From Novosphingobium sp. EMRT-2 (lineage in GTDB: Bacteria > Pseudomonadota > Alphaproteobacteria > Sphingomonadales > Sphingomonadaceae), in NCBI RefSeq assembly GCF_005145025.1, contig NZ_CP039695.1, forward strand, positions 2,475,501-2,539,500: DNA of 64,000 bases. Direction: 5' to 3'. Below, piece by piece: positions 1 to 64,000 of the stretch. Positions within the stretch are counted from its first letter, which is position 1. The number at the start of each line of letters is the position of its first letter. Made by a program: the position numbers and the translations under genes. Below the pieces are notes generated by a model, which was not told the origin of the DNA, did not search any database, and saw nothing but the letters and a program-made list of their open reading frames with translations.

Positions 1-1
1 C

Positions 2-70
2 CATCTCTATGGCAAGGCGGCGGTTCGTCCCGGACGCAAGATGGGCCACGTCACCCGGCTGATCCTGTAA
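2..70 (+). CDS. purK: PurK, 5-(carboxyamino)imidazole ribonucleotide synthase, C-terminal end only
   Basis: Only the last 22 codons are in the window. They encode HLYGKAAVRPGRKMGHVT followed by RLIL and a stop. The Y-GK-x-x-x-RPGRKMGH-T pattern is the characteristic end of the ATP-grasp enzyme PurK, which carboxylates AIR with ATP and bicarbonate in cytosolic purine biosynthesis. The TAA stop shares its last A with the ATG of the folA gene (TAATG), so the two are probably translationally coupled. The assignment rests on a short tail, but the motif is distinctive. Confidence 0.8.
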   Translation, partial: HLYGKAAVRPGRKMGHVTRLIL

Positions 71-558
71 TGGCGCAGGCCCTGGTCCTGATCTACGCGC
101 GCGCCGCCAACGGCACGATCGGTCGGGACAACGCGCTGCCCTGGCACCTTCCGGCGGACCTGCGGCGGTTCAAGGCGCTGACCATGGGCAAGCCGATGAT
201 CATGGGCCGCAAGACGTTCGAGAGCTTTCCCGCGCCGCTGCCCGGCCGCCGCCATATCGTGCTGACGCGCGATGCCGGCTGGCGCGCGGAAGGGGCCGAA
301 GTGGTCCACGACGTGCCGGCCGCGCTGGCGCTGGCCGGCGATGGCGAGGTGGCCGTGATTGGCGGCGCCGAGATCTTCCGCCTGTTCCTGCCGCTGGCCA
401 GGCGGGTGGAATTGACCGAGGTCCATGCCGATGTCGCGGGCGACACGGTGATGCCGCCTCTTGGCCCCGAATGGCGGGAGCTTGCGCGCGAGACGCACCC
501 GGCCGAAAAGGGACGCCCGGCGTTCGCGTTCGTGACGCTGGAAAGGGAGGGGGGCTGA
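70..558 (+). CDS. folA: Dihydrofolate reductase
   Basis: Encodes a 162-residue cytosolic enzyme that reduces dihydrofolate to tetrahydrofolate with NADPH, the usual length for bacterial DHFR. The N-terminal strand is followed by PWHLPADL at residues 24-31; Asp30 aligns with the catalytic acid. The NADPH-binding GRKTFES lies at 46-52, and the GG-A-E-IF motif at about 98-103. The start overlaps the purK stop by one base, and the dipeptidase gene follows after 3 bases, so it sits inside a compact + strand operon. No inserted domains were seen. Confidence 0.96.
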   Translation: MAQALVLIYARAANGTIGRDNALPWHLPADLRRFKALTMGKPMIMGRKTFESFPAPLPGRRHIVLTRDAGWRAEGAEVVHDVPAALALAGDGEVAVIGGAEIFRLFLPLARRVELTEVHADVAGDTVMPPLGPEWRELARETHPAEKGRPAFAFVTLEREGG

Positions 559-561
559 ACC

Positions 562-1767
562 ATGCGTCGTTGGGTGGCGATTGCACTGGGCGTGACCGGA
601 TTGGCGGCGGCGGCGTTCTTCGGGCCGCTGCCGGCGTTCGTCGAATTGCAGATGAACCGGATCGACGGGCAGCCGCTGATCGCGGTCAGTGACCGGGCGC
701 GGGAACTGCACCGTTCGCTGCGGATCGTCGATCTGCATGCCGATACGCTGATGTGGCGGCGCGACCTGCGCGACCGGGCGCGGCGCGGGCATGTCGATCT
801 GCCGCGTCTGGAAGAGGGCAATGTGGCGCTGCAGGTGTTCTCGTCGGTGTCGAAATCGCCGCGCGGTCTCAATTACGATGCCAATCCGGCGGACAGCGAC
901 ACGCTGGGCGCTTTGGCGGTGGCGCAGTTGCAGCCGGTGCGGACGTGGAATTCGCTGGCCGAACGCACGCTGTGGCACGGGCAGAAGCTGGATCGCGCGG
1001 TCGCGGCCTCGGGCGGGATGCTGCTTAAAGTCAGCGACGATGCCTCGCTCGACCAGTTGCTGGCCCGGCGCGGGAACAAGGCGCAGCCGGTGGGCGCGAT
1101 GCTTTCGATCGAGGGGCTGCACGATCTGGAAGGCAAGGCAGAGAACCTCGACCGGTTCTATGCCGCCGGCTTCCGCATGGCGAGCCTGACGCATTTCTTC
1201 GACGATGAACTGGCCGGATCGATGCACGGGCTGAAGAAGGGCGGGCTGACCCCGTTCGGCCGGCAGATCGTGCGGCGGATGGAAGACAAGGGCATGATCG
1301 TCGACATCGCGCATCTCAGCCACGCCGGCGTGGCGGACGTGCTGGCGATGGCGCGGCGGCCGGTGGTTTCCAGCCACGGCGGAGTGCAGGCGACGTGCAA
1401 GGTCAACCGCAACCTGACCGACGACGAGATTCGTGGGGTGGCCCGCACCGGCGGGCTGATCGGCATCGGCTATTGGGATGCGGCGGTCTGCGATACCAGC
1501 CCCCGCGCGACGGCCAAGGCGATGCGCCACGTGCGCGATCTTGTCGGGATCGACCATGTCGCGCTAGGCAGCGATTTCGACGGGGCGACCACGACCCGGT
1601 TTGATACCGCGCAACTGGAACAGGTAACCCAGGCCCTGATCGACGAAGGTTTCAGCGAGGACGAGATTCGCGCCGCGATGGGCGGCAACGCGCTGCGCGT
1701 GATTCGCGCCGGCTTGCGGCCGATGTCCTCTGCGTCGGCAGGGGCCATGGCAGAGGCGCATCGATGA
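562..1767 (+). CDS. Membrane-anchored dipeptidase, peptidase family M19
   Basis: A 401-residue protein of the renal dipeptidase (M19) family, zinc enzymes that hydrolyse dipeptides. The first metal motif is D-LHADT (His59, Asp61). Later come SIEG with the bridging glutamate, SLTHFF, VSSHGG and the family signature DHVALGSDFDG near the C-terminus. Residues 4-21 are hydrophobic, so the enzyme is probably tethered to the inner membrane facing the periplasm, or exported. The start is 3 bases after folA. The ATG of ribF overlaps the end by 4 bases (ATGA). The physiological dipeptide, possibly D-Ala-D-Ala or a cell-wall fragment, cannot be read from sequence. Confidence 0.92.
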   Translation: MRRWVAIALGVTGLAAAAFFGPLPAFVELQMNRIDGQPLIAVSDRARELHRSLRIVDLHADTLMWRRDLRDRARRGHVDLPRLEEGNVALQVFSSVSKSPRGLNYDANPADSDTLGALAVAQLQPVRTWNSLAERTLWHGQKLDRAVAASGGMLLKVSDDASLDQLLARRGNKAQPVGAMLSIEGLHDLEGKAENLDRFYAAGFRMASLTHFFDDELAGSMHGLKKGGLTPFGRQIVRRMEDKGMIVDIAHLSHAGVADVLAMARRPVVSSHGGVQATCKVNRNLTDDEIRGVARTGGLIGIGYWDAAVCDTSPRATAKAMRHVRDLVGIDHVALGSDFDGATTTRFDTAQLEQVTQALIDEGFSEDEIRAAMGGNALRVIRAGLRPMSSASAGAMAEAHR

Positions 1768-2693
1768 CGCGAATCGACGCGCGCGATCGCGCGCCGGATC
1801 ATCTGCGTGGGGCGGTGATCGCGCTTGGCAATTTCGACGGGTTCCATCTCGGCCATCAGGCGGTGGTGGGCGAGGCGGTGCGGCAGGCGCGGGCGCAAGG
1901 CCGCCCGGCGATCGTCGCCACGTTCGATCCGCACCCGGTACGCCATTTCCAGCCTGATGCGCCGCCGTTCCGGCTGACCACGCTGGACCAGCGCGAGGAG
2001 CTGTTCGCTGCCGCCGGGGCCGATGCCATGCTGGTCTTCGCCTTCGACGGGACGCTGGCCGCCACCACGGCGGAGGAATTCGTGCGCGGGCTGCTGGTCG
2101 ATCGGCTGGGCGCGGCGGGCGTGGTCACGGGCGAGGATTTCACCTTCGGCAAGGGGCGCGGCGGTAACGTGCGCGTGCTGGCGGAACTGGGCGCGGAAAG
2201 CGGGCTGACGGCGCGCGCGGTCGGCCCCGTGGTGGAAAGCGGCGAAGTCGTCTCCTCCAGCCGCATCCGCGCCGCGCTGCAGGCCGGCGATTGCGCCACC
2301 GTCACGCGGCTGCTGACGCGGCCCTTCGCGATCCGGGGCGTGGTGCAGCACGGCGACAAGCTGGGGCGCACGATCGGCTTTCCCACCGCCAACCTGCCGC
2401 TCGGCAGCTATCTGCGCCCGCGCTACGGCATCTATGCCGTCACCGGCCGGATGCCGGGCGGGCGCGTGGTGCAGGGCGCGGCCAACATCGGCATCCGCCC
2501 CACCTTCGATCCGCCCAAGGAACTGCTGGAGCCTTATTTCTTCGACTGGTCGGGCGATCTTTACGGGCAGGAGATCGAGGTGGCCTTCCACCACTTCCTG
2601 CGGCCCGAAGCGAAGTTCGATTCGCTCGATGCGCTGGTCGAACAGATGAACCGCGATTGCGACGAGGCGCGGCGGTTGCTGGCGGCGGGGTAG
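1764..2693 (+). CDS. ribF: Bifunctional riboflavin kinase / FAD synthetase
   Basis: A 309-residue two-domain enzyme that phosphorylates riboflavin to FMN and adenylylates FMN to FAD. The N-terminal nucleotidyltransferase domain (about 1-185) carries GNFDGFHLGH at 22-31, the HxGH-type ATP site. The C-terminal flavokinase domain begins near residue 190, with GRTIGFPTANL and then AANIGIRPTF. The length is typical for the family. The start overlaps the dipeptidase stop. It is followed by a 218-base gap with an inverted-repeat element before ileS. The neighbours ileS and lspA form a widespread bacterial synteny (ribF-ileS-lspA). Confidence 0.96.
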   Translation: MTRIDARDRAPDHLRGAVIALGNFDGFHLGHQAVVGEAVRQARAQGRPAIVATFDPHPVRHFQPDAPPFRLTTLDQREELFAAAGADAMLVFAFDGTLAATTAEEFVRGLLVDRLGAAGVVTGEDFTFGKGRGGNVRVLAELGAESGLTARAVGPVVESGEVVSSSRIRAALQAGDCATVTRLLTRPFAIRGVVQHGDKLGRTIGFPTANLPLGSYLRPRYGIYAVTGRMPGGRVVQGAANIGIRPTFDPPKELLEPYFFDWSGDLYGQEIEVAFHHFLRPEAKFDSLDALVEQMNRDCDEARRLLAAG

Positions 2694-2706
2694 GCGGGGA
2701 TTTTCT

Positions 2707-2850
2707 GGTTCGCGCAGAGGGCGCGGAGGGCGCGGAGAGGGGCGTCGAGCCGAAGGCTCCCGAGAAGGACAGGAGTTCGCTTGTCTTGTAAGAGCGGCTT
2801 TGCCGCAGGGTGCGTCCTCTCAGCGCCCTCCGCGTTCTCTGCGCGAACCT
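2707..2850 (+). repeat. Large imperfect inverted-repeat element between ribF and ileS
   Basis: Two arms of about 35 bases face each other: 2707-2741 (core GGTTCGCGCAGAG then GCGGAGGGCGC) and 2816-2850, whose reverse complement matches with about three mismatches. The roughly 75-base loop holds smaller self-complementary stretches, such as GCGGC-TTT-GCCGC. The CGCAGAG/GCGGAGG pattern resembles short dispersed repeats found in many proteobacterial genomes (recalled, not searched). No ORF in it looks real. Transcribed through, it would form a very long hairpin upstream of ileS. It may be a miniature mobile or REP-like unit. Confidence 0.7.
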
Positions 2851-2911
2851 GCAATCGCGCAATGAAGCCGCAATTGCAGGAATCCCCGCGCGCCGCTAAG
2901 GCCCGCCGATC

Positions 2912-5863
2912 ATGACCGAACAGCGCGACTACCGAAACACCGTCTTCCTGCCGAAGACCGATTTCCCGATGAAGGCCGGACTCCCGCAGAAGGAGCCGGG
3001 CATTCTCGCGCGCTGGCAGGAACAGGACCTCTACCGCAAGCTGCGCGATGCGCGCGCCGGGCGCGAGAAGTTCATCCTCCACGATGGCCCGCCCTATGCC
3101 AATGGCGACATGCACATCGGCCATGCGCTGAACCATATCCTCAAGGACATGGTCTGCCGCACGCAGAGCCTGCTGGGCAAGGACGCGCCCTATGTGCCCG
3201 GCTGGGACTGCCACGGGCTGCCGATCGAATGGAAGGTCGAGGAGGAATACCGCAAGAAGAAGAAGAACAAGGACGAGGTGCCGCCGCGCGAATTCCGCGC
3301 CGAATGCCGCGCCTATGCCCAGAAGTGGGTGGACGTGCAGCGCGAACAGTTGAAGCGCCTCGGCATCAACGGCGACTGGGACCACCCGTACCTGACGATG
3401 GACTTCCAGGCGGAGGCGACGATCGTCGGCGAACTGCTCAAGTTCGCCGAGAACCAGATGCTCTATCGCGGCGCCAAGCCGGTGATGTGGAGCCCGGTGG
3501 AAAAGACCGCGCTGGCCGAGGCCGAGGTCGAATACGAGGACATCGTTTCGACTCAGGTGGACGTGGCGTTCGAGATCACGGAATCGCCGATCGCGGAACT
3601 GGTCGGCGCGCACGCGGTGATCTGGACGACGACGCCGTGGACGATCCCGGTGAACCAGGCGCTCGCGTATGGGCCGGACGTTGACTATGTCCACGCGATC
3701 ATCAACTGGACGTGGACCAAAGACGAAGATCCGCAAGGTATCCAGTACGGTCAGTATTTTGTCGTTGCCGAGCCGCTGATCGAATCCCTTGCCGCCCGGA
3801 TGGGCGCTTGCGGCACTGACGATGGGCGGAAGATCGACAACGTCACCGTTTCGATCCTATCACGTTTCAAAGGCTCCGACCTCGCCGGCACCATCGCCCG
3901 CCACCCGATGCACCACCTCGGCGGATTCTTCGCCAGGCCCCGCCCGCTGCTCGCCGGCGATTTCGTCACCACCGACAGCGGCACGGGCCTTGTCCACATG
4001 GCGCCCGACCATGGCGAGGACGACTTCCTGCTGTGCAAGGCGCACGGGATCGATCCGGTCTTCGCGGTCGAGGGCGACGGCAAGTACCGCGCGGACTGGG
4101 CGTGGCTGGGCGGCGAAGGCAGCGTCATCAATCCGAAGTTCAATGCGCCCGACGGGCCGATCTGCACCGCGCTGAGCGAGGCGGGCGGGCTGCTGGCGGC
4201 AAGCGCGGATTACAGGCACTCCTACCCGCATTCGTGGCGCTCCAAGGCCAAGGTGATCTTCCGCTGCACGCCGCAGTGGTTCGTGCCGATGGACCGGGTG
4301 ATGACGCACATCTCGCCCAAGACGCCGGGCGAGAACCGTTGGGAAACCGAAGGCGGCGCGATCAACCCGGCGGAGGAGGCGCTGTGCGCCGCGCCCACGC
4401 TGCGGCAGGCGGCGATGGCCGCCATCGCCGAAACGCGCTTCGTGCCCGAAAAGGGCCGCAACCGCATCGGCGCGATGGTCGAAGGCCGGCCCGACTGGGT
4501 GCTGAGCCGCCAGCGCGCGTGGGGCGTGCCGATCACGCTGTTCGTTGATCGCAAGACCGGCCAGTACCTTGTCGATCCGGCGGTGAACGACCGCATCATC
4601 AACGCCATCCGCGCCGAAGGCGTCGATGCCTGGTCGGACGAGGCGGCGCAGGCCCTGCTGGGGCCGGACTACGATGCCGCCGACTACGAGCGCGTGGCCG
4701 ACATTCTCGACGTGTGGTTCGATTCGGGCAGCACCCATGCCTTCGTGCTGGAATCGGGCCGCTGGCCCGACCTGCTGCGGCCCGAAGGCTATCAGGGGCC
4801 GCACGCGGACCTCTATCTGGAAGGGTCGGACCAGCACCGCGGCTGGTTCCAGTCCTCGCTGCTGGAAGCCTGCGCCACGCGCGGCCACGCGCCCTACAAG
4901 GGCGTGCTGACCCATGGCTTCACCATGGACGCCAAGGGCATGAAGATGTCCAAGTCGCTGGGCAACACGATCAGCCCGATCGACCTGATGCGCGATTATG
5001 GCGCGGACATCCTGCGGCTGTGGGCGCTGTCGGTGGATTTCACCGAGGACCACCGTATCGGCAAGGAAATCCTGGCCGGGGTGGCCGACCAGTACCGCAA
5101 GCTGCGCAACACCTTCCGCTACCTGCTGGGCGCGCTCGACGGGTTCGGCGAGGACGAGAAGCTGCCGGTGGGCGAGATGCCCGAACTGGAGCGCTACATG
5201 CTCGTCCTGCTCGAATGGCTGGACGGCACGCTGCGGCAGGCGGTGGCGGACTATGACTACAACACCTATGTCCGCGCGCTGAGCGAGTTCTGCAACGAGG
5301 ACTTGTCCGCGTTCTTCTTCGATATCCGCAAGGATTCGCTCTACTGCGATGCGCCTTCGGACGCGAAGCGCCGCGCCTATCGCACCGTGCTCGACGTGCT
5401 GTTCCACGCGCTGGTGCGCTATGCCGCGCCGGTGCTGGTCTTCACGGCGGAGGAAGTGTGGCAGACGCGCTTCCCCGGCAGCGACAGCGTTCATCTGCTG
5501 GAATGGCCGGTGGTGCCGGTCTCGGTGGTGGAAGAGGACCGCTGGGCCGAACTGCGCGCGCTGCGGACCACGGTGAACGAGGCGATCGAGCCGCTGCGCC
5601 GCGAGAAGGTGCTCGGATCGGGGCTGGAAGCGCAAGTGCTGGTGCCCGAGGGCGCGCCGGAGGCCAATCTGGCTGAACTGTTCATCACCGGGACAGTCGT
5701 GCGCGGGCAGGATGACGGCGTGACCGTCACCCGAACCCACGACCACAAGTGCGGCCGTTGCTGGCGCCATCTGCCCGAAGTGGCCGAAGACGGCGCGCTG
5801 TGCGCGCGCTGCGAAACGGTGGTCGCGGAACTGGACGCAAAGTCGGATGGGCAGCCGGCGTGA
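2912..5863 (+). CDS. ileS: Isoleucyl-tRNA synthetase
   Basis: A 983-residue class I synthetase that charges tRNA-Ile. HIGH is at residues 68-71 and KMSKS at 678-682. The editing (CP1) domain lies between about 200 and 420, with the WTTTPWT motif near its start. The C-terminal zinc knuckle has Cys947, Cys950, Cys964 and Cys967. The length is slightly above the usual 930-960 because of extra sequence in the CP1 domain. From about 3687 to 3880 the codons are visibly less GC-biased than on either side (CAA, TTT, GTT, CTA, TCA, AAA), suggesting an insert or recombined patch. The reading frame is intact. The stop overlaps the GTG of lspA. Confidence 0.97.
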   Translation: MTEQRDYRNTVFLPKTDFPMKAGLPQKEPGILARWQEQDLYRKLRDARAGREKFILHDGPPYANGDMHIGHALNHILKDMVCRTQSLLGKDAPYVPGWDCHGLPIEWKVEEEYRKKKKNKDEVPPREFRAECRAYAQKWVDVQREQLKRLGINGDWDHPYLTMDFQAEATIVGELLKFAENQMLYRGAKPVMWSPVEKTALAEAEVEYEDIVSTQVDVAFEITESPIAELVGAHAVIWTTTPWTIPVNQALAYGPDVDYVHAIINWTWTKDEDPQGIQYGQYFVVAEPLIESLAARMGACGTDDGRKIDNVTVSILSRFKGSDLAGTIARHPMHHLGGFFARPRPLLAGDFVTTDSGTGLVHMAPDHGEDDFLLCKAHGIDPVFAVEGDGKYRADWAWLGGEGSVINPKFNAPDGPICTALSEAGGLLAASADYRHSYPHSWRSKAKVIFRCTPQWFVPMDRVMTHISPKTPGENRWETEGGAINPAEEALCAAPTLRQAAMAAIAETRFVPEKGRNRIGAMVEGRPDWVLSRQRAWGVPITLFVDRKTGQYLVDPAVNDRIINAIRAEGVDAWSDEAAQALLGPDYDAADYERVADILDVWFDSGSTHAFVLESGRWPDLLRPEGYQGPHADLYLEGSDQHRGWFQSSLLEACATRGHAPYKGVLTHGFTMDAKGMKMSKSLGNTISPIDLMRDYGADILRLWALSVDFTEDHRIGKEILAGVADQYRKLRNTFRYLLGALDGFGEDEKLPVGEMPELERYMLVLLEWLDGTLRQAVADYDYNTYVRALSEFCNEDLSAFFFDIRKDSLYCDAPSDAKRRAYRTVLDVLFHALVRYAAPVLVFTAEEVWQTRFPGSDSVHLLEWPVVPVSVVEEDRWAELRALRTTVNEAIEPLRREKVLGSGLEAQVLVPEGAPEANLAELFITGTVVRGQDDGVTVTRTHDHKCGRCWRHLPEVAEDGALCARCETVVAELDAKSDGQPA

Positions 5864-6393
5864 CCGTTTCCGGCCGTCGCCTTGCCGGCTTCGCGCTGGC
5901 GCTGCTCACGTTCGCGGTGGATCGCGGCGTCAAGGCGCTGATGACCGGCCGGCTCGCGCTGGCCGACGTGGGCGCGATCGAGCTGCTGCCGTTCTTCGAC
6001 TTGCGCTGGACCGAGAACTACGGCGTTTCGCTGGGCATGTTCACGGCCACCTCGGCCGAGATGCGCTATGGCCTGATCCTGGTGACCGCCACGATCGCGC
6101 TGGGCGTCGCCGTGTGGATGCTGCGCGAAAAGGTGCTGGGCGATATCGTCGGCCTCGCGCTCGTGCTGGGCGGCGCGCTCGGCAATATCTACGACCGCGT
6201 GTCGCGCGGCTTCGTGATCGATTACGCCGACCTTCATTTCGGGGAATGGCGCCCGTTCCTGATTTTCAACATCGCCGATGCCGCCATCACCTTCGGCGTG
6301 CTGATACTGCTTGCCCGGTCGCTGCTTTCGCGCGAAAAGCCCGCCAATGGCGCGGATGCCGAAGCTGATGCCGCCGCCACGGAGAATGCCTGA
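5860..6393 (+). CDS. lspA: Lipoprotein signal peptidase (signal peptidase II)
   Basis: A 177-residue polytopic inner-membrane aspartyl protease that removes signal peptides from diacylglyceryl-modified prolipoproteins. I place the start at the GTG overlapping the ileS stop (GTGA). An in-frame ATG 111 bases upstream would lie inside ileS and add a non-hydrophobic tail. Conserved blocks include TENYGVSLGM (51-60), GGALGNIYDR (104-113), VIDYADLHF with catalytic Asp121, and FNIADAAIT with catalytic Asp140. Four membrane segments are evident. It sits after ileS as in most bacteria, and the following gene encodes one of its probable lipoprotein substrates. Confidence 0.95.
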   Translation: MTVSGRRLAGFALALLTFAVDRGVKALMTGRLALADVGAIELLPFFDLRWTENYGVSLGMFTATSAEMRYGLILVTATIALGVAVWMLREKVLGDIVGLALVLGGALGNIYDRVSRGFVIDYADLHFGEWRPFLIFNIADAAITFGVLILLARSLLSREKPANGADAEADAAATENA

Positions 6394-6394
6394 T

Positions 6395-6808
6395 ATGCGT
6401 AAAGCCGCCACTCTTTGCCTTCTCGTCTCGGGCGCGGGCCTGCTGTCCGCCTGCGGCGCGGGCGGCTCGCTGTTCAATCGCGTGCGACCCGATGAATTCG
6501 CGGTGACGCGCCAGGCGCCGCTGGTGGTGCCGCCCGATTTCGCGCTGACCCCGCCCAACCCCGGCGCGCCGCGCCCGCAGGACGTCGATTCCGGCAAGCA
6601 GGCGCTGGAAGCGCTGTTCGGCGGCCCGGCCCCGCGCAGCGCGGTGGAGACCGACGTCATCAACCGTTCGGGCGCTTCGGCCGCCGGCATCCGCAGCTCG
6701 GTGGGCGATCCCGACACGAAGACCGTCGCCAAGGGCAATACGCTGCGCGACATCCTGGCCGCGCCGCAGGGCGACGGCGCCGAGGCGCAGGCGAATATTC
6801 CCGGCTGA
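6395..6808 (+). CDS. DUF3035-type outer-membrane lipoprotein
   Basis: Encodes 137 residues starting with a lipoprotein signal peptide; the lipobox LLSAC puts the lipidated Cys at about residue 20. The mature part is Pro-rich (APLVVPPDFALTPP) and low in predicted structure. This matches the alphaproteobacterial DUF3035 family, which I recall being linked to the Bam outer-membrane assembly machinery in some alphaproteobacteria. That role is not shown by the sequence. The ATG lies one base after the lspA stop, so the two are cotranscribed. A strong terminator follows. Confidence 0.8.
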   Translation: MRKAATLCLLVSGAGLLSACGAGGSLFNRVRPDEFAVTRQAPLVVPPDFALTPPNPGAPRPQDVDSGKQALEALFGGPAPRSAVETDVINRSGASAAGIRSSVGDPDTKTVAKGNTLRDILAAPQGDGAEAQANIPG

Positions 6809-6836
6809 TCCGGGCACAGTCCCTGTCGGTTTCAGA

Positions 6837-6864
6837 AACCCCCGCCGCGCGCGGGGGTTTTTTG
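6837..6864 (+). terminator. Rho-independent terminator of the ileS-lspA-lipoprotein operon
   Basis: ACCCCCGC and its complement GCGGGGGT form a GC-rich hairpin followed directly by six T residues on the + strand. It ends 56 bases after the lipoprotein stop and closes the operon. Confidence 0.9.
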
Positions 6865-6880
6865 TAAGCGCTGGGACGTT

Positions 6881-6960
6881 CCCACCCCCAACCCCTCCCG
6901 CAAGCGGGAGGGGAGCGAGACTTGCGCTGCCACAGGCGGCGCAAGTCGCAGCGGGTGGGC
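6881..6960 (-). repeat. Dispersed GC-rich palindromic repeat, copy A
   Basis: Reads on the - strand as GCCCACCCGCTGCGACTTG, then a CGCAAGTCTCGCTCCCCTC segment, ending in the palindrome CCCCTCCCGC-TT-GCGGGAGGGG and a GGTTGGGGGTGGG tail. Copies B (16843) and D (43072) carry the same three blocks in the opposite orientation. Copy C (30022) has two palindromic heads only. It lies intergenically between an operon end and the convergent cyclase gene. Confidence 0.8.
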
Positions 6961-6988
6961 CTTTCAGGGCACGGGCTTTGACCGTCGC

Positions 6989-8770
6989 CTACTTTTCCGG
7001 GCTTAGCCAGATGCCGGCCCAGTCCGCCGGAGGCGGGGCGGAGCGGAAGGCGGCGATGCGGGTGAGGAACACCCGCGCCGGGCCGTCTTCCGGCAGGATA
7101 CGCAGCGTTTCGGCGAAGGCGGCTTCGGCCTTGTCCCATTCCCGTGCGCGGTAGAGCGCGAGCGCGTGGGCATGGGCATCGCGCGCGGCGAGCAGGTCCG
7201 GCCCGACCTCGCCGATCTCGCCGAGCAGCTCGTAGATGCGCACCGCCTCGCTCTTGCCCGGTGCGGCCAGCAGGTCGATCTCGCGCGCCTCGATGCGGTG
7301 GCGCACCTTGAGCATGGTCGCCTCGTCGGCCAGGATCAGCGTGCCATAGGTCTTGTTGGCGCTTTCGAGGCGCGAGGCGACGTTGACCGCATCGCCCATG
7401 ATCGTGAAATTGCGCGAGGCGGCCGAGCCGATCGAGCCGACCACCACGTCGCCCGTGGCGAGGCCGATCCGCGCCGACACGCTGGGCGCGCCCCGGCGCA
7501 GGCCGAGCAGTTCGGGCAGCTCGCGCTGGAGCCGCGCGATCTGCTCGCGCTGTTCCAGCGCGGCGGTGACGGCGGACAGCGCGGGTTCCTCCAGCGCGAA
7601 CGGCGGTCCCCAATAGGCCATGACCGCATCGCCGATGTATTTGTCGATTACGCCGTGGTGGCGGTGGATCGGCTCGGCGGCCAGCGTCAGGTAACGGTTG
7701 ACCAGCCGCACCAGCGCGGTGGGGGTCAGCGTTTCCGAAATCGCGCTGAAGCCCTGCACGTCGGAGAAGTACACGGTCATCTCGCGCTTTTCGCCCGCTT
7801 CCAGCTCGGCGCGGTTGGCGCCCAGCAGGCGATCGACCACACGCGGGTCCATGTAGCTGGAGAAGGTGTTCTTGAGCGCCACCTTCTGCCGCAGTTCCTC
7901 GACCATTGCGGAGAAGGCGGTGGTCAGCTGGCCCAGCTCGTCGTGCGTGGTGGCCGGCAGCGACACTTCCAGGTTGCCGCGCCCCACTTCCTCCGCGCCG
8001 GCGATCAGGCTGCGCACCGGCGTCAGCATCCGGCGGGTCAGCAGCACCGAAATGACTGCGCCCGCCAGAAAGGCGAAGACGGCAAGGACCAGATTCTCGA
8101 CCGTGACCAAAAAGCCGCGCCGTTCCAGCGCTTCGAGCTGGCGTTCGTCTTTCGCGCTGAGGACCGAAGCCTCGCGCGACATGCGCTCCATCGCGGCCAG
8201 AACGCGCCGTTCGGCGTCCATCGCGGCGGTCTGGCGCAGGCGCACGCCATCCACCATCGCGGGAGCCTCGGGATCGAGAAAGGCGTCCATCGCCGCGCGA
8301 TAGGCGGCGTGTTCGCGCCGCACGGCCTCGGTTTCCAGCTGCAGGCGGCCGAGGAACACGGCGACATCGTTGGAGACCGGCATCGTTGCGAACCGGCTGA
8401 TATGGGTATCAAGCTGCGCGAGCTGGCTGTCGACGCGGGTGTTCAACGCGCGGAAACGTTCGAGATAGCTTTCGTGCAACGCGGGATCGCGCACTTGCGG
8501 TCCGCCGTACCGCAGCGCCCGCTCGCTGGCGAGTTCCTCCTCCGCCGCGAATTCCTCGATGGTCGCCACTTCGCGCTTGAGCGGCTCCAGCACTTCCACC
8601 AGCAGCGCCGTCTCGCGATTGACTTTCGCAGACTGGACGAAGGCATAGACCGCCGCCGCCAGCATGATCGCCAGCAGCGTGACGCTCAGCCCCACGAATT
8701 TGCGCGTGATGGTCAGGCGGCCCAGCCGCGCGATACGGCCGGGTCGTGCCGGGGGTGTCTCGATGTCCAT
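6989..8770 (-). CDS. Membrane-bound class III adenylate cyclase with HAMP domain
   Basis: A 593-residue sensor-type cyclase. A transmembrane helix (about 24-46) and a second (about 226-246) flank a mostly helical extracytoplasmic region. A HAMP linker follows (about 247-300). The catalytic domain has metal-binding Asp337 (YFSDVQGFS) and Asp381 (DKYIGDAVMAYWGPP). Lys377 sits at the adenine-selecting position, and Asn463 and Arg467 at the transition-state positions (GDAVNVASR). This suggests ATP rather than GTP as substrate, making cAMP. The second purine-contact position is Thr456 rather than Asp, as in several bacterial cyclases. The ligand sensed is unknown. It is transcribed alone, away from the XRE gene upstream. 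Confidence 0.9.
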   Translation of the reverse strand: MDIETPPARPGRIARLGRLTITRKFVGLSVTLLAIMLAAAVYAFVQSAKVNRETALLVEVLEPLKREVATIEEFAAEEELASERALRYGGPQVRDPALHESYLERFRALNTRVDSQLAQLDTHISRFATMPVSNDVAVFLGRLQLETEAVRREHAAYRAAMDAFLDPEAPAMVDGVRLRQTAAMDAERRVLAAMERMSREASVLSAKDERQLEALERRGFLVTVENLVLAVFAFLAGAVISVLLTRRMLTPVRSLIAGAEEVGRGNLEVSLPATTHDELGQLTTAFSAMVEELRQKVALKNTFSSYMDPRVVDRLLGANRAELEAGEKREMTVYFSDVQGFSAISETLTPTALVRLVNRYLTLAAEPIHRHHGVIDKYIGDAVMAYWGPPFALEEPALSAVTAALEQREQIARLQRELPELLGLRRGAPSVSARIGLATGDVVVGSIGSAASRNFTIMGDAVNVASRLESANKTYGTLILADEATMLKVRHRIEAREIDLLAAPGKSEAVRIYELLGEIGEVGPDLLAARDAHAHALALYRAREWDKAEAAFAETLRILPEDGPARVFLTRIAAFRSAPPPADWAGIWLSPEK

Positions 8771-8895
8771 GATCCCGTCCCAGGCCCGGAAATACCGGGT
8801 TGCTCCGGATCGGACTAGCCTTCCCGCCGGATCGGTGCAAGCCGCCGGCCGCTGGTCGCGACGGGTATGCCGACCCGTCGCGGGACGGGTGCCGA

Positions 8896-9663
8896 CTACT
8901 GCCGAAAGCGGCAGAAATCGTCGTTTATCGCGCGATCGAGCACGCTGCGAAACGCGGCGAAGGCCGGGTCATCGGGGCGAAGAAGACCCGTTCCGGACTC
9001 TTTCATTTGCCCACGCGGCACGAGGGCCACCGGGCTGGCGATGGGAATGAGCTGCGAGCCGGTGCCCGCGTGCAGCGTGGCCAGCAGGCCGAACATGCAG
9101 CCATCACGCGTCGGCCGGCCCAGCGTGATCAGCCGGTGCTGCCCCGCCTCGCAGGTGGCGAGATAGGTGTGGCCGGAGAGGTTGGGCATCGAGACATGGC
9201 CCTTCTGCGCGAAGGCGCCGTCGATCCGCTCGGCCTCGGTAAAGCGCAGGTGGCCGGCCGCATCGTCCCAGAAGATGCGCGTGACATAGGCATAGATCGC
9301 GCCCGGCTCGCCGAAGCTGGCGCGCAGCGTGAGGTAGTCCGCCTCGATCCAGTGCACGGCGGCGCGGCTGTAGGCGCCCATGTGCTCGGGCGCGGTATCC
9401 GGGGCGGGTGGAGCTTCGGGCGTGGCCGCGCCATCGCGCAGGCGCGTGCCCAGCGCTTCTTCCAGCCGGATCACCGTGGCCAGTGTGAACTGGCGGCTTC
9501 CGGACAGCGCCTTTTCCAGCGTGGACAGGCTGATCCGCGCCATGTCCGCCAGCGCCTGGCGCGAGATGCGCCGCCGGGCCAGTTCCTCGCGCAGCCGCGC
9601 AGCGATCGCCTGTCCTTCGGCGGTCTGTCCTTCTGCGGCACGCATTGCATCGGGTTCGGGCAC
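8896..9663 (-). CDS. XRE-family helix-turn-helix regulator with C-terminal sensor-like domain
   Basis: A 255-residue protein. Residues about 20-75 form a Cro/cI-type helix-turn-helix (RRRISRQALADMARISLSTL, then EKALSG). The remaining 170 residues are a single domain rich in aromatic and Gly residues that I do not assign to a named family. It resembles the ligand-binding part of single-domain XRE regulators found in sphingomonads. An ATG six codons downstream is an alternative start. Two inverted repeats lie just upstream (9683-9755), shared with the divergent VIT/VWA-sortase operon, so autoregulation or control of that operon is plausible. Confidence 0.75.
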   Translation of the reverse strand: MPEPDAMRAAEGQTAEGQAIAARLREELARRRISRQALADMARISLSTLEKALSGSRQFTLATVIRLEEALGTRLRDGAATPEAPPAPDTAPEHMGAYSRAAVHWIEADYLTLRASFGEPGAIYAYVTRIFWDDAAGHLRFTEAERIDGAFAQKGHVSMPNLSGHTYLATCEAGQHRLITLGRPTRDGCMFGLLATLHAGTGSQLIPIASPVALVPRGQMKESGTGLLRPDDPAFAAFRSVLDRAINDDFCRFRQ

Positions 9664-9682
9664 GGCACGTCCTTCACGTCAA

Positions 9683-9755
9683 ACTGCGGACATATGCGCA
9701 CATTTCCGCACAGTCCGTCAAGCGATCCCGCCACGATCCGCACCGCTGCGGATCG
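9683..9755. promoter_or_regulatory. Two inverted repeats between the XRE gene and the sortase operon
   Basis: Site 1 (9683-9714) is an imperfect palindrome centred on TGCGCA, with outer arms ACTG-CGGA and TCCG-CAGT. Site 2 (9734-9755) is a perfect 9-base inverted repeat, CGATCCGCA-CCGC-TGCGGATCG. Both share the TGCGGA/TCCGCA half-site. They occupy the short divergent gap in front of a DNA-binding protein gene, so I infer operators for that XRE regulator. No clear -35/-10 pair was identified. Confidence 0.5.
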
Positions 9756-9827
9756 ACCGGACGAAACTGGCGGGGACTGCCCGTGGCTGTGCGGCGCCTG
9801 TGCCGCCTAACGGGAAGGCTCCCCTTG

Positions 9828-12008
9828 ATGATGGAGCCTGTCATGGTCCTCTCGCGCATATCTCTCTTCTCGGGCCGATCCCGCTGCCGGATCGCGCTGG
9901 CGCTGGCGCTTCTGCTGGCGGTCGTTGGCGGCGCTCTCCTCGCCGGCCGGCTCCAGGCCGAAGACGCCCCGGCCGATGGCGACGCGATCGGCAGCGGCAC
10001 GCTGCTGCTGTCCGGCAAGGGCGTGGCGGAAAGCCTGCCCGCCGTGCGGCTGGGCACCGACATGGACGTGACGGTCAGCGGCCCCATTGCCCGCGTCCGC
10101 GTGACGCAGGCGTTCCGCAACACCAGCGACCGCTGGATGGAAGCGACCTACCTCTATCCCTTGCCGGAGGACGGCGCGGTCGACAGTCTGAAGATGGTGG
10201 TGGGCGACCGGGTTATCGTCGGCCACATCAAGCGCCGCGCCGAAGCCCGCGAAATCTATGAAAAGGCGCGCGAACGCGGGCAGAAGGCGGGGCTGGTCGA
10301 AGCCGAACGGCCCAACATGTTCCGCAACAGCGTGGCCAATGTCGGCCCCGGCGAAACCGTGCTGATCCAGATCGAATACCAGGCCCCGGTCCGCCAGGTT
10401 TCGGGCGAGTTCGCGCTGCGCCTGCCGCTGGTGGTGGGGCCGCGCTACGTTCCGGCGCAGGCCACCGCCGAGAACCCCGCCCGCACCGAAGCGGCCGTGG
10501 CGAAGGACATCGACGAGGTTACCGCGCCGCTGGCCGCACCGGCGCTGGGCAAGGGGCTCAACCCCGTCTCGATCACGGTCCATCTCGCCCCCGGCTTCGT
10601 GCCCGCCAATCTCATCAGCCCCTATCACCGGATCGCGGTGAGCGACGATGGCGCGCAGGCGCGCACGATCCGGCTGGCCGATGGCGAGGTTCCTGCCGAC
10701 CGCGATTTCGAGCTGCGCTGGCGGTCGGCCAGCGCCGATCCCACGCTCAGCCTGTTCCGCCAGTCGCTTGATGGAAAGGACTACGTGATGGCCTCGATCG
10801 TGCCGCCGGCCCACCTGCCGCAGGGCAAGGCTCCGCCGCGCGAGATGGTCTTCGTGATCGACAACAGCGGCTCGATGGGCGGGCAATCGATGGACGCGGC
10901 CAAGGAAAGCCTGCTCCACGCGCTCGATACGCTGCGCCCGGAGGATCGCTTCAACGTGATCCGCTTCGACGACACGATGACCCAGCTGTTCGACCAGAGC
11001 GTGCCGGCCACGTCCGAACAGGTCGCCACCGCGCGCCGCTTCACCGAAGGGCTGGAAGCCAATGGCGGCACCGAGATGTTGCCCGCGCTGAAGGCCGCGC
11101 TGGTCGATGCGACGCCCGGTGAAGCGCCCAATAACGAGCAGGGCGTTCGTCAAGTTGTCTTCCTCACCGATGGCGACTTGTCCAACGAGAAGGACATGAT
11201 GGCGGAAATCGCCGCGCACGGTGGCCGCAGCCGGGTGTTCATGGTCGGCATCGGCTCCGCGCCTAACACGTTCCTGATGCGCCGCATGGCCGAAGCCGGG
11301 CGCGGCACCTACACCAACATCGGCGATGGCAGCGAAGTGAACGCGAAGATGACCGCGCTGCTCGACCGGCTCAAGGCCCCGGTGGCGCGCGATCTCACGG
11401 TCACGGTCGATGGCGCGCCGCTCGATTTCACGCCGCGCCGCCTGCCCGATCTCTATGTCGGCGAACCGCTGGTGCTGCTGGGGCGGGGGCAGGCCCTGTC
11501 CGGCCGCCTGACGGTCAGCGGCATGATCGGCGACAAGCCGTGGTCGCAGACGGTGGACCTGTCCGCTGCCGTCGACAGCCCTGCCGTGGCGCGGCTCTGG
11601 GCCAACCGCCGCGTGGCGGAGATCGAGGCCGCCCGCGCCGCCGGGGAGATGGAGGACGATCAGGCGGATGGCCAGATCGCCGACCTCGGCCTCGCCTACA
11701 GTCTCGTCACCTCGCAGACGAGCCTGGTCGCGGTCGATGAAACGCCCACCCGTCCGGCAGGCGCGCGGCTGACGCGCGAGGAACTGCCACTGCTGCTGCC
11801 GGCCGGCTGGGATTTCGACACGCTGTTCAACGGCGCTGCCGCCCATGCCACGACTCCCGCAGCGGGTGCCGAAGCCGGCGAAGCCGACGCGGTAACCCTG
11901 CCCCGTACCGCCACCGGCTATATGGCGCTGGTGGAAAAGGGCGGGCTGGCGCTGCTGATGGGCGTGGCGCTGCTGCTGGCCGGCACACGCCGGAAGGTCC
12001 GGGCATGA
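9828..12008 (+). CDS. Sortase substrate with VIT and von Willebrand A domains (marine proteobacterial sortase target type)
   Basis: A 726-residue envelope protein. The ATG at 9828 is preceded by GGGAAGG at good spacing; in-frame codons upstream run into the regulatory palindromes. Residues 21-40 form a signal or anchor helix. A VIT domain (about 60-190) and a VWA domain (about 335-500) follow. The VWA metal site is D345-N-S-G-S349, with NGGTEM and LTDGD. The C-terminus has a sorting-signal layout: LPRTATG at 691-697, a hydrophobic helix, then TRRKVRA. Together with the sortase gene overlapping its stop by 4 bases, this matches the family TIGR03788. A protein surface-attached in a Gram-negative envelope is inferred; its function is unknown. 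Confidence 0.9.
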   Translation: MMEPVMVLSRISLFSGRSRCRIALALALLLAVVGGALLAGRLQAEDAPADGDAIGSGTLLLSGKGVAESLPAVRLGTDMDVTVSGPIARVRVTQAFRNTSDRWMEATYLYPLPEDGAVDSLKMVVGDRVIVGHIKRRAEAREIYEKARERGQKAGLVEAERPNMFRNSVANVGPGETVLIQIEYQAPVRQVSGEFALRLPLVVGPRYVPAQATAENPARTEAAVAKDIDEVTAPLAAPALGKGLNPVSITVHLAPGFVPANLISPYHRIAVSDDGAQARTIRLADGEVPADRDFELRWRSASADPTLSLFRQSLDGKDYVMASIVPPAHLPQGKAPPREMVFVIDNSGSMGGQSMDAAKESLLHALDTLRPEDRFNVIRFDDTMTQLFDQSVPATSEQVATARRFTEGLEANGGTEMLPALKAALVDATPGEAPNNEQGVRQVVFLTDGDLSNEKDMMAEIAAHGGRSRVFMVGIGSAPNTFLMRRMAEAGRGTYTNIGDGSEVNAKMTALLDRLKAPVARDLTVTVDGAPLDFTPRRLPDLYVGEPLVLLGRGQALSGRLTVSGMIGDKPWSQTVDLSAAVDSPAVARLWANRRVAEIEAARAAGEMEDDQADGQIADLGLAYSLVTSQTSLVAVDETPTRPAGARLTREELPLLLPAGWDFDTLFNGAAAHATTPAAGAEAGEADAVTLPRTATGYMALVEKGGLALLMGVALLLAGTRRKVRA

Positions 12009-12619
12009 CCGCTCTCGTGCTCACGACGAAAGGGACGCGCGCCACGGCGCGCGTCCTGCTGCGCGGTGCCGGGGCGCTGCTGTGCGCGTTCGGTCTCGCG
12101 GTGATGGCGCAGGGGTTGGCCGTGCCGGTCAAGGCGCGCGTGGCGCAAGTCTTGCTCGACCGGGCGTTCGCGCGGAGCCTCGCCGAAGGGCATCCGGTGA
12201 AGCCGTGGCCCTGGGCGGACACGGTGCCGGTGGCTCGGCTCACGCTGCCCCGGCTGGGCGCGAGCGATGTCGTGCTCTCGGGCGGATCGGGGCAGGCGCT
12301 GGCGTTCGGGCCGACCGTGGTGCCGAACCGGCGCGCCGGCGGCGGCGGAGCGGGGGCCGATGTGACCATCATGGCCGCGCACCGCGATACCCATTTCGCC
12401 TTTCTGCGCAACACGCGCGTGGGCGACGCCATCGACGTGCGGGCGATCGGCGGCGCGCACCGGCGCTATCGCGTCACCGGCTTCCAGGTGGTGCGCTGGG
12501 ACGGTTTCGCCGCGCCCCGCGATCCCGCGCGGCCGCTGCTGGCGCTGGTGACGTGCTATCCCTTCGGCGCGACCGAGCACGGGCCGCTGCGCTTCGTGGT
12601 CTGGGCGGAGGCGGAATGA
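12005..12619 (+). CDS. Sortase, marine proteobacterial type
   Basis: A 204-residue transpeptidase with an N-terminal membrane helix (about 20-42) and a sortase beta-barrel. The catalytic triad is His126 (AAHRDTHF), Cys184 (LVTCYPF) and Arg196 (PLRFVVW). Its ATG overlaps the stop of the VIT/VWA gene (ATGA), so enzyme and substrate are coexpressed. It matches the known pairing TIGR03784 with TIGR03788, in which the neighbour is often the only sortase target in the genome. What the substrate is attached to in a Gram-negative cell is not established. Confidence 0.92.
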   Translation: MTALVLTTKGTRATARVLLRGAGALLCAFGLAVMAQGLAVPVKARVAQVLLDRAFARSLAEGHPVKPWPWADTVPVARLTLPRLGASDVVLSGGSGQALAFGPTVVPNRRAGGGGAGADVTIMAAHRDTHFAFLRNTRVGDAIDVRAIGGAHRRYRVTGFQVVRWDGFAAPRDPARPLLALVTCYPFGATEHGPLRFVVWAEAE

Positions 12620-12671
12620 AGGACGAGCCGCCGCGCCTTCCCGCGACGGCTCTCCGGCAGCGCGAGGCGGC

Positions 12672-13112
12672 CTATTTCAGCGTCTTGAGATACTCGATGA
12701 TGGCCTTGCGCTTGGCCGGATCGGTCTGGCCGGAATAGGTCATCCGCGTGCCGGGCACGAGCTTCATCGGGTTTTCCAGCCACTTGTCGAGCGTGGCGTC
12801 ATCCCAGGTCAGTCCCGATCCCTTGAGCGCCGGGCTGAAGCTGAAGCCCGCGACATCGCCGGCCTTGGTGCCCACGATCCCGGCCAGGCTCGGCCCGATC
12901 ATGTTCTTGCCCTTGTCGACCGAATGGCAGGACTTGCAGATGCCGAAAGCGAGCGGCGCGCCATCGGCGGCCGTGCTTGGTGTCGCGGCCGGGGCGGACG
13001 TGTCCGCCGGGGCGTTGCCGCTCGCCGGCGTCTCCTCCTGCTTCGCGCTGCCACAGGCCGAAAGCGCCAGCGCCAGTCCGGCCGCGCATGCGCTTTTCAC
13101 CACCATTCTCAT
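12672..13112 (-). CDS. Lipoprotein class I cytochrome c
   Basis: A 146-residue protein with a lipoprotein signal (lipobox ALSAC, Cys20) and an Ala/Pro/Thr-rich linker to about residue 50. A small cytochrome c domain follows, with CKSCH at 59-63 and the axial Met in GTRMTYSG (Met124). The domain resembles mitochondrial-type cytochrome c (MIGPSLAGIVG, W-LENPMKLVPGTRM). It probably carries electrons between the bc1 complex and oxidases while tethered to a membrane. It is convergent with the sortase gene and divergent from the MATE gene. Confidence 0.9.
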   Translation of the reverse strand: MRMVVKSACAAGLALALSACGSAKQEETPASGNAPADTSAPAATPSTAADGAPLAFGICKSCHSVDKGKNMIGPSLAGIVGTKAGDVAGFSFSPALKGSGLTWDDATLDKWLENPMKLVPGTRMTYSGQTDPAKRKAIIEYLKTLK

Positions 13113-13209
13113 GTCAACATACCCTTTCCATCAGGGCAAAGCCGCGTTCGGGACCGAAAGCGGCGTCGCGACGGGCAGCTTTGCCTTTCCTTGGGATCGC
13201 GCCGCGCCT

Positions 13210-14604
13210 ATGCGCCCGTGTTCCATGTTTGAAAAGCCGCCTTTGCACTGGATCGACGAATTGCGCGCGACGCTGAAGCTCGCTGCGCCGCTCGTCGGCG
13301 CGAACCTGCTGCAGATGGCGGTGTTCGCGGTCGACGTGGTGTTCGTCGCGCGGCTGGGGCCGGAAGCGCTGGCGGCCTCGTCGCTGTCGGTCGCGCTGTT
13401 CGGCCTGCTGATGTGGAGCCTGACGGGCCTCGTCGGCGCGGCCTCGCCGCTGATCGCGGCCGAGCTGGGGCAGCGCAAACACGCCGTGCGCGAAGTGCGC
13501 CGGACGACGCGCATGGCGGCTTGGGTCGGCGTTCTCGCGGCGATCTGCGCGATGGGCGTGTGCCTGCTGGGCGGGCCGCTGATGCGGCTGACCGGGCAGC
13601 AGGAGGCCGTCATCGCGCTGGCCGAGCCGTTCCTGCGGGTGCTGATGTGGGCGGCGCTGCCGATGGTCCTAGCGGCGCTGCTGCGCACCGTCGTCGCCAC
13701 GCTGGGCCGGCCGGGCATCGGCACCGCGATCACCGGCCTGGCCGTGGTGGTCAACGCCACCGGCAACTGGATCTTCGTGTTCGGCCACTTCGGCATGCCG
13801 GCGCTGGGCCTGACGGGTTCGGCGGTGTCCAGCGTGGTCACGTCCTGCGCGATGCTGCTGGCCTACGCCGCGGTCATCCGGTTCGACCGGCGCCTGCACC
13901 GCTATCGCCTGCTGGGCCGCTGGTGGCGTCCGGAATGGAAGCGCTTCGGTGGCGTGCTGCGCGTCGGCCTGCCGATCTGCGGCACGATTCTGGCCGAAGC
14001 GGGCATGTTCAACGGCGCGGCCTTCCTGATGGGCCGCATTGGCGAGACCGAACTGGCGGCGCATACCGTCGCGCTCCAGCTGGCGGCGATCGCCTTCCAA
14101 GTGCCGTTCGGCGTGTCGCAGGCCGCGACCATCCGGGTGGGCCTGGCCTTCGGCGCCGGAGACCGGCACGCAGTGGCCATGGCCGGGCGCGTGGCGATCG
14201 CGCTGGGCATGGGCTTCATGCTGCTGTCAGCCGGCACGATGCTGGTGGCCCCACGCGCGATCATGCGGCTCTACATCGATCCCGATGCCCCGGCCAATGC
14301 CGCGCTCGTCGCGCTGGCGGTGCAATACATGGTAGTCTGCGCCGCGTTCCAGCTGTTCGATGGCGCGCAGGCGGTGGGCGCCGGCCTGCTGCGCGGCATC
14401 CAGGATACGCGCGTGCCTATGGCCATCGCGCTGTTCGGCTACTGGGTGCCGGGGCTGGGCACGGCGATCGGGCTGGGCCTGTTCACGCCGCTGCGCGGGG
14501 TGGGCGTTTGGCTCGGCCTGATGATCGGGCTGATCGTCGTCGCGGCGCTGATGCACTGGCGCTGGCACCGGCGCGAACGGCTGGGTCTGCTGACGGCCGG
14601 CTGA
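13210..14604 (+). CDS. MATE-family multidrug/metabolite efflux transporter
   Basis: About 464 residues with twelve hydrophobic segments arranged as two six-helix halves. The N-terminal half opens with ELRATLKLAAPLVGANLLQM, typical of NorM-type MATE exporters that use Na+ or H+ antiport to expel cationic compounds. Two ATGs are possible, 13210 and 13225 (MFEKPP); neither has a clear ribosome site. I keep the upstream one. Longer in-frame sequence upstream overlaps the divergent cytochrome gene and is not credible. The substrate cannot be inferred. Confidence 0.88.
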   Translation: MRPCSMFEKPPLHWIDELRATLKLAAPLVGANLLQMAVFAVDVVFVARLGPEALAASSLSVALFGLLMWSLTGLVGAASPLIAAELGQRKHAVREVRRTTRMAAWVGVLAAICAMGVCLLGGPLMRLTGQQEAVIALAEPFLRVLMWAALPMVLAALLRTVVATLGRPGIGTAITGLAVVVNATGNWIFVFGHFGMPALGLTGSAVSSVVTSCAMLLAYAAVIRFDRRLHRYRLLGRWWRPEWKRFGGVLRVGLPICGTILAEAGMFNGAAFLMGRIGETELAAHTVALQLAAIAFQVPFGVSQAATIRVGLAFGAGDRHAVAMAGRVAIALGMGFMLLSAGTMLVAPRAIMRLYIDPDAPANAALVALAVQYMVVCAAFQLFDGAQAVGAGLLRGIQDTRVPMAIALFGYWVPGLGTAIGLGLFTPLRGVGVWLGLMIGLIVVAALMHWRWHRRERLGLLTAG

Positions 14605-14665
14605 TGCCGCCGCAAGGGTGTGCCGTGCAGGGGCAGGGGACGCAAAAAAATCTGTCCGCCCCCTG

Positions 14666-14694
14666 TTGACGCTCCACCGCCCCTCACCCATATC
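14666..14694 (+). promoter_or_regulatory. Promoter of groES-groEL
   Basis: TTGACG at 14666-14671 and CATATC at 14689-14694 are separated by 17 bases. The CCCATAT around the -10 also fits the heat-shock sigma factor pattern of alphaproteobacteria, so dual recognition is possible. The predicted start lies immediately before the CIRCE operator. Confidence 0.6.
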
Positions 14695-14702
14695 CCGCCC
14701 GC

Positions 14703-14727
14703 TGGCACTCTCCCCGTGAGAGTGCCA
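14703..14727 (+). promoter_or_regulatory. CIRCE element, HrcA operator of groESL
   Basis: TGGCACTC-N9-GAGTGCCA is a perfect inverted repeat with the canonical 9-base spacer. It differs from the CIRCE consensus (TTAGCACTC-N9-GAGTGCTAA) only at the outer bases. It sits at the predicted transcription start upstream of groES, so HrcA repression of the chaperonin operon is expected. hrcA itself is outside the window. Confidence 0.93.
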
Positions 14728-14762
14728 AGCGAGGTTCGTATTTTTGGAAGAGGGAGCAACCC

Positions 14763-15050
14763 ATGAGTTTCCGTCCGCTGCACGATCGCGTGCTGGTGCG
14801 CCGCGTCGAAGCCGAGGAAAAGACCGCCGGCGGGATCATCATCCCCGACAGCGCCAAGGAAAAGCCCGCTGAAGGCGAAATCGTCGCCACCGGCACCGGC
14901 GCCCGCGCTGAAAACGGCACGATCACCCCGCTCGACGTCAAGGTCGGCGATCGCGTGCTGTTCGGCAAGTGGTCCGGCACCGAAGTCAAGGTCGCCGGTG
15001 AAGACCTCCTCATCATGAAGGAATCGGACATCCTCGGCGTCATCGGCTGA
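14763..15050 (+). CDS. groES: Co-chaperonin GroES
   Basis: A 95-residue Cpn10 that forms the heptameric lid on GroEL. It opens with [12 protein letters not shown], has the mobile-loop segment [17 protein letters not shown] (about 20-36) and ends near [13 protein letters not shown]. Length and motifs are typical. AGGGAGC precedes the ATG at good spacing. It is cotranscribed with groEL, 42 bases downstream, under CIRCE/HrcA control. Confidence 0.98.
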
Positions 15051-15056
15051 AGATAG

Positions 15057-16736
<1,680 letters not shown>

Positions 16737-16768
16737 GTCCGATACCGTTCAGTCCGAACACAGGATCG

Positions 16769-16803
16769 GGGCCGGGAGGGGAAACCTTCCCGGCCCTTTT
16801 CCT
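16769..16803 (+). terminator. Terminator of groESL
   Basis: GGGCCGGGAGG pairs with CCTTCCCGGCCC across a GGAAA-like loop, followed by TTTTCCTT. It lies about 32 bases after the groEL stop. Confidence 0.85.
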
Positions 16804-16842
16804 TGGACGATTGGACCGGCCAGCCAATGGGCCGCGTGGCAA

Positions 16843-16924
16843 GCCCACCCCGCTGCGGCTAACGCCGCCCGTGGCGACGCAAGCCTCGCTCCCCTCCCGC
16901 GTGCGGGAGGGGTTGGGGGTGGGC
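16843..16924 (+). repeat. Dispersed GC-rich palindromic repeat, copy B
   Basis: GCCCACCCCGCTGCGGCTAA, a GGCGACGCAAGCCTCGC segment, then CCCCTCCCGC-GT-GCGGGAGGGG and GTTGGGGGTGGGC. Same three-part layout as copies A and D. It lies between the groEL terminator and the convergent etfA gene. Confidence 0.8.
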
Positions 16925-16933
16925 GTCCAACGC

Positions 16934-16963
16934 AAAAGGCCCCGCGCAGCGCGCGGGGCCTTC
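16934..16963 (-). terminator. Terminator of etfBA
   Basis: On the - strand GGCCCCGCGC and GCGCGGGGCC form a long perfect-looking stem with a CTTTT-containing tail. It lies about 26 bases past the etfA stop. The + strand also has TTC after the stem, so it may stop readthrough from groEL as well. Confidence 0.75.
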
Positions 16964-16988
16964 GTGTCTCCTTGAAACGGAGCGGCGT

Positions 16989-17921
16989 TCAGAGCTTGCC
17001 GGTCAGTTCCGGCACAACGGTGAACAGGTCGCCCACCAGGCCGATATCGGCGACCTGGAAGATGGGGGCGTCCTCGTCCTTGTTGATGGCGATGATGGTC
17101 TTGGAATCCTTCATGCCGGCGAGGTGCTGGATGGCGCCGGAGATGCCGACGGCGATATAGACTTCGGGGGCGACGATCTTGCCCGTCTGGCCCACCTGGT
17201 AGTCGTTGGGCACATAGCCCGCGTCCACCGCCGCGCGGCTCGCGCCCACGCCCGCGCCCAGCTTGTCCGCCAGCGGCACGATCACCTGCTCGAACGTCGC
17301 CGCGTCCTTCAGCGCCCGCCCGCCCGAGACGATGATCTTGGCCGAGGTCAGTTCGGGACGCTCGCTCTTGGCGATCTCCGCGCCCACGAAGCTGCTCGTC
17401 CCCGCATCGGCCGCGCCGCCCACCGCCTCGATGGCCGCGCTGCCGCCGTCCGCCGCCGCCTTGGCAAAGGCCGTGCCGCGCACCGTGATCACCAGCTTGG
17501 CGTCGCCGCTCTCCACCGTGGCAATGGCGTTGCCCGCGTAGATCGGCCGCGTGAACGTCTTCGGCCCTTCCACCGAGAGAATGTCCGAGATCTGCATCAC
17601 GTCGAGCAGCGCCGCCACGCGCGGCGCCACGTTCTTGCCCGTCGTCGTCGCCGGCGCCACGAACGCGTCGTAGTCCGCCATCAGCCCCGCCACCAGCGGC
17701 GCCACGTTCTCCGCCAGCGCGTTGGCCAGGCTCGCGTCATCGGCCGTGACCACCTTGGCCACGCCCGCGATCCGCGCCGCCGCCTGGGCCACGCCGTCCA
17801 CGCCCGCGCCCGCCACCAGCAGCGTCACCTCGCCCAGCTGCGCCGCCGCGCTCACCGCCGACAGCGTCGCATCCTTCACCGCCGAACCATCGTGTTCGAC
17901 CCATACCAGTGCCTTGGTCAT
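16989..17921 (-). CDS. etfA: Electron transfer flavoprotein subunit alpha
   Basis: A 310-residue subunit that holds FAD and passes electrons from acyl-CoA and other flavin dehydrogenases to ETF-ubiquinone oxidoreductase. The C-terminal FAD domain carries the family signature around 225-300: [40 protein letters not shown] and HLAGM. Its ATG lies one base after the etfB stop, so the two are tightly coupled. Length is normal. The gene ends in a strong hairpin terminator. Confidence 0.97.
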
Positions 17922-17922
17922 C

Positions 17923-18669
17923 TCAGGCTACTCCCAGTTCCTTGAGCTTGGCCACCAGCGCGTCCACGTCGGCCACCTTGATCCCCGCCTGCCGCACCGG
18001 CGGCTCCGATACCTTCAGCGTCTTCAGGCGCGGGCTCGTGTCCACGCCGTAGTCCCCCGGCGCCTTCGTCGCCAAGGGCTTGCTCTTCGCCTTCATGATG
18101 TTGGGCAGCGAGGCATAGCGCGGCTCGTTCAGCCGCAGGTCCGTCGTCACCACCGCCGGCAGCGCCAGCCGCACCGTCTCCAGACCGCCGTCGATCTCGC
18201 GCTTCACCACCACGGCGTCGCCGTCCACCGTCACCTCGTTGGCGAACGTCCCCTGCGGACGGCCCAGCAGCGCCGCCACCATCTGCCCCACCTGGTTCGA
18301 ATCATCGTCGATCGCCTGCTTGCCCGTGATGATCAGGCCCGGCTGCTCTTCATCGGCAATCCCCTTGACGATCTTCGCCACCGCCAGCGGTTCCACCTCG
18401 TCGTCCGACTGCACCAGGATCGCTCGGTCCGCGCCCATCGCCAAGGCCGTGCGCAGCGTCTCCTGCGCCTTCGCCGGTCCCACCGACACCGCCACGATCT
18501 CCGACACCACGCCCTTCTCCTTCAGGCGGATCGCTTCCTCCACCGCGATCTCGTCGAACGGGTTTATGCTCATCTTCACGTTCGCCAAATCAACACCCGT
18601 GCCATCCCCCTTCACCCGGGGCTTCACGTTGTAATCAATCACCCGCTTCACGCAGACCAGGGCTTTCAT
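17923..18669 (-). CDS. etfB: Electron transfer flavoprotein subunit beta
   Basis: A 248-residue partner of EtfA, with N-terminal [16 protein letters not shown] and the AMP-binding and dehydrogenase-docking segments [15 protein letters not shown] and [18 protein letters not shown] start it at the ATG that follows GGGAAAGG at proper distance; an in-frame ATG 13 codons upstream adds a non-conserved tail. It is the first gene of the etfBA operon. The promoter just upstream holds a perfect 14-base palindrome, suggesting control by a regulator of fatty-acid or branched-chain catabolism. Confidence 0.97.
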
Positions 18670-18703
18670 TGCTTCAAAGCCTTTCCCAGTTGGATATGGT
18701 GGC

Positions 18704-18732
18704 GGCATAATTTGCGTTTACGTAAACGTCAA
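18704..18732 (-). promoter_or_regulatory. etfBA promoter with embedded palindromic operator
   Basis: On the - strand TTGACG and TATGCC are 17 bases apart. The perfect 14-base palindrome CGTTTACGTAAACG (18715-18728) fills the spacer and touches the -35. The predicted start is about 28 bases before the etfB ATG. The GTTTACGTAAAC core resembles sites I recall for LiuR-type or related acyl-CoA catabolism regulators; that identity is an inference. Confidence 0.7.
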
Positions 18733-18955
18733 TCTATCTGCCGCCAGCGTGGAAAGAAAATCGATCGGCCGATGGCAAACGCAGCATTCGCGGAGCCGGA
18801 CCTTACCGGGTGCATCCTGGCTGAGCACCCCCCGAAACAGGAATGATCCCATGCAAGGCTTGGTGGCGGCGCTGCCGCGTCCTTGCGACCTTGGTGGAAT
18901 AATACACGCACGATGCTTGCGTTGGCTGCCCAAGTCCAGCAGGGCGGAAAACGCG

Positions 18956-19738
18956 ATGCCCATGATCGACTTCGATCGCCTTGAAGCAATTGTCCACCAG
19001 GCCGGACAGATGGCGCTTTCGCGCTGGCCCGGCCACGGACACGCGCTGGAAGTGTGGGACAAGACGCCGGGCAATCCGGTGTGCGAGGCGGACATCGCCG
19101 TCGATACCTATCTGAAGCGCGAACTGCACGCCCTGCTGCCTTCGGCCGGCTGGCTTTCGGAGGAGACGGTCGATCACCCGGAGCGGCTGGAGCGCGGGCT
19201 GTGCTGGCTGGTCGATCCGATCGACGGCACGCGCGATTTCGTGCGCGGGCGTCCGGGGTGGGCGGTTTCCGTGGCGCTCGTCAGCGGCGGCCGTCCACTG
19301 ATTGGCATGATGAGCGCCCCGGCGCGCGGCGAGTTCTGGCGCGCCATTGCCGGCAAGGGCGCCACCCGCAACGGCGTGGCGCTCCGTGCGAGCACTCGCA
19401 CCGAACTGGCCGGATCGCGCGTGCCGGCCGATGCGCTGGCGGGAGTCGATGGCGATCTCGTGCTGGTGGACAAGCCCAATTCGATCGCGCTGCGCATCGC
19501 CATGGTCGCCGCCGACGAAGCGGACCTGCTCGCTACGCTGCGCTGGGGCTTCGAATGGGACGTGGCGGCCGCCGCGCTGATCGCGCGCGAGGCGGGCGCC
19601 ACCACCACCGATGCCTTCGGACAGCCGCTGGTCTTCAATAAGCGCGATCCCCGCGCGTTCGGGCTGCTGGTAACCGCCCCCGCGATTCACGCGGCGGCGG
19701 TGGACCGGCTGGCGGATCGGGCGGCCAGGCTCGCCTGA
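18956..19738 (+). CDS. Inositol-monophosphatase-family phosphatase
   Basis: A 260-residue Mg-dependent phosphatase of the IMPase/CysQ/HisN fold. Motif 1 is WLSEET (66-71). Motif 2 is WLVDPIDGTRDFV (84-96), with metal ligands Asp87 and Asp90. Motif 3 is WEFD-like: FEWDVAAAALI followed by REAGA. Substrate could be inositol phosphate, 3'-phosphoadenosine 5'-phosphate or histidinol phosphate; the motifs do not separate these. The ATG at 18956 follows GGGCGGA. In-frame sequence upstream lacks family features. It is divergent from etfB, with a 286-base gap in which only weak promoter-like sequence is visible. Confidence 0.88.
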   Translation: MPMIDFDRLEAIVHQAGQMALSRWPGHGHALEVWDKTPGNPVCEADIAVDTYLKRELHALLPSAGWLSEETVDHPERLERGLCWLVDPIDGTRDFVRGRPGWAVSVALVSGGRPLIGMMSAPARGEFWRAIAGKGATRNGVALRASTRTELAGSRVPADALAGVDGDLVLVDKPNSIALRIAMVAADEADLLATLRWGFEWDVAAAALIAREAGATTTDAFGQPLVFNKRDPRAFGLLVTAPAIHAAAVDRLADRAARLA

Positions 19739-19760
19739 CCCGCCCTTTCCGGGCCACTTC

Positions 19761-20762
19761 TCAGGCTTCGACAAAATCCTCGGTGTCGATCGTCGGCAGC
19801 ATGGCCCCGGCGTAACGGTGGCCGGCGACCGTCTGCTGGTTGATCAGCGTGTCCACTTCGGCGGCCACATCGGCGGGAAGGACCCAGTCCCAGCGGGCGA
19901 TGTTCTCCTCGAGATGCGCGATCTTGCCGGTGCCGGGTATGGCGACGACATGCTCCCCGCGCGACAGCACCCAGGCGAGCGACAATTGCGCCGGCGTCAC
20001 GCCCGCGCGGGTGGCGATGGCGTTGAACTGCTGCACCAGGCCGTAGTTGTGTGTCCAGTTATCGCCCTGGAAGCGCGGCATGGCGCGGCGGATGTCCTTT
20101 TCCTCCAGCGCCGCCGGGTCCGCCACGCCGTTGGCGAGAACGCCGCGCGCGACGGGCGAGAAGGCGACAAAGGTCGTGCCCAGTTCGCGGCAAGCGTCGA
20201 GCACGGCGATTTCCGCCTGGCGCGTCCACGGCGAATATTCGGTCTGCATCGCGGCGATGGGGTGGACGGCGGCGGCCTTGCGCAGCGTGTCGGCCGACAT
20301 TTCGGACAGGCCGATCGCGCCGATCTTGCCCTCGCGCACAAGGTCCGCCATCGCGCCGACCGAGTCCTCGATCGGCACGCTGAAATCGCGCCGGTGCATA
20401 TAGTAGAGATCGATGTGGTCGGTCTGGAGCAGGCGCAGCGAGACTTCGAGTTCGCTGCGGATGGTGTCGGGATGGCAATCGATCCCGCGCTTTTCCCCGC
20501 TGGCGAAGATGCCCATCTTGGAGGCGAGGAACACCTTGTCGCGCTTGCCCTTCAGCGCCTTGCCGACCTGCGTTTCGTTGTGGCCCAGGCCATAGAGGCG
20601 GGCGGTGTCGAAATGATCGTAGCCTACTTCTATCGCGCGATCGAGCAGGCGCAGCCCGTCCTCGTCGCTCGGGCGGCCGCCATAGGCCCAGCTCAGCGAC
20701 ATGCAGCCGAGCCCCACGGGGTTGGTCGGGCGTCCGGCGATGGGGCGGCGTTGGATCGGCAT
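19761..20762 (-). CDS. Aldo/keto reductase
   Basis: A 333-residue (beta/alpha)8 NADPH-dependent oxidoreductase. The catalytic tetrad is visible: Asp52 (FDTARLYG), Tyr57, Lys in VFLASKMG and His in DLYYMHRRD. The first motif GLGCMSLSWAYGG and the RGEHVVAIPGTGK segment place it near the AKR13/YakC-type subfamily. I begin at MPIQRRP because AAAGGAG precedes it; an in-frame ATG 17 codons upstream has no such site. The substrate is unknown. It is the downstream of two - strand genes; the OmpA-type gene upstream is 86 bases away. Confidence 0.9.
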   Translation of the reverse strand: MPIQRRPIAGRPTNPVGLGCMSLSWAYGGRPSDEDGLRLLDRAIEVGYDHFDTARLYGLGHNETQVGKALKGKRDKVFLASKMGIFASGEKRGIDCHPDTIRSELEVSLRLLQTDHIDLYYMHRRDFSVPIEDSVGAMADLVREGKIGAIGLSEMSADTLRKAAAVHPIAAMQTEYSPWTRQAEIAVLDACRELGTTFVAFSPVARGVLANGVADPAALEEKDIRRAMPRFQGDNWTHNYGLVQQFNAIATRAGVTPAQLSLAWVLSRGEHVVAIPGTGKIAHLEENIARWDWVLPADVAAEVDTLINQQTVAGHRYAGAMLPTIDTEDFVEA

Positions 20763-20848
20763 GGCAGAATCTCCTTTGCCACGCCGATGCCAGCCGGGTG
20801 CGCGGAACGTCAACCCGGCTGGTTCGGTATCATGCCATGAGAGCCGCG

Positions 20849-21541
20849 TTATTGGCCCGAGCGGGCACGGGCCACGTCATCCTGCGAGATCGGCACGATC
20901 TTGATCTCGACGCGGCGGTTGGCCGAACGGCCCGCCTCGGTATCGTTCGAGGCGACCGGCTGCGTCTCGCCGAAGCCCTGGCTGCGGATGCGCGAATAGG
21001 ACACCCCGCGCGAGGTCAGGTAATCGGCCACCGCGCGGGCGCGGCGTTCCGAAAGGGCCTGGTTGTAGGCGTCCGACCCGGTCGAATCCGTATGGCCGTA
21101 CACGTCGATCAGGCTGTCCGGATACTGGTTGAGCGATTGCGCCACCTTGTCCAGCGTATCGCGGAACGTGGGCTTGATCGCCGAACTGTCGGTATCGAAC
21201 GTCACGCCGTTGGGCAGGTTGACGAGAATGGCCGAGCCGTTGTCGGTCGGCGTCACGTCCACGCCGCTGCCGGCGGTGGATTCGCGCAGCTGCTTGATCT
21301 GCTTGTCCATCGAATAGCCCACCGCGGCGCCGGCGATGCCGCCGATGCCGGCACCGAGGATGCGGCCGGTCTTGCCGCCGATCAGGCCGCCCAGCAGCAT
21401 GCCGCCCAGCGCGCCGCCGACGCCGCCGATGGCGGTGCGCGATACCTTCTTCTCGCCCGTGTTGGGATCGGTGACGCAGGCCGAGAGGCTGACGAGCGAC
21501 ACCGCGCACAGGCTCGAAACGAGGACCCGACGAATCTTCAT
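20849..21541 (-). CDS. OmpA-domain outer-membrane lipoprotein (YiaD-like)
   Basis: A 230-residue protein. The signal peptide ends in lipobox LSAC (Cys22). A Gly-rich glycine-zipper region (about 35-80) follows, as in YiaD/Pcp-type proteins. A C-terminal OmpA/MotB peptidoglycan-binding domain (about 112-220) has VYGHTDSTGSDAYNQALSE and RANRRVEI-like SANRRVEIKI. It likely tethers the outer membrane to peptidoglycan. It stands alone, 160 bases from the divergent CBS-domain gene. Confidence 0.93.
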   Translation of the reverse strand: MKIRRVLVSSLCAVSLVSLSACVTDPNTGEKKVSRTAIGGVGGALGGMLLGGLIGGKTGRILGAGIGGIAGAAVGYSMDKQIKQLRESTAGSGVDVTPTDNGSAILVNLPNGVTFDTDSSAIKPTFRDTLDKVAQSLNQYPDSLIDVYGHTDSTGSDAYNQALSERRARAVADYLTSRGVSYSRIRSQGFGETQPVASNDTEAGRSANRRVEIKIVPISQDDVARARSGQ

Positions 21542-21702
21542 GTTGTATTCCCCTTCTTGCGACGCTTCGTCCCGGCCGCTCTCTCCCGCGGCGGTGAACC
21601 GGCGTGATTAACCTACATCGACCTGATTACGCACCGCCAGTCTGAACTGTTCCCGAACGGTGGGACTTCGCGAATGGCGATGAATCTGCTAGCGGATAGG
21701 GC

Positions 21703-23031
21703 GTGACACCTTTTCCCTGGCCTGACGTCTTCGTCATCGTGGGCCTCGTCGTGCTCAATGGCCTGTTTTCCATGTCGGAACTGGCGATCGTTTCCGCGCG
21801 TCCCGCGCGTCTGAAGGTTGCGGCCGAGGCCGGCAGCCGGGGCGCGCGCACCGCGCTGGAGCTGGCGGCCGATCCCGGCAAGTTCCTTTCGACCGTGCAG
21901 ATCGGCATCACGCTCGTCGGCATCGTGGCCGGCGCCTATTCGGGCGCGAGCCTGGGCGGCCCGGTGGGCGAGCGGCTGGCCGCGACGGGCGTGCCCGCGC
22001 GCTATGCCGGCGAGGCGGGCTTCGTTCTGGTCATCGCGGTCACCACCTACCTCAGCCTCGTCGTCGGCGAGCTGGTGCCCAAGCAGCTGGCGCTGCGCGC
22101 GGCGGAGCCGATAGCCATCCTCGCGGCGCGCCCGATGGTGCTGATCGCCCGCGTCAACGCGCCGTTCGTGTGGGCGCTCGACCGTTCCTCCGGGCTACTG
22201 CTGCGCCTGCTGCGGCTGAACAAGGGGACCGAGCAGGAAGTGACGGCCGAGGAACTCCAGATGATCTTCGCCGAGGCCACCCGCTCCGGCGTGATCGAGG
22301 AGGACGAGCGCGCGCTGATGACCAGCGTGATGCGGCTGGCCGAGCGCCCCGTGCGCGAGGTGATGACGCCGCGCACCGAACTGCACTGGATCGAGCGCAA
22401 GGCGAGCGAGGCGGAAATTCGCGCCGCGATCGAGGACAGCCCGCATTCGCTGCTGCTGGTGGCGGACGGGTCGGTGGACCGGATCGTGGGCGTGGCCAAG
22501 GTGCGCGACGTGCTGTCGGTATTGCTGCGCGGGCGCAAGGTCATGCTGACGCGGTTGATGAAGAAGCCGGCGATCGTGCCCGACCAGCTTGACACCATGG
22601 ATGCGTTGCGCGTGATCCAGCAGGCCGAGGTCGCGCTCGCGCTGGTGCATGACGAATACGGCCATCTGGAAGGCATCGTCACCCCGGCGGACCTGCTGGC
22701 GGCGATCGCCGGCAATTTCGTGGGCCATGGCGACGAAGGCGATGCGCCGATGATCGTGGAGCGCGACGACGGTTCGCTGCTGATTGCCGGCGCGCTGCCC
22801 GCCGACGCGCTGGGCGACCGGCTGGCGATCGACCTGCCCGAGGACCGCGATTACGCCACCGCCGCCGGCTATGTGCTGTCGGTGCTGAAGCACCTGCCGA
22901 CCGAGGGCGAGCATTTTGCCGAGCAGGGCTGGCGCTTCGAGATCGTCGACATGGACGGCCGCAAGATCGACAAGGTGCTGGTGAGCCGGATCAAGGCCGC
23001 GCACCCCGAAAAGGCCGAGCTGGACGGGTAG
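21703..23031 (+). CDS. CNNM/CBS-domain membrane protein (HlyC/CorC family)
   Basis: A 442-residue protein of the UPF0053 family. The CNNM transmembrane domain (about 1-190) includes LVVLNGLFSMSELAIVSARP. A CBS-domain pair (about 205-335) contains VMTPRTELHWIE and HDEYGHLEGIVTPADLL. A CorC_HlyC transporter-associated domain follows to the end. Relatives export Mg2+ or confer cobalt resistance; the older hemolysin label is misleading. Starts at GTG with GGATAGGG upstream. The repeat at 23060 lies just after the stop. Confidence 0.9.
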   Translation: MTPFPWPDVFVIVGLVVLNGLFSMSELAIVSARPARLKVAAEAGSRGARTALELAADPGKFLSTVQIGITLVGIVAGAYSGASLGGPVGERLAATGVPARYAGEAGFVLVIAVTTYLSLVVGELVPKQLALRAAEPIAILAARPMVLIARVNAPFVWALDRSSGLLLRLLRLNKGTEQEVTAEELQMIFAEATRSGVIEEDERALMTSVMRLAERPVREVMTPRTELHWIERKASEAEIRAAIEDSPHSLLLVADGSVDRIVGVAKVRDVLSVLLRGRKVMLTRLMKKPAIVPDQLDTMDALRVIQQAEVALALVHDEYGHLEGIVTPADLLAAIAGNFVGHGDEGDAPMIVERDDGSLLIAGALPADALGDRLAIDLPEDRDYATAAGYVLSVLKHLPTEGEHFAEQGWRFEIVDMDGRKIDKVLVSRIKAAHPEKAELDG

Positions 23032-23059
23032 AGTCTGATGGCTTCCGGTTGACCTGCTT

Positions 23060-23142
23060 CGTCATTGCGAGCGTTAGCGAAGCAATCCAGGGCACCGCGT
23101 GGGGCTCTGGATTGCCGCGGGGCGTTCGCCCCTCGCAATGAC
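23060..23142. repeat. Inverted-repeat element of the CGTCATTGCGAG type
   Basis: Outer arms CGTCATTGCGAG and CTCGCAATGACG are perfect complements. Inner arms GCAATCCAG and CTGGATTGC also match. The element is about 83 bases and would fold into one long imperfect hairpin. This sequence type is a very widespread dispersed repeat in bacterial genomes (recalled). It lies between the convergent CBS-protein gene and rplL. Confidence 0.8.
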
Positions 23143-23186
23143 GGCACACCATTCCAGGCGGCATGTCGCCGCCGTACCCGCAAACG

Positions 23187-23215
23187 AAAAGGGCGGCCCC
23201 GAAGGACCGCCCTTT
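23187..23215 (-). terminator. Terminator of rplJL
   Basis: On the - strand AAAGGGCGG and CCGCCCTTTT form a hairpin with a short T tail, about 30 bases past the rplL stop. The flanking A and T runs make it potentially bidirectional. Confidence 0.85.
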
Positions 23216-23245
23216 GCTGTTTCTGTCCGGAAGACCGGAAGAAGA

Positions 23246-23623
23246 TTACTTGAGCTCGACGGTGCCGCCGGCTTCCTCGATCTTCTTCTTGATTTCTTCG
23301 GCTTCCGCCTTCGAAACGCCTTCCTTGACGGCCTTCGGCGCGCCTTCGACCAGCGCCTTGGCTTCGGTCAGGCCCAGGTTGGTGATCGCGCGGACTTCCT
23401 TGATGACCTGGATCTTCTTGCCACCGTCGCCCGTCAGGATGACGTCGAATTCGGTCTTTTCTTCAGCGGCGGCAGCTTCACCACCGGCAGCCGGAGCGGC
23501 GGCAACGGCAACGGCGGCAGCGGCGGAAACGCCCCATGCTTCTTCCAGGGCCTTGGCGAGGTCAGCGGCCTCGAGGACGGTCAGCTTCGACAGTTCTTCA
23601 ACAAGCTTGGCGATATCGGCCAT
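23246..23623 (-). CDS. rplL: 50S ribosomal protein L7/L12
   Basis: A 125-residue stalk protein, of standard length. It has an N-terminal dimerization helix ([20 protein letters not shown]), an Ala-rich flexible hinge (about 34-52) and a C-terminal domain binding translation factors ([20 protein letters not shown]), ending GGTVELK. Encoded 66 bases downstream of rplJ, with GGAGTG before the ATG. Usually followed by rpoB on the same strand; here transcription ends at a hairpin and rpoB points the other way. Confidence 0.98.
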
Positions 23624-23689
23624 GATATTTCACTCCTGATTTCGTGGCGCCCGGCGCGGCGCGCCGGACGAAAATCGTTTCGATACGTC

Positions 23690-24202
23690 TTACGCGGCTT
23701 CTTTGGCGTAGGCGCCGAAGACACGGGCCAGCTTCGCCGCCGGAGCGGTGGTGAGCTGGGCGATCTTCGTGGCCGGAGCCTGGATGAGGCCGATAAGCTT
23801 GGCGCGCAGTTCGTCGAGCGACGGCATCGAGGCGAGCGCCTTGACCCCTTCCGCGTCGAGAATCTGGCCACCCATCGCGCCGCCGACAATTTCGATCTTG
23901 TCGGTGGTCTTGGCGAATTCGATCACCGCCTTGGCGGCGGCAACCGGATCGGCCGAGGCAGCGATAGCCGTCGGACCGGTGAAGAAATCACCAATGCCTT
24001 CGTAATCGGTGCCCGCGACGGCAAGCTTGGCAAGACGGTTCTTCGCAACCTTGTAAGTCGCGCCCGCTTCCCGGATCTTCGTGCGCAGGGCGGTGGACTG
24101 GGCCACCGTCATGCCGAGGTTGCGGGTGATGACCACCGCGCCGGCCTCGGAGAAGACCGAGTTCAGGAACGCGACCGATTCGGCTTTCTGCGAACGATCC
24201 AT
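23690..24202 (-). CDS. rplJ: 50S ribosomal protein L10
   Basis: A 170-residue stalk-base protein that anchors L7/L12 dimers and, in other bacteria, represses its own operon. The N-terminus [20 protein letters not shown] and the [11 protein letters not shown] segment are typical. AAGGAGT precedes the ATG. It is the first gene of a two-gene rplJ-rplL operon with a leader of nearly 300 bases, consistent with feedback by L10-L12 on the leader RNA. Confidence 0.97.
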
Positions 24203-24497
24203 GCCTTACTCCTTCACAATGGCCGCCCGGGACAGGCTCGGAACGGCCGGCTACGTTTGCTTGCCCCTGCGGATGCAGGGGTCGATGCCCCACGGAGGAG
24301 CACCGGCGAGTCCGTTGACAAGGGAAGGAGGTGCGCCCGAAAGCGCGGCTGGCGCCACGATCCGCGGGGCGGAACGCCGGGCCAAGGGGCACGCGGCCCC
24401 GGAAACTCTTTTCCCCGCCTAGGCTGGAGATTAAGCGGGAAGCCCGCACCAGCTGTCTCGGACGGATGATCTCCGGGCTTGCGCCCTTCGATCAGGG
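24203..24497 (-). promoter_or_regulatory. Candidate L10 leader RNA (5' leader of rplJL)
   Basis: The region holds no gene on either strand. Read on the - strand it runs from the predicted start to the rplJ ribosome site. It contains CCGTCCGAGACAGCTGGTGC and TTAATCTCCAGCCTAGGCGG, blocks that I recall as conserved upstream of rplJ in other alphaproteobacteria. Several GC-rich stems follow, including CCCCTGCATCCGCAGGGG. Binding of L10-L12 to such a leader represses translation in other species; here it is an inference from position and the conserved blocks. Confidence 0.5.
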
Positions 24498-24502
24498 GCG
24501 GG

Positions 24503-24530
24503 CCATTAGCAGGACGGGGCGCCGAGTCAA
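24503..24530 (-). promoter_or_regulatory. Candidate rplJL promoter
   Basis: On the - strand TTGACT (24525-24530) and TAATGG (24503-24508) are 16 bases apart. This gives a start near 24497 and a leader of about 295 bases. Confidence 0.5.
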
Positions 24531-24573
24531 GGCTGGAGTCCCCGTGGCAAGGGCCGGAGGCCGCGCGGTGCGG

Positions 24574-24786
24574 TCACTCCGCCTCGTCCCGGTAGCCCAG
24601 CAGGTCGCCCGGCTGGCATCCCAGTTCCTGGCAGATGGCTTCCAGCGTCGAGAAGCGGATCGCCTTGGCCTTGCCGGTTTTGAGGATGGACAGGTTGGCG
24701 AGCGTCATGTCGACCCGCTCGGCCAGTTGGGTGAGCGTCATACCCCTGGCCTGGAGCAGTTCGTCGAGCTTGACCACGACCGGCAT
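24574..24786 (-). CDS. Small XRE/YozG-type helix-turn-helix regulator
   Basis: A 70-residue protein that is almost entirely a Cro/cI helix-turn-helix: LDELLQARGMTLTQLAERVD, then a recognition helix with NLSILKTGKAKAIRFSTL. Its ATG shares a base with the stop of the DUF2975 gene (TGATG), so it is translationally coupled. A DUF2975 membrane protein with a compact YozG-like regulator is a recurrent pair in bacteria (recalled). The operon promoter carries an inverted repeat between -35 and -10, a plausible autoregulatory site. Longer in-frame extensions upstream fall inside the neighbouring gene. Confidence 0.88.
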   Translation of the reverse strand: MPVVVKLDELLQARGMTLTQLAERVDMTLANLSILKTGKAKAIRFSTLEAICQELGCQPGDLLGYRDEAE

Positions 24787-25316
24787 CACACGGTTCCTTC
24801 CAGATCGTCGCGCATCCGCGCCCCTTCGCGAAAGACGCGGGCGAGAATAAACAGCACGATCGCCAGCAGGAACGATCCCGGCGAGATATCGAAGTCCGCC
24901 GTGGCGTTGCCGATCATGCCGGCCAGCCACACGCCCATCGCGCCGACGGGCCACGACATGCCTTCCACCGCCAGCGTCAGCCAGCCCATGCGGGTCAAGC
25001 GCCGGGCGTTGGCGGGGATGAAGGGATCGCCAGCGCCCACGCTGTCAATGATGCGCCGCAGGTCCAGCAGGAACAGGAAGGCCGCGGCGGCCATTGCGGC
25101 GATCAGCAGCAGGATCACGGCGAGGCCTGGAATGGTCTGCGTGCTGGCGGCGTGGCCGGTTTCCGAGGCGATGCCGGCGAGCACGTCGGCCCGGAACAGG
25201 ACGATGGCCGGGGCGCCGAGCAGGCTGGTCACGCCGATCAAGGCGGCGAGGCCGAGGCCGGCGGTGACGATCAAGCGCCCCGCCGTCAGCAGGGGGTCGC
25301 GGGTGCGAAGAGACAT
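24786..25316 (-). CDS. DUF2975 family membrane protein
   Basis: A 176-residue inner-membrane protein with four hydrophobic segments (about 10-32, 50-72, 105-125, 135-155 by eye). Family features include LLDLRRIIDSVGAGDPFIPA followed by NARRLTRMGWL, as in DUF2975 proteins. The function is unknown. GAGGAAA precedes the ATG; upstream in-frame sequence belongs to the small leader-peptide gene region. It overlaps the downstream XRE gene by one base, suggesting the membrane protein modulates or is controlled by that regulator. Confidence 0.85.
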   Translation of the reverse strand: MSLRTRDPLLTAGRLIVTAGLGLAALIGVTSLLGAPAIVLFRADVLAGIASETGHAASTQTIPGLAVILLLIAAMAAAAFLFLLDLRRIIDSVGAGDPFIPANARRLTRMGWLTLAVEGMSWPVGAMGVWLAGMIGNATADFDISPGSFLLAIVLFILARVFREGARMRDDLEGTV

Positions 25317-25341
25317 GGTGGTGGTTTCCTCGTTGATAGGG

Positions 25342-25488
25342 TCAGGCGAGCGTCGGCAGCGGCAACGTGGGGGCAAGCGCCTGGCGCGGTCCCGATGCGG
25401 TGGCGGCAAGCGCTGGAAGGAGCAGCAGCAGCGCGCAGGCGAGCGGCACGATCGGGGTGCGCGATCCTGCAAGGCGAGGGCTGGGCAT
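25342..25488 (-). CDS. Small hypothetical secreted or membrane peptide
   Basis: A 48-codon ORF preceded by GGAGAAG at good spacing. The product has a basic N-terminus, a hydrophobic stretch PLACALLLLLPALAATA (about 15-30) and a Pro/Leu-rich tail, so it looks like a signal-peptide-bearing or single-pass peptide. It is the first gene after the promoter at 25520-25548 and lies 25 bases before DUF2975. No family was recognised. It could also be a non-functional ORF; the ribosome site and operon position favour a real gene. Confidence 0.5.
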   Translation of the reverse strand: MPSPRLAGSRTPIVPLACALLLLLPALAATASGPRQALAPTLPLPTLA

Positions 25489-25519
25489 GAGGACTTCTCC
25501 AGGTGGTCGATATCGATAT

Positions 25520-25548
25520 TCAATAAGAGCATCTATTCTTATCGTCAA
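25520..25548 (-). promoter_or_regulatory. Promoter of the DUF2975-XRE operon with operator in the spacer
   Basis: On the - strand TTGACG and TATTGA are 17 bases apart. The spacer and -10 edge hold an inverted repeat ATAAGA-N8-TCTTAT (25523-25542). Outer AT-rich motifs TATCGATATT (25511-25520) and AATATCGA...ATCGATAT (25553-25571) also mirror each other. The AT-richness stands out against the GC-rich surroundings. This is consistent with autoregulation by the operon's XRE protein. Confidence 0.7.
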
Positions 25549-25600
25549 TCAATAATATCGAAAATCGATATGTTGGTCGCGTCGAACTGCGGCCACCCCT

Positions 25601-25629
25601 TTGACAGCGCGTCCTCCCCTCCCTATATC
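25601..25629 (+). promoter_or_regulatory. Strong sigma70-type promoter of rpoBC
   Basis: TTGACA at 25601-25606 and TATATC at 25624-25629 are 17 bases apart, the best promoter match in the window. It gives a leader of about 215 bases before the rpoB ATG, in which I see no gene. It explains how rpoBC is expressed despite being split from rplJL. Confidence 0.85.
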
Positions 25630-25849
25630 GCCTTCCACAACCGGCGCTTCGAGCAAGGCTTTCCCATGCGCGGGGGACGGCACAAGGAAGGAAGCGCGCG
25701 GGTTTCATCGTTCGCGAAGGCTGCTGGCCGGGTCCCCGAATCGGGCGCCGTGCCGTGCGGCCTTTTCGCGTTTGATGCGCCAACGCCGCGTTTGGCACAG
25801 TTTCGCCGGGTTCGCCCGGCCTTTGAAGAGCGAAGAGGCAAAACCCTCC

Positions 25850-30013
<4,164 letters not shown>

Positions 30014-30021
30014 GCCCTTGT

Positions 30022-30115
30022 CTCCCCTCCCGCGTGCGGGAGGGGCCGGGGGTGGGCCTGATCAAGGCGCCACCCGCAAGACCCACCCCTAACCCCTCCC
30101 GCAAGCGGGAGGGGG
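30022..30115 (+). repeat. Pair of palindromic repeats inside the rpoB-rpoC gap, copy C
   Basis: Two hairpin units face each other: CCCCTCCCGC-GT-GCGGGAGGGG (about 30024-30045) followed by GGGGGTGGG, then CCCACCCCTAACCCCTCCC leading into the second hairpin ending at about 30114. They belong to the same family as copies A, B and D but lack the GCTGCG/CGCAAG middle block. They lie within a transcribed operon, ending 6 bases before the rpoC ribosome site. Confidence 0.8.
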
Positions 30116-30130
30116 ATAAAGGAAGAAGAC

Positions 30131-34411
<4,281 letters not shown>

Positions 34412-34439
34412 GCTCTCGCGCCTTTGCGGGCACGGACAG

Positions 34440-34475
34440 AAAAGCCCCGCCGGAGCGATCCGGCGGGGCTTTTTC
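34440..34475 (+). terminator. Terminator of rpoBC
   Basis: AAAGCCCCGCCGG and CCGGCGGGGCTTTTT form a perfect GC-rich stem with a five-T tail, 28 bases after the rpoC stop. The A-run on the other side makes it usable for the convergent serine hydrolase gene as well. Confidence 0.92.
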
Positions 34476-34508
34476 GTGCGGGAACGACCGTGCGCGCTCT
34501 TGTGGCGC

Positions 34509-35651
34509 CTATTGCGCGCAGGCCATCCGCTCCAGCGCGGCGAAGGCGGCAAGTGCGCCGGGATCGGCGAACGGTGCCAACTGGGCCAGGATCACGCCGG
34601 CGATGTCGCGCGCGGGATCGATCCAGTAATAGCAGTTGAGAATGCCGGCCCAGTGCAGGCTACCAGGAGAGCGGCCCGCCGGCCCCGTCTCGGTATTCAC
34701 GAGGAAGCCGCCCAGCGTCCAGCCGCCGCGCTGCCCGGGCAGCGGATCAAAGGCCGTGGCGAGCTGGGGCAGGGCGCTGGTCAGCACGCCGGCGGATAGC
34801 GATGGGGACAGCGCGTCCGCGCGCATCAGCCGCGCCGTTTCCGGCGAGACCACGCGCACGCCGTCCAGCTCGCCACCGCGCAGCACCATGCGCAGGAACC
34901 GCGCATAGTCGGATGCGGTGGAGGAAAGGCCGCCGCCGCCGCTTTGATAGCTGCCGGCGCCCAGCACCATCGGCACCGTCACGAACCCGCGGTCGGCGTC
35001 GCGGGCATGGACCTGCGTTGCGTTCGCGGGAAGATCGCTGTGGAAGCGCGTGGCGCTCATGCCCAGCGGGCCGGTCAGTTCGCGATCGAACCAGTCCTGC
35101 AAGGCCATGCCCGAAACCGCCTCCACGGCGAGGCCCACCCAGTCGGTGCCGGTGCCGTACTGCCACTGCGTGCCGGGATCGAACAGCAGCGGCAGGCGCA
35201 GGCTTTCGCGGCTGCCGGGCGCGGTCTTGGGGCCGGCCTTGGCGCAGCGCAGCAGGGTTTCGTCCATGAAGGTATAGCCGCAGCCGGCGGTGTGGAGCAG
35301 CAGGTGGCGCAATGTGACCGGCACGCGTGCCGCGCGCAGCATGGGCTGGCCGGCTTTGTCGAACCCTTCCAGCACCGGCAGATCGGCCAGATCGGGCAGG
35401 ATCGCGCCGATCGGCGCATCGAGGTCTAGCTGACCGCGTTCGACCAGTTGCAGCGCGGCGGTGGAGGTGAGCGCCTTGGTCATCGAGGCGATCTGGAAGA
35501 GCGTGTCTTCCCGCATCGGCACGCCGGCCACCGCGTCGGCCATGCCGAAGGCGCGCAGGTAGCGGGTTCCGGTGCTGTCGGTGACCAGCGCCACCGCGCC
35601 GGGCAGGTTTGCGGCGGCGAGCGCCGCCTCGAATTCCATCGCGCCGTTCAT
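34509..35651 (-). CDS. Beta-lactamase-related serine hydrolase (S12 family)
   Basis: A 380-residue protein of the penicillin-binding/class C beta-lactamase/EstB fold. The nucleophile motif SMTK is at 56-59. The second motif, normally YxN, appears as YGT in WQYGTGTDW, as in esterase-type members. A late GSLHWAG motif replaces KTG, also esterase-like. No signal peptide is evident, so a cytosolic esterase or peptidase is more likely than a beta-lactamase. The substrate is unknown. GGAGAGG lies upstream of the ATG. It is convergent with rpoC. Confidence 0.88.
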   Translation of the reverse strand: MNGAMEFEAALAAANLPGAVALVTDSTGTRYLRAFGMADAVAGVPMREDTLFQIASMTKALTSTAALQLVERGQLDLDAPIGAILPDLADLPVLEGFDKAGQPMLRAARVPVTLRHLLLHTAGCGYTFMDETLLRCAKAGPKTAPGSRESLRLPLLFDPGTQWQYGTGTDWVGLAVEAVSGMALQDWFDRELTGPLGMSATRFHSDLPANATQVHARDADRGFVTVPMVLGAGSYQSGGGGLSSTASDYARFLRMVLRGGELDGVRVVSPETARLMRADALSPSLSAGVLTSALPQLATAFDPLPGQRGGWTLGGFLVNTETGPAGRSPGSLHWAGILNCYYWIDPARDIAGVILAQLAPFADPGALAAFAALERMACAQ

Positions 35652-35723
35652 GCAGGTCCTCTCCCTTTGCGCGTCACGGTGGCCCAGACGGACAAAGGGT
35701 GCAAGAACCGATGAAAGCGGCGA

Positions 35724-36719
35724 TCAGTGCTTGTTGCGGTGCTCGCCGCGCACCCAGCGCACGGTGCCCGACGCGGCGCGCATCACCACGCTGTCGGTGG
35801 TCATCACGCCGTCCTTGCGGACTTTCACGCCCTTCAGCAACGATCCGTCGGTCACGCCGGTCGCCGCGAAGATGCAATCGCCCTTGGCCAGTTCCTTGAG
35901 ATCGTAGATCTTGTTCAGATCCTCGATGCCCCACTTGCGTGCGCGGGCCTTCTCGTCCTCGTTGCGGAACAGCAGGCGGCCCTTGAACTGGCCGCCGACG
36001 CAGCGCAGCGCGGCTGCCGCCAGCACGCCTTCGGGCGCGCCGCCGGTGCCCATGTACAGGTCGATGCCGGTGTCCTCGTTGGTCACCGCGATCACCCCGG
36101 CCACGTCCCCATCGGGAATCAGGTGGATGCCGCAGCCCAGACCGCGCAGTTCGGCGATGATATCGGCATGGCGCGGGCGATCGAGCACGCAGACCGTGAT
36201 GTCGCACGGCGCCACGCCCTTGGCGTCGGCCACCGCCTTCACGTTCTCGCTAACGCTCTTGGCCAGATCGATGATGCCTTCGGCATAGCCCGGCCCCACG
36301 GCCAGCTTTTCCATGTAGACGTCGGGCGCGTTGAGCAGGCCGCCTTCCTCGGCGGCGGCGAGCACGGCCAGCGCATTGGGGCCAGCCTTGGCGGTGATCG
36401 TCGTGCCTTCCAGCGGATCGAGCGCGATGTCGATCTTCGGCCCCTTGTCGGGCGCGGCGCCAACCTTTTCGCCGATATAGAGCATCGGCGCCTCGTCGCG
36501 CTCGCCCTCGCCGATCACGACGGTGCCGTCCATGTAGAGTTCGTTGAACGCGATGCGCATCGCTTCCACGGCGGCGGCATCGGCAGCCTTTTCATCGCCC
36601 CGGCCGATCAGCTTGGCGGCGCCGATCGCGGCGGCTTCGGTCACGCGGACCATTTCCAGGACGAGAACGCGATCTAGTACCTTGGAGGGGACGGGCTTTG
36701 CGGTAGATTGGCTGCTCAC
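35724..36719 (-). CDS. glpX: Class II fructose-1,6-bisphosphatase
   Basis: A 331-residue GlpX-type enzyme of gluconeogenesis, converting fructose-1,6-bisphosphate to fructose-6-phosphate. It has the Li-sensitive phosphatase metal site EGERDEAPML and DPLEGTT (101-107), plus GTGGAPEGVLAAAALRCVGG near the C-terminus. I start at GTG (36717-36719), which follows CAGGAG by 5 bases; in-frame ATG codons further upstream add a poorly conserved tail that would overlap the divergent neighbour. It follows homoserine dehydrogenase-side genes only loosely and is divergent from the small secreted protein gene. Confidence 0.95.
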   Translation of the reverse strand: MSSQSTAKPVPSKVLDRVLVLEMVRVTEAAAIGAAKLIGRGDEKAADAAAVEAMRIAFNELYMDGTVVIGEGERDEAPMLYIGEKVGAAPDKGPKIDIALDPLEGTTITAKAGPNALAVLAAAEEGGLLNAPDVYMEKLAVGPGYAEGIIDLAKSVSENVKAVADAKGVAPCDITVCVLDRPRHADIIAELRGLGCGIHLIPDGDVAGVIAVTNEDTGIDLYMGTGGAPEGVLAAAALRCVGGQFKGRLLFRNEDEKARARKWGIEDLNKIYDLKELAKGDCIFAATGVTDGSLLKGVKVRKDGVMTTDSVVMRAASGTVRWVRGEHRNKH

Positions 36720-36780
36720 GTTAACTCCTGATTCAGGCTGCGCAGTCGAATGCGATGGCCCTAGACGCGAGGGACAGGTC

Positions 36781-37224
36781 TTGTCGAGAATAGCTTTGCT
36801 GTTCCTGCCCATATTGGCACTGCCGGCCGTTTTTTCTTCGCCGGTTCTTGCGCAGAATGCCGCTTCCGAAGCCGACAGGCGGGTTCAACAGGCGATCGAT
36901 ACGCAGAAGGAGCAGGTTGATCTGCGCCGTCCCGAGTGTCGCCCCCGCTCGCGCATTCCGGGCCAGATCGTTGTGTGCGGCGATGCCGAGCGCAACGAGA
37001 AGGAGCGCCTGCCCAACCGCGACCAGACCGACACCGCGCGTTCCACCAACGATGGCCTGCCGCGCGCACCCAACGTCAGCGGATTGCCGGATTGCTCGCG
37101 CGGGTGCATCCGCGTGGGCAAGGTGCCCGCGCCGGTCTATTACTTCGACATCACGGCGTTGCCCGAACCGCCGAAGGGGTCCGACGCCGAGAAGATCGCC
37201 AACGGTGAGATCCCGGCGCCCTGA
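36781..37224 (+). CDS. Small secreted protein of unknown function, four cysteines
   Basis: Encodes 147 residues with a clear signal peptide (LLFLPILALPAVFSSPVLA, cleavage near residue 24). The mature part is polar, with Cys53, Cys66, Cys105 and Cys109 that could form two disulfides, and a C-terminal VYYFDITALPEPPKG segment. I use TTG at 36781 as the start because GGGACAGG precedes it and the hydrophobic core follows directly. No ATG or GTG gives a better fit. No family was recognised; similar short proteins occur in sphingomonad genomes as far as I recall. Convergent with homoserine dehydrogenase. Confidence 0.7.
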   Translation: MSRIALLFLPILALPAVFSSPVLAQNAASEADRRVQQAIDTQKEQVDLRRPECRPRSRIPGQIVVCGDAERNEKERLPNRDQTDTARSTNDGLPRAPNVSGLPDCSRGCIRVGKVPAPVYYFDITALPEPPKGSDAEKIANGEIPAP

Positions 37225-37243
37225 AAGTGCCTGCCTGAGGCGG

Positions 37244-38569
37244 TTATTCGCCGAGAATGTGCATGACCAGCGGGGCTTCGGCCAGGCTGGGCGAACCTTC
37301 GAGCAGGCGCAGCGCTTCGGCAATCCCGCTTTCCGGCCCTTCGTGGGTGACCATCGCGACGAGGACCTGCCCGGCGCCCGGCGCATCGCCGGCCACGCCG
37401 CGCCCCTTCTGGATCATGCTCTCGATGGAGACGCCGGCATCGCGCATCGCCGCGGTGATTTCCGCGAGCACGCCGGGCCGGTCGGCCACGGTGAAGCGCA
37501 GATAGGCGCGGCCGCTACGATGGCCGCTGGCGGCCGGCGTGGCAGGGTCCAGTTCCGCCACGGGAATCGAGAACGGCGCGCCGATGTCTCCGCGCGCGAT
37601 GTCGATCAGATCGGCGACGACGGCGCTGGCGGTCGGGCCATCGCCCGCGCCCGCGCCCTGGAACAGCAGTGGCCCGGCGAAGTTGCCTTCGACCACGACC
37701 GCATTGGTCGCGCCATCGACATGGGCCAGCGGATGATCGCGGTGGACAAGGTGGGGGTGCACGCGCTGGAACAGGCGGCGGTTGCCATCGGCATCCACGT
37801 CTGTTTCGGCCATGCCGATCAGGCGGATGTAGTATCCCAGCGCGTCGGCCTGCGCGATGTCGGCGGCCAGCACGCGACGGATGCCGGTGGCGATGACCGA
37901 CTGGAAATCGATCGCGGTGCCGAACGCGACGCTGGCCAGGATCGACAGCTTGTGCGCGGCGTCGATGCCGTCGATGTCGAACGTGGGATCGGCTTCGGCA
38001 TAGCCCTTGGCCTGCGCTTCGGCGAGCACGTCGGCAAAGTCGCGCCCGGTGTCCTCCATGGTCGAGAGGATGTAGTTGCAAGTGCCGTTGAGAATGCCAT
38101 AGACGCGCTGGATCGCGTTGGCGGCGGCGCCTTCCTTCAGTCCCTTGATCACCGGGATGCCGCCGGCGACGGCCGCTTCGAACTTCAGCGCGGCTTTCGC
38201 GGCTTCGGCGCGTGTCGCCAGTTCGATGCCGTGGTGCGCGATCATCGCCTTGTTGGCGGTGACCAGCGCCTTGCCCGCTTCGAACGTGGTGCGCGCCAGC
38301 GCCAGCGCCGGGCCATCCGCCCCGCCGACCAGCTCGACCACCACGTCGACATCGGGCCGTTCGCCCAGGATCACCATGTCGTCTTCCCAGTGGTAGCCGG
38401 AAAGATCGACGCCCCGGTCCTTGCTGCGGTTGCGCGCGCTGACGGCGGTGATCACGATGGGCCGCCCGGCGCGGCGCGCGATGATCTCCGCATTGGTCTC
38501 GATCAGCCGGATCACCCCGCCGCCGACAGTGCCCAGTCCGGCCAGCGCGATGCGCAAGGGTTCGCTCAT
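37244..38569 (-). CDS. hom: Homoserine dehydrogenase
   Basis: A 441-residue enzyme that reduces aspartate semialdehyde to homoserine for threonine, methionine and isoleucine synthesis. The Rossmann motif GLGTVGGGV lies at 11-19. The catalytic-domain signature spans VVELVGGADGPALALARTTF and KALVTANKAMIA, with LNGTCNYILS and EAQAKGYAEADPTFDIDGID-type sequence after it. A C-terminal ACT domain (about 350-435, LRFTVADRPGVLAEITAAMR) indicates feedback control, probably by threonine. Not fused to aspartokinase. Confidence 0.97.
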   Translation of the reverse strand: MSEPLRIALAGLGTVGGGVIRLIETNAEIIARRAGRPIVITAVSARNRSKDRGVDLSGYHWEDDMVILGERPDVDVVVELVGGADGPALALARTTFEAGKALVTANKAMIAHHGIELATRAEAAKAALKFEAAVAGGIPVIKGLKEGAAANAIQRVYGILNGTCNYILSTMEDTGRDFADVLAEAQAKGYAEADPTFDIDGIDAAHKLSILASVAFGTAIDFQSVIATGIRRVLAADIAQADALGYYIRLIGMAETDVDADGNRRLFQRVHPHLVHRDHPLAHVDGATNAVVVEGNFAGPLLFQGAGAGDGPTASAVVADLIDIARGDIGAPFSIPVAELDPATPAASGHRSGRAYLRFTVADRPGVLAEITAAMRDAGVSIESMIQKGRGVAGDAPGAGQVLVAMVTHEGPESGIAEALRLLEGSPSLAEAPLVMHILGE

Positions 38570-38601
38570 GGTATCCCCATCCTCAGGTTTCGGCTCGCGC
38601 C

Positions 38602-39036
38602 CTAGGCGGGGTGGACAAATTCCGCAACGCCGAACAGGGCGCGGACAGCGTCGGGAATGCGCTGCGGCTGGCCGGTTTCGAGATCGACGTGCACCTGCAC
38701 CAGCTCGATCGCCGAACGCAGCGTCGCGTCATCGCCGGTGCCGTGCAGTTCGATATGCGTGACCATGCTGCTGTTGCCGAAACGCCCGGCCCAGATGCGC
38801 CCTTCGATCAACTCGTCGGGGCGGATGGGCGCGCGGTAATCGACGGTCGCCCGCGCCACATGCACTTCGAACGACCCCTCGCCGACGCTCTTGACGCCCA
38901 GCGCCCGCCAGAACTCGCTGATCAGGACATCCGCGTACTCCAGGTAGCGCGAATTGAAGACGACGCCCTGCTGGTCGCACTCGGCATAGCGGACGCGGAA
39001 GGTGTGGCGGAATGGCGTGTCGCGATCGTAAGGCAT
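38602..39036 (-). CDS. Acyl-CoA thioesterase, hotdog fold (YbgC/4HBT type)
   Basis: A 144-residue single-hotdog protein. The signature RVRYAECDQQGVVFNSRYLE has the catalytic Asp at about residue 20 within the YAECDxxGVVFN motif. The rest fits the 4-hydroxybenzoyl-CoA thioesterase/YbgC superfamily. The substrate is probably a short-chain or aromatic acyl-CoA; it is not adjacent to tol-pal genes, so a Tol-linked role is not supported here. It lies 32 bases upstream of homoserine dehydrogenase on the same strand. Confidence 0.88.
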   Translation of the reverse strand: MPYDRDTPFRHTFRVRYAECDQQGVVFNSRYLEYADVLISEFWRALGVKSVGEGSFEVHVARATVDYRAPIRPDELIEGRIWAGRFGNSSMVTHIELHGTGDDATLRSAIELVQVHVDLETGQPQRIPDAVRALFGVAEFVHPA

Positions 39037-39087
39037 GGCCGCCTTCTAGCCGCGCGCGACCTGTCGGCAAGCCTCAACATGGGCTCC

Positions 39088-39948
39088 TTATTGGCGGCTG
39101 CGCGTGCAGGGGCCAAGGTCCGCCAGCACCAGCGCATAGTCCTCCGCGGCCGCGCGCCGGTCCGCCGGCGATCCGGAAAGGTTGGCCTGCGGCGGCAACG
39201 CGGGGGGAAGGAAACAGGCGAGCCGATACCAGGCCAGCGTTTCCTTCGCCGGCGGTCGCGCGGACTGGTCCACGATTTCGGTGAAGCTCACGCCCCAGCG
39301 CGTCGGTTCGCCGGGGCGGCGCAGGATCGAGATGGAAACCGGCGCGCCATTCGCGGTGGCGAGGAAAAGCTGCGTTTCGCCTTCGCCCACCAGATTGCCG
39401 GGCACGTGCAGCGCCTCGCGCAACCTCGTGATCGTCGGCGGCGCGTCGGGCGCGACGAGCGCGGTCAGGATCGAGCGGGTGGTCGCTTCGACCGCGGGCG
39501 TGGCCGGAATGATCGCATCGGGCGCGACAAGCCGCAGCTCGCCGGGCCGGCCAGGCACCGCCTGCGCGAAGAGAATGACCTGCGTTTTCTTGAGTTTGGG
39601 CGCTTTCCCCAGCGCATCGAGCGGGACGTCGGCCAGAAACCGCAGCGATTCGCCCAGATCGGACCCAATCAGGACGGCGGTGGTGCGGGCTTCCAGATAG
39701 ACGCGGATGTGGCCGGGCGCCACGTCGGGCGCCTGTTCGGGCTTCAGCGCCGCCATCTTCGTCACTTCCGCGCGCGCGACGATGCGCGCCGGTACCGCCA
39801 GATCGGCCAGATCGGCATACGTCGCGGTAACCGGAAAGGCGGTGCGAATCGGCGGTTGAGCCGGGGTTTGCGATAGGGCAGGGGTGGTCAGGCCGGCCAG
39901 CGCGAGGGCCGCGGCAAGCGCTGGCGCGCGGAACGGGATGGGGGGCAT
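39088..39948 (-). CDS. Secreted protein of unknown function
   Basis: A 286-residue protein with a signal peptide (APALAAALALAGLTTPALS, cleavage near residue 26). The mature part is a beta-rich domain with repeated hydrophobic strands (VYLEARTTAVLIG, TQVILFAQAVPGRPGELRLV) and a late Trp/Cys pair. No named domain was recognised. The ATG at 39948 follows GGAAGGA; an in-frame ATG 50 codons upstream adds a tail with no signal-peptide character. It sits upstream of the thioesterase gene on the same strand and is divergent from tonB. Confidence 0.7.
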   Translation of the reverse strand: MPPIPFRAPALAAALALAGLTTPALSQTPAQPPIRTAFPVTATYADLADLAVPARIVARAEVTKMAALKPEQAPDVAPGHIRVYLEARTTAVLIGSDLGESLRFLADVPLDALGKAPKLKKTQVILFAQAVPGRPGELRLVAPDAIIPATPAVEATTRSILTALVAPDAPPTITRLREALHVPGNLVGEGETQLFLATANGAPVSISILRRPGEPTRWGVSFTEIVDQSARPPAKETLAWYRLACFLPPALPPQANLSGSPADRRAAAEDYALVLADLGPCTRSRQ

Positions 39949-40300
39949 GGGTGGTCCTTCCGCTGTGATCGGGTGCGTCGGTTTTTTCCGGATTTTCAGA
40001 CAGTGCAACCGTGAATCGAACCTTAACCGGAAAAGCATTTGCGCGCCTTTGCCTTCGGCGTTAAAGCTCGCCCCGTTCGGGCAATGCTGAAAACACAAGT
40101 CCGAGATGCCGCCGCCGGGCTCCTTGCGCCCGATGTCGGCGGTAACCGGGTTGCCGGCAGGGTGGATTGAATTCTATTGGTTTGGCCAGTCGGATGGAAC
40201 GGTGATTCTGTCCGAAGGCTCTGCTTTGGCCTGAATTTGGTGCACCGGGGGGTGCGTCGGTTCGGGACCGGGGTGGACGATCATGGAGTATTGGAGCTGA
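39949..40300. other. Divergent intergenic region upstream of tonB
   Basis: About 350 bases without a credible gene. It is less GC-rich than its surroundings and holds short self-complementary stretches such as GCCGCC...GGCGGT near 40110-40140, and an A/T-richer block TTGAATTCTATTGGTTTGG (about 40166-40184) that could carry promoter elements. No confident -35/-10 pair, Fur box or other operator was recognised. It must contain the promoters of both the tonB operon and the secreted-protein gene. Confidence 0.4.
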
Positions 40301-40966
40301 ATGGCATACGCTGACCAACAGATGAGCGGTAACAAGATCACCGCGCTCATCATCGTCGCGATCCTTCATGTCGTCGTTGGCTATGCGCTGGTGAGCGGGC
40401 TGGCGTACTCGGCGTTCAAGAAGGTGAAAGAGGTGACCTCGGCGGTCAAGATCGAGGAAGACAAGCCGCCGGAGGAACCGCCGCCTCCGCCGCCGAAGCA
40501 GGATACGCCGCCGCCGCCGATCGTGGCTCCGCCGCCGCCGATCAGCTTCAACGCGCCGGCACCGCAGGTCCAGGCCGTTACCACGCCGCCGCCAGTGGCT
40601 GCTCCGGCGCCCGTCGTGCTGCCGCCGGCTCCCGCCGCGCCGCCGCCGCCTCCGCCGCCGCGGTTCCAGCCCAAGGGCGCCGCGCCGAAGGGCAACCCTG
40701 GCAGCTGGGCGACGTCCAACGACTATCCGTCGCGCGCGCTGCGTGAAGAACGCGAAGGCGTCACGGGTTTCCGTGTCACCGTGGGCACCGACGGCAAGGT
40801 GGTCGATTGTCAGATCACCAAGTCGAGCGGCAGCCCCGATCTGGACGAAGCGACCTGCGCGAACGTCCGTCGTCGCGCGCGCTTCAATCCGGCCACCGAT
40901 GGCGAGGGCAATCCGACCACGGGTAGCTACGCAAACTCGATCCGCTGGGTCATTCCGAAGGATTGA
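40301..40966 (+). CDS. tonB: TonB energy-transducing protein
   Basis: A 221-residue protein with a short cytoplasmic N-terminus, one membrane anchor (about 13-35), a Pro-rich periplasmic spacer (about 55-125, with PPPPPP runs) and a C-terminal TonB domain (about 130-221: YPSRALREEREGVTGFRVTV, then NSIRWVIPKD). It spans the periplasm to energise outer-membrane receptors. The block tonB-exbB-exbD-exbD follows on the same strand with intervals of 54-132 bases. GGAG lies just before the ATG. Confidence 0.95.
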   Translation: MAYADQQMSGNKITALIIVAILHVVVGYALVSGLAYSAFKKVKEVTSAVKIEEDKPPEEPPPPPPKQDTPPPPIVAPPPPISFNAPAPQVQAVTTPPPVAAPAPVVLPPAPAAPPPPPPPRFQPKGAAPKGNPGSWATSNDYPSRALREEREGVTGFRVTVGTDGKVVDCQITKSSGSPDLDEATCANVRRRARFNPATDGEGNPTTGSYANSIRWVIPKD

Positions 40967-41055
40967 TCCGGCCGGCCCGGGGAAGTTTTGAAATAGCGAT
41001 CTCCGCGATCATCAGCCTTTTCGCACTTTGACTTGATTTTGAGAGGAAGACCCGA

Positions 41056-41817
41056 ATGTTTATCCAGACTCTCGCCGCTGCGGCCACCGATGCCGCGCCG
41101 CAGAACAAGTTCGGCTTCGTCGAAGCCCTTCAGGCCGGCGGTTTCATTTCCTACGCCACCGTCGTGATCCTCGGCATCATGTCGTTCGGTTCGTTCTTCA
41201 TCCTGTTCACGAAGTTCTTCGAACAGCAGAAGATCCTGGGCCAGTACAAGGGCATCGCCGGCTTCTGGCGCGCCGCTTCGCTGAAGGAAGGCGCCGCCAA
41301 GCTCGAAAAGAACTCGGCCTGGCGCCAGGTCGTCGACGACGGTATCGCCGCCGACGAACAGGTTTCGAAGATGGACGCCACCGAAGCCCATGACTGGCTG
41401 CACGGTTCGCTCGCCCGCTCGGAAGCGTCGATCAACGCCAAGCTCGCTGGCGGCCTGCCGTTCCTCGCCACCGTGGGTGCTACCGCGCCGTTCATCGGTC
41501 TGTTCGGTACCGTCGTCGGCATCTATCGCGCCCTGATCGCGATCGGTCTCGCCGGTTCGGCCTCGATCGACAAGGTCGCGGGTCCGGTCGGTGAAGCTCT
41601 GATCATGACCGCGCTGGGTCTGCTCGTCGCCGTTCCGGCCGTGCTTGCCTACAACTACCTGCAGAGCCGCAACAAGCGCGTTGCCGAACTGCTGACCGGC
41701 TTCAGCACCGACGTTCTCGCGAACCTCGCCTCGAAGGGCGTGGTGAAGCCGGCTCTTCCGGCCGCTCCCGCTGCCAAGCCGGCCGCTCCGGCCGCTGCGG
41801 CTCCGGTCAAGAAGTAA
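41056..41817 (+). CDS. exbB: ExbB, MotA/TolQ/ExbB proton-channel protein
   Basis: A 253-residue inner-membrane protein with three transmembrane segments (about 30-52, 138-160 and 172-195). The signature GGLPFLATVGATAPFIGLFG precedes the second, and ALGLLVAVPAVLAYNYL is in the third. It forms the pentameric proton channel with ExbD that powers TonB. The Ala/Pro-rich C-terminal tail is typical of sphingomonads. GAGAGGAAG precedes the ATG. A perfect UUCG-capped hairpin lies 10 bases after the stop. Confidence 0.95.
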   Translation: MFIQTLAAAATDAAPQNKFGFVEALQAGGFISYATVVILGIMSFGSFFILFTKFFEQQKILGQYKGIAGFWRAASLKEGAAKLEKNSAWRQVVDDGIAADEQVSKMDATEAHDWLHGSLARSEASINAKLAGGLPFLATVGATAPFIGLFGTVVGIYRALIAIGLAGSASIDKVAGPVGEALIMTALGLLVAVPAVLAYNYLQSRNKRVAELLTGFSTDVLANLASKGVVKPALPAAPAAKPAAPAAAAPVKK

Positions 41818-41827
41818 TCGAAAGCCG

Positions 41828-41851
41828 GGACCGGCGGTTCGCCGCCGGTCC
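41828..41851 (+). ncRNA. UUCG-capped RNA hairpin between exbB and exbD
   Basis: GGACCGGCGG-TTCG-CCGCCGGTCC is a perfect 10-base-pair stem with the extra-stable UUCG tetraloop, starting 10 bases after the exbB stop. There is no T run after it, so it is not a standard terminator. It probably protects the exbB 3' end or sets the ratio of ExbB to ExbD by mRNA processing. ExbB is needed in excess of ExbD. Confidence 0.7.
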
Positions 41852-41949
41852 TGTCCGGAACACGGGTCTTGCCGGAGGCCCAGGTTGGCGGGAAGCCGCC
41901 AGCCGAACCTCCGGTCCTCCCGTGGCTCAAATCGGATAGGATGTAACCA

Positions 41950-42477
41950 ATGGCAATGTCTGTAGGTGGCGGCGGCGAAGAGCGCCCGATGTCGGACATC
42001 AACACCACGCCGCTCGTGGACGTGATGCTCGTGCTGCTGATCATCTTCCTCATCGCGGTGCCAGTCGCGATCCAGACGGTCGAAAAGCTGAAGGTTCCGA
42101 TCCTTGTCTCCGAGGAATCGCAGAACAAGGTCGAAAACCTGATGCTCTCGGTCGTCTCCACGGATGCCGCGGGGCGCAGCCCCAAGGAGCCTGGCTACGA
42201 GGGTTCGACGCGTAACGGCCAGTGCCGCGTCTATTTCAACAATATCACGCCGGTGGACAACCAGGAGCTGTACAAGCAGGCTTTCGATCGCCTTGACGCG
42301 ATCGTGAAGCGTGAAGGCGGCGCCGCCAACATGGACCCGGAAAAGATCCCCGAAGTGCACATTCGCGGCGACGTCAACGTTCCGTGGAAATGCATCGCCG
42401 GTGCGATCTACAACGTGCAGGCTGCGGGCTATCCCAAGGTCGGCTTCATCTCGACCCCGGTCGATCCGAACGGCTGA
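41950..42477 (+). CDS. exbD: ExbD, biopolymer transport protein (first copy)
   Basis: A 175-residue single-pass protein of the ExbD/TolR family. The membrane helix contains the essential Asp24 (TTPLVDVMLVLLIIFL), and the C-terminal periplasmic domain ends near YNVQAAGYPKVGFISTPVD. It is longer than the second copy, with an insertion around residues 70-105 (CRVYFNNITPVDN). GGATAGGATG lies before the ATG. Two ExbD paralogs in a row are common in alphaproteobacterial TonB blocks, where ExbD2 can be specialised. Confidence 0.93.
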   Translation: MAMSVGGGGEERPMSDINTTPLVDVMLVLLIIFLIAVPVAIQTVEKLKVPILVSEESQNKVENLMLSVVSTDAAGRSPKEPGYEGSTRNGQCRVYFNNITPVDNQELYKQAFDRLDAIVKREGGAANMDPEKIPEVHIRGDVNVPWKCIAGAIYNVQAAGYPKVGFISTPVDPNG

Positions 42478-42531
42478 CACAGGTCAGCCAACGGCCAAAC
42501 CGGGCCAGAGAGCGAACAGGAGTAACTCCTT

Positions 42532-42972
42532 ATGGCAATGAGCGGCGGCAAGGATGATGGCTCGCCGATGATGGAAATGAACACGACGCCGTTGATCGAC
42601 GTCATGCTCGTTCTCCTCATCATGTTCATCATCACCATCCCCGTGGCCACCCACGCGGTCAACATCAACCTCCCGCAGGCAAGCCCGCCGAACCCGAACC
42701 AGACGGTCGATCCGGTCAAGAACAAGCTCGTTCTCACGACCGCCGGCCAGATCCTCTGGAACGGCGCGCCGACCACGGAAGGCCAGCTCGTCTCGCTGCT
42801 GTCGGCCACCAAGGCGATGAATCCGGAACCGGAACTGCAGTTCCAGCCGGAAGAATACGCCAGCTACGAGACCGCGAACCGGATCCTGAAGATCATCACG
42901 GATTCGAAGGTCACGAAGTTCGGCTTCGTCGGCAACGAGAACTTCGCCACCTTCCAGAAGGCCGGCGAATAA
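42532..42972 (+). CDS. exbD: ExbD, biopolymer transport protein (second copy)
   Basis: A 146-residue ExbD/TolR protein. It shares the N-terminal MAMS-G and TTPLIDVMLVLLIMFIITIP helix with the first copy (Asp23 equals Asp24 there), but is shorter and diverges in the periplasmic domain. AGGAG precedes the ATG by 7 bases. It is 54 bases after the first exbD and ends the operon. Confidence 0.92.
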   Translation: MAMSGGKDDGSPMMEMNTTPLIDVMLVLLIMFIITIPVATHAVNINLPQASPPNPNQTVDPVKNKLVLTTAGQILWNGAPTTEGQLVSLLSATKAMNPEPELQFQPEEYASYETANRILKIITDSKVTKFGFVGNENFATFQKAGE

Positions 42973-43003
42973 GCATCGCGCCCCTTGCGGGAACGAACGA
43001 GGT

Positions 43004-43028
43004 GGGACGGAGCAATCCGTCCCCCTTT
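43004..43028 (+). terminator. Terminator of the tonB-exbBDD operon
   Basis: GGGACGGA-GCAA-TCCGTCCC is a perfect 8-base-pair stem followed by CCTTTGCGTTT, 31 bases past the second exbD stop. Confidence 0.8.
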
Positions 43029-43071
43029 GCGTTTGGGGGGAGGATCGCGGGCAAACGGTTGCGCGTGGAAA

Positions 43072-43157
43072 GCCCACCCCGCTGCGACTAACGCCGCCTG
43101 CGGCGACGCAAGTCTCGCCCCCCTCCCGCTTGCGGGAGGGACTGGGGGGGGAGGGGG
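43072..43157 (+). repeat. Dispersed GC-rich palindromic repeat, copy D
   Basis: GCCCACCCCGCTGCGACTAA, a GGCGACGCAAGTCTCGCC segment, then CCCTCCCGC-TT-GCGGGAGGG and a G-rich tail. Near-identical layout to copy B. It lies between the exbD terminator and the convergent helicase gene. Confidence 0.8.
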
Positions 43158-43178
43158 ACACTCTACGTTCGCAGCGTG

Positions 43179-45626
43179 TCAGACCGGCCGCATCGCGGCG
43201 GCGGCCAGCGTTTCGGCTTCGAGCAGCAATTCGTCGTCGGCCGCGCCGGCAGGCAGGCTCTCGCGGCCGATCATCACTATCACCGGCACCGCCATCGGGC
43301 TGACCCGATCGAGCCGGACATGGACGAGCTGCCCGGAGGCGCGTTCCAGCACGTCCGCAAGCCGGCCCACGTCGGTCAGCCGCGCCCGTGCGTCGGCCCA
43401 GGCGGCCTGGATCAGCACATGGTCCGGCTCGTACTTGCACAGCACGTCATAGATCAGGTCGGTCGAGAATGTGACCTGCCGGCCGCTCTTGCGGCCAGAC
43501 CGGCCCTGGCCCGGCTGCTGCCGCTCGACCAGTCCGGAGATGACCGCCACCTCGCGAAACGCGCGCCGCAGCAGGTAGGAATTCTGCACCCATTCGACGA
43601 ATTCGTGTGACAGGATGTCGGGGGAAAGCAGGCTGGCCGGATCGTTCACCGGCCGCAGGCCCCAGACCGCCAGCGAATAGTCGTTGGCCACGAAGCCCAG
43701 CGGCCCCAGCCCCTGATCCGCCATGCGCCGTGTGATCAGCATGCCCAGCGACTGGTTCGCGTTCCAGCCCTCGAACGTGTAATAGGTGGTGTAGTGCCGG
43801 CCGGCGTGGGGAAAGCTTTCGACCAGTAGCTCGCCCGGCCCGGGCAGGCGGCTGCGCCAATCCTGCATTTCCAGCCATTCGCGCACGTCATCCGGAAAGC
43901 GCGCCCACCCCGCGCGATCGACGATCATCGCGCGCACGCGGTCTGACAGGTGGGTGGTGAGCGGCATCCGCGCACCCATGTAGCTGGGGATGCGGCCCGA
44001 CGCTTTCGCCGCGCGCACGATCAGATCGAGATCGCGCACGCTTTCGACTTCGAGGTCCATTCCGGCAAAGCGGAAGGTGTCGCCGGGGCTCAGCGTCGCG
44101 CCGAAGCCTTCCTCCACCCGCCCCAGCGATCGCCCGTTGCGGAAGCGCACTTCCAGCATTTCGGAATCGACGATGATGCCGGCGTTGATGCGGAACCGGG
44201 CGGCCTGTTCGGGATGCGCAAGCCGCCACGTGCCGTCCTTCCCGGCAACGATCCGCCGAAACCGGTCGTAGGCGCGCAGGGCGTAGCCGCCGGTGGCGAC
44301 GAAGGCGAGCACGCGCGCCCAGATCGCCTCGTCTATCCAGGCATAGGCGGAGGAGGAGCGGACTTCGGCGAGCAGCGCGGCCTCGCCGAACGGCCCGGCG
44401 CAGGCGCAGGCCATGACGTGCTGCGCCAGCACGTCGAGCCCGCCCGCGCGGAACTCCTCGCCATCGCGCCGCCCTTCGCGCACCGCGTCCTGCGCGGCGG
44501 TGGCTTCCAGAAATTCAAAGCGGTTGCCGGGCACCAGCAGCGCGCGGCTCGGTTGATCCAGCCGATGGTTGGCGCGCCCGATCCGCTGCATCAGCCGCGA
44601 CGATCCCTTGGGCGCGCCCATCTGCACGACCAGATCGACATCGCCCCAGTCGACGCCAAGGTCGAGGCTGGCGGTGGCGACGAGGGCGCGCAGCTCCCCC
44701 CGTGCCATCGCGCCTTCCACCTTGCGCCGCGCTTCCTTCGATAGCGACCCGTGGTGAATGCCGATCGGCAGGTGGTCCTCGTTGGCGTCCCACAGCTTCT
44801 CGAAAATGAACTCGGCCAGGAACCGCGTGTTGGTGAAGACCAGCGTGGTGCGATTGGCGCGGATCGCGTCCATAAGCTGTGGCACCGCCCACGCGGCGGC
44901 GTGCCCGCCCCAGGGAACGCGCTGCCCCTCCGGCAGCAGAATATCGACTTCGGGCTCCGCGCCCGATTCGCCCTCCACCAGCGTGACGGCCGTCGCATCG
45001 CCGCCTGGCGCCAGCCACCGCCGATAAGCGTCCGGATCGGCCACGGTGGCCGAAAGCGCGCTGCGGCGGAGCTGCGGGGCGATCGCCTGCAGCCTTGTCA
45101 ACGCCAGCGCCAGCAGATCGCCGCGCTTGCCCGCGGCAAAGGCATGGATCTCGTCGATGACGATGCGCTGCAGGCCGGCGAACATCGTCTGCGCTTCGGG
45201 GTAGCTCAGCAGCAGCGATAGCGATTCGGGCGTGGTCAGCAGCACGTGCGGCGGACGGGCACGCTGGCGGGCCTTGCGCTCCGATGGCGTATCGCCGCTG
45301 CGCGTTTCGATGCGGATCGGCAGGCCGATCGCTTCCACCGGCGCCATGAGATTGCGCTGAACGTCGTGTGCCAGCGCCTTGAGTGGCGAGACGTAGAGCG
45401 TGTGGAGGCCGTCGGGAGGGGGCGATCCACCCAGCCGAGATGGGGTGAAGGCCGCCAGTGTCGGCAGGAAACCCGCCAGGGTCTTGCCCGCGCCGGTATC
45501 GGCGACGAGCAGGGCGTGGCGCCGCGAATCGTCGGCGGCGAGCATGTCGCACTGGTGCCGCCGCACGCGCCAGTTCCGCGTGGCGAACCATGCGCCGATT
45601 TCGGAGGGAATCGTGCCGCTATTCAT
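43179..45626 (-). CDS. Ligase-associated type DExH-box DNA helicase (Lhr family)
   Basis: An 815-residue superfamily 2 helicase. Walker A is TGAGKT at 44-49, the DExH box is VIDEIHAF, and motif VI is MQRIGRANHR. The C-terminal region follows the Lhr-like architecture of the DEXH_lig_assoc family (TIGR04121), which usually works with an ATP-dependent ligase, a metallophosphoesterase and an exonuclease in DNA repair. None of those partners is next to it here. I start at MNSGTIPSEIG; six more in-frame codons upstream are possible. Expressed alone on the - strand. Confidence 0.9.
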   Translation of the reverse strand: MNSGTIPSEIGAWFATRNWRVRRHQCDMLAADDSRRHALLVADTGAGKTLAGFLPTLAAFTPSRLGGSPPPDGLHTLYVSPLKALAHDVQRNLMAPVEAIGLPIRIETRSGDTPSERKARQRARPPHVLLTTPESLSLLLSYPEAQTMFAGLQRIVIDEIHAFAAGKRGDLLALALTRLQAIAPQLRRSALSATVADPDAYRRWLAPGGDATAVTLVEGESGAEPEVDILLPEGQRVPWGGHAAAWAVPQLMDAIRANRTTLVFTNTRFLAEFIFEKLWDANEDHLPIGIHHGSLSKEARRKVEGAMARGELRALVATASLDLGVDWGDVDLVVQMGAPKGSSRLMQRIGRANHRLDQPSRALLVPGNRFEFLEATAAQDAVREGRRDGEEFRAGGLDVLAQHVMACACAGPFGEAALLAEVRSSSAYAWIDEAIWARVLAFVATGGYALRAYDRFRRIVAGKDGTWRLAHPEQAARFRINAGIIVDSEMLEVRFRNGRSLGRVEEGFGATLSPGDTFRFAGMDLEVESVRDLDLIVRAAKASGRIPSYMGARMPLTTHLSDRVRAMIVDRAGWARFPDDVREWLEMQDWRSRLPGPGELLVESFPHAGRHYTTYYTFEGWNANQSLGMLITRRMADQGLGPLGFVANDYSLAVWGLRPVNDPASLLSPDILSHEFVEWVQNSYLLRRAFREVAVISGLVERQQPGQGRSGRKSGRQVTFSTDLIYDVLCKYEPDHVLIQAAWADARARLTDVGRLADVLERASGQLVHVRLDRVSPMAVPVIVMIGRESLPAGAADDELLLEAETLAAAAMRPV

Positions 45627-45681
45627 CGTTGATATGTCGCACAATTTGTCCGGAACGGGCCAAAAAGGCGTAGCGGACTGA

Positions 45682-45730
45682 AATTTCAGGACTGACCTTC
45701 GCGTCCAAGCTCTCTATAATGTCCTGAATT
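45682..45730. promoter_or_regulatory. Promoter framed by an inverted repeat
   Basis: On the + strand CTGACC (45692-45697) and a perfect TATAAT (45715-45720) are 17 bases apart. The promoter is bracketed by AATTTCAGGAC (45682-45692) and GTCCTGAATT (45721-45730), complementary arms that could be a regulator's paired half-sites. There is no coding gene downstream on this strand for nearly 3 kb, so it probably makes a short non-coding RNA. It may also influence the helicase gene on the - strand. Confidence 0.6.
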
Positions 45731-45824
45731 GGAACAATGCGGGTCTGCGCGGAATTGCCGGAGCCGAGCCTCCATCCTGGTGTTGGCCCCGGTGGGGCGC
45801 TTCCGCCCGCGGAGGCGCCCCTTT
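45727..45824 (+). ncRNA. Candidate small RNA of about 100 nt
   Basis: Runs from the predicted start of the TATAAT promoter to a strong hairpin: GGGGCGCTTCCGC-CC-GCGGAGGCGCCCC (45794-45821, one G-U pair) followed by TTT. No ORF is credible in it. It does not match SRP RNA, tmRNA or 6S RNA signatures that I know. The U-tract is short, but so are those of other terminators in this window. It lies between the helicase and phosphohexomutase genes, both on the other strand. Confidence 0.45.
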
Positions 45825-45839
45825 CCGGACGCGTTGCGA

Positions 45840-47255
45840 TCAAGGCAGCCCTGCTTCGCGCGCGACGCCCGATGCGGCGAGCTGCGCGTCGATCGCGTCC
45901 AGCAGGCGCGCCAGTCCCTCGGCATCGTCGCTTTCGGCCCGCGCGGTCAGCGCGGCCTGCGTGTTGGACGCGCGCAGCAGCCACCAGCCGTCGGGCGTGG
46001 TCACCCGCGCGCCATCGATGCTCTCGACAGTGGCGCCGCTCTGGCGCAGGCGCTCCATCACCTCCGCGATCACCGCGAACTTGCGCTCCTCCGCCACGGG
46101 AATGCGCAGCTCGGGCGTCGTGACGGATTCGGGCATCGCGCCGCGCAACGCGGTGACCGACCGGCCCAGCCGCACGGTGGCGGCGATCAGCCGGATCGCG
46201 GCGTAGAGCGCGTCGTCGAAGCCGAAGTAGCTATCCGCAAAGCAGATATGCCCGGTCATCTCGCCGCCCAGCGGCGCGCCGATTTCGGCCATGCGGGATT
46301 TGATCAGGCTGTGGCCGGTCTTCCACATATGGGCCTGTCCGCCCAGCGCGCGGATGCGTGCAAACAGGTGGTTGCTGGCCTTCACATCGGCCACGATCGC
46401 CGCTCCGGGGTGCTGTTGCAGCACGTCCTCGGCGAAGATCATCATCAACTGGTCGCCCCAGATCACGCGGCCGACGCTGTCGACCACGCCGATCCGGTCC
46501 CCGTCGCCGTCGAACGCCACGCCGAACTGCAATGCGTGCGCGGCCACGGCATCGCGCAGGTCGTCCAGATTGGCTTCCACGGTCGGGTCGGGATGGTGGT
46601 TGGGAAAGCGGCCGTCCACCGCGGTATGCAGGCAGACGTGAAAGCCGGGCAGCCGCTCCACCAGCCGGTCGATCACGGGGCCGGCGGCACCGTTGCCGGC
46701 ATCCCAGCCGATCCGCAACCCGTCCAGCACGGCGGGATCGATGCCGTCGAGCGCGGCGAGCAGCGTGGCGACGTAGCTGTCGATCACCGTGGCGCGGGTG
46801 ACTTGCCCCGTGCCCGCGGCATGGTTACCCGCCTGTGCCATGGAAGCAAGTTCCGCGATGGCTTCGCCAAAGAACGGGCGGCCCCGCAGCACGAACTTGA
46901 AGCCGTTCTGGTCGGCCGGATTGTGGCTGCCCGTCACCTGGATGCCGCCGGTTACGCCGTCCAGCGTCGCTTCGGCGAAATAGAGCATCGGGGTGGGGCA
47001 CAACCCGATCCGCACGGCGTCGACGCCGGCGGAGAGCAATCCTTCGACTAGCGCCTGCTCCAGCGCGGGCGAACTCAGGCGGCCATCGCGGCCCACCACG
47101 ATCCGCGCCGATGCGCCATGCGCTTCGGCTTCGGCCCGCGCGCGGGTTCCGAACGTCTGCCCTATGGCGCGGGCATCGGCTTCGCCCAGCGTTTGCCCGA
47201 CGACGCCGCGAATGTCGTATTCGCGCAGGATGGAGGGGGGGAAGCGATGCGTCAT
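45840..47255 (-). CDS. Phosphomannomutase/phosphoglucomutase
   Basis: A 471-residue alpha-D-phosphohexomutase. The phosphoserine motif is VTGSHNPADQNG with Ser110, and the Mg site is DGDGDR at 249-254. It interconverts hexose-6- and hexose-1-phosphates for nucleotide-sugar, LPS or exopolysaccharide synthesis (ManB/AlgC type). The sugar preference, usually set by a GEMSGH-like loop, appears as GEMTGH, as in PMM/PGM enzymes. I start at MTHRFPPS; longer in-frame sequence overlaps the J-domain gene. Confidence 0.92.
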   Translation of the reverse strand: MTHRFPPSILREYDIRGVVGQTLGEADARAIGQTFGTRARAEAEAHGASARIVVGRDGRLSSPALEQALVEGLLSAGVDAVRIGLCPTPMLYFAEATLDGVTGGIQVTGSHNPADQNGFKFVLRGRPFFGEAIAELASMAQAGNHAAGTGQVTRATVIDSYVATLLAALDGIDPAVLDGLRIGWDAGNGAAGPVIDRLVERLPGFHVCLHTAVDGRFPNHHPDPTVEANLDDLRDAVAAHALQFGVAFDGDGDRIGVVDSVGRVIWGDQLMMIFAEDVLQQHPGAAIVADVKASNHLFARIRALGGQAHMWKTGHSLIKSRMAEIGAPLGGEMTGHICFADSYFGFDDALYAAIRLIAATVRLGRSVTALRGAMPESVTTPELRIPVAEERKFAVIAEVMERLRQSGATVESIDGARVTTPDGWWLLRASNTQAALTARAESDDAEGLARLLDAIDAQLAASGVAREAGLP

Positions 47256-47295
47256 CGCCCGCCGCCCCGGCGATTGGGCACCCGTGCGGGCGACG

Positions 47296-47580
47296 TCACC
47301 GCCGTTCCGCCAGCCGCCCGAGCAGAAGATCGCGCGCGGCGTTGGCTTCGTGCACCGCTTCCGCCGTGCCGCCACGATCCGGATGGACTTGCGCGATCCG
47401 GCGGCGATGCGCCTCGACGATATCGTCGCGCGAGGCTTGCGGGGGCACGCCCAGAAGGGCGCGCGCACGGGTTTCGGCACTGGCGCGCCCGCTGTCGCGC
47501 CACAGCTCCCATGGCCAGCGCCCGGCTAGCAATCGCACCGCGACGCTGACCAGGAACGCGAGCCAGATCAGTTTGATCAT
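47296..47580 (-). CDS. Small membrane-anchored J-domain protein
   Basis: A 94-residue protein. An N-terminal hydrophobic helix (about 3-20) is followed by a J domain: ALLGVPPQASRDDIVEAHRR, then the HPD tripeptide at 66-68 in HPDRGG. The organisation (anchor plus J domain) resembles Tim14/Pam18-like and sphingomonad DnaJ-like small proteins. It likely recruits DnaK to the inner membrane. Its start overlaps the end of mipZ by a few bases. Confidence 0.88.
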   Translation of the reverse strand: MIKLIWLAFLVSVAVRLLAGRWPWELWRDSGRASAETRARALLGVPPQASRDDIVEAHRRRIAQVHPDRGGTAEAVHEANAARDLLLGRLAERR

Positions 47581-48434
47581 GCGGCGCTTTCCAGCGTCCC
47601 CGCATGGGCGGTGAGCGCGCCGGTCGGCATCGGCAGGTTGAGGCCCGCCACCAGCGAACGCAGTTCCTGTCGCGCTACGAGGTGGCTGGTGCCGAGTTCG
47701 CCGAGATGGCCCTTGTCCAGCAGCGTCAGCCCCGAGGGGAACAGTTCGCGGTAGATCACGCGCTCGGACAGGCCACTCGCGATGCGGAAGCCGACGCGCT
47801 TGGACAGTTCGACCAGCGCCTGATCGATGCGGCGCTGGTTGCGCGCCTCGATGTGCTGGGTGCGGTTGCGCACGACCACCCAGTCCATTTCGCGCCGCGC
47901 TTCGCGGATCGTGGTCATCGCGCGCTTCTTGCGGGCTTCCCAGATCAGTTCTGCATAGAACGAAAGGCGGCGGACCTTGAAGGTTTCCGCGTCCACCTGC
48001 CCGATCAGGTCGAAGTCCACGAAGCTGTCGTTGAGCGGCGTGACCAGCGTATCGGCACGGGTGGCGACGTGGCGGGCCAGCGGATCGTCACGCCCCGGAG
48101 TGTCGAACACGATGAAATCGGGCCCGGCGGAAAGCTGTTCGGTCAGCGCTTCAAGCTCATCGACATTGTCCCCGCCATAGACGGCGAACGTCGCCGTCGG
48201 CAGGTCGATCTGCCGGCGCTTCTGCGTTTCCGCGCGATTTTCCAGATAGCGGTGCAGCGTGCGCTGCCGCGCGTCGAGATCGATCGCCGCCACGCGTGCG
48301 CCCTGATAGGCGAGCGCCACCGCCACGTGCACGGCGGTGGTGGACTTCCCGGTGCCGCCCTTTTCGTTGGCGAAGACGATCCGGTGCGGACCTGCGGGCT
48401 GCTGCGGTGCGGGGGGCGGTGCTCCGATGGACAA
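47577..48434 (-). CDS. mipZ: MipZ-like ParA-family division-plane positioning ATPase
   Basis: About 285 residues. The deviant Walker A is KGGTGKST (25-32), within FANEKGGTGKSTTAVHVAVA. It is followed by AAIDLDARQRTLHRYLENR and FDTPGRDD, closely matching Caulobacter MipZ, which positions FtsZ by forming gradients from ParB at the poles. The start is uncertain; I use TTG at 48434 since ATG and GTG are absent in frame near the conserved N-terminus. A MipZ gene is a hallmark of alphaproteobacteria lacking MinCDE. Divergent from panC. Confidence 0.9.
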   Translation of the reverse strand: MSIGAPPPAPQQPAGPHRIVFANEKGGTGKSTTAVHVAVALAYQGARVAAIDLDARQRTLHRYLENRAETQKRRQIDLPTATFAVYGGDNVDELEALTEQLSAGPDFIVFDTPGRDDPLARHVATRADTLVTPLNDSFVDFDLIGQVDAETFKVRRLSFYAELIWEARKKRAMTTIREARREMDWVVVRNRTQHIEARNQRRIDQALVELSKRVGFRIASGLSERVIYRELFPSGLTLLDKGHLGELGTSHLVARQELRSLVAGLNLPMPTGALTAHAGTLESAA

Positions 48435-48551
48435 GGAATGAACTCGCTGCTTGTGTTGCCGACAGGTCCGGCAGTGCTTGCCGCCGGAGGGGGACGGGGG
48501 GTAGGAACCCCGCTTCGTCCCTTGCCGTGAATTAAAGGAGAGGCAGGCCCG

Positions 48552-49406
48552 GTGCAAACCATCTCTAGGCTCGATACCCTGCGCGAAGCGGTGGACCTGC
48601 TCAAAAACGGGGGAAAAACCCTCGCGATCGTCCCCACCATGGGCGCATTGCACGAAGGGCACCTGACGCTGGTGCGCGAGGCGCGGCGGCGGGCGGATCA
48701 TGTGGCCGTGTCGATCTTCGTCAATCCGCGCCAGTTCGGCCCGAACGAGGATCTTGACGCCTATCCGCGCCGCATGGCGCAGGATGCGGCGCTGCTGGAG
48801 GTCGAGGGGGTGGCCCTGCTGTGGGCGCCCACGGTCGATCAGGTCTATCCCGAAGGCTATGCCACCAATGTCTCGGTCTCCGGGCTGGACGCGGTGCTGT
48901 GCGGCGCGGCGCGGCCAGGGCATTTCGACGGGGTGGCGACAGTGGTGTGCAAGCTGTTCAACCAGGTGCGGCCGGATATCGCGCTGTTCGGCGAGAAGGA
49001 CTGGCAGCAGCTCGCCATCATCCGCCGCATGGCGCGCGATCTCGATCTGACGCAGCCCCATGCCGACGCCATCATCGGCGTGCCCACGGTCCGCGAGGAC
49101 GATGGCCTCGCCATGAGCAGCCGCAACCAGTATCTCACGCCCACGGAACGGGCTCAGGCAGCAGGCCTTTCGCGGGCGATGCGCAAGGCGATTGCCGCGA
49201 TCGAAGGCGGCGCCGGGGTGGCCGGTACGCTTGCTACGCTGCGTGCCGAAATTCTCGCTTCCGGCTTCGCCTCGATCGATTACGCCGACCTGCGCGATGC
49301 GGCGACGCTGGAGGACGTGGCGGCCCTGACCGGACGGCCCGCCCGCCTGCTGGTTGCCGCGCGGATCGGCAAGGCGCGGCTGATCGACAACATGCCGGTG
49401 GGCTAG
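48552..49406 (+). CDS. panC: Pantothenate synthetase (pantoate-beta-alanine ligase)
   Basis: A 284-residue cytosolic enzyme joining pantoate and beta-alanine with ATP to give pantothenate. The HIGH-like motif is in PTMGALHEGHLTLV (HEGH 34-37). KDWQQLAIIRRM and the KMSKS-like AMSSRNQYL follow. Starts at GTG with AAAGGAGAGG upstream. It is divergent from mipZ and convergent with the TPR-sulfotransferase. Confidence 0.95.
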   Translation: MQTISRLDTLREAVDLLKNGGKTLAIVPTMGALHEGHLTLVREARRRADHVAVSIFVNPRQFGPNEDLDAYPRRMAQDAALLEVEGVALLWAPTVDQVYPEGYATNVSVSGLDAVLCGAARPGHFDGVATVVCKLFNQVRPDIALFGEKDWQQLAIIRRMARDLDLTQPHADAIIGVPTVREDDGLAMSSRNQYLTPTERAQAAGLSRAMRKAIAAIEGGAGVAGTLATLRAEILASGFASIDYADLRDAATLEDVAALTGRPARLLVAARIGKARLIDNMPVG

Positions 49407-51439
49407 GCGGCGGGGGCGTCCGGATAGGCGTCGATCACCGGGCCGAGCGCGGCACGCAGCGGGTCCAGCCATTCCGCGTAGTTCGCCCAGTGCTCCACCG
49501 CGTCCTTGAAGATCGGCTGGCGTACCTGCTCGGAACTTGCCGTGCGCACGGCCCGCCGGGTTTCCCAGAACGAGAGGCATGAGTCCTCGAACGGCAGCCC
49601 GAGGTGATCGAGCAGGCGGCGGACTTCGGTTTCGGTATCGGCCACCATCCGTTCGTAGATCACGCGGTGCACCGCACCGGGCGCCTGGCGGTCGAACGCG
49701 GCCATCAGCGCGACGTAATCGGCATAGTACCGGCCGATGTCGCCAAGATCATACGTGAACGTCTGCCCGCGCGCGAAATGCTGCTTCCAGCCGGAAAAGC
49801 AGCAGGCCATCGGATGGCGGCGCGCATCGACGATCCTGGCGTTGGGCAGGATCAGCCGGATCAGGCCGACGTGCTGCCAGTTGTTGGGCATCTTGTCGAT
49901 GAACAGCGGCTTGTCGGTCTGGCGGTGGACGCGGGTGCGCTCGATATATTCCTCGCCCAGCCGCAGCCGGTCCGCCGGCGTCAGCGAGGAGACCATAGCG
50001 CGGAAATCGGCAAATTCGCCCTCGTCCACACGCGCTTGCAGGCGGCTGGCGATGATCATCATCTCCGCCAGTTCCATCGTTCCTTCCACCTGGCTGTGGC
50101 TGGAAAGGATCTGCTCCACCAGCGTCGAGCCGGAGCGGGGCAGGCCGACGACGAAGATTGGATCGGGCGCGGGGCAGCCGCCTTCGCCCATCGCAGCGAT
50201 GAAGGCGCTGGTGAACGTCTCGCGCGTCGCGGCCACTTCCGCTGAAAACTGGTCCGCGTCATGCCGCACCATCGTGCGGCGCAGGTGGTTGCCCCGGTCA
50301 TAGTGGCGGAACGAGGCGGGATAGTCCTTCGCGTCCTCGTAGGCCTTCCCCAGCGAGAAGTGCAGGTGGAACACGTCTTCCTGCCGGTCCGCCGCGTCCG
50401 GCTCCAGCGTGGCCAGCGCCTGCTCCATCGCCGCGATGTCGTCCGTGCCGAACTTGACGGTCTTGAGATTGGCAAGGCTCCACCATGCCTCGCCCATGGT
50501 CGGCAGGTGCGCCACCGCCTGGCGATAGGCGTGCACCGCTTCGGCCTGTTCGCCGAGCGTCTTCAGCACATGGCCCAGGTTCTGCCAGACCTGCGGCTGG
50601 TCGGCCTTTTGCGCCAGCAGCTTTTCGTAAAGCGTCCGCGCCCGTTCCTGGTCGCCCAGCCGCACCAGCACGGAGGCCATGATCAGGTCGTGCCCCGGAT
50701 TGTTCACCGGCGAGCGCGCCAGCACTTCGGCGTGTTCGAGCGCTTCGGGCAGGCGGTTGGTCTGCAGCAGCAGGCGGATCAGGAAATCGCGGGCCAGATC
50801 GAAGCCTGGGGCAAGGTCCAGCGCGCGCCGGACGAGCGTCATTGCCTCGGCCATGTCCGCACGCCGCCATGCCACCTCGCCCAGCAGGCGCGTGCCCACG
50901 GGATCGTCGGGCAGCCGTTCCAGTCGTGCCTTCAGGGTGGCGGCGGCGTCCTCGAACTGCCCTTCGTTCATCGCCATCGCCGCCTGGACCAGTTCGGGAT
51001 CGCGCGACGCGGCGTGAATGCCGGAAAGGTCGGCGCGCCAGCCGTCTTCGTGGCGGCCCTGCTTGCGCAGTTCCCCCGCCAGCAGGAACCAGCCGCTCGC
51101 CACGCCTGGCTGCTGCCGGGTGAGACTTTCGAGCGCGGCGATTGCCTGACGGACATCGCCTGCTTCGCTGGCCGCCTGTGCCCATTCCCACAGCACCGGC
51201 GGCGCGGCGGGGTGCCTGCGGGCCAGCGCGGCGAGTCGCGGCAGGGCCGCCCCGGCGTTACCCAGCCGGCGCAGGGCCTGGCACGCAATCATTTCCGCCG
51301 GCGGCAGCCCGGGCGCGTTCTTCAGCACATCTTCGGCCTGTGCCAGCGCCGCTTCCGGGTCGGCATCGAGCAGCCGTACGGCACGCTCCAGCGCCTCGTT
51401 CGCTGTCTCTTCGCGACTGGCCGTCATGCTGCCCGCCAT
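49403..51439 (-). CDS. TPR-repeat sulfotransferase family protein
   Basis: A 678-residue protein. Residues about 10-370 are tetratricopeptide repeats; the C-terminal third is a PAPS-dependent sulfotransferase domain. The 5'-phosphosulfate-binding loop VGLPRSGSTLVEQIL lies near residue 430, and ARRHPMACCFSGWKQHF further on. Family members occur widely in alphaproteobacteria; acceptors are mostly unknown. Two ATGs 4 codons apart (51439, 51427) could be used. It overlaps the end of panC by 4 bases. Confidence 0.85.
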   Translation of the reverse strand: MAGSMTASREETANEALERAVRLLDADPEAALAQAEDVLKNAPGLPPAEMIACQALRRLGNAGAALPRLAALARRHPAAPPVLWEWAQAASEAGDVRQAIAALESLTRQQPGVASGWFLLAGELRKQGRHEDGWRADLSGIHAASRDPELVQAAMAMNEGQFEDAAATLKARLERLPDDPVGTRLLGEVAWRRADMAEAMTLVRRALDLAPGFDLARDFLIRLLLQTNRLPEALEHAEVLARSPVNNPGHDLIMASVLVRLGDQERARTLYEKLLAQKADQPQVWQNLGHVLKTLGEQAEAVHAYRQAVAHLPTMGEAWWSLANLKTVKFGTDDIAAMEQALATLEPDAADRQEDVFHLHFSLGKAYEDAKDYPASFRHYDRGNHLRRTMVRHDADQFSAEVAATRETFTSAFIAAMGEGGCPAPDPIFVVGLPRSGSTLVEQILSSHSQVEGTMELAEMMIIASRLQARVDEGEFADFRAMVSSLTPADRLRLGEEYIERTRVHRQTDKPLFIDKMPNNWQHVGLIRLILPNARIVDARRHPMACCFSGWKQHFARGQTFTYDLGDIGRYYADYVALMAAFDRQAPGAVHRVIYERMVADTETEVRRLLDHLGLPFEDSCLSFWETRRAVRTASSEQVRQPIFKDAVEHWANYAEWLDPLRAALGPVIDAYPDAPAA

Positions 51440-51843
51440 GTGTCGATCCCGTGCCTTGCCCGTGTTTTGCAACTGCGAAATTTGTGCCGACGGAAAGGAC
51501 ATTTGTCGAGTCAATATGCACCTCGGTGCTTTTGCAACAAGGAAGTTGACACCTGTCCAATCGCTGGCACTATCGATTTCGGACAGGCGTACTAACTTCG
51601 GTTTATGGCGCGAAAGTCCGGGGCATTTGAGAGTTTGAACCTGTCGTCGCCGCGCTGTGGCGGCGTTCCGCGAGGCGTCTGCTTCGCGGGGCCGGAAGAG
51701 TTGTGCGTGTGCGAGCGCTTGATTGTTCGCGATTGCACAATTTCCGCTCGGCAAGGCGGCAGGCACTGGTGGCGAGACCCGGCAACCGGGCCGCTCGATC
51801 CTTGGGGAAGGATGAAAGGCGCGAACATCAAAAAGGGGGGCTT
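51440..51843. other. Long upstream region of the TonB-dependent receptor gene
   Basis: About 400 bases without a credible gene. TTGACA (51546-51551) with ACTATC 17 bases on is a possible promoter. A perfect 7-base inverted repeat CCTGTCC...GGACAGG (51552-51587) overlaps it, a possible operator. The leader of about 265 bases before the ATG includes CCCGG-CAA-CCGGG and other stems. I looked for cobalamin and SAM riboswitch cores and did not recognise them. The ribosome site AAGGGGGGC is strong. Confidence 0.45.
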
Positions 51844-54561
51844 ATGAAAACTGCATGCAAGTCGCGCTCGCTCAAGATCATGGGAATGCTGGGCGCGTCG
51901 ACATTCCTGACCGGACTGGCGCTGCCCGGCACCGCCTTCGCGGAAGACCAGGCCGCCCCCGCCGAACAGCCGGCGGATGCCGCGCCTGCGACGGGTGAGG
52001 GCCTCGGCGAGATCATCGTGACCGCCACCCGCAGCGCGCAGAGCATCCAGAAGGTGCCGATCTCCATGCAGGCGCTCAGCGCCGACACGCTGGGGCAGCG
52101 GCAGGTCAAGGGCCTGAGCGACTTCGCCACGCTGCTGCCATCGGTCTCGTTCGCGGGCCTCGGGCCTGGCCGCCAGACCATCTATTTCCGCGGGATCGTC
52201 CCCGCCGGCGGCAACTACGCCTCGGCCGGCTATTATCTGGACGACATCCCGATCACCGGCACCGGTTCGCCCGATATCCATGCCTATGATCTGGAGCGCG
52301 TGGAGGCGCTGTCCGGTCCGCAGGGCACACTCTATGGCGCGGGTTCGCTGGCCGGTACGATCCGCATCATCACCAACAAGCCCAAGCTGGGCAAGTTCGA
52401 GTTCGGCGCGGAATCCGAAGTCAACAAGTACGGCAAGGGTGCCTTCGGCGGCCAGATCCAGGGCTACGTCAACCTGCCCGTCACCGAAACGGTGGCGGTG
52501 CGCGCGATGGCCTACTACCGGCGCGATGGCGGCTATGTCGACAACACGCCCAACAACGGCAAGTTCAACGACGGCCGATCGTCGACGCTCTCCCTTGGCG
52601 ACAACAATCCGCTCACCAGCTACACGCTCAACAACGCCGCGATCGCCAAGAAGGACTACAACCCGATCTACGAATATGGCGGCCGCCTGTCGCTGCTGTG
52701 GGAACCGGCGCCCGGCTGGGAGGTCAATCCACAGGTCACAGCGCAGCGGCAGATTGCCTATGGCTATTTCGGTTACGATCCGCGCGTCGGCGATTTGCAG
52801 GTCCACGATTACGACCTCACGCGGCAGGACGACAAATGGGTGCAGGCCCAGTTGAGCATCCACGGCCACATCGGCGACTTCGACGTCGTCTCGGCGACGG
52901 GCATCTTCCGCCGCAACACCAAGCTGCGTAACGATTACACCTATTACACCGTGACTTATGACGGTTTCGGCGGCGGATACGAAAACTATCTGCAGTTCTT
53001 CGACAAGGCGGGCTGTACCGGATCGGGCTTGACGCTCAAGTGTTCGACGCTGATCAACCCTACTCAATACTATCACCAGGACAACAACCGCAACAAGTTC
53101 ACCCAGGAACTGCGCATCTCGACGCCTAAGAGCTGGCCCTTCGATCTGACGATCGGCGGTTTCTACCAGTCGCAACAGCAGGAAAACAACAACTACTACG
53201 CGATCCACGGCCTTGACCAGATCGCGGGCTATACCAAGGCTGGCGCGTACAGTTCCGGCAGCGGCGATACCACGACTCTGGCTGGTTTCGGCATCCCGAC
53301 CGCGGCAGGCGGCACGATGGTGGTCAGCCCGTCCGCCGCGGTGAAGGGCGATGGCTTCTACATCACCGAGAACAACCAGAGCTACCACGACGAGGCGATC
53401 TTCGCCGAGGGTCACTACAAGATCTTCGAGAACCTGAAGCTGACCGGCGGCATCCGGTACTTCTGGACCGACTACAAGATCAAGGGCTTCTCCGGCGTTA
53501 CCGCGTCAGCGCTCGGCGTGGGTTGTACCGTGCCCCTGCCGGCCGAGCGCATCGCGTGTTCCAACCAGAACCCGCTCGCGGCGGACGGCTACGGCCGGTA
53601 CAAGGAGCAGGGAGAAACGCACAAGGTGGCGCTCGACTGGCAGGTCACGCCAACCAAGATGATCTATTTCAACTATTCCACCGGCTTCCGGCCGGGCGGC
53701 TACAACCGGCCGCTGCGCATCCGCGCTTCGGGCGGGCTGCCGCAGGTGACGGTCGCCGCGCCGGCGTTCAAGTCGGAAACGCTCACCAACTTCGAACTGG
53801 GCGTCAAGACGACGTGGAACAACATCTTCCGCTTCAACGCCGCCATCTACCTCGAAAACTGGGACAACATCCAGTACGGCGTGGTCGTCGCCGGCGCGCA
53901 GGGGGCGGGTTACACCGGCAACGCCGGCACGGCCCAGGTCAAGGGCGTGGAATACGATGCCGATCTCAAGCTCGGCAAAGTCACCATCTCCACCTCAGGT
54001 GCTTACAACGACGGCAAGCTGACCGGTAACTTCTGCAACTTCGTGGCGGACCGTGCCGCCTTGTCGATCGTGCAGCTGGCCTCTTGCCCGACCGGTTCGA
54101 GGGTCGTCGTGAACGGCACCTCGACCTCCGCGGTCGCTGCCGCAGACGGTACCCGGCTGCCGCGTCAGCCGCAATTCAAGGGGACGACCTCGATCCGCTA
54201 TGACACCACAGTTGGTGACTATGCGGTCTATCTGCAGGGCGCGGCGTTGTATCAGACCTCGGCGACGCAGGACCTGAACGTCGAGCAGAACAACCTTCTG
54301 ACCTGCACCACCTTGGCGCTTGCCGCTTCGCAGACCGCTGCCGGAAAATCCTGCAGCACTCCGGGGTTTGTCAGCTTCGATTTCTCCGGTGGTATCAAGA
54401 TCAATAACTGGAGCTTCGACGTGTTCATCCAGAACGCGTTCGACAAGCGCGGCACGCTGACCACGAACACCTTCTGTTCGATCACGTTCTGCTCCGGATC
54501 GTCGCGCAACTTCACGATCCGCCCGCAGTTCTTCGGTCTGCGCGCCGGCGTGAAATACTGA
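51844..54561 (+). CDS. TonB-dependent outer-membrane receptor
   Basis: A 905-residue beta-barrel receptor. The signal peptide ends near residue 33 (LALPGTAFA). A TonB box and plug follow: GEIIVTATRSAQSIQKVPIS and VEALSGPQGTLYGAGSLAGT. A long 22-strand-type barrel ends in an aromatic-rich FFGLRAGVKY. It belongs to the FecA/FyuA-like group common in sphingomonads for aromatic compounds, sugars or siderophores; the ligand cannot be told. Eight or more cysteines in loops, including the C-terminal CSITFCSGS, are unusual for a receptor of this class. Its energy comes from a TonB system such as that at 40.3-43 kb. Confidence 0.92.
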   Translation: MKTACKSRSLKIMGMLGASTFLTGLALPGTAFAEDQAAPAEQPADAAPATGEGLGEIIVTATRSAQSIQKVPISMQALSADTLGQRQVKGLSDFATLLPSVSFAGLGPGRQTIYFRGIVPAGGNYASAGYYLDDIPITGTGSPDIHAYDLERVEALSGPQGTLYGAGSLAGTIRIITNKPKLGKFEFGAESEVNKYGKGAFGGQIQGYVNLPVTETVAVRAMAYYRRDGGYVDNTPNNGKFNDGRSSTLSLGDNNPLTSYTLNNAAIAKKDYNPIYEYGGRLSLLWEPAPGWEVNPQVTAQRQIAYGYFGYDPRVGDLQVHDYDLTRQDDKWVQAQLSIHGHIGDFDVVSATGIFRRNTKLRNDYTYYTVTYDGFGGGYENYLQFFDKAGCTGSGLTLKCSTLINPTQYYHQDNNRNKFTQELRISTPKSWPFDLTIGGFYQSQQQENNNYYAIHGLDQIAGYTKAGAYSSGSGDTTTLAGFGIPTAAGGTMVVSPSAAVKGDGFYITENNQSYHDEAIFAEGHYKIFENLKLTGGIRYFWTDYKIKGFSGVTASALGVGCTVPLPAERIACSNQNPLAADGYGRYKEQGETHKVALDWQVTPTKMIYFNYSTGFRPGGYNRPLRIRASGGLPQVTVAAPAFKSETLTNFELGVKTTWNNIFRFNAAIYLENWDNIQYGVVVAGAQGAGYTGNAGTAQVKGVEYDADLKLGKVTISTSGAYNDGKLTGNFCNFVADRAALSIVQLASCPTGSRVVVNGTSTSAVAAADGTRLPRQPQFKGTTSIRYDTTVGDYAVYLQGAALYQTSATQDLNVEQNNLLTCTTLALAASQTAAGKSCSTPGFVSFDFSGGIKINNWSFDVFIQNAFDKRGTLTTNTFCSITFCSGSSRNFTIRPQFFGLRAGVKY

Positions 54562-54584
54562 TCGCGGCATAGCAGCGCATGATG

Positions 54585-54618
54585 ATCCCTCCGCGACTTC
54601 GGTCGCGGGGGGATTTTT
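54585..54618 (+). terminator. Terminator of the TonB-dependent receptor gene
   Basis: ATCCCTCCGCGAC-TTCG-GTCGCGGGGGGAT followed by TTTTT: a strong hairpin with UUCG loop, 24 bases past the stop. Confidence 0.9.
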
Positions 54619-54658
54619 CATGGGCGTGCGATGTGGGGCAGATGGCGCGATGCGCCGG

Positions 54659-55423
54659 TCAGGCGGGCAATTCCGCTCGGGACAACAGCAGCGCACGCAA
54701 CCGTTCTGCGCGATTGCCATCGGGCGGCAAGCCGGCGCCGGCCCGCGCCGCGAAGCCGCTCGCCTGCGCGGTGGCGAAGCTGATGCCATAGAGGTTGCGC
54801 CGGGGCGGAACGCCGGGGATCGGGCGCGGGTAGCCCGAGGCGAACAGCACCCCGTCCCGCACGCGCCAGGTCTCGCGCGGACAGTCCCAGTCCAGCCCCA
54901 CGCCCAGCACGTTGTCCGCATCGAGCGCGCCCGGCCAGCAGGGGGTGCCATCGGCCTCGCGCGCGGCAACGATCAGTGCGCCGGCTTCCGCCGCCCGCGC
55001 CGCCACGCTGGCGAATCCCTCCCGATGCGCGGCGTTGGTCGTGCCGAGGCTCAGGTTGATCACGTCCGCGCCCTGCTCGATGCTCCAGCCGATCGCCAGC
55101 GCCAGCGCGCCGGCGCTGGTCTTCAGCGCATCGTGGAACACGCGCACCGGCAGGATCAGCGCGTCCGGCGCCTTTTCCTGGATGGCGGCGGTAACGGCGG
55201 TGCCGTGGCCGAGTCGGTCGAGCGTGGCGTCGGCTGCGTCGGACAGGGTGCCGTCCGACGCGATGGCCACGCCCGGCAGCAGCTTCGCGCCGTCGATATG
55301 CGGATGATCGGGGTGGACGCCGCTGTCGATCACGGCGACGCGCACGCCGTGTCGGGTTCCGGCGTGCGGGGCAGGGCCGTCAGGCAAAGGCCGGCTCGTT
55401 CGCGGCCACGGTGGCGTGGCCAT
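54659..55423 (-). CDS. qhpE: QhpE, subtilisin-like protease that processes the QHNDH gamma subunit
   Basis: A 254-residue S8 family serine protease without a signal peptide. The triad is Asp33 (AVIDSG), His73 (GHGTAV) and Ser215 (GISFA, in place of the usual GTSMA). Its place at the end of the qhp operon matches QhpE of Paracoccus, which cuts the leader from the crosslinked gamma subunit before export (family knowledge). The ATG at 55423 overlaps the preceding ABC-transporter gene by 44 bases. It is small for an S8 protease, lacking a propeptide and extra domains, as expected for a dedicated maturation protease. Confidence 0.9.
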   Translation of the reverse strand: MATPPWPRTSRPLPDGPAPHAGTRHGVRVAVIDSGVHPDHPHIDGAKLLPGVAIASDGTLSDAADATLDRLGHGTAVTAAIQEKAPDALILPVRVFHDALKTSAGALALAIGWSIEQGADVINLSLGTTNAAHREGFASVAARAAEAGALIVAAREADGTPCWPGALDADNVLGVGLDWDCPRETWRVRDGVLFASGYPRPIPGVPPRRNLYGISFATAQASGFAARAGAGLPPDGNRAERLRALLLSRAELPA

Positions 55424-57083
55424 GGTCCAGCGTGACGATCAGGTCTGCGCGTCGGGCCAGCGCAGGCTTGTGCGTGATGACCACGATCGTCGCCTGCGGC
55501 AGCGCCGCGCGCAGCCCGTCGGCCACGCGCTGCTCGGTGCCCTCGTCCAGCGCGGCGGTCGGCTCGTCGAGGATCAGCACGGAGGGCTCGCGTAGCAGCG
55601 CGCGGGCCAGCGCGATGCGCTGCCGCTCGCCCGCCGAAAGCGCCATGCCGCGCTCGCCGGTGCGGGTATCGAGCCCCTGCGGCAGGCGAAGCAGCAGCGG
55701 TTCCAGCCCGGCGGCCGCTGCGGCCTGGGCAATACGCGCGCTTGGCACGCCGTCCATGGCGAAGGCGATGTTGCCGGCGATGGTGTCGTTGAACAGGTAC
55801 GGCGCCTGATCGACCAGCAGCACCTCGCGCCGCAGGTCGGCCAGGCACGTCTGCCGCAGGTCGTGCCCGTCGACGAGGATGCGGCCCTGCTGCGGATCGA
55901 GGAAGCGGACCATCAGGTCGGCCATGGTCGATTTGCCCGCGCCGCTTTCGCCCAGGATTGCGCAGAAGCTGCCGGCGGGAACGAATAGGTCCACGCCCGC
56001 CAGCACCGGTTCGCGATCGTGGCGGAACGAGACGCGCTCGAACCGGATGCCCTGCCGCACCGGGCCGAGCGGGCGCGCATCGGCCGGTTCGGTTACCTCC
56101 GCCGGGGTATCGAACAGCTCGAAGATCCGCGCCAGCGAAACGCGGGTGGAGGCCAGGCCCGAAGACAGCCCCAGCAGCGCCTGGATCGGCCCGAACAGAC
56201 GCATGTGATAGGCCATGAAGGCGACGAGCGCGCCGATCGTCATCTCGCCGTGGATGATCCGCGTTCCGCCATAGAGGATCACCACCGAGGTCGAGGCGGT
56301 GAGCAGCGTGCCGGGCAGCGCCCCGGTCATGAACGAGGCGACCTGCATCTTCAGCATCGCGCGCACGAACGCGCCGTTGCGGGCGCCGAAGCGGTCGACC
56401 TCGTGCGTCTCCGCGCCGAGTGCGGCGACCACGCGCATGCCCATCACGGTATCGACCAGCAGGCTGCCGAGGTCCGCCCCGCGCTCGCGCATTTCGCGGG
56501 TGAGCGCGGTGACCTTCTTCTGGAAGTGCAGGAAGACCATGACCGCCACCGGCACCAGCACCGTACCGATCAGGAACAGCCGCCAGTCGAGCCACACCAT
56601 CATCGCCACGCAGCCCATGAAGAACAGCACGTTGCTCAGCACCGAAAGCAGCGTGTCGCCCGCCGCACGCTGCACGTCGCTGACATCGCTGTTGATGCGC
56701 GACATCAGGTCGCCCAGCCGGAAGCCGCCGTAGAAACGAGGGCTGAGCGTCTGCAGATGGCGCAGCAGCGCCACGCGAATGTCATAGAGCATCGCCGCCG
56801 ACAGCCCGACGTAGCGATAGCTGGCGAGGATGTTCAGCGCGAAGCCGGCCAGCGTGACCACGATCATCGCGCCCGACACGGCCAGCAGCGCGTCCATGTT
56901 CCGGCGCAGCAGTGCCTCGTCGATCATCAGCTTGGAAAGATAGGGCTGCGCCAGGCCCACCCCGGTCGAAAGCAGGCTGACCAGCAGCACGCACAGCAGC
57001 GGTCGCAAATAGGGGCGCACATAGGGCAGCAGCCGGCGATAGGTGCCCCAGTCGGCCACGGGCGGCGGCGGTGCAGCTGTCAT
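55380..57083 (-). CDS. qhpF: QhpF, ABC transporter (fused permease and ATPase) of the QHNDH operon
   Basis: A 567-residue MsbA-type half transporter: six membrane helices (about 25-300) and a C-terminal ATPase domain. Walker A is GESGAGKST at 378-386, signature LSAGERQRIALARALL, Walker B VLILDEPTAALD. In Paracoccus, QhpF probably exports the gamma subunit (or its processed form) to the periplasm, bypassing Sec and Tat; that role is inferred from operon membership. It lies 29 bases after qhpG and overlaps qhpE by 44. Confidence 0.9.
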   Translation of the reverse strand: MTAAPPPPVADWGTYRRLLPYVRPYLRPLLCVLLVSLLSTGVGLAQPYLSKLMIDEALLRRNMDALLAVSGAMIVVTLAGFALNILASYRYVGLSAAMLYDIRVALLRHLQTLSPRFYGGFRLGDLMSRINSDVSDVQRAAGDTLLSVLSNVLFFMGCVAMMVWLDWRLFLIGTVLVPVAVMVFLHFQKKVTALTREMRERGADLGSLLVDTVMGMRVVAALGAETHEVDRFGARNGAFVRAMLKMQVASFMTGALPGTLLTASTSVVILYGGTRIIHGEMTIGALVAFMAYHMRLFGPIQALLGLSSGLASTRVSLARIFELFDTPAEVTEPADARPLGPVRQGIRFERVSFRHDREPVLAGVDLFVPAGSFCAILGESGAGKSTMADLMVRFLDPQQGRILVDGHDLRQTCLADLRREVLLVDQAPYLFNDTIAGNIAFAMDGVPSARIAQAAAAAGLEPLLLRLPQGLDTRTGERGMALSAGERQRIALARALLREPSVLILDEPTAALDEGTEQRVADGLRAALPQATIVVITHKPALARRADLIVTLDHGHATVAANEPAFA

Positions 57084-57112
57084 AGGGGCCGAATTCGAGG
57101 CGGGAGGCTGGC

Positions 57113-58144
57113 TCAGGCGGCCGCCTCCCGCGCGAACAGGCGGTTGCCACGCAGCAAAAAGCGCGGTTCGGGCACGCGCGCCAACTGGCCGGTGCACCAG
57201 GCATGGCCCTGCGCCAGCGCGTCTGCCTGTTCGCGCCACCAGGGCGTGTCGCCCCCTGAGCGGTAGAACGGCAGGCTGACCTGCAGGTGCCGCCGCATCG
57301 CGGCGATCAGCATGGCCCGGTAATGCCCCAGCAGCGCGTCCCGATCGCCGCCGTCGCGGATCGCGGCCAGCACCGCCGCGGCGAGGATGGCCTCGCGCGC
57401 GGCCTGCGCGGTGCCGTCACCGCAGATCGGATCGAAGGCGATCGCCGCGGTGCCGCAGGCGATCCAGTCCGGCCCGGCGACCTGGTCCAGCAGGCGCGGC
57501 GCGGTTTCGAAGCGCGCGCCCGCCGGCCCCAGCGTGTCGATGAGCGGCGCGATCAGGCGGCTTTGCGCGAGCAAGGCTTCCGGCGAACAGCCCACGCCCA
57601 GCAGCCAGGCGGCGTCCGCCCCTTGCGGAATCAGGAACAGCCAGCCTTTGGGCGTGGCTTCGACATGGCAGGTCGCGTGATCGGCCCCCGCGCGCAGCGT
57701 GACCGGCGCGGCCACCGCCTCGCGCGTGCCGAAGCGGCGCAGCGCCGGCTCGGGAAACGGGGGCGCGCCGTGGATGGTGAAGGGGGCGGGGGCCTCGCTA
57801 GCCGCCGGCGGGAACCCGGCGGGCAGTGCCGGCAGGCCCAGTTCGGCCTCGATCTGCGCCCCGGTCACCACCGCCGCGCCATGCGGCAGCGGCGCGGACA
57901 CGCTGCCGCCCCACGAAACCACGCGTCGTTCGATGCGGGGCAAGGCGGCGAACAGGCTCGGCCGGCCGAAGATGTCGCGCAGCAGCGCCAGCGCCGGATC
58001 GCTCAGCATGATGACGGGAACGGGGGCGCGCGGTTCGACCGCCGCCCCCGCCAAGCAAAACCCGTCTTGCGCCAGCAGGTGCGCGCAGGTCGCGACGGAA
58101 ACGCCGCCGCCCCGCAATCGCACCGCTGGCTGTGGTCCGGTCAT
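57113..58144 (-). CDS. qhpG: QhpG, flavin-dependent monooxygenase for CTQ formation
   Basis: A 343-residue FAD-dependent oxygenase of the tryptophan-halogenase/class A monooxygenase type. The N-terminal dinucleotide motif is GGGVSVATCAHLLAQDGF, and a GWLFLIPQGADAAWLLGVG strand and FDPICGDGTAQAAREAILAA helix form the FAD-pyrophosphate site. In Paracoccus, QhpG hydroxylates the gamma-subunit tryptophan that becomes CTQ. The protein is short for the family, with a compressed segment after the first motif. Its place between qhpB and qhpF differs from the Paracoccus order. Confidence 0.8.
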   Translation of the reverse strand: MTGPQPAVRLRGGGVSVATCAHLLAQDGFCLAGAAVEPRAPVPVIMLSDPALALLRDIFGRPSLFAALPRIERRVVSWGGSVSAPLPHGAAVVTGAQIEAELGLPALPAGFPPAASEAPAPFTIHGAPPFPEPALRRFGTREAVAAPVTLRAGADHATCHVEATPKGWLFLIPQGADAAWLLGVGCSPEALLAQSRLIAPLIDTLGPAGARFETAPRLLDQVAGPDWIACGTAAIAFDPICGDGTAQAAREAILAAAVLAAIRDGGDRDALLGHYRAMLIAAMRRHLQVSLPFYRSGGDTPWWREQADALAQGHAWCTGQLARVPEPRFLLRGNRLFAREAAA

Positions 58145-58168
58145 GGGCGTCCTGTCATCGTCTTTCCG

Positions 58169-59278
58169 CTATTTCAGATGGAGCAGGCCAGCCATGGTGG
58201 CATCGGCGCCAAGATCCCAGGTGCGTTCGTACTTGAGCGTCTTGGCGTCGTACACCTCGATGTCATAGCTTGCGCCGTGGATGTACAGCTTCTGCCCGTC
58301 GGCCGAGATGCCGAACGAGAAGCGCGAACGGCAGTGGAATTCGGCCTTCTCCATCACCTTGTTGGTGGCCATGTCGAAGTGCCAGAATTCGCAACGCTTG
58401 TTGCCGAGCGTGCCGTTGGTGACGACGGTATAGCCGTCCTTGCCGTCGGGCGTCACTTCCAGCCCGGCCATGCCGGTGGGCACCGGGCCGACCGGGGTGA
58501 AATCGAACGTGCGGTTGGTCAGGTTGAAGCGCCCGATGCCGAACATCTTGGCATGGACATAGGGGTCGGACGCGTTGAACAGCGAGACGAACTCGTTGGG
58601 GTTCTGCAACGCTTCCACGCCGCCGCCGAACGCCACGTTCTCCATGCCGGTGGTTTCGGGCTTGGCCAGGTCCAGCCGGTCGCTGACCTTGAGGGTCGCC
58701 GTATCGATCACCAGCACCTTGTCGCCGAACTTGTACAGCGTCTTGCCGTCGGGCGAGAGCGCGAAGGTCGGGCGGAAGCCGCCGAGCGTATCGTCCTGTG
58801 GATCGATCTCCACCGTCCGCGCGACCTTCTTCTGCTGAAGATCGATCACCGCGTAGAGCGGCTTGCTCACCTTGTAGCGGTCCGGTTCCTTGTCGAAGCG
58901 GATGAGCTGGGTGTAGTACCAGCGGCCCGTCGGATCGGGAACGCCGCCCATGAAGCGGTACTTGGTGGTAGGCGTGTTCAGGCTGAACTGGTTGAGGATG
59001 CGCCGCGTGGCGTTGTCCAGCACCACGATCCCGCTGGTGGTGATCGTGGTGACGTAGATCTTCGCCTTGTCGTTGGACAGGCGCAGCGATGTGGGCAGGC
59101 CCGCCTGCAGCTGGATGCGATCGGTGATCGCGCCGTTGGTGTCGTCGATCGTGAACAGCTTGTCCGGATACGTGCCGATCATCATCGTGCCGGCATGGGC
59201 AGGCGCGACGGCGGCCACGATGGCGGCAGCGGCGGGGATCAGGACTTTGAGGCCGGGCAGGGAACGAAGCTGCTTCAT
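58169..59278 (-). CDS. qhpB: QhpB, beta subunit of quinohemoprotein amine dehydrogenase
   Basis: A 369-residue periplasmic protein with signal peptide (cleavage after Ala29). The mature part is a seven-bladed beta-propeller of YVTN-type repeats (PDGKTLYKFGDKVLVIDTAT, SADGQKLYIHGASYDIEVYD). It supports the CTQ-bearing gamma subunit in the heterotrimer. I start at MKQLRSLPG, preceded by GGAAGAG. It follows qhpC after 94 bases, the largest gap within the operon. Confidence 0.93.
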   Translation of the reverse strand: MKQLRSLPGLKVLIPAAAAIVAAVAPAHAGTMMIGTYPDKLFTIDDTNGAITDRIQLQAGLPTSLRLSNDKAKIYVTTITTSGIVVLDNATRRILNQFSLNTPTTKYRFMGGVPDPTGRWYYTQLIRFDKEPDRYKVSKPLYAVIDLQQKKVARTVEIDPQDDTLGGFRPTFALSPDGKTLYKFGDKVLVIDTATLKVSDRLDLAKPETTGMENVAFGGGVEALQNPNEFVSLFNASDPYVHAKMFGIGRFNLTNRTFDFTPVGPVPTGMAGLEVTPDGKDGYTVVTNGTLGNKRCEFWHFDMATNKVMEKAEFHCRSRFSFGISADGQKLYIHGASYDIEVYDAKTLKYERTWDLGADATMAGLLHLK

Positions 59279-59372
59279 CGTGCTTCTCTTCCTCGAAGGG
59301 GCGCGCCGCAGGAACGCGGCAGGTCCGCCCCGGATGGTCAGGGTTCGGCGTGGCAGGCGCGGGTGCGCCCGA

Positions 59373-59702
59373 TCACGGGAAGACGAGATCGAGATTGCGC
59401 CAGTCCTTCGTCGCCGCCGCGCAATTGCTCGCCCAGTCCGGCGAATAGTTGACGTGGTCGGGCACTTGCACCGGCCAGAAGCAGGTGACGTAGCAATCGT
59501 AGATGTCGCGCTCGACCGGCTGGCACAGGCCCGCCGTGCCGCCCCCGGCATCGACTTCCCACCCCGGCGAGAACGACAGGGTGCACCCCATCGGCACGTG
59601 CGGGCGCGGCTGCTGCTGCAGCGCGACGACGTCTTCTTCGACCGAAGTGATGGTCTCTTCGATCTTCTGGGCCTTCTTATTGATCGGCTTGAGATGCTTC
59701 AT
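59373..59702 (-). CDS. qhpC: QhpC, gamma subunit of quinohemoprotein amine dehydrogenase (precursor of CTQ)
   Basis: A 109-residue precursor: a charged leader (about 1-33) and a small cysteine-rich core. Aligned by eye to Paracoccus numbering, Cys40-Glu49, Cys60-Asp66 and Cys74-Asp82 correspond to the three known Cys-to-acidic thioether bridges (C7-E16, C27-D33, C41-D49), and Cys70-Trp76 to the CTQ pair (C37-W43). All eight partners are present with exact spacing. The leader lacks a Sec or Tat signal. An additional Cys94, in DWASNCAAATKDW, has no counterpart in the Paracoccus sequence I recall. Start overlaps qhpD stop by 4 bases. Confidence 0.95.
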   Translation of the reverse strand: MKHLKPINKKAQKIEETITSVEEDVVALQQQPRPHVPMGCTLSFSPGWEVDAGGGTAGLCQPVERDIYDCYVTCFWPVQVPDHVNYSPDWASNCAAATKDWRNLDLVFP

Positions 59703-61153
59703 GACAAGCCCTTTCGTTCAGCGAAGCGTTCGAGGAAGCCGGGGTTGCGCACGGCCAGCGTGCCGTAGATCTTCAGGCACGTATCGGTCCATTGGCGGAT
59801 CCAGTCGCAATAATGCAGGTTGGCGTGACCGGTATCGCCATAGCGGACGAAGGCCTCGTGATGGCAGCCGCCGGCGCAAAGCGGGCGCGCCCAGCACGAT
59901 TGGCATTCGTACTTGGCCTGGACGTGCCCGCGCGAGAGGAAGTCCTCGCGCTTGCCCTGGTCGATCCCGGTGGAGATGTGGCCCAGCGTGTGCGTATCGG
60001 CATCGGTGAAGCGGTGGCAGGGCGAAAGATCGCCCGACGGGCTCACGCCCAGCAGGCCCAGCCCCGCGCCGCACGGGTGCGACTTGTTGGTGCCCTGGAT
60101 CAGTTCGCCGATAGTTTCGCTGACGTTGGTGAAGCCGTGCATCCGCCCGTGCAGCGCATAGTCCAGCCACTCTTCGGCAAGGGCGTGGAAACCGGCGAGG
60201 ACGCCGGTCATGTCATCGCCGTTCAGCGAATACTCGCGCTCCTCGCCCGCGGTCGTTACTGGCGCGAAGCCCACTTCGTGGAAGCCGATGTCGTCCTTGA
60301 GATGGCGGTAGATGCGGATCACGTCGGTGACCCCGGCCGTCAGGGTGACGCGCGCGGTGATCGCGCGCGTCCGGTGCCGGGCGATCAGCTTGCGCAGGCG
60401 CGGCTCGATCACCGCGTAGCTGCCCTTGCCGCTCTTGTACACGCGGCGCGCGTCCTGCATTTCCGCCGGGCCGTCCATGCTGACCGTGACGCCGATCGCG
60501 TTGTCCGAGAGGAAATCGATGATCTCGTCGGTCAGCAGCGTGGCGTTGGTGGTCAGGCTGAAGGTGATCTTGCGCCCCTGCGCCGCCGCCTGCTCGTTTG
60601 CATAGCCCACCACGTCGCGCAGCAGGCGGAAGTTCATCAGCGTTTCGCCGCCGAAGAACGTGATGTGCACCGCTTCGCGGTTGCCCGATCCGGCCAGCAG
60701 GAAATCGACCGAGGACTTCGCGGTTTCCAGCGCCATGTATTTCGGCTTGCCGGCGGGCGTGGCGATCTTGTCCGCGCCGAATTCGTAGCAATAGGTGCAG
60801 GCCAGGTTGCACTGGTTGGTGACGTTGAGCACCAGCGCCTGCAGGGGATAGTCCGCCGGCGGGGCGGACGGCGCGGGCGCGGTGGTGACCTGTTCCGAAT
60901 GGATCGCGCGGACCTGCCGCAATTCGCGGATCAGGTCCTCCGCGTCCGCCGGGGAATGGCCCGCGCCGGCCAGTGCCGTGGCCAGTTCCTCGTGGCTCAT
61001 CTCGCCCTCGTCGAGCAGATCGAGCACGGCGCGGGTGCCTTCGTCGAGCGCGAAGATCGCGCCCGCCGAAACCAGGTACATGAAGTCCGTGTCGGACGAG
61101 CGGAATTCGTGTAGTTCGCCGCGCCGGTAGCGGTGGGCCAGCATGGTCGTCAT
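59699..61153 (-). CDS. qhpD: QhpD, radical SAM/SPASM maturase forming gamma-subunit thioether bridges
   Basis: A 484-residue radical SAM enzyme. The cluster motif CNLACTYC has Cys115, Cys119 and Cys122. A C-terminal SPASM domain carries CGAGLGLLGVSPSGDLSPCH and CQSCWARPLCAGGC for two auxiliary [4Fe-4S] clusters. The N-terminal 100 residues form a RiPP-recognition-like region. It matches the QHNDH maturase family (quino_hemo_SAM), which links Cys sulfur to Asp/Glu carbon in QhpC. Its ATG overlaps the qhpA stop, and its stop overlaps the qhpC start, so three genes are translationally coupled. Confidence 0.95.
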   Translation of the reverse strand: MTTMLAHRYRRGELHEFRSSDTDFMYLVSAGAIFALDEGTRAVLDLLDEGEMSHEELATALAGAGHSPADAEDLIRELRQVRAIHSEQVTTAPAPSAPPADYPLQALVLNVTNQCNLACTYCYEFGADKIATPAGKPKYMALETAKSSVDFLLAGSGNREAVHITFFGGETLMNFRLLRDVVGYANEQAAAQGRKITFSLTTNATLLTDEIIDFLSDNAIGVTVSMDGPAEMQDARRVYKSGKGSYAVIEPRLRKLIARHRTRAITARVTLTAGVTDVIRIYRHLKDDIGFHEVGFAPVTTAGEEREYSLNGDDMTGVLAGFHALAEEWLDYALHGRMHGFTNVSETIGELIQGTNKSHPCGAGLGLLGVSPSGDLSPCHRFTDADTHTLGHISTGIDQGKREDFLSRGHVQAKYECQSCWARPLCAGGCHHEAFVRYGDTGHANLHYCDWIRQWTDTCLKIYGTLAVRNPGFLERFAERKGLS

Positions 61154-62982
61154 TGGGAAACCTCCGGCTGGTCCCAGCGCTTGTAGGCGGGAACGGTGAC
61201 GACGAGGTAGGACTTGGCCGTCAGCGGCTTGCCCTGGGCGTCCTTTTCGGCCTTGGCCGTGGCGACGATCCACACTTCGCCATAGTTGTTGCGGTTGCCG
61301 CTGCGTTGCGGGTTGGGGCCGTCCACGTTCGGCGTGAACAGCGCCTTCTGGCTGATCGATCCGACATAGGCCTTGTCGTCATCGTACCAGACCGACTGGA
61401 ATTCCTGGACGCTCCAGTCCGCGGCGACGGGGCCGACGTTCACGTCGTCGGCGGTGTTGGGCTTGCCATCGGGGCCGTTGTCGAAGCCCACGGCGTCGAA
61501 CTGGGCGTAGCCCTTGGCGAAGTGCGCGCCGCCCAGCCGCGAAAGGTTGGTGTCGGGCGTGACCTTCAGGTAATCGACCTTGCGATAGACCGGCAGGGCC
61601 GAAGCGAGCACCGCGCTCCCCACCGAAACATCATGCACGCCGGCGACAGCGCCGGGGGCGGCATCGACAGATACGACGATTTCGGTGGGGCTCGCGGTGA
61701 CGACCCTGGTCACCGCTAGCCCGGCGCCAAGGTCGATATCCTTCGCAGTCGGCGCAGCCGGCAGGCTATCGCCGAAAATGTGGACGTCCACCCCCCTGGT
61801 GCCGGCCTTGATCGCGTTCGGCCAGACAGCGCCGATCGTCGGGCTGCCGTCGGCGCGCACCAGCTTCACGTCGAATCCGAATTCCTGATATTCCCCCCAG
61901 AACCAACGGCCTTCGGCGTTCTTGCGATCGGGCGAGAACCACATCGTCTCGCGCGTCGGATTGTCGAGCGCGTCGGGTGCCGAAGGCTGCGCGGACGGCG
62001 CGGAGCGTCCGCGCCAGCTGTAGCCGGCATAGACGATGCCGTTGCCGGTCCGGCTCAGTGTCGATCCGTCGGTCAGCGACCGCAGCGCGATGCCGGTCTT
62101 GAATTCGTCGCTGTCGGCCGTGGCACCGATGGTCATCGTGCCGACGAACCGGCCCTTGCCGGGGGCAGAGGCGCTGACCAGCCATTTGCCGGCCAGGCGC
62201 GGGTCCTGCATCCGGGACTTCCACTGTGTCCATTCGGGCGTGTGCAGCGGGGCGACCTTGCGCGTGTAGTCCAGCGCGATCTGGCCCTGCGTCACCGGCG
62301 TCGCACCGGGCTTGGTCACGATCGGCGTGGGCTGGCCGAAGACCGCGCCGGGCTCGTCCGTGGCGGGGCGGCGATACTGCACGTCGGCCTGCGAATAGAG
62401 CGCGACGTGGAAATCCTGCAGAAGCTTCCATTCGGTGCCCGACCGGCGCCAGGACAGCGGCTGGGCGAAGGCGTGGCAGGTAGCACAGGCGCCGCGCAGG
62501 GATTCGCTGGGGATGTTGGTCTCGTCCTGGATGCGATGCTCCACGAGGTACATCACCGGCTTCGCTTCCTCGGGCGCAAGGCCATGACTGGCCGAAAGAT
62601 AGCGGACCACCTGACGCGATTCCTCGGGCGTGATCTGCAAGCCGTTCAATTTGACCATGCGCTTGATCGCCTGCGCCCAGCCTTCCGGCGTGGTGCGCAG
62701 CCAGGAAATGCGCGAAAGATTGCCCTTGGCATCGGCGGTATGGCACGCGCCGCACTTTTCCTTGGTCAGGCTGTCGGTGACCGGGATGCCTTCCTCGCTC
62801 TCCGGCTTGTCCGCCCCACCGGTCATGCCGCCGGCCTGCGCGACGACGGCGGTCGCGGTGCACAGGCCCGCCAACAGCAACGGGCGCAACGAAAAGCGAG
62901 CCGTCAGCGCGGCCCGCCACGACGGGCTGGCGGCGGCATCCTGCGCATCGAGTGGACGGGACTCGGTATCCGGGTAGGCCAT
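61150..62982 (-). CDS. qhpA: QhpA, di-heme alpha subunit of quinohemoprotein amine dehydrogenase
   Basis: A 610-residue periplasmic subunit with a hydrophobic N-terminal export signal (about 33-50). Two c-type heme sites are present: CGACH at 77-81 and CATCH at 166-170. The remaining two-thirds are beta domains, as in the Paracoccus and Pseudomonas enzymes (GKWLVSASAPGKGRFVG, DNGPDGKPNTADDVNVGPVA). It passes electrons from CTQ, reduced by primary amines, to external cytochromes or copper proteins. GGGGGA precedes the ATG. First gene of the seven-gene operon. Confidence 0.95.
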   Translation of the reverse strand: MAYPDTESRPLDAQDAAASPSWRAALTARFSLRPLLLAGLCTATAVVAQAGGMTGGADKPESEEGIPVTDSLTKEKCGACHTADAKGNLSRISWLRTTPEGWAQAIKRMVKLNGLQITPEESRQVVRYLSASHGLAPEEAKPVMYLVEHRIQDETNIPSESLRGACATCHAFAQPLSWRRSGTEWKLLQDFHVALYSQADVQYRRPATDEPGAVFGQPTPIVTKPGATPVTQGQIALDYTRKVAPLHTPEWTQWKSRMQDPRLAGKWLVSASAPGKGRFVGTMTIGATADSDEFKTGIALRSLTDGSTLSRTGNGIVYAGYSWRGRSAPSAQPSAPDALDNPTRETMWFSPDRKNAEGRWFWGEYQEFGFDVKLVRADGSPTIGAVWPNAIKAGTRGVDVHIFGDSLPAAPTAKDIDLGAGLAVTRVVTASPTEIVVSVDAAPGAVAGVHDVSVGSAVLASALPVYRKVDYLKVTPDTNLSRLGGAHFAKGYAQFDAVGFDNGPDGKPNTADDVNVGPVAADWSVQEFQSVWYDDDKAYVGSISQKALFTPNVDGPNPQRSGNRNNYGEVWIVATAKAEKDAQGKPLTAKSYLVVTVPAYKRWDQPEVSQ

Positions 62983-63047
62983 GCTCGCGAAATCCCCCTG
63001 ATTGGACCGTAAGCAGCGCGATTCGAGCGCGGGTCACGGGGATAAGC

Positions 63048-63099
63048 TTGACGGTTGTCCAAGATTGGTCAACGCCTTTGTTGCGGTGCCGCCAATCTT
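63048..63099 (-). promoter_or_regulatory. Candidate control region of the qhp operon
   Basis: TTGACC on the - strand (63067-63072) is a possible -35, though the -10 is poor. It is flanked by an 8-base inverted repeat AAGATTGG (63061-63068) and CCAATCTT (63092-63099), and by TTGAC...GTCAA arms (63048-63072). In Paracoccus, an AraC-type activator, QhpR, turns on the operon with amines. No such gene is in the window; these repeats could be the binding sites of a regulator encoded elsewhere. Confidence 0.35.
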
Positions 63100-63112
63100 T
63101 TTTGCAGATGCG

Positions 63113-63151
63113 AAAAAAGGCGTGTGATCCGATTGGAATCACACGCCTTTT
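63113..63151 (-). terminator. Terminator of the molybdenum hydroxylase gene
   Basis: On the - strand AAAAGGCGTGTGATT pairs with GATCACACGCC, followed by six T residues. It lies about 42 bases after the stop at 63194 and upstream of the qhp promoter region. Confidence 0.9.
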
Positions 63152-63193
63152 GGATGTTGGAAACTGTCCTGGCGGGCGGCGTTCGGGCCGCGA

Positions 63194-64000
63194 TCAGGTC
63201 AACTGCAACGGCAGGGATCGCAGCCGTTTGCCGGTGGCGGCGCGGATGGCGTTGGCGATCGCCGGAATGACCGGCGGCAGCGCCGGTTCGCCCAGCCCGG
63301 TGGGCGGGAAATCGCTCTTCACCCAGGTGATCGCGACATCGCGCGGCACGGCATCGATGCGCAGCAGCGGGAAATCGCCGAAGTTGTCGGCCGTGATCGC
63401 GCCCGCCTCCTGCACCACCGGCTGCCACACCAGCGCCTGCGCGATGCCGTCGATCGCCGCGCCCTGCGACTGGTGTTCGGCATTGAGCGGATTGATGATC
63501 TGGCTGCCGATGTCGCCCGCCATCCAGATCTTGTCGACCTTCACCGACGTTCCGCCCGAGACCGTGACGTCGACGACTTCCGCGAAATAGCCGCGATGGC
63601 TGAAATAGAAGCCGAAGCCGCGCCCCTTGACCGCATCGCCCGCGCCCTTGGCGGGGCCTGTGCGCCCGGTCCAGTTCGCGGCCTTGCACACCGCGTCGAT
63701 CACGCTGCGGGCGCGGCCGGTGTGGAACACCAGCCCCTTGCGCTCGGTCGGCAGTTCGCGCGGTGCGCCCAGCGTCCGGCGCATCAGTTCGGGCAAGTCG
63801 AGGCCGGCGGCTTCCGCCACCTCGTCGAGGAAGCCCTGGTACACGAAGGCCATGGCGTTGGACGTCGGCGCGCGCAGCCAGCCGGTCGGCAGGTTGGTCT
63901 TGAGATAGGTCGCGCCCAGGTGGGCATCGGGCACTACCGGAGCGGGAAATTCGGTGGAGCTCATTTCCGCCGCGCGGATCGGCTTGCCGTCCGCGCCGAA
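63194..64000 (-). CDS. Molybdopterin-binding subunit of a xanthine dehydrogenase/isoquinoline oxidoreductase family enzyme (5' end outside the window)
   Basis: The last 269 codons; the reading frame remains open through base 64000, so the ATG at 63964 is internal and the gene starts beyond the window. The C-terminal Mo-cofactor domain shows HLGATYLKTNLPTGWLRAPT, NPLNAEHQSQGAAIDGIAQA and the end signature GLGEPALPPVIPAIANAI. The glutamate in GLGEPAL aligns with the catalytic Glu of this family. Similarity is highest to IorB-type periplasmic aldehyde or isoquinoline oxidoreductases. Substrate unknown. Adjacent to the qhp operon but with its own terminator. Confidence 0.88.
   Translation of the reverse strand, partial: FGADGKPIRAAEMSSTEFPAPVVPDAHLGATYLKTNLPTGWLRAPTSNAMAFVYQGFLDEVAEAAGLDLPELMRRTLGAPRELPTERKGLVFHTGRARSVIDAVCKAANWTGRTGPAKGAGDAVKGRGFGFYFSHRGYFAEVVDVTVSGGTSVKVDKIWMAGDIGSQIINPLNAEHQSQGAAIDGIAQALVWQPVVQEAGAITADNFGDFPLLRIDAVPRDVAITWVKSDFPPTGLGEPALPPVIPAIANAIRAATGKRLRSLPLQLT

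Follow-up and report, generated by a model that had tools for sequence, protein, structure and literature searches.

The 64,000-nucleotide stretch of Novosphingobium sp. EMRT-2 DNA analyzed here (the window) carries, as its sequence supports, a complete operon for a CTQ-containing amine dehydrogenase of the quinohemoprotein type (QHNDH). Among qhp operons it falls into a branch that is deep and distinct, and the unusual feature of the locus is a short, altered QhpG, not its gene order. From aligned sequences and predicted structures, we estimate at somewhat better than even (about 57%) the chance that the operon encodes a working QHNDH in which a QhpG-like protein without the classical FAD pocket matures the cofactor.

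The qhp operon and its parts

Seven frameshift-free ORFs were found on the − strand between positions 54659 and 62982 of the window in the order A-D-C-B-G-F-E (Table 1). The first-pass annotation had described this order, and its reading of the locus as a complete CTQ amine dehydrogenase operon of seven intact ORFs holds at the sequence level; a frameshift in a key gene, which it had named as a finding that would speak against it, is present in none of the seven. The genes A and D, and likewise D and C, overlap by 4 bases, and the gaps C-B, B-G, and G-F measure 94, 24, and 29 bases, respectively. This spacing would be compatible with a single transcript. The reported 44-base overlap of qhpE with qhpF stands if E starts at ATG 55423, but it turns into a 34-base gap if E starts at GTG 55345, which lies four codons before the conserved IDSG motif of QhpE.

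Table 1. Genes of the qhp operon and its flanks in the window
Feature	Position	Strand	Evidence
TPR-sulfotransferase, recurrent beside the receptor	49403..51766	−	PF13469 and TPRs
TonB-dependent receptor, convergent with the operon	51703..54561	+	PF00593, PF07715
qhpE, subtilisin-like leader peptidase; start ATG 55423 or GTG 55345	54659..55423	−	NF049966, 183 bits (cut-off 165)
qhpF, ABC exporter (membrane and ATPase domains)	55380..57083	−	PF00664, PF00005
Short QhpG-like gene, 343 aa	57113..58144	−	NF049967; Foldseek; residue tables
qhpB, beta subunit, divergent; start chosen at MKQLRS inside a longer ORF	58169..59278	−	TIGR03907, 60.3 bits (cut-off 223.2)
qhpC, gamma-subunit precursor with leader	59373..59702	−	NF037958, 147 bits (cut-off 50)
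qhpD, radical SAM/SPASM thioether-forming maturase	59699..61153	−	TIGR03906, 679 bits (cut-off 453)
qhpA, alpha subunit, two c-type heme motifs (CGACH, CATCH)	61150..62982	−	TIGR03908, 599 bits (cut-off 274)
Molybdopterin oxidoreductase large subunit, C-terminal end, cut by the window edge	63194..64000	−	PF20256

The products of qhpA, qhpD, qhpC, and qhpE passed the cut-offs of their NCBIfam models, and QhpA also carries the four Pfam domains of the QHNDH alpha subunit. QhpB did not pass its cut-off and is homologous but divergent. A signal peptide is apparent by eye in QhpB. No QhpF-specific model was found among the 25 families listed of 185, and the exporter call comes from Pfam; the qhpF start was chosen at MTAAPP in an ORF that is open to 57239.

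The remaining parts look functional, judging from conserved residues. In QhpA the heme Cys/His residues, Met109, and His192 are kept in 73/73 branch proteins (window counted) and in 13/13 canonical ones, all of which have the two CxxCH motifs of the two-heme alpha subunit of QHNDH. Ten cysteines of QhpD are kept in the same 73/73 and 13/13 proteins; an extra one, Cys459, occurs in 71/73 branch QhpDs vs. Gly in 13/13 canonical QhpDs. The Asp33/His73/Ser215 triad of QhpE is complete in 79/79 branch and 6/6 canonical proteins. Both the protease (by model and triad) and the exporter (by Pfam) of a QHNDH system are in place. Three pairwise comparisons show purifying selection on the operon genes.

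Gene order in related loci

We compared 86 short-G loci, 80 of them named loci collected by way of aligned short-G proteins and six more, from sphingomonads, by way of QhpA. The order A-D-C-B-G-F-E was found exactly in 66 of the 86, and another eight (L031, L042, L051, L057, L063, L075, L079, L084) follow it as far as their contig extends. The order deviates at the other 12 loci, nine of which are in Acidobacteria-titled MAGs (Acidobacteriia, Bryobacterales, Bryobacteraceae): G-F-E or F stands apart from, or opposite to, A-D-C-B in L066, L071, L080, L091, and L092; G-F-E or G alone was seen in L074, L081, L082, and L089; and L038, L050, and L067 apparently lack some expected genes. Among canonical loci (n = 13) the order varies, with G on either strand and on either side, and F is transcribed ahead of E in 6/7 of those showing both. 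The 2021 QhpG paper likewise describes qhp genes as variable in arrangement, order, and strand (PMC7876137, in part). The rearranged order had been proposed as the novelty of this locus, to be given up if related genomes shared it. We concluded that the gene order is ordinary, because most relatives share it and published qhp orders vary, and rejected it as a novelty.

A separate branch of qhp operons

In a QhpD tree built without an outgroup (45 rows), the 32 short-G members, window counted, and the 13 canonical ones form two groups, and the branch between these is very long and has full support. Members of the short-G branch come from Novosphingobium, Sphingobium, Phenylobacterium, Acetobacter, and Acidobacteria MAGs. 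Median identity to the canonical proteins is ∼36% for A, ∼39% for D, 26% for B (n = 11 canonical B), and 36% for F (n = 7 canonical F).

Across 397 family genomes, each of the seven with QhpA also has short G, and short G is found in no others. Altogether 19 QhpA-positive genomes were drawn from three samples (7/385, 7/397, and 7/398, with the window's genome counted in each). All seven QhpA-positive sphingomonad genomes, which were recruited through QhpA, carry short G at 433-539 bits, and QhpG over the cut-off was found in none of the seven. QhpG exceeded the cut-off in 11 of the 12 remaining QhpA-positive genomes, where the short-G model gave 46 bits or less; the twelfth has neither form of G, on a qhp contig of just 5.4 kb. 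A canonical QhpG elsewhere in the window's genome was also sought: none was over the cut-off, and the remaining matches were weak and N-terminal. The 80-locus set was recruited via short G and therefore cannot tell whether short G is universal; the short-G-recruited loci and the protein lists of the best 120 matches are biased samples.

The short-G gene does not look like a decayed qhpG. Its ORF is intact. Three comparisons gave a dN/dS of 0.28, 0.20, and 0.32; in two of them the value falls among those of the neighboring genes, and in the closest pair it exceeds those of the other six. A frameshifted gene or pseudogene was rejected. No description of the short-G variant was found in the literature searched, a set that does not include three key operon papers (2012, 2014, and 2015).

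A short QhpG-like protein

Short G has a median length of 337 aa vs. 447 for canonical QhpG. The window protein scored 52.5 bits against NF049967 (cut-off 240; 343 aa vs. a 423-position model), and the seven short forms scanned scored 46-62 bits. The first-pass annotation named the gene qhpG and overlooked that the product falls far under the QhpG model and that FAD-site residues are gone.

The short form is predicted to retain the QhpG/halogenase fold: the best Foldseek match of its structure model was 7ctq_A (E 2.5e-13), and the Foldseek and VIA matches listed (50 each) look like flavoprotein families throughout. The winged-helix domain (QhpG 349-429) is absent, the window protein ending at 343, and a canonical control model (pLDDT 88.9, 452 residues) has C-terminal elements that short G is without. 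After helix 87-100 the control forms four strands, whereas this stretch of the short model is low-confidence coil with a single short strand. The adenine-side strands are missing from the model; the alignment is weak at this presumed lost segment (∼7CTQ 105-145), where the short model has a block with pLDDT of 50-65. At E 0.1, Pfam assigned FAD_binding_3 to 24/24 canonical QhpGs and any FAD/NAD-type domain to at most 3/22 short forms (best E 0.048). Source names of short-G relatives (n = 21) were ‘hypothetical protein’ for 18 and FAD-enzyme names for three.

Residues were compared between short G (n = 117; the best 120 of 650 matches, with four dropped by length and the window protein added) and canonical QhpG (n = 116; the best 120 of 422 matches, with four dropped by length), with residue roles taken from PMC7876137 (in part). 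Most of the FAD-binding residues of QhpG are not retained in the short forms. The third glycine of GxGxxG, Gly15, is conserved in 113/116 canonical vs. 9/117 short proteins. Glu42, Arg89, and Asp260 are each found in 116/116 canonical and 0/117 short forms, the latter having Ile (72), Val (32), Leu (12), or Ala (1) for Glu42, Glu (70) or Gly (45) for Arg89, and Thr (81), Ser (25), or Met (9) for Asp260. No residue of the short forms aligns with Arg140, which is likewise present in 116/116 canonical proteins. The window protein has Val17, Ile45, Gly95, and Thr232 at the positions of Gly15, Glu42, Arg89, and Asp260, and Arg140 is unpartnered. Six FAD-site residues are reported common to QhpG and CmlS (PMC7876137, in part), and four of these are lost or unpartnered in short G. 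Other flavin contacts are retained: Arg36 in 97/117, Ala14 as Ala or Ser in 110/117, Pro267 in 117/117, and the first two glycines of GxGxxG in 109/117.

Much of the re-face substrate channel is kept together with the predicted fold. Equivalents of Arg70, Trp74, Trp181, Asp266, Pro267, Gly270, Arg314, and Phe322 are present in 117/117 short forms, and the Leu268 position is Ile in 114/117. Channel residues Glu84, Arg47, Arg307, and Trp183 are replaced, Ser269 has become Cys (116/117), and His/Asn271 has become Asp (117/117). Mutation of Glu42, Trp183, Arg47, Arg70, or Arg314 in canonical QhpG costs nearly all activity and/or substrate binding (PMC7876137, in part); short G retains two of these five. 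Cys241, Asp243, His88, His274, Arg284/285, and His286 are invariant or near-invariant in short G, and a metal site at Cys241, Asp243, His88, His274, and His286 is conceivable from this conservation. We infer that short G acts without canonically bound FAD, using no cofactor, another cofactor (for example, a metal near Cys241/Asp243), or a flavin bound otherwise. The last of these options is possible because Arg36, Ala14, Pro267, and the first two glycines are kept.

QhpC altered in step with short G

In QHNDH, QhpC supplies Cys37 and Trp43 for CTQ, and Cys7-Glu16, Cys27-Asp33, and Cys41-Asp49 are its thioether partners (PMC8172795, in part; canonical mature numbering). All eight of these residues are invariant in 66/66 branch QhpCs (the window and 65 of the 86 short-G loci where the ORF was called) and in 128/128 canonical QhpCs (120 database proteins, the best 120 of 2453, and eight loci), so that branch QhpC has the full set of a QHNDH gamma subunit.

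Alignment of the two sets indicates that QhpC is altered in step with short G. Position 36 is Asp in 66/66 branch proteins vs. Gly in 128/128 canonical ones, position 39 is Val in the branch vs. Asp, and at position 42 all but one of the 66 have Phe (65) and the other has Tyr, vs. Trp. In the published docking model Trp42 of QhpC sits in a hydrophobic pocket of QhpG (PMC7876137, in part). Position 61 is Cys in 66/66 branch proteins vs. 1/128 canonical proteins; the lone exception (P0345, on a 507-base contig) has a branch-like C-terminal half and runs counter to the pattern. A strict pairing of Cys61 with QhpD Cys459 was not borne out: 2/73 QhpDs are without Cys459, yet 66/66 QhpCs have Cys61.

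Neighboring genes

As the first-pass annotation had noted, no AraC-type qhpR is near the operon: an HTH_18 search of the whole genome gave 20 hits, the nearest two lying on the operon's contig ∼264 and ∼476 kb away. The receptor gene that it had placed nearby adjoins the operon, and a relative of the receptor starts within 2.5 kb of E at 30 of the 63 loci reaching 3 kb past E. Relatives of the TPR-sulfotransferase were found at 36/80 loci. A nearby cytochrome c was not borne out: among ORFs of at least 80 aa passing a codon-composition filter, the only one in the window with CxxCH besides QhpA is 12672-13112, 41 kb off.

The molybdopterin oxidoreductase gene runs on upstream in L114, and relatives occur at 25/80 loci; if linked to the pathway, its product could oxidize the aldehyde product. 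A TTQ amine dehydrogenase cluster, a TetR gene, and a gene that matches no family also recur among the neighbors. Beyond the window, a TetR/BetI-like gene lies upstream, as does a TTQ-type cluster with heavy chain, MauE, and light chain (Pfam) beside a further CxxCH ORF; its MauD matched NCBIfam just below the cut-off. In four relatives a TTQ light-chain gene shares the strand of qhpA and lies 582-717 bases upstream of it. An extra oxygenase was looked for in the 45 largest neighboring-ORF clusters of the 80 loci, mostly by eye, and none was recognized.

Discussion

In the published pathway, QhpD crosslinks QhpC, QhpG dihydroxylates Trp43, QhpE cuts the leader, and QhpF exports the product, and the QhpA hemes may finish the quinone (PMC7876137, in part). 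We propose a similar sequence for the short-G branch. QhpC would be made with a leader and QhpD would put in the Cys-to-Asp/Glu thioethers; short G, in QhpG's place, would dock the Trp43 loop of QhpC in the conserved channel and promote oxidation of Trp43. The leader would then be removed by QhpE and the protein exported by QhpF, after which QhpC, QhpA with its two hemes, and QhpB would assemble as a periplasmic enzyme and CTQ would be completed. Short G probably acts at QhpG's step because, in the genomes examined, it substitutes for QhpG one for one and retains much of the channel. We suggest only tentatively a more specific version, in which the quinone is formed without a classical flavoprotein (by a metal at Cys241/Asp243/His88, or by substrate activation and autoxidation) and QhpD also forms a fourth thioether via QhpC Cys61, possibly with Asp36.

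Short G could instead be a non-catalytic scaffold for QhpC, and perhaps QhpD, with Trp43 oxidized by itself, by the hemes of exported QhpA, or by an enzyme encoded elsewhere. Invariance of most channel residues alongside loss of the cofactor residues fits such a role, and QhpD and QhpG are thought to be mutually helpful on QhpC in a QhpCDG complex (PMC7876137, in part). We consider it doubtful, as the conserved Cys241, Asp243, His88, His274, Arg284/285, and His286 seem to exceed what a scaffold would need, and the neighborhood clusters surveyed contain no recognized oxygenase.

It is unlikely that short G is still an FAD monooxygenase that uses other residues to hold FAD or a partner-reduced flavin and follows the published C4a-hydroperoxide route in dihydroxylating Trp43. 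The common fold, with 7ctq as the first PDB match, the mostly retained Arg36, Ala14, Pro267, and first two glycines, and the largely retained re-face channel are in its favor, but Arg89, Asp260, and the mutation-sensitive Glu42, Arg47, and Trp183 are replaced, the adenine-side strands are absent from the model, and most of the FAD-site residues common with CmlS are gone.

That this is an ordinary QHNDH operon with gene order as its sole peculiarity is very improbable: all seven gene types are present, but this order is the usual one in the branch, the scores of G and B are far under their equivalog cut-offs, and the reading is contradicted by the G residue tables and by the QhpD tree with its two clans and the very long, fully supported branch between them. 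A decaying operon, or an enzyme without CTQ, is hardly credible either; the lost FAD residues of G and the genes apparently missing from L038, L050, and L067 would suit it, but Cys37, Trp43, and all thioether partners of QhpC (66/66), the heme ligands (73/73), and the dN/dS of G (0.20-0.32 in three comparisons) argue against it. The preferred reading is the one given at the outset, a working QHNDH with cofactor maturation by an FAD-pocketless QhpG-like protein. Several observations speak against it: the retained flavin contacts, the replaced channel residues Glu84, Arg47, Arg307, and Trp183, the weak alignment and low pLDDT in the very segment presumed lost, the flavoprotein character of the listed Foldseek and VIA matches, and the three FAD-enzyme names among the 21 source names.

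The closest known systems are the QHNDH operons of Paracoccus denitrificans and Pseudomonas putida, which likewise have the seven gene types, Cys37/Trp43, three Cys-Asp/Glu pairs, a two-heme alpha subunit, radical SAM QhpD, subtilisin-like QhpE, and ABC exporter QhpF. The window's operon differs in its separate QhpD clan, its altered QhpC loop and Cys61, its replaced QhpG, and the absence of an AraC gene nearby. Compared with QhpG itself (7CTQ, NF049967), short G has a common predicted fold, most channel residues, and the same pathway position by operon context, but is without the winged-helix domain, Glu42, Arg47, Arg89, Trp183, Asp260, and a counterpart of Arg140. LodB and GoxB, which mature CTQ in lysine and glycine oxidases, match the C-terminal part of short G weakly (19-42 bits vs. 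cut-offs of 400), and the proteins they partner, LodA and GoxA, are different ones. Rab GDI/REP, eukaryotic proteins of unrelated function, have an FAD-monooxygenase-like fold that works without FAD.

QhpG adds both oxygens to a protein Trp and was termed an atypical flavin monooxygenase by its authors (PMC7876137, in part), who, in the excerpts of that paper, know no other dihydroxylase in the family and build the mechanism on tightly bound FAD. An apparently healthy branch in which most of the FAD site is gone and much of the channel is kept asks whether the flavin is needed, and it supplies natural variants of enzyme and substrate that have changed in step. The assignment gives a name and a testable role to a family mostly annotated as hypothetical, and makes the formation of CTQ in the short-G branch a testable question.

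Deviating loci and residues in the short-G branch

Among the loci collected mostly through the shorter QhpG homologue of this branch (short G), one from Novosphingobium cyanobacteriorum (L050:9166-13318) has an operon apparently without D and C, and only a 3' piece of A is found before B; the missing genes and partial A reflect either a deletion or an assembly fault. The qhp blocks of five loci in records titled Acidobacteria (L066, L071, L080, L091, and L092) are split or inverted, and short G is carried there.

At residue 459 of QhpD (window 59699-61153), an extra Cys is present in 71 of 73 proteins of the branch, whereas all 13 canonical proteins have Gly. One of the 128 QhpC proteins of the canonical set, P0345, encoded on a 507-base contig, is canonical in its first half and branch-like in its second half, including the branch-specific Cys61 (canonical mature numbering), and is either a chimeric assembly or a real recombinant.

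Genes neighboring the CTQ operon

The TPR-sulfotransferase and TonB-dependent receptor genes form a recurrent pair beside this type of qhp operon.

Positions of genes and gene cluster near the CTQ operon
Feature	Position	Location
TPR-sulfotransferase gene	49403-51766	window
TonB-dependent receptor gene	51703-54561	window
TTQ-type amine dehydrogenase cluster	L114:6695-10252 (G000 contig 1, about 2543.7-2547.3 kb)	outside the window, to its right

A TTQ-type cluster also sits close to the CTQ operon in this genome (G000), in the stretch upstream of qhpA (L114). It is methylamine/aromatic amine dehydrogenase-like and encodes a heavy chain, MauE, MauD (an NCBIfam match just under the cut-off), a light chain, and a CxxCH protein. 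Three TTQ light-chain matches occur across the whole genome. In four other loci (L027, L051, L064, and L083) a TTQ light-chain gene precedes qhpA in the same orientation, at a distance of 582-717 bases, so that a single transcript may cover both the TTQ and the CTQ amine dehydrogenase genes there.
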